Positions 1 to 11,376 of a stretch of DNA of 11,376 bases are shown piece by piece. A model generated the notes under the pieces. The model was given only the letters and a program-made list of their open reading frames with translations, was not told where the DNA came from and did not search any database. Source of the DNA: Candidatus Bathyarchaeota archaeon (GTDB taxonomy: Archaea > Thermoproteota > Bathyarchaeia > RBG-16-48-13 > GCA-020355125); the NCBI GenBank assembly GCA_026014905.1, contig JAOZHK010000258.1, positions 1 to 11,376 of the forward strand, given 5' to 3'. Numbering within the stretch: position 1 is the stretch's first letter; every line of letters starts with the position of its first letter. Both the position numbers and the translations under genes were made by a program.

Positions 1-216
1 GAAAAGGGCAAACCAAATCGATTGTAACACTGAAAATACTCCCATGATCACGAACCACGCGAGGCCAGCTAATACACGAAAACCTGTCCACAAGACAATG
101 CCCACGATCGCAACTGGAATCAATGACACAAGGAAGGGAACAAGAAACAGTGCCAGCATGCCAACGACAATCAGCCCAATTACACCTATTAAACCTACAA
201 TGAACACGCTTAACAT
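1..216 (-). CDS. Hydrophobic multi-span membrane protein, N-terminal part (cut by window edge)
   Basis: An open frame runs on the minus strand from an ATG at 214-216 to the window edge without a stop, giving 72 residues. The translation is almost entirely hydrophobic: it starts MLSVFIVGLIG and has about three likely membrane segments (residues 4-26, 28-46 and 50-70), with one Arg (residue 47) as the only charged residue. An in-frame TAA lies 12 codons before this ATG, so the start is close to right; a weak GAG sits about nine bases upstream. A TATA-like stretch around 265-275 could serve as its promoter, divergent from the gene at 445. No family is recognised and the function is unknown. The overlapping plus-strand frame at 44-352 is rich in Thr, Pro and Asn and looks like the antisense shadow of this gene. 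Confidence 0.6.
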   Translation of the reverse strand, partial: MLSVFIVGLIGVIGLIVVGMLALFLVPFLVSLIPVAIVGIVLWTGFRVLAGLAWFVIMGVFSVLQSIWFALF

Positions 217-444
217 CCCGAAAATCTCATTGAATGACAGTCTACTTAAACATTATCCCATTATATTAAAAAATCAACGAAGAAAAATTGAAAAAAATGA
301 GAAAATATCCAATTCTAGATTACAACACGCCGTAATAAGCCAATCAACATAACGTGCGCTCTCACAATGTTCACGCGCAAAGGATCGCGCATAAGTGCAC
401 AGCTTAAATTACCATTAATACTAAAATATTGACGGGGAACTGAG
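217..444. promoter_or_regulatory. Divergent AT-rich promoter region
   Basis: This 228-base stretch separates two divergent genes. For the left gene, a TATA-like run lies at about 265-275 on the minus strand. For the right gene, AT-rich boxes lie at 403-411 (CTTAAATTA) and about 420-430, followed by GGGG at 434-437, seven bases before the ATG at 445. Assigning promoters here is inference from archaeal consensus spacing; no palindromic operator stands out. Confidence 0.4.
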
Positions 445-1647
445 ATGAAAATTATAGATTTAAAGTGCGCGATCGTTGAAGGTTATCCTCTAGTCCGGGT
501 CGATACAGATGAAGGTATTAGCGGCTTTGCTCAAATCGAGTTTCCTAAAAGGAACTATATCAAGCCTCATGTCCTCTTTTTCAAGCCAACTATCATCGGA
601 ATGGATCCAACTAATATCGAACGTATCCGAGTGCACATACGCCGGTTTGGCGCATATAAACCCTGGGGTAGTGCGGTCAGCGCCATCGAGATTGCGCTTT
701 GGGATATCGCTGGGAAAACTGCGGGACTACCTGTGTATCGACTTCTTGGAGGAAAGATTCGTGATAAAGTTCGGGTATATTGCGGAGGAGCTGGTCCTTC
801 ACTAAAAGGGTCAATGCCAGAAGATTATGCAGAGAATGCTCGGGCAAAGAAAGCTCTTCCAGAGAACTTCAGCATCATCAAATTCCCTATCGCATTCCAT
901 GGTCGTATGTTCGAAACCATCCCAAATTATTTTTACGGAGAAATAGAATCTCGCACCAAGTTCTCGCATCCTGAGAATCGAGGACAGCTCACTGAACATG
1001 GGCTTCAACACACCATAGCATGTGTAAAAGCAATTAAGGAAGTCTTAGGCGACGAGATAGGAGTCGCTCTCGATTGTGGACCAGGATTATCTGTGCCATC
1101 CACTCTTCGACTCGCCCAAGCAGTAGAATCCTTGAAGGTCGCGTGGTTGGAGGATACGATAACTGGTGACTATACCCCCTATACCGCAGTCAACGCCTTT
1201 CGACAAGTCTCCGCGAACACCAGCACCCCCATTCATACCGGAGAGCAGATCTACCTGCGACAAGGATTCAAAGAACTGATTGCACAAAACGCGGTGGATA
1301 TTGTTGGACCCGATCCGTGTGACGTGGGTGGACTCGCTGAGCTGAAGTGGATTGCGGAATACGCCGACCTGTATCATATCCTCATCGCTCCCCATGGCGT
1401 GTTTGATGGAATTCTTGGCCGGGCTGCTCTTGTCCAAGTTTGCGCAACACTACCAAAAAATTATATCGCCTTTGAACTGCCACGGATTGAACCAATTTGG
1501 TGGAGCCTCATCAAAACACATCCTCCCTTAGATGTCCATGATAGCTATATCGAAGTATCGGATCGCCCGGGACTTGGGGTGGAATTGAATGAAAAAGCGA
1601 TTCGAAAGCACCTACCGAAAAACGACGATTTCTTTGATAATAGCTAA
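445..1647 (+). CDS. Mandelate racemase/muconate lactonizing enzyme family protein (enolase superfamily), probable sugar-acid dehydratase or epimerase
   Basis: This 400-residue protein has the two-domain enolase-superfamily layout: an N-terminal capping domain (about 1-115) and a modified TIM barrel. Visible active-site positions are a strand-2 Lys146 in IIKFPI, metal-ligand candidates Asp210 (VALDCG), Glu236 (WLED) and Glu267 (HTGEQ), a His-Asp dyad of Asp290 (GPDP) and His317 (APHG), and a late Glu344 (AFELP). That pattern belongs to the mandelate racemase subgroup, which abstracts a proton next to a carboxylate using Mg2+; most members act on sugar acids such as galactonate, gluconate or fuconate. 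The strand-2 motif is K-F-P rather than K-x-K, so the second lysine is absent. The ATG at 445 follows GGGG at 434-437. It is first of three co-directional genes. Substrate cannot be read from sequence; family assignment is firm. Confidence 0.93.
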   Translation: MKIIDLKCAIVEGYPLVRVDTDEGISGFAQIEFPKRNYIKPHVLFFKPTIIGMDPTNIERIRVHIRRFGAYKPWGSAVSAIEIALWDIAGKTAGLPVYRLLGGKIRDKVRVYCGGAGPSLKGSMPEDYAENARAKKALPENFSIIKFPIAFHGRMFETIPNYFYGEIESRTKFSHPENRGQLTEHGLQHTIACVKAIKEVLGDEIGVALDCGPGLSVPSTLRLAQAVESLKVAWLEDTITGDYTPYTAVNAFRQVSANTSTPIHTGEQIYLRQGFKELIAQNAVDIVGPDPCDVGGLAELKWIAEYADLYHILIAPHGVFDGILGRAALVQVCATLPKNYIAFELPRIEPIWWSLIKTHPPLDVHDSYIEVSDRPGLGVELNEKAIRKHLPKNDDFFDNS

Positions 1648-1700
1648 TAGAATTGAAAACGAAGTGCTATGTATAGTAGATAACGTGAATTGATCGTTCA

Positions 1701-1712
1701 ACGCGCGCGCGT
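1701..1712. repeat. Intergenic GC-alternating palindrome, copy 1
   Basis: ACGCGCGCGCGT is a perfect 12-base palindrome in the 116-base gap between the two racemase-like genes. It directly abuts an AT-rich TATA-like box. An identical 12-mer occurs at 10306-10317. The role is unknown. Confidence 0.75.
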
Positions 1713-1723
1713 ACTTTAATATG
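1713..1723 (+). promoter_or_regulatory. TATA-like box upstream of the second racemase-like gene
   Basis: ACTTTAATATG starts right after the GC palindrome and lies about 46 bases before the GTG at 1764. Archaeal spacing would put transcription start near 1743-1747, leaving a leader of about 20 bases containing the AGAGGAGAG ribosome binding site. This suggests the second gene can be transcribed separately from the first. Inference from consensus only. Confidence 0.4.
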
Positions 1724-1763
1724 TTAGTGAACTCAAATAATTAGATTCGAAGAGGAGAGAAAC

Positions 1764-2930
1764 GTGAAAATTGCTGATGTCGAGCCGATCATCGTCGACG
1801 CAGGATGGCAAACATGGATCTTCGTAAAAGTCACTACTGATGAGCAAATTGTGGGATGGGGTGAATGCAGCCAACCACGAGCCCCATTAGCGGTTGCAGC
1901 TGCAGTAAGAGATTTCAAGCGCATTATCACAGGTAAAGATCCACGTAGCTTTGAGATGAGGTTTTGGGATATGGAACGCTTAGCCATCCAAGGCTGGTCA
2001 GGCGTTCGAGCTATGGCACTGGCAGGCATTGAGTTAGCCCTTTTAGATATCAAAGCCAAAGCTCTTGGAATCTCTGTTATCGAGTTATTCGGAGGTCCCA
2101 CTCGGGACCGTGTTCGCGTCTATTGGTCACACTGTGGAACCACTCGAGCGAGTTATCCACAGTTAGGAAAGCCCCCTATACAAACCATGGATGATATTAC
2201 CAACCTAGGACAAGAGGTGGTCCGCCGAGGATACACTGCACTTAAAACCAACATTATTTTTCCAGGCGATCCAGCCACCGTGTATCGTAACGGGTTCCAG
2301 GGAGGACTTGGAACGACGGATCAAGTTGTATCCAAAACAATGTTGAACCACATCGACACACTCATCGGTACATTCAGGAATGCGGTTGGACCCGATGTAG
2401 ATATTTGTCTTGATCTTAACTTCAACTTCAAACCTGAAAGCTGTAAGAGGATTGCACAAGTCCTTGAGCAGTACGAACTTTTATGGCTTGAAGTCGATAT
2501 GTACGATCCCAAAGCCATACTCGAAATCAAACAATCCACGACGACGAAGATATGTACTGGTGAGAACTTGATTTACATGCGGGAGTACTTACCATATTTC
2601 AGATGCCGCGCCGCTGACGTGTTTATGATTGATGTTCCTTGGAACGGATTTAGTCAATCAAAGAAAATTGGTGACCTGGCTCAAGTCTTTGAATTTAATG
2701 TCGCCCCGCACAATTACTACAGCCACCTATCAACCTTTATTAGTGCCAGCTTATGCGGAGTGTTACCCAACGTTCGCATCATGGAAACAGATGTTGATGC
2801 CCTTCCAATCAAAGATGAACTCGTTACAAACGTTCCGAAAATTGTGAATGGCTACATGAAGATGCCGACTGCCCCTGGTTGGGGAACCACCATCGTCGAA
2901 GATGTGGCGAGAGCTCATTCCTGGAAATAG
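1764..2930 (+). CDS. Second mandelate racemase/muconate lactonizing enzyme family protein
   Basis: This 388-residue enolase-superfamily protein starts at GTG 1764, preceded by a strong AGAGGAGAG at 1751-1759. The capping domain covers about residues 1-120. Barrel positions are Lys161 in ALKTN (K-x-N), metal-ligand candidates Asp217 (CLDLN), Glu243 (WLEVD) and Glu267 (TGEN), dyad Asp290 (MIDVPWNG) and His316 (APHN), and Glu341 (METD). All key metal and general acid/base positions are kept, so it should be an active Mg2+-dependent proton-abstracting enzyme on an alpha-hydroxy or sugar acid. It differs strongly from its upstream neighbour (K-x-N against K-x-P, IDVPWNG against GPDPCDVGG), so it is a paralogue with a different substrate or step, not a recent duplicate. 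It follows the first gene by 116 bases and precedes the propeller gene by 54. Exact substrate unknown. Confidence 0.93.
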   Translation: MKIADVEPIIVDAGWQTWIFVKVTTDEQIVGWGECSQPRAPLAVAAAVRDFKRIITGKDPRSFEMRFWDMERLAIQGWSGVRAMALAGIELALLDIKAKALGISVIELFGGPTRDRVRVYWSHCGTTRASYPQLGKPPIQTMDDITNLGQEVVRRGYTALKTNIIFPGDPATVYRNGFQGGLGTTDQVVSKTMLNHIDTLIGTFRNAVGPDVDICLDLNFNFKPESCKRIAQVLEQYELLWLEVDMYDPKAILEIKQSTTTKICTGENLIYMREYLPYFRCRAADVFMIDVPWNGFSQSKKIGDLAQVFEFNVAPHNYYSHLSTFISASLCGVLPNVRIMETDVDALPIKDELVTNVPKIVNGYMKMPTAPGWGTTIVEDVARAHSWK

Positions 2931-2984
2931 ACCCAGTTCGAACTTACTACTTATCCGGATAGTTACCAACTGAGAGGAAAGATC

Positions 2985-3962
2985 GTGATACGCGTAGAAC
3001 GATTAGTCGACCACCCAATTATCAGAGCCGAATTAGATCCCAGCATTGGACAGAACATCCAAGGCCCATCCTTGATACAAGTCCCCCAGTGGGTTAAATC
3101 GCCGTTAGGACGCTACTACCTGTATTTTGCTCATCACAAAGGAACTTTTATTCGCCTGGCTGTTGCTGACGCCCTTAAGGGACCGTGGAAGATTCACATA
3201 CCAGGTACCCTCCACCTCGAGGACTCAAGGTTTCTCACCACACCCCCCATACTCTCAAAACAACAACTCGTCCACATTGAGGCTAAACATGCTCAAAGAG
3301 GCACCTCCATAGGGCACAGCATCGCCTACGAAGTTACCGCACCGCACATCGCCTCACCTGACGTTCATGTAGACCATACTCGCCATCGTATCCGCATGTA
3401 TTTTCATGGATTACACGATGTTGCGACTCAAGTTACACGGGTTGCGGAGTCATCGAATGGCATTGATTTCCAAGTACATCCACCGATATTAGGGCGATCC
3501 TATATGCGCACCTTTGAGTGGAACCAAATGACGTATGCCATGTCCATGCCCGGTCAATTCTATCGCTCAACAGATGGTTTGTCACAGTTCGAGCCAGGCC
3601 CGCTTCTTTTCAACCCAAATATGCGTCATGCTGCACTCTTACTTCGAGAAAGCATATTGTACGTATTTTGGACGCAAGTTGGACATGCACCAGAACGCAT
3701 TCTTATGAGTACTATAGATCTCCGTCAGGATTGGATGCAGTGGCAAGCATCTAAACCTATCGAAGTACTGCGCCCAGAGCGGGATTGGGAAGGAGCCGAC
3801 GCACCCCTTGAACGTTCGATACGCAGTACGGCGTATGGTCAGGTCAATCAGCTACGTGATCCTGCAATCTACACCGAAGATAAACGCGTCTTCCTGCTGT
3901 ATGCCGTAGCCGGAGAAAGCGGCATTGCTTTAGCTGAAGTTGAATTTGATGATGTGCACTAA
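2985..3962 (+). CDS. Beta-propeller glycoside hydrolase-like protein (GH43/GH117-like fold)
   Basis: This 325-residue protein begins at GTG 2985 with a good GAGAGG at 2972-2977. Repeated propeller-like signatures are visible: GPSLIQVP with YYLYFAHH (residues 27-51), IRLAVADALKGPW (56-68), ASPDVHVD (123-130), MYFHG (138-142), SSNGIDF (156-162), FYRSTDG (192-198), MRHAALL (213-219) and LRDPAIY (290-296). This pattern resembles the five-bladed propeller glycosidases of the GH43/GH32/GH117 type. Candidate acidic residues are Asp126, Glu269 and Asp292, but the catalytic set cannot be fixed by eye. No signal peptide is seen, so it probably acts inside the cell. Its place directly behind two racemase-like genes suggests it releases or processes the sugar they act on. 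Fold class is fairly sure; activity is inference. Confidence 0.8.
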   Translation: MIRVERLVDHPIIRAELDPSIGQNIQGPSLIQVPQWVKSPLGRYYLYFAHHKGTFIRLAVADALKGPWKIHIPGTLHLEDSRFLTTPPILSKQQLVHIEAKHAQRGTSIGHSIAYEVTAPHIASPDVHVDHTRHRIRMYFHGLHDVATQVTRVAESSNGIDFQVHPPILGRSYMRTFEWNQMTYAMSMPGQFYRSTDGLSQFEPGPLLFNPNMRHAALLLRESILYVFWTQVGHAPERILMSTIDLRQDWMQWQASKPIEVLRPERDWEGADAPLERSIRSTAYGQVNQLRDPAIYTEDKRVFLLYAVAGESGIALAEVEFDDVH

Positions 3963-3986
3963 TTAACACTGCTAATAACCACTATA

Positions 3987-4001
3987 TTCTCATGATGAGA
4001 A
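3987..4001. terminator. Small inverted repeat between convergent genes
   Basis: TTCTCATGATGAGAA has 7-base arms around a single G (effectively a 5-base stem with a 5-base loop). It sits in the 66-base gap between the propeller gene (+) and citrate synthase (-). It could help end both transcripts, but it has no strong T run and is a weak candidate. Confidence 0.3.
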
Positions 4002-4028
4002 CCCCAAGTTACTCACTTGCACACGCTG

Positions 4029-5150
4029 TTATCTGTCATCGAGATGCAGGTAACTTCGAGTTTCATCCCCACAATATGCCTGTAATGGTCGAATCAATTT
4101 GTTGTGCTGATATTGATCCAGCATGTGCGTCGTCCAGCCGGCAATACGACTCATGGTAAACATATTGATGAATTGATCGTCAGGAATTCCTAGATTTGTA
4201 TAGACGGATCCTGCATAGAAATCGACGTTGGGATACAATCCTTTTTTCTGATAGACAATGTCAGCCAACAGATCCGATCGCGTTACCCAAGTATTGCCTG
4301 TCAAGTCGTCAAGTTGTTGCGCCAGCTTACGTAATTCAACGGCTCGAGGATCCATGGTTTTATAGACACGATGCCCGAAGCCCATGATTTTCTCTCCGCG
4401 GAACAGTTTATCCTCAACCCACTGCGTGATTGCAGTTTGGTCTTTACTTTCCAACTCGCGAAGCATATTTATCACTTGCTGGCTGGCACCTCCATGTAGG
4501 GGACCGAAGAGAGTGCCTGTTGCCGCGACGACACAAGCGTACATATCTGAGAGCGTAGATGCCGAGATCCGTGCAGCAAAAGTCGACGCATTGAGCGTAT
4601 GTTCGGCATGTAATATCAAAGCTAGGTCAAGTGCTTTCACAGCAATTGCACTAGGTTCTACTCCGTTCAACATCCAGAGCACATTAGCAGCATGACTCAG
4701 ATCCTCGCGTGGAGGAATAATTGGAGTCTTATTACGGATATTCTGATGGTACGCAATGATCGTTGATGTTTTTGCAATCAAATCCTTTGCTTTTCGCAAG
4801 TTTTCTTCGGGCGAGATCGTTTTCAGCTGGGGATCCAGTGAACCTAGACACGAAATCGCAGTTCGATAAATGACCGAGGGATGTGTGAACGAGGGTAGCT
4901 GATATAGCACATCGACGATCTTTTCAGGAAGTTTGCGCCGTGTCGCGAGCTCATCACAAAATCCAGTCAAGTTGAATCGTGTTGGTAACTGTTTATAGAG
5001 CAATAAATACGCGACTTCTTCAAACGATGCATAAGTTGCTAAATCATGGATATTATATCCTCGATATTCAAGAGTCCCTGTGGTTCCATCGACTCGTGAA
5101 ATATCCGTTTCTAGGGCAACAATGCCTTGTAATCCATGATTGACAAGCAT
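4029..5150 (-). CDS. gltA: Citrate synthase (short archaeal/Gram-positive-like type)
   Basis: The protein condenses acetyl-CoA and oxaloacetate to citrate, the entry step of the citric acid cycle, in the cytoplasm. Counting from the ATG at 5148-5150 it has 373 residues, the usual size for this short type. Conserved features are GLQGIVALET with EYRGYNI at the N terminus, catalytic His184 in HAEHTLNAST, the GPLHGGA loop (216-222), catalytic His260 in GFGHRVYK, catalytic Asp310 in YPNVDFYAG, and Arg335 and Arg354 for substrate carboxylates. The same frame is open up to an ATG at 5286-5288, but those 46 extra residues show nothing family-like, and a GC tract and a TATA-like box fall inside that stretch, so I chose 5150. 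A 2-methylcitrate synthase role cannot be excluded by sequence. It stands alone, convergent with the propeller gene. Confidence 0.95.
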   Translation of the reverse strand: MLVNHGLQGIVALETDISRVDGTTGTLEYRGYNIHDLATYASFEEVAYLLLYKQLPTRFNLTGFCDELATRRKLPEKIVDVLYQLPSFTHPSVIYRTAISCLGSLDPQLKTISPEENLRKAKDLIAKTSTIIAYHQNIRNKTPIIPPREDLSHAANVLWMLNGVEPSAIAVKALDLALILHAEHTLNASTFAARISASTLSDMYACVVAATGTLFGPLHGGASQQVINMLRELESKDQTAITQWVEDKLFRGEKIMGFGHRVYKTMDPRAVELRKLAQQLDDLTGNTWVTRSDLLADIVYQKKGLYPNVDFYAGSVYTNLGIPDDQFINMFTMSRIAGWTTHMLDQYQHNKLIRPLQAYCGDETRSYLHLDDR

Positions 5151-5172
5151 CCCACACACCCATGTGATCGAT

Positions 5173-5186
5173 CTTATTATTATTAT
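5173..5186 (-). promoter_or_regulatory. TATA-like box for citrate synthase
   Basis: On the minus strand ATAATAATAATAAG is centred about 29 bases before the chosen ATG at 5150. That is the distance expected for an archaeal TATA box driving a leaderless or nearly leaderless transcript, and it supports the shorter gene start. The bases just before the ATG (GGGTGTGTGGG) are at most a weak ribosome binding site. Confidence 0.45.
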
Positions 5187-5198
5187 CGGTACATGGCG

Positions 5199-5207
5199 GC
5201 GCGCGCG
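5199..5207. repeat. Intergenic GC-alternating tract, copy 2
   Basis: GCGCGCGCG followed by T lies about 50 bases upstream of the citrate synthase ATG, on the upstream side of its TATA-like box. It would be coding only if the long unconserved N-terminal extension were real. Confidence 0.65.
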
Positions 5208-5426
5208 TTGGGAGAATGAACAGCAAATTCCCTCCAAAACCGTTCTCTCTACCATCATTAGCAAAGAATTACGGAACCGAGGATTCAAATTCGTAGGCGC
5301 AACGACGACTTATGCGTACATACGAGCTATTGGAATGGTGAATGATCACCTTGTTCATTTTTTCAGACACACAGAAGTGCAGAGCCGTCAACCTTCAAAT
5401 TCATTAAATAGATAACATCAAACTAT

Positions 5427-5446
5427 GGCACTCGTTTCCGAGTGCC
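5427..5446 (-). terminator. Hairpin terminator downstream of flavodoxin
   Basis: GGCACTCG-TTTC-CGAGTGCC is a perfect 8-base stem with a 4-base loop, 22 bases beyond the flavodoxin stop on the minus strand. The minus-strand sequence after it is T-rich (ATAGTTTGATGTTATC). It is the strongest hairpin in the window and probably ends the flavodoxin transcript, separating it from citrate synthase. Confidence 0.55.
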
Positions 5447-5453
5447 GATATCA

Positions 5454-5463
5454 CGCGCGCGCG
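5454..5463. repeat. Intergenic GC-alternating tract, copy 3
   Basis: CGCGCGCGCG lies five bases beyond the flavodoxin stop codon and seven bases from the hairpin at 5427-5446. Its left flank (ACGCGCGCGCG) matches the 12-base palindrome, but the right end is GG rather than GT. Confidence 0.75.
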
Positions 5464-5468
5464 GAACA

Positions 5469-6041
5469 TTATAGATTAAGCTTTCCTAAAGGCAGCACTC
5501 GGTGCAAGCGACGTAATATGCCTCGTACTCTCCCTCCCACCTCAAGCAAATCGTGCTCATCCGGTCTTTGTCGAATGTCTCCAAATCGACCTTCGGTGTT
5601 ATAGGATTCATCGGCTTCGGGGAAAAACCCGACTGATGCGATGTAATCGACTACTCGAATACCTTCATGTTCAAAGTACTGTCCAATGTTCTTCAGCATC
5701 GGTACCGCCTCACTGTATCCTGTATGTCCACCTCCAAACGTACAGAACGGAACAGCGGCAATACCCGGTATTTCCGGTGCGGAAGCCAAAATTTGAACTC
5801 CATCACGTCTCCTATTCCTACGTAAGAAAGAGAGAACAGGCGCGGGCGACAAGTTGTGATAGACCGGAGCTCCCAGAAAGATCAAATTGTAGTCAAGGTA
5901 TTCAATCTCGGTGTCTTTATTAATGCGCGATATAGACACCTGCATTCCCGCTTTTTGCAATGTATCGTAAATACGTCGGGCAACTTTTTCCGTGTTACCA
6001 TTCTTGGTCCAAAACAGGACAATTGCTTTTCCTTCAGGCAT
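5469..6041 (-). CDS. Flavodoxin family protein
   Basis: This 190-residue protein has the flavodoxin fold. The FMN phosphate loop is FWTKNGNTEKVARR (T12, N14, G15, N16, T17), the second flavin-contact strand is FLGAPVYHNLSPAPV (55-69), and a third conserved turn is FCTFGGGHTGYSEA (99-112). It is longer than classic flavodoxins (about 140-150 residues); the extra C-terminal part contains GDIRQRPDEHDL (154-165) and ends in an arginine-rich helix (RVRGILRRLHR, 171-181). It probably carries electrons as a one-domain FMN protein; partners are unknown. The ATG at 6039-6041 follows AAGG about ten bases upstream on the minus strand. It is divergent from the PPOX-type gene across 221 bases. Confidence 0.9.
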   Translation of the reverse strand: MPEGKAIVLFWTKNGNTEKVARRIYDTLQKAGMQVSISRINKDTEIEYLDYNLIFLGAPVYHNLSPAPVLSFLRRNRRRDGVQILASAPEIPGIAAVPFCTFGGGHTGYSEAVPMLKNIGQYFEHEGIRVVDYIASVGFFPEADESYNTEGRFGDIRQRPDEHDLLEVGGRVRGILRRLHRVLPLGKLNL

Positions 6042-6141
6042 CGTTCATTCCTTCAAACAATAAGATTCATGCATACAATATTAAATTTTCATCTCTATGA
6101 GAAGAGTAGATAGCAATTGAAGACATGCGCACGAAATAACC

Positions 6142-6229
6142 TGACCAATGGTGTACCCATGACCAAATACGTTGACAAGTCAACAGGTTGAAGCTAAGCA
6201 CGTATAGATACACAAAAATTTGAAATTTT
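6142..6229. promoter_or_regulatory. Cluster of operator-like repeats between flavodoxin and PPOX genes
   Basis: Three symmetric or repeated elements crowd this divergent region. TGACCAA occurs at 6142-6148 and again at 6160-6166 (18 bases apart). GTTGAC-AA-GTCAAC at 6171-6184 is a perfect 6-base-arm inverted repeat. AAAATTT-G-AAATTTT at 6215-6229 has perfect 7-base arms. The last two lie about 80 and 35 bases before the PPOX start, plausible operator or core-promoter positions. This may be a shared switch for the two flavoprotein genes, but no regulator gene is adjacent. Confidence 0.4.
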
Positions 6230-6262
6230 AGAAGCACGATGTGATAACCGAGGAAAGAAGAT

Positions 6263-6697
6263 TTGGCTCTTAAAGTATGGGGAGGACGTCACCTCACTAG
6301 AAAAGAAGTCGACGTTTTTCTCGCCGAGACGAAGATCGCGCGATTCTGTTGTCTCAATGATAATGGAACAATCCACGCAACCCCTGTGTGGTTTATCTAT
6401 ACAAACAGAAAATTCCTCATCCTAACACCAGATCAAAGTCGTAAAGCTAAAAATGTCAAACACAACAACAATGTCACGATTCTCATCGACACCGAAGAGC
6501 CCCCTCGAGGCATCATAATCTACGGTACCGCCACACCTGAGACCAACTTCAAATTAGAACCAACAGTCATCTCCCTATGTGAAAAATACATGTCCAGAGA
6601 AAAAGCACACGAGCAATGGCGAAGCGTATGCCCCCCTACCACAAAATGGATGAAAATAACTGTCACACCTATGAATATGACTTCATTTACATACTAG
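6263..6697 (+). CDS. PPOX-class (pyridoxamine 5'-phosphate oxidase-like) split-barrel flavoprotein
   Basis: This 144-residue protein starts at TTG 6263, placed by a clear GAGGAAAG at 6250-6257. It has the small split-barrel layout: an N-terminal helix LTRKEVDVFLAETKIARFCC (11-30), the strand pair NGTIHATPVWFIYTN (34-48), LILTPDQSRKAKNVKHNNNVTILID (52-76) with the Ser-Arg-Lys-Ala-Lys phosphate-contact pattern, and GIIIYGTATP (83-92). Relatives bind FMN, F420 or heme and carry out redox chemistry or act as general stress proteins; true pyridoxine phosphate oxidase is unlikely at this length. In an archaeon an F420 or FMN partner is reasonable. It is divergent from flavodoxin and convergent with the THEP1 gene. 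Confidence 0.88.
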   Translation: MALKVWGGRHLTRKEVDVFLAETKIARFCCLNDNGTIHATPVWFIYTNRKFLILTPDQSRKAKNVKHNNNVTILIDTEEPPRGIIIYGTATPETNFKLEPTVISLCEKYMSREKAHEQWRSVCPPTTKWMKITVTPMNMTSFTY

Positions 6698-6703
6698 TTA
6701 GCG

Positions 6704-6749
6704 AAAAAACTCAGCTAGATATTGTGGGCGCGCGCATCCACTTCCCACA
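6704..6749 (-). terminator. Hairpin plus T-run downstream of THEP1 gene
   Basis: On the minus strand, TGTGGG (6744-6749) pairs with CCCACA (6723-6728) across 15 bases, and a run of six T follows at 6709-6704. The hairpin loop contains a GC-alternating tract. It lies between convergent genes and could end the minus-strand transcript; in the plus direction there is no T run. Confidence 0.35.
6728..6735. repeat. Intergenic GC-alternating tract, copy 4
   Basis: GCGCGCGC lies between the convergent PPOX and THEP1 genes, overlapping the loop of the 6723-6749 inverted repeat. A separate perfect palindrome, TTAGCTAGCTAA (6755-6766), overlaps the THEP1 stop codon nearby. Confidence 0.7.
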
Positions 6750-6762
6750 GTCAGTTAGCTAG

Positions 6763-7347
6763 CTAAAGCTTGCACACTCTACCGGACTGATTGGAAAAGC
6801 AAGTTGTCTTGTGATATAGAGTTCTTATCATGTCAAAGACAGTTTCGTGAAGTTGCCGTCGATTCGCTAATGTAACTTCAACAATATGTATCTGCGGTGT
6901 TGTATGAATCACGGAGATTAATGGATCGCGTGCTCGATGATGGAGAACTCCAATAAGGATCTTCGAGCTTTGCAGAGCCCGTATGACGGTTTCCTTAAAT
7001 GCTGCCGAATATAATTCCATCGGTCCAACTTCATCAACGATGACGACATCTGCGGTCTCAATCGCACTCTGGATAGCTGTTACTCCGATGTGTTGAAGGT
7101 CGTGGATATTAACTCGATATTTACCGACTGATGGCCCTGATTCTTCATGGATGTGGGCAAGCCATCCACTTCGACCACTTGTAATATCGATCAATCGAAA
7201 ACCCACTCTGGTTGCGCCTCTTCGCGCTTCTTGACTGATCATCCCTCCGACACGGAGACCCTGATTCTTTAATCTCTTAATGACTCGAAGCAGAACACTT
7301 GTTTTGCCTACGCCTGGACGCCCTGTCAAGAAAATACGTCGACTCAT
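6763..7347 (-). CDS. THEP1-type nucleoside-triphosphatase
   Basis: This 194-residue P-loop protein matches the NTPase/THEP1 family, common in archaea and similar in size (about 170-195 residues). The Walker A motif is GRPGVGKT (9-16). GGMISQEARRGATRVGFRLID (34-54) is a family signature. The Walker B block VVIVDEVGPMEL (101-112) has Asp105 and Glu106 and is diagnostic. Known members hydrolyse NTPs slowly to NDPs in vitro, and their cell role is unsettled. The short C-terminal tail after residue 180 includes two Cys (183, 192) and is not conserved-looking. The ATG at 7345-7347 has an AAGAAGAA-type purine run upstream. Single gene, convergent with PPOX and divergent from the small membrane protein. 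Confidence 0.93.
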   Translation of the reverse strand: MSRRIFLTGRPGVGKTSVLLRVIKRLKNQGLRVGGMISQEARRGATRVGFRLIDITSGRSGWLAHIHEESGPSVGKYRVNIHDLQHIGVTAIQSAIETADVVIVDEVGPMELYSAAFKETVIRALQSSKILIGVLHHRARDPLISVIHTTPQIHIVEVTLANRRQLHETVFDMIRTLYHKTTCFSNQSGRVCKL

Positions 7348-7475
7348 ATCTTACATTCTTCTTAATATGCCTCTAAGTAACAAGTCAATACTCTAAACTG
7401 GAATTTAAGACTAGTTAGCAACAAGTTCACCAATGATGCACGCGCCATTAAAATAGTGATTGACGATTGATAGCC

Positions 7476-7484
7476 CTTTTAAAG
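7476..7484 (+). promoter_or_regulatory. TATA-like box for leaderless transcript
   Basis: CTTTTAAAG is centred about 27 bases before the ATG at 7507, and no ribosome binding site precedes that ATG (CAATTCAGTATCTAGT). The spacing is what an archaeal promoter starting transcription at the A of the ATG would have. Confidence 0.5.
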
Positions 7485-7506
7485 TCATTTCAATTCAGTA
7501 TCTAGT

Positions 7507-7704
7507 ATGCCTCGACGGAAACGCATGAATGTTACCAATGTGATTGTTGTGTTTGTCACCTTTGTTGTTGGATATTATCTCACACCCTATGTCAAAGCCT
7601 CGATCACCCAAACCGAGCCTCGTATTGATGAACAATTAGCAGGTGCACTCGCGACAGGTGTTGTTGGGGTGACACTAATCTGGGTACGAGAGAAGTTACG
7701 ATAA
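7507..7704 (+). CDS. Small two-span membrane protein, unknown function
   Basis: The 65-residue protein has a basic N terminus (MPRRKR), a first hydrophobic segment at about 10-29 (NVIVVFVTFVVGYYLTPYV), a short polar loop with TQTEPRIDEQ (34-43), and a second segment at about 44-60 (LAGALATGVVGVTLIWV), ending in REKLR. By the positive-inside rule both ends should face the cytoplasm. The ATG has no Shine-Dalgarno but a TATA-like box at the right distance, so the mRNA is probably leaderless. No family is recognised. It is a lone gene, divergent from THEP1; coding status is supported by the clear hairpin topology and the promoter. Confidence 0.65.
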   Translation: MPRRKRMNVTNVIVVFVTFVVGYYLTPYVKASITQTEPRIDEQLAGALATGVVGVTLIWVREKLR

Positions 7705-7750
7705 TATCTTATAGAATATTTACACGCATGCTTTAAGATCATAGTAAGTT

Positions 7751-7787
7751 AGCTCGCCTTTGTGCCGGTGCGCGTATAAGGCTAGCT
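7751..7787 (+). terminator. Hairpin downstream of small membrane protein
   Basis: AGCTCGCCTT (7751-7760) pairs with AAGGCTAGCT (7778-7787) at nine of ten positions around a 17-base loop. It begins 46 bases after the stop of the small membrane gene and is followed by AT-rich sequence. It may be a terminator or a structured leader of the next gene. Confidence 0.35.
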
Positions 7788-7856
7788 CAATCTTAATATT
7801 TCTGGATTCAAACCAAATTCTTATTCATACTCAAATGACCATGAGGTGGGCTTCAC

Positions 7857-9101
7857 CTGAGAGGGATTGATGACTTCAAAGATTTCTGGCAGAGACAGTC
7901 GAGAAACTATAAAGTATTTCTCGCTCAGGATACAGTAGCAAAACTCTCAGGGATGGATAGTAATGAATATTGGTCTGTATTTATCAGGCGTTTAGGCGCA
8001 ACGACCGTTGAGATGGGGTTAATCAGCAGCGTTAGTAGTGCGGTGAACACGATACTTGCTCTGCCTTCGGGCTGGTTAACAGATCGGAGTCGAAATTTGA
8101 AGCGACTTTATCTCATCGGGCGAGCATCTTCTGTCCCAATCGCGTTGATGCGCTTCCTCGTGACAACGTGGCCATTCTGTGTTCTTATCAGTGTATACGA
8201 AACCATTGCCCTGAGACTTATGAATCCTGCATCAGACATCATTTCAATTAAATCACTCAGCAATCAAGATCGTGTCAAAGGATTATCAATTCATCGACTA
8301 GTCACGTCCCTTGCGGGCATAATTGGCCCCTTGATCTTAGCCCTTATCGTCACGTTTTTCGGTGGTCTGGATTCCGCGGATGGCATTCGACCACTCTTCT
8401 TTATTCAGTTCCTCCTCGGCATCTGCGTCTTTGCCCTCATGGCAACCCAATTACAAGGTGTCACTTTTACAAGAACGAGACGTGGAGGTAATATAATCAG
8501 CCACTTCATCACGGTGTTTCGAGAATCCCCTATACTAATGTTACTTCTCCTTCGAGATGCATTCGTGAGATTTGCGTGGCAAATCCGGACACCGTTTCAG
8601 GGAATATATTTAGTTGATGTAAAAGGTGCAGACCAATTCATCTTGGGTTTGAGAGGAACGATCTCAACAGCCATTACTATCTGCTTTTCAATACCTGCAG
8701 GTTATTTAGCTGAAACAATGGGTCGGAGACGACTTGCCTACATTACCCGTATCTTTTGGTGGATGGGTCTATTAATCACCATCTACACCCCGTCAACCCA
8801 CCCCGAATACCTGATCCTAGCCAGCGCTCTCCAAAGTTTGAATATGGTTATGTTTGTCGGGTGGTCCGCCTTCACCCAAGAAATTATCCCCTTATCAGCA
8901 AGAGGGCGGTGGTCTGGCGTCAATATGCTAGTAAATGGTCTCGTTGGTATCATTGCTCCACTAATCGGAGGAATCGTCTGGAGCCTTAACCCTGATTATA
9001 TTTGGTGGATCAGCTTGGTCTGTGATGTATTCATCATTCTTCCAGTAATGATTCTAATAGGCTATAAAGTCTCTAAAGTAGATGCGTATCAGTCTGAATA
9101 A
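7857..9101 (+). CDS. Major facilitator superfamily transporter
   Basis: Coding from the first ATG at 7953 gives 382 residues, but that starts at the end of the first membrane segment. The same frame is open and family-like further up (FWQRQSRNYKVFLAQDTVAKLSG just before that Met), back to a TGA at 7842-7844. A near-ideal GAGGTGGG at 7843-7850 lies six bases before an in-frame CTG at 7857, so I place the start there (414 residues, normal MFS length). An ATT at 7866 or an indel are alternatives. In the 382-residue numbering, motif A GWLTDR is at 40-45, repeated in the second half as GYLAETMGRRR (250-260). About 12 membrane helices are expected. Substrate unknown; a role in sugar-acid uptake is only a guess. 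Convergent with the GNAT gene. Confidence 0.88.
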   Translation: MRGIDDFKDFWQRQSRNYKVFLAQDTVAKLSGMDSNEYWSVFIRRLGATTVEMGLISSVSSAVNTILALPSGWLTDRSRNLKRLYLIGRASSVPIALMRFLVTTWPFCVLISVYETIALRLMNPASDIISIKSLSNQDRVKGLSIHRLVTSLAGIIGPLILALIVTFFGGLDSADGIRPLFFIQFLLGICVFALMATQLQGVTFTRTRRGGNIISHFITVFRESPILMLLLLRDAFVRFAWQIRTPFQGIYLVDVKGADQFILGLRGTISTAITICFSIPAGYLAETMGRRRLAYITRIFWWMGLLITIYTPSTHPEYLILASALQSLNMVMFVGWSAFTQEIIPLSARGRWSGVNMLVNGLVGIIAPLIGGIVWSLNPDYIWWISLVCDVFIILPVMILIGYKVSKVDAYQSE

Positions 9102-9110
9102 GCGCGCGCG
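9102..9110. repeat. Intergenic GC-alternating tract, copy 5
   Basis: GCGCGCGCG begins at the base after the TAA (9099-9101) of the transporter gene. It lies in the 129-base gap between convergent genes and is not part of a hairpin that I can see. Confidence 0.7.
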
Positions 9111-9168
9111 GAATTGACTGTGTACCCGAATTCGTGTTTGTTGTGTTCAAGGCGTATGAGCAAGAAAC

Positions 9169-9185
9169 TTTCTTTTAATTTTTCT
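9169..9185 (+). terminator. T-rich archaeal-type terminator after MFS gene
   Basis: TTTCTTTTAATTTTTCT lies about 70 bases beyond the transporter stop. Archaeal RNA polymerase often terminates at such T-rich tracts without a hairpin. The opposite strand ends the GNAT gene at 9231. Confidence 0.4.
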
Positions 9186-9230
9186 ATGAATTCAAGGAAT
9201 CGCATAATCGATCATCTTATTCGTTGTTCG

Positions 9231-10031
9231 TCAACAATCCTTTTTTCTTCCGCGCATAAGGAAGTATGATTTGTACGGCGTGAAGCCCACTTTCTGGTAC
9301 ACGTGAATGGCGGGAGCGTTATCTGCTCGGACGTGAATAAGTGCTTGGGTTTGTTTCTCAAGAAGGTCTGTTACAGCATGTGATAACGTGGCTGTTGCGA
9401 GACCTTGATTGTGGTGTGTGCGTGCTGTTGCGACGATACTCACCCAGCCGACCCATTCTGAGAAGCGGTAGCTGCTAACCGAGATGAGATGTGGGCTTTT
9501 GATGCCGATCCATTGAAAGTTAGGCAACTTCTGCAGAATTCGTTGTTCAGTCATGTCGCCCCAGAAGCTAGGATCCGCCTCTCGCATGACTGTAGCGATG
9601 TCGGAGGCATCAGATTCATGTAGTTGTGTGACCGGGTATGCGCTCTGAGGTGTGACGCGTTCCTTATTGAGTGTCATAGCCATGAGTGTTGTGTCGAGAG
9701 TCGTCGGTGAAAAAAATTGCAGAACTCTGTGTTTGTACTGCGGTGGTGCAAGAAGTTCCACTTCTTTAAGGTCAATAGATGCAAGGAACGCTTCGATTGC
9801 CTGGGATTGGCCGCGAAGGTTTATGATGCGCTGATTATAGGTTAACATCATACCGATGATGTGGTTGTTGTGCAGGGCGAGTGTGATTTGTGTCTTGGAC
9901 TTTTCATGGACCCAGTCTAAGGCGTAGAAAAAGTATTGTACAATATCTTGGTGAACGTGTTGCCAGAAAAGAGGCTCATGTTGTGAGGTAAGAGGGACAA
10001 TCTTCATTCTTTGATCGAACCATACCTGCAT
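9231..10031 (-). CDS. GNAT family N-acetyltransferase
   Basis: The 266-residue protein has a C-terminal GCN5-related acetyltransferase domain (about 135-258). Motif A includes VGWVSIVATARTHHNQGLATA (194-214) with the acetyl-CoA pyrophosphate loop Q209-G210-L211-A212, and motif B is VRADNAPAIHVYQKVGF (234-250). The first 130 residues look like the degenerate N-terminal lobe common in two-lobed archaeal GNATs. It moves an acetyl group from acetyl-CoA to an amine, but the acceptor cannot be told. The start is the ATG at 10029-10031, nine bases after the upstream remnant's stop; GAGGAG lies about 15 bases upstream, inside that remnant, so translation may be coupled. Met9 (ATG at 10007) is an alternative start. 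Confidence 0.88.
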   Translation of the reverse strand: MQVWFDQRMKIVPLTSQHEPLFWQHVHQDIVQYFFYALDWVHEKSKTQITLALHNNHIIGMMLTYNQRIINLRGQSQAIEAFLASIDLKEVELLAPPQYKHRVLQFFSPTTLDTTLMAMTLNKERVTPQSAYPVTQLHESDASDIATVMREADPSFWGDMTEQRILQKLPNFQWIGIKSPHLISVSSYRFSEWVGWVSIVATARTHHNQGLATATLSHAVTDLLEKQTQALIHVRADNAPAIHVYQKVGFTPYKSYFLMRGRKKDC

Positions 10032-10040
10032 CTGTTTGTG

Positions 10041-10271
10041 CTAGCGCTCCTCGTTACCCTCGTTAACTTTCTCGATGCTGTGCGCGAGACCTTTCATATA
10101 GCCTAAAGCTAATACTTTAGCAAGTTGAAAGTGTTGGTCTGGACTACCCATGCGATCATCTTCCTGAACTTTCGGTGCATGATCGGGTCGCATAGGTCCG
10201 TAGAAATCCACATCGTAATACGCTTTCATGGCATCATACATATCAATGTGCCCAGCGTCATTATAATGTAC
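10041..10271 (-). pseudogene. uxuA: Mannonate dehydratase (UxuA) C-terminal remnant
   Basis: From the ATG at 10239-10241 a 66-residue frame reads MYDAMKAYYDVDFYGPMRPDHAP near the start and QLAKVLALGYMKGL near the end, the signature C-terminal end of mannonate dehydratase, which removes water from D-mannonate to give 2-keto-3-deoxygluconate. The family match continues upstream of the ATG as NDAGHID, up to two stop codons (TAG 10272-10274, TAA 10275-10277), where it ends abruptly. Full enzymes have about 350-390 residues, so most of the barrel and active site are missing. It is therefore a 5'-truncated relic, perhaps kept only as the leader of the GNAT gene, which starts nine bases after its stop. 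A domesticated small protein is possible. Confidence 0.7.
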
Positions 10272-10295
10272 CTATTAGAAATTATTTGTACATTA
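10264..10295. repeat. Perfect 8-base inverted repeat at the uxuA break point
   Basis: TAATGTAC (10264-10271) is mirrored by GTACATTA (10288-10295) across 16 AT-rich bases. The left arm ends exactly where the mannonate dehydratase homology stops. It could be an operator, a hairpin or a scar of the event that removed the 5' part of the gene. Confidence 0.5.
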
Positions 10296-10305
10296 CACTT
10301 TGAAA

Positions 10306-10317
10306 ACGCGCGCGCGT
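10306..10317. repeat. Intergenic GC-alternating palindrome, copy 6
   Basis: ACGCGCGCGCGT, identical to the 12-mer at 1701-1712, lies about 65 bases upstream of the uxuA remnant's ATG on the minus strand and about 214 bases before the Isf-type gene. Confidence 0.75.
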
Positions 10318-10487
10318 AGTCAACAACCAATGGAAGATCGCAGCCTATAGCGTAAGTAGCAACCAACGACCAAAACGGTCCTAGAGCTAGCCTAACCTTC
10401 ACGAAATGATCAACGCGTACACATCTTCTCTGAACCTGTCATTAACCCTGTTAGCTCACACCTTATAGCTCAAGAAATCGCTTAAAC

Positions 10488-10497
10488 CCTATATAGG
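10488..10497 (+). promoter_or_regulatory. TATA-like box for iron-sulfur flavoprotein gene
   Basis: CCTATATAGG is a palindromic TATA-like box. Archaeal spacing puts transcription start near 10519, giving a short leader before the ATG at 10531. The rest of the gap (10318-10487) holds only a small GACC-AAAAC-GGTC hairpin (10368-10380) and no recognisable gene. Confidence 0.5.
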
Positions 10498-10530
10498 AAC
10501 AAATAAAAGACTGAAACAGAAGTGGTTCAT

Positions 10531-11103
10531 ATGAAAATCATCGGTATCGTAGGAAGCCCACGAACAAAAGGAAACACAGAGACTCTCACCCGCCTGGCCT
10601 TAGAGGCAGCCGCAAAAGAGGGAGTAGAAACAGAGCTAATCACACTTGCAGGTAAAGATATTCAACCCTGCGATGGATGCCGCGCATGTCGACAAACTGG
10701 AACCTGTCACATCAACGATGATCTACCACCCATCCGAGAGAAGATGTTAGCAGCAGATGGAATCATCCTGGCCACGCCTGTATATTTCGGCTCCGCGACT
10801 CCTCAAATTAAAGCTGTAATCGACCGGAGCGGATACTCGGCTCGCCGTATCGATGGGCGAAGACCCTTTGAAAACAAAGTGGGCGGTCCCATCGTTGTTG
10901 CTCGACGCGCAGGGCAGAATTTCACCTATGCTCAACTCATGTTCTTCTTCATGATAACTGGCATGATCGTCCCTGGCTCAACCTATTGGAATATTGCTTT
11001 TGGTAGAGAGAAAGATGATGTGATTGAGGATGAAGAGGGCGTGAAGACCATCACTCACTTTGGCAAGAAACTTGCCTGGTTAGCAAAAAAAATTGCAGAG
11101 TAG
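10531..11103 (+). CDS. Iron-sulfur flavoprotein / NADPH-dependent FMN reductase family protein (Isf-like)
   Basis: From the ATG at 10531 the protein has 190 residues; an in-frame GTG at 10522 would add three, but the GAAGTGG just before the ATG and the family-typical start MKIIGIVGSPR favour 10531. The FMN phosphate loop is GSPRTKGNTETL (8-19) and a second flavin loop is ATPVYFGSATPQIKAVIDR. Four cysteines at 47, 50, 53 and 59 form the compact C-x2-C-x2-C-x5-C motif known to bind a 4Fe-4S cluster in methanogen Isf. The family moves electrons from ferredoxin or reduces O2 and peroxide. It is probably a cytoplasmic homodimer or tetramer. Its own TATA-like box suggests a single-gene unit; it ends 16 bases from the convergent gene's stop. 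Confidence 0.92.
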   Translation: MKIIGIVGSPRTKGNTETLTRLALEAAAKEGVETELITLAGKDIQPCDGCRACRQTGTCHINDDLPPIREKMLAADGIILATPVYFGSATPQIKAVIDRSGYSARRIDGRRPFENKVGGPIVVARRAGQNFTYAQLMFFFMITGMIVPGSTYWNIAFGREKDDVIEDEEGVKTITHFGKKLAWLAKKIAE

Positions 11104-11119
11104 CTATTCATCACTCGCT

Positions 11120-11376
11120 TTAATCATGGCGCGCCAGTATCGAAGTGTGTCTGTGTACAAATTCTCGATGTCGAGAGAAGGAGCTCCGTAAACTGATTCC
11201 GACCTCATCATGTAATTCCTGAAGTTCTTTGTAGAGAGCCACATTGGAGGGGTTTGGCGATATCCGAGTCTTTTCATCAATTTCGACATATCGGTTTGTT
11301 ATTTCCTGGATCCTTATTGTTTCACTTCGCTCGTTAAGATAACACCACAGGGCCTGTAACGCAGCTCCAAAAGCGG
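11120..11376 (-). CDS. C-terminal part of an unidentified protein (cut by window edge)
   Basis: A minus-strand frame is open from the right edge to a TAA at 11120-11122, giving 85 residues without a start. The translation is helical and charged, for example LQALWCYLNERSETIRIQE, then EIDEKTRISPNPSNVALYKE, and ends SILARHD. The overlapping 61-residue frame at 11104-11289 has an ATG but an unconvincing composition (many Met, Arg and Tyr), so I take the longer edge-crossing frame as real. No family is recognised. Confidence 0.5.
   Translation of the reverse strand, partial: AFGAALQALWCYLNERSETIRIQEITNRYVEIDEKTRISPNPSNVALYKELQELHDEVGISLRSSFSRHREFVHRHTSILARHD

What the first reader, a model, noticed from the sequence alone, without database searches (positions are those of the whole stretch)
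1701..10317. Six alternating GC tracts confined to intergenic DNA
Tracts with a GCGCGCG core occur at 1701-1712, 5199-5207, 5454-5463, 6728-6735, 9102-9110 and 10306-10317. Two are the identical palindrome ACGCGCGCGCGT. In an 11.4 kb window of balanced composition an 8-mer is expected about 0.2 times, and these are confined to the roughly 2 kb of intergenic DNA, with none in supported genes. Three lie on the 5' side of genes and three at 3' ends or between convergent genes, so they are not simply promoters or terminators. Possible roles are a chromatin or regulator binding site, a modification-system target, a Z-DNA former or transcription boundary, or a dispersed repeat comparable to HIP1 in cyanobacteria.
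Basis: partly seen in the sequence, partly recalled or inferred. Interest (0 to 1): 0.72.

Follow-up and report, generated by a model that had tools for sequence, protein, structure and literature searches.

The report
GC palindromes dispersed between archaeal genes
Short mirror-symmetric GCGCGCGC words sit between the genes of this uncultured archaeon far more often than chance allows, and two distantly related archaea carry the same kind of word with their own fixed end letters, which points to a site read by an unknown DNA-binding or DNA-modifying protein.

Summary
Confirmed and extended. All six tracts lie in the window's 2,124 non-coding bases; tract-masked Markov models expect 0.01-0.19. 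Absence from genes is uninformative (0.13 expected). No genome of the window's lineage is held, so kin were tested. The window-phase word is missing from 373 of 398 genomes of one archaeal phylum, but two of them, in the window's clade of an NTPase tree, show the same kind of excess: GCGCGCGC is their top non-coding 8-mer (70 vs 1.8 and 58 vs 2.0), tracts 44- and 30-fold over expectation. End letters are genome-specific: A(GC)nT in G671 (42 of 46 arms), T(GC)nA in G759 (25 of 32), unbiased at n=2. Slippage or a pure Z-DNA preference does not predict that; recognition by a symmetric protein does. Gene orientation does not matter, so neither promoter nor terminator. Closest known kind: cyanobacterial HIP palindromes, but concentrated in non-coding DNA and sparser. 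The protein is unknown; methylation and Z-DNA remain open.

The parts
1701..1712 (.). alternating-GC palindrome ACGCGCGCGCGT (core 1702-1711), about 50 bp upstream of the GTG (1764) of the second enolase-superfamily gene
5199..5207 (.). alternating-GC tract GCGCGCGCG, about 50 bp upstream of the citrate synthase ATG (5147, minus strand)
5454..5463 (.). alternating-GC tract CGCGCGCGCG (flanks A and G), 5 bp beyond the flavodoxin stop, same gap as the 5199 tract
6728..6735 (.). alternating-GC tract GCGCGCGC between convergent PNPOx-like and NTPase_1 genes
9102..9110 (.). alternating-GC tract GCGCGCGCG starting on the base after the MFS gene's TAA, between convergent genes
10306..10317 (.). alternating-GC palindrome ACGCGCGCGCGT (core 10307-10316) in the gap between divergent GNAT and FMN-reductase genes, just beyond a truncated gene remnant
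7437..7445 (.). near-miss word TGCACGCGC (purine-pyrimidine alternation kept). Non-coding near-miss 8-mer positions, overlaps counted: one with a single A/T (7438) and seven with two (352, 372, 4019, 6126, 7437, 7768, 10079)
   Evidence: seven against 1.26 expected (P 3e-4); one against 0.37; the transversion control class has four against 1.44 (P 0.06)

Best explanation
The tracts are copies of one dispersed, palindromic, intergenic word with an alternating-GC core, about W(CG or GC)4-5W. Shown: it is in great excess in the window's non-coding DNA; the same kind of word is in great excess in the non-coding DNA of two held genomes that share a clade with the window in an NTPase tree; in each of those the letters closing the core are nearly fixed but differ between genomes (A..T in one, T..A in the other); position is indifferent to gene orientation. 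Inferred: each copy is a site recognised as a symmetric unit by a sequence-specific DNA-binding (or DNA-modifying) protein that drifts in specificity between lineages, more likely a genome-wide organiser or modifier of intergenic DNA than a regulator of particular genes. Few copies are expected inside genes because the word forces codon pairs that are rare here. Not shown: the protein, occupancy, or any effect.
For: Window: 6 tracts against 0.01-0.19 expected, 0.037 by another estimate (O/E 161). Kin: non-coding O/E 44 in G671 (34 tracts in 103 kb) and 30 in G759 (25 in 94 kb), coding O/E 4.0 and 1.9; GCGCGCGC is the top non-coding 8-mer in both out of all 8-mers. Fixed ends: G671 A in 36 of 46 arms at n=3 (P 7e-9) and 42 of 46 at n>=4 (P 9e-15), no bias at n=2 (107 A, 101 T of 270); G759 T in 23 of 32 (P 9e-5) and 25 of 32 (P 4e-6), no bias at n=2 (80 T, 86 A of 208); no bias at n=3 in coding DNA of either. 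In G671 A(GC)nT per Mb of non-coding DNA is 184, 126, 145, 29, 0 for n=2..6 while T(GC)nA is 165, 0, 0, 0, 0. Orientation-indifferent. Copies spread over the sampled G671 stretches as chance would (chi2 33.5, df 39). Kinship: G671, G759, G946, G311 and three named Bathyarchaeia proteins join the window in one NTPase clade (98/94 support). Control: 104 kb of non-coding DNA from loci under 55% GC (bacterial but for at most one archaeal locus) has 0 tracts, 0.5 expected.
Against: The window's lineage is known here from 11.4 kb only, and its phase and flanks (A(CG)5T twice, A..G once) differ from both kin, so sharing one cause is inference. G671 and G759 were picked because they had the highest counts of the reversed control pattern among 398 genomes, so their excess is post-selected, though the A-versus-T end bias is not. 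The excess is sporadic: forward pattern in 25 of 398 and 52 of 394 genomes, at most 3 and 6 each; G311, in the same NTPase clade, has 0 tracts in 17 kb of non-coding DNA and G946 2 in 17 kb. Counts depend on the ORF cut-off: 34 of 45 G671 tracts are non-coding with ORFs of 100 aa, 24 of 45 with 70 aa. Coding DNA is not free of it: GCGCGCGC is 26 against 4.0 in G671 and 16 against 3.8 in G759 coding DNA, and coding arms at n>=4 in G671 are A in 12 of 16; mis-called ORFs could explain this but were not checked one by one. In G759 other all-G/C 8-mers are also 2.1x in non-coding DNA. Variants of the G671 word keep purine-pyrimidine alternation, which Z-DNA would also predict. G671 sits on a long branch whose place the tree program calls unsure. 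No candidate protein was found.
Confidence: 0.5

Rival explanations
1. HIP-like methylation word: a cytosine methyltransferase recognises GCGC or CGCG, and methylation plus biased repair creates and maintains longer palindromes; decayed copies arise by C-to-T change at CpG.
For: In G671 one-mismatch variants of AGCGCGCGCT inside the core are mostly transitions at the CpG positions (5, 6 and 5 sites for the three mirrored pairs, 0.13-0.18 expected each) and none are transitions at the non-CpG G2 or C9. One-transition variants are 4.0x and 4.4x expected in non-coding DNA of G671 and G759, one-transversion variants 0.6x and 1.1x. In cyanobacteria alternate GC-rich palindromes go with cognate methyltransferases (PMC4390886, abstract and passages).
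Against: No C5-methyltransferase motif in the sampled ORFs of window, G671, G759 or G946, though the samples are partial and the regular expression crude; ORFs with a [DNS]PP[YFW] motif, which amino-methyltransferases share with other proteins, number 0, 8, 11 and 2 and were not followed. HIP words are reported at 1000-2000 per Mb (passage); here 329 per Mb of non-coding and 16 per Mb of coding DNA in G671. Methylation alone does not explain the fixed A or T ends.
Confidence: 0.18
2. Z-DNA: the property under selection is left-handed DNA in supercoiled gaps between genes; alternating GC is simply the strongest former.
For: GC runs are the classic Z-formers (PMC4060949 section 3.6, read). In the kin's non-coding DNA the excess of purine-pyrimidine alternating 8-mers falls with A+T content: 31, 4.4, 2.0, 1.2 in G671 and 27, 8.3, 3.4, 1.7 in G759 for 0-3 A/T. 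The window's ACGCGCGCGCGT and G759's TGCGCGCGCA extend the alternation.
Against: G671's usual ends (A before G, T after C) break the alternation; pure CA/TG runs are not in excess in G671 (2 against 3.8), though they are in G759 (30 against 10.1). End letters are genome-specific. The 2014 survey found Z-promoting patterns generally suppressed in prokaryotes (abstract passage).
Confidence: 0.17
3. Dinucleotide slippage: (GC)n microsatellites expand by replication slippage and are purged from genes because they shift the frame.
For: Concentration in non-coding DNA is expected for dinucleotide repeats; GC and CG are reported as the most frequent dinucleotide repeats in bacteria (PMC12699852 passage). 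In G759 the length series T(GC)nA does fall steadily (182, 85, 64, 43, 11 per Mb for n=2..6).
Against: Slippage does not care about the flanking base, yet A(GC)nT and T(GC)nA are equally common at n=2 and one of them nearly disappears at n=3 and above. In G671 n=4 is as common as n=3 and the longest run seen is 11. Near-miss variants keep the length and change letters.
Confidence: 0.07
4. Chance, contamination or assembly artefact.
For: Only 11.4 kb, and a self-trained order-3 model gives P 0.063.
Against: All tract-masked models expect at most 0.19; the tracts sit in different surroundings; the same class of excess appears in two other assemblies at P below 1e-27.
Confidence: 0.03

Closest known systems
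Highly iterated palindromes (HIP1 GCGATCGC and alternate HIPs) of cyanobacteria
   Same: Short GC-rich palindrome in great excess, dispersed, with lineage-specific alternatives and lineage-specific flanking letters (PMC4390886, abstract and passages)
   Different: Here concentrated in non-coding DNA; sparser genome-wide in the kin (45 tracts in 789 kb of G671 and 30 in 515 kb of G759, about 57 per Mb, against 1000-2000 per Mb); core is pure alternating GC; no cognate methyltransferase found
Repetitive extragenic palindromes (REP/BIME) of bacteria
   Same: Palindromic, between genes, many copies (over 100 per genome in PMC2817692, start of abstract in listing; G671 extrapolates to roughly 100)
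   Different: 10-14 bp with no longer conserved body; a REP-type transposase was not searched for
Z-DNA-promoting GC8 patterns of prokaryotic genome surveys
   Same: Defined as alternating G-C of 8 or more (PMC4060949 passage); every tract meets this
   Different: Such patterns are generally suppressed in prokaryotes in that survey; here in large excess, with ends that break the alternation in one genome
Dinucleotide microsatellites (GC)n
   Same: Repeat unit and rarity in genes
   Different: End letters nearly fixed, and in G671 the length is capped

Membership tests
HIP-type highly iterated palindrome | short GC-rich palindrome far above expectation | tested here: met
HIP-type highly iterated palindrome | 1000-2000 copies per Mb of genome (passage), in genes too (recalled) | tested here: not met
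   G671 16 per Mb coding, 329 per Mb non-coding; G759 12 and 267. Window 2,825 per Mb non-coding but 0 coding
HIP-type highly iterated palindrome | cognate DNA methyltransferase in the genome | tested here: inconclusive
   motif scan of partial genome samples found no C5-type enzyme
REP/BIME element | extragenic, palindromic, many copies | tested here: met
   for G671 and G759 (samples)
REP/BIME element | 20-40 nt imperfect stem-loop body, often with a REP-associated tyrosine transposase (size recalled) | tested here: not met
   flank preference ends one or two letters outside the core; transposase not searched
Z-DNA-forming GC8 pattern | alternating G-C of at least 8 nt | tested here: met
   definition in PMC4060949
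Z-DNA-forming GC8 pattern | adopts left-handed DNA in the cell | not testable with these tools
   needs footprinting
GC dinucleotide microsatellite | flank-independent, monotonically decaying length distribution | tested here: not met
   flanks biased in both kin; length series not monotonic in G671, monotonic in G759

The most novel reading that the evidence does not exclude
A family of archaea around the Bathyarchaeia carries a lineage-evolving intergenic punctuation word: a GC-alternating palindrome, at up to about one intact or near-intact copy per larger gap between genes in the window's lineage, read by an as yet unknown symmetric DNA-binding or modifying protein whose specificity for the closing letters changes between lineages, as alternate HIPs do in cyanobacteria, but concentrated in non-coding DNA.
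Probability: 0.3. Interest if true: 0.75.

Novelty: new variant of a known kind. Interest (0 to 1): 0.56.

Why it matters
Over-represented palindromes such as HIP1 have been known for decades without an agreed function (recalled). Here is an archaeal counterpart concentrated in non-coding DNA, where protein coding cannot confuse the signal, with genome-specific end letters that make recognition by a protein testable: two genomes predict two different binding specificities. It would also be a handle on chromosome organisation or DNA modification in an uncultured archaeal group.

Tried and rejected
Promoter or terminator role: rejected for the kin, because the 24 non-coding tracts of G671 (70-aa ORFs) fall 7 divergent, 7 and 4 co-directed, 4 convergent, 2 at stretch ends, in line with the bases available (22,963; 21,016 and 20,191; 12,868), and the 22 of G759 fall 3, 6 and 6, 5, 2.

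Asgard origin of the window: a search of 227 genomes of the phylum of G001 (a Njordarchaeota MAG) found no close enolase-superfamily relative (best matches 35-38% over about a third of the protein); CGCGCGCGCG is in 29 of these 227. Best NTPase match in 392 archaeal genomes is G311 at 44%. Citrate synthase: nearest named MSBL1 57%, Archaeoglobi 56-57%, Hadarchaeia 55%. So the window is placed near Bathyarchaeia by one gene only.

L108 (G203 contig C267) was first taken for a stray contig of the window's lineage; its tetranucleotide make-up is nearer to G203 (0.47) than to the window (0.25) (script stopped before its last rows), so that was dropped. G847 has many tracts but is 67% GC; its coding DNA is at expectation (O/E 1.2) and non-coding 4.3, so it was not counted as support. 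Of 65 viral contigs with GTWCGCGCGCGCGWAC, the 8 below 52% GC have one tract each; viral scans with the enolase and NTPase proteins gave no relative. No Rfam match at gathering score and no tRNA in the window.

Literature: searches over the held PubMed Central library listed no report, by title and start of abstract, of alternating-GC palindromes in archaeal intergenic DNA; that is the extent of the claim. PMC4060949 seen as passages and section 3.6; PMC12699852 passages; PMC4390886 abstract and passages; PMC2817692 start of abstract in the listing.
Full report
1. The observation. ACGCGCGCGCGT occurs twice, at 1701 and 10306. Pfam supports nine of the ten genes given to it: two enolase-superfamily enzymes, citrate synthase, a flavodoxin, a PNPOx-like protein, an NTPase_1 protein, an MFS transporter, a GNAT acetyltransferase and an FMN reductase; the tenth (2985-3962) had no match. 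Outside 13 gene intervals (these ten plus three further open frames) 2,124 bp remain, and all six tracts lie there.

2. Chance. Simulated non-coding DNA of the same length, trained with tracts masked, gives 0.014, 0.033 and 0.185 runs of eight or more for Markov orders 1-3; six never occurred in 1000 runs of any of these. Trained on the tracts themselves, orders 1-3 give 0.037, 0.544 and 2.88, the last with P 0.063, which is circular but is told here. A closed-form estimate is 0.037, O/E 161.

3. Which organism. No genome is held for the window. The NTPase has metagenome relatives up to 98% and its nearest named relatives are Bathyarchaeia at 52-54%; citrate synthase points to MSBL1 and Archaeoglobi at 55-57%; the second enolase-type gene has listed relatives of 83-99% without organism names and then named bacteria. 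A tree of 117 NTPase rows puts the window in a clade (98/94 support) with three named Bathyarchaeia proteins and with held genomes G759, G946, G311 and, at its base on a long and therefore unsure branch, G671. One gene is a thin basis for placement.

4. The genome-wide test, on kin. CGCGCGCGCG occurs in 29 of 227 genomes of the Asgard phylum. WCGCGCGCGCGW occurs in 52 of 394 genomes drawn over archaeal phyla, at most 6 per genome, and in 25 of 398 of the phylum of G371, at most 3. That phylum was taken as Thermoproteota because genomes of its slot ring for ribosomal protein S25e, whose distribution is recalled. The three sets overlap in part. The window has 2 in 11.4 kb. So its own word is very rare in held archaea. 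In one search the tool's control, the same pattern read backwards (WGCGCGCGCGCW), stood out in four genomes: G671 26, G759 16, G847 13, G946 10 (next highest 6). These were sampled: 789 kb, 515 kb, 72 kb and 110 kb.

5. What the kin show. With mechanical ORFs of 100 aa, non-coding tracts of eight or more number 34 in 103 kb of G671 (0.77 expected) and 25 in 94 kb of G759 (0.83 expected), coding 11 in 686 kb (2.8) and 5 in 421 kb (2.6). With a 70-aa cut-off 24 of 45 and 22 of 30 are non-coding. Over all 8-mers, GCGCGCGC is the most over-represented non-coding word in both (70 against 1.8; 58 against 2.0, both strands); among coding 8-mers it is outside the top 14 in G671 and eleventh in G759 (16 against 3.8), though still 26 against 4.0 in G671. 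G946 is weak (2 in 17 kb, 0.2 expected) and GC-rich G847 (67%) has 13 against 3.1 non-coding and 22 against 17.9 coding. Comparison sets: loci below 55% GC 0 in 104 kb of non-coding DNA (0.5 expected) and 17 against 9.7 coding; loci above 55% GC 6 against 9.3 non-coding; G371 0 in 20 kb, G311 0 in 17 kb, other G203 contigs 0 in 15 kb, Archaeoglobi loci 0 in 6 kb, where so little is expected (0.09, 0.03, 0.02, 0.005) that even a 30-fold excess could be missed; GC-rich Asgard G163 1 against 0.19 non-coding and 7 against 2.2 coding. Viral contigs below 55% GC have 4 against 0.6, but they had been chosen for holding such a word. In G671 the tracts are spread over the sampled stretches as chance would spread them (chi2 33.5, df 39); G759 is somewhat patchier (41.1, df 26). 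G671 and G759 were chosen as extremes of 398, so their excess is post-selected; P values of 2e-43 and 2e-28 absorb that easily.

6. The decisive detail: the end letters. In G671 the base before a GC-phase run, reading both arms, is A in 107 and T in 101 of 270 at n=2, but A in 36 of 46 at n=3 and 42 of 46 at n>=4. In G759 it is A in 86 and T in 80 of 208 at n=2, but T in 23 of 32 at n=3 and 25 of 32 at n>=4. In coding DNA at n=3 neither is biased (20 A, 14 T of 46; 12 A, 11 T of 30); at n>=4 the few coding arms are A in 12 of 16 in G671 and T in 4 of 6 in G759. The selection allowed A or T alike, so it cannot make this bias. Per Mb of non-coding DNA in G671, A(GC)nT is 184, 126, 145, 29, 0 and T(GC)nA 165, 0, 0, 0, 0 for n=2..6; in G759 T(GC)nA is 182, 85, 64, 43, 11 and A(GC)nT 192, 0, 21, 0, 0. 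Slippage from random seeds would lengthen both. Each genome therefore has its own palindrome, AGCGCGCGCT or TGCGCGCGCA, with some further preference outside (T at position 2 in 27 of 46 arms in G671, A in 15 of 32 in G759). The window's three ten-base runs have A in 5 of 6 arms, which suits A(CG)5T but is too few to prove.

7. Near misses. In G671 single-letter variants of AGCGCGCGCT inside the core are mostly transitions at CpG positions (5, 6 and 5 sites for the mirrored pairs, 0.13-0.18 expected each), the transitions at non-CpG positions 2 and 9 are 0, and each transversion inside is 0 to 2; the 15 A-to-C at position 1 are nine-base runs. One-transition words are 4.0x and 4.4x expected in non-coding DNA of G671 and G759, one-transversion words 0.6x and 1.1x; two-transition words 2.4x and 3.3x, two-transversion words 1.6x and 0.7x. 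In the window seven two-transition word positions occur in non-coding DNA against 1.26 expected (P 3e-4), and four two-transversion ones against 1.44 (P 0.06). This fits CpG decay, tolerance by a binding protein, or a need for purine-pyrimidine alternation. In G759, though not much in G671, other all-G/C 8-mers are also in excess in non-coding DNA (2.1x, 1.1x).

8. Reading. Sequence recognition explains genome-specific ends, the preferred length in G671, the spread and the indifference to gene orientation. Z-DNA explains the alternation gradient but not ends that break alternation in G671. Methylation explains the CpG variants but no C5 enzyme was seen in partial samples. Slippage explains only the rarity in genes and the length decay in G759. 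I put recognition by a symmetric DNA-binding or modifying protein first, at about one half, with the methylation-driven and structural readings behind it.

9. Known kinds. The nearest is the HIP family of cyanobacteria, where alternative GC-rich palindromes replace each other and go with methyltransferases (PMC4390886). The density and the presence in genes are not matched, so it works like a HIP but is not filed as one. REP elements share the place, not the body. The 2014 survey of structure-prone patterns reports Z-promoting patterns as generally suppressed in prokaryotes (PMC4060949) and names the archaeon Thermofilum pendens for strong excess of purine-pyrimidine alternation.

Noticed in passing
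window 10038-10270, minus strand: Open stretch reading ...GHIDMYDAMKAYYDVDFYGPMRPDHAPKVQ... looks like the C-terminal piece of a mannonate dehydratase (family named from recall, not searched) without its front; the 10306 palindrome lies just beyond its broken end.
   Followed up: partly
L108 (G203 contig C267) 532, 1641, 2946: Three AGTWCGCGCGCGCGWACT palindromes within 2.4 kb of a contig with an HNH gene and a response-regulator-like gene (below Pfam's cut-off); the only CGCGCGCGCG of that 3.0 Mb Asgard bin, which has no WCGCGCGCGW at all: perhaps a mobile element with its own word.
   Followed up: partly
G671, G759, G847, G946: The tool's reversed control pattern WGCGCGCGCGCW is 26, 16, 13 and 10 while the forward pattern is 0, 2, 0 and 0: the phase of the tracts is genome-specific.
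   Followed up: yes
L113 (IMG/VR contig): Sixteen alternating-GC runs of eight or more in 6.6 kb at 59% GC; L157 at the same GC has 8 in 9.4 kb.
   Followed up: no
window 445-3962: Two different enolase-superfamily genes in a row, followed by a gene without Pfam match that I would guess to be GH43-like (recall), plus the dehydratase remnant: perhaps a sugar-acid pathway cluster shared with bacteria.
   Followed up: no
G671 non-coding DNA: Besides the GC word the strongest non-coding 8-mers are GATTCTAC, GAGAATTG and TAGAATCT, 10- to 18-fold over expectation, possibly a repeat family.
   Followed up: no
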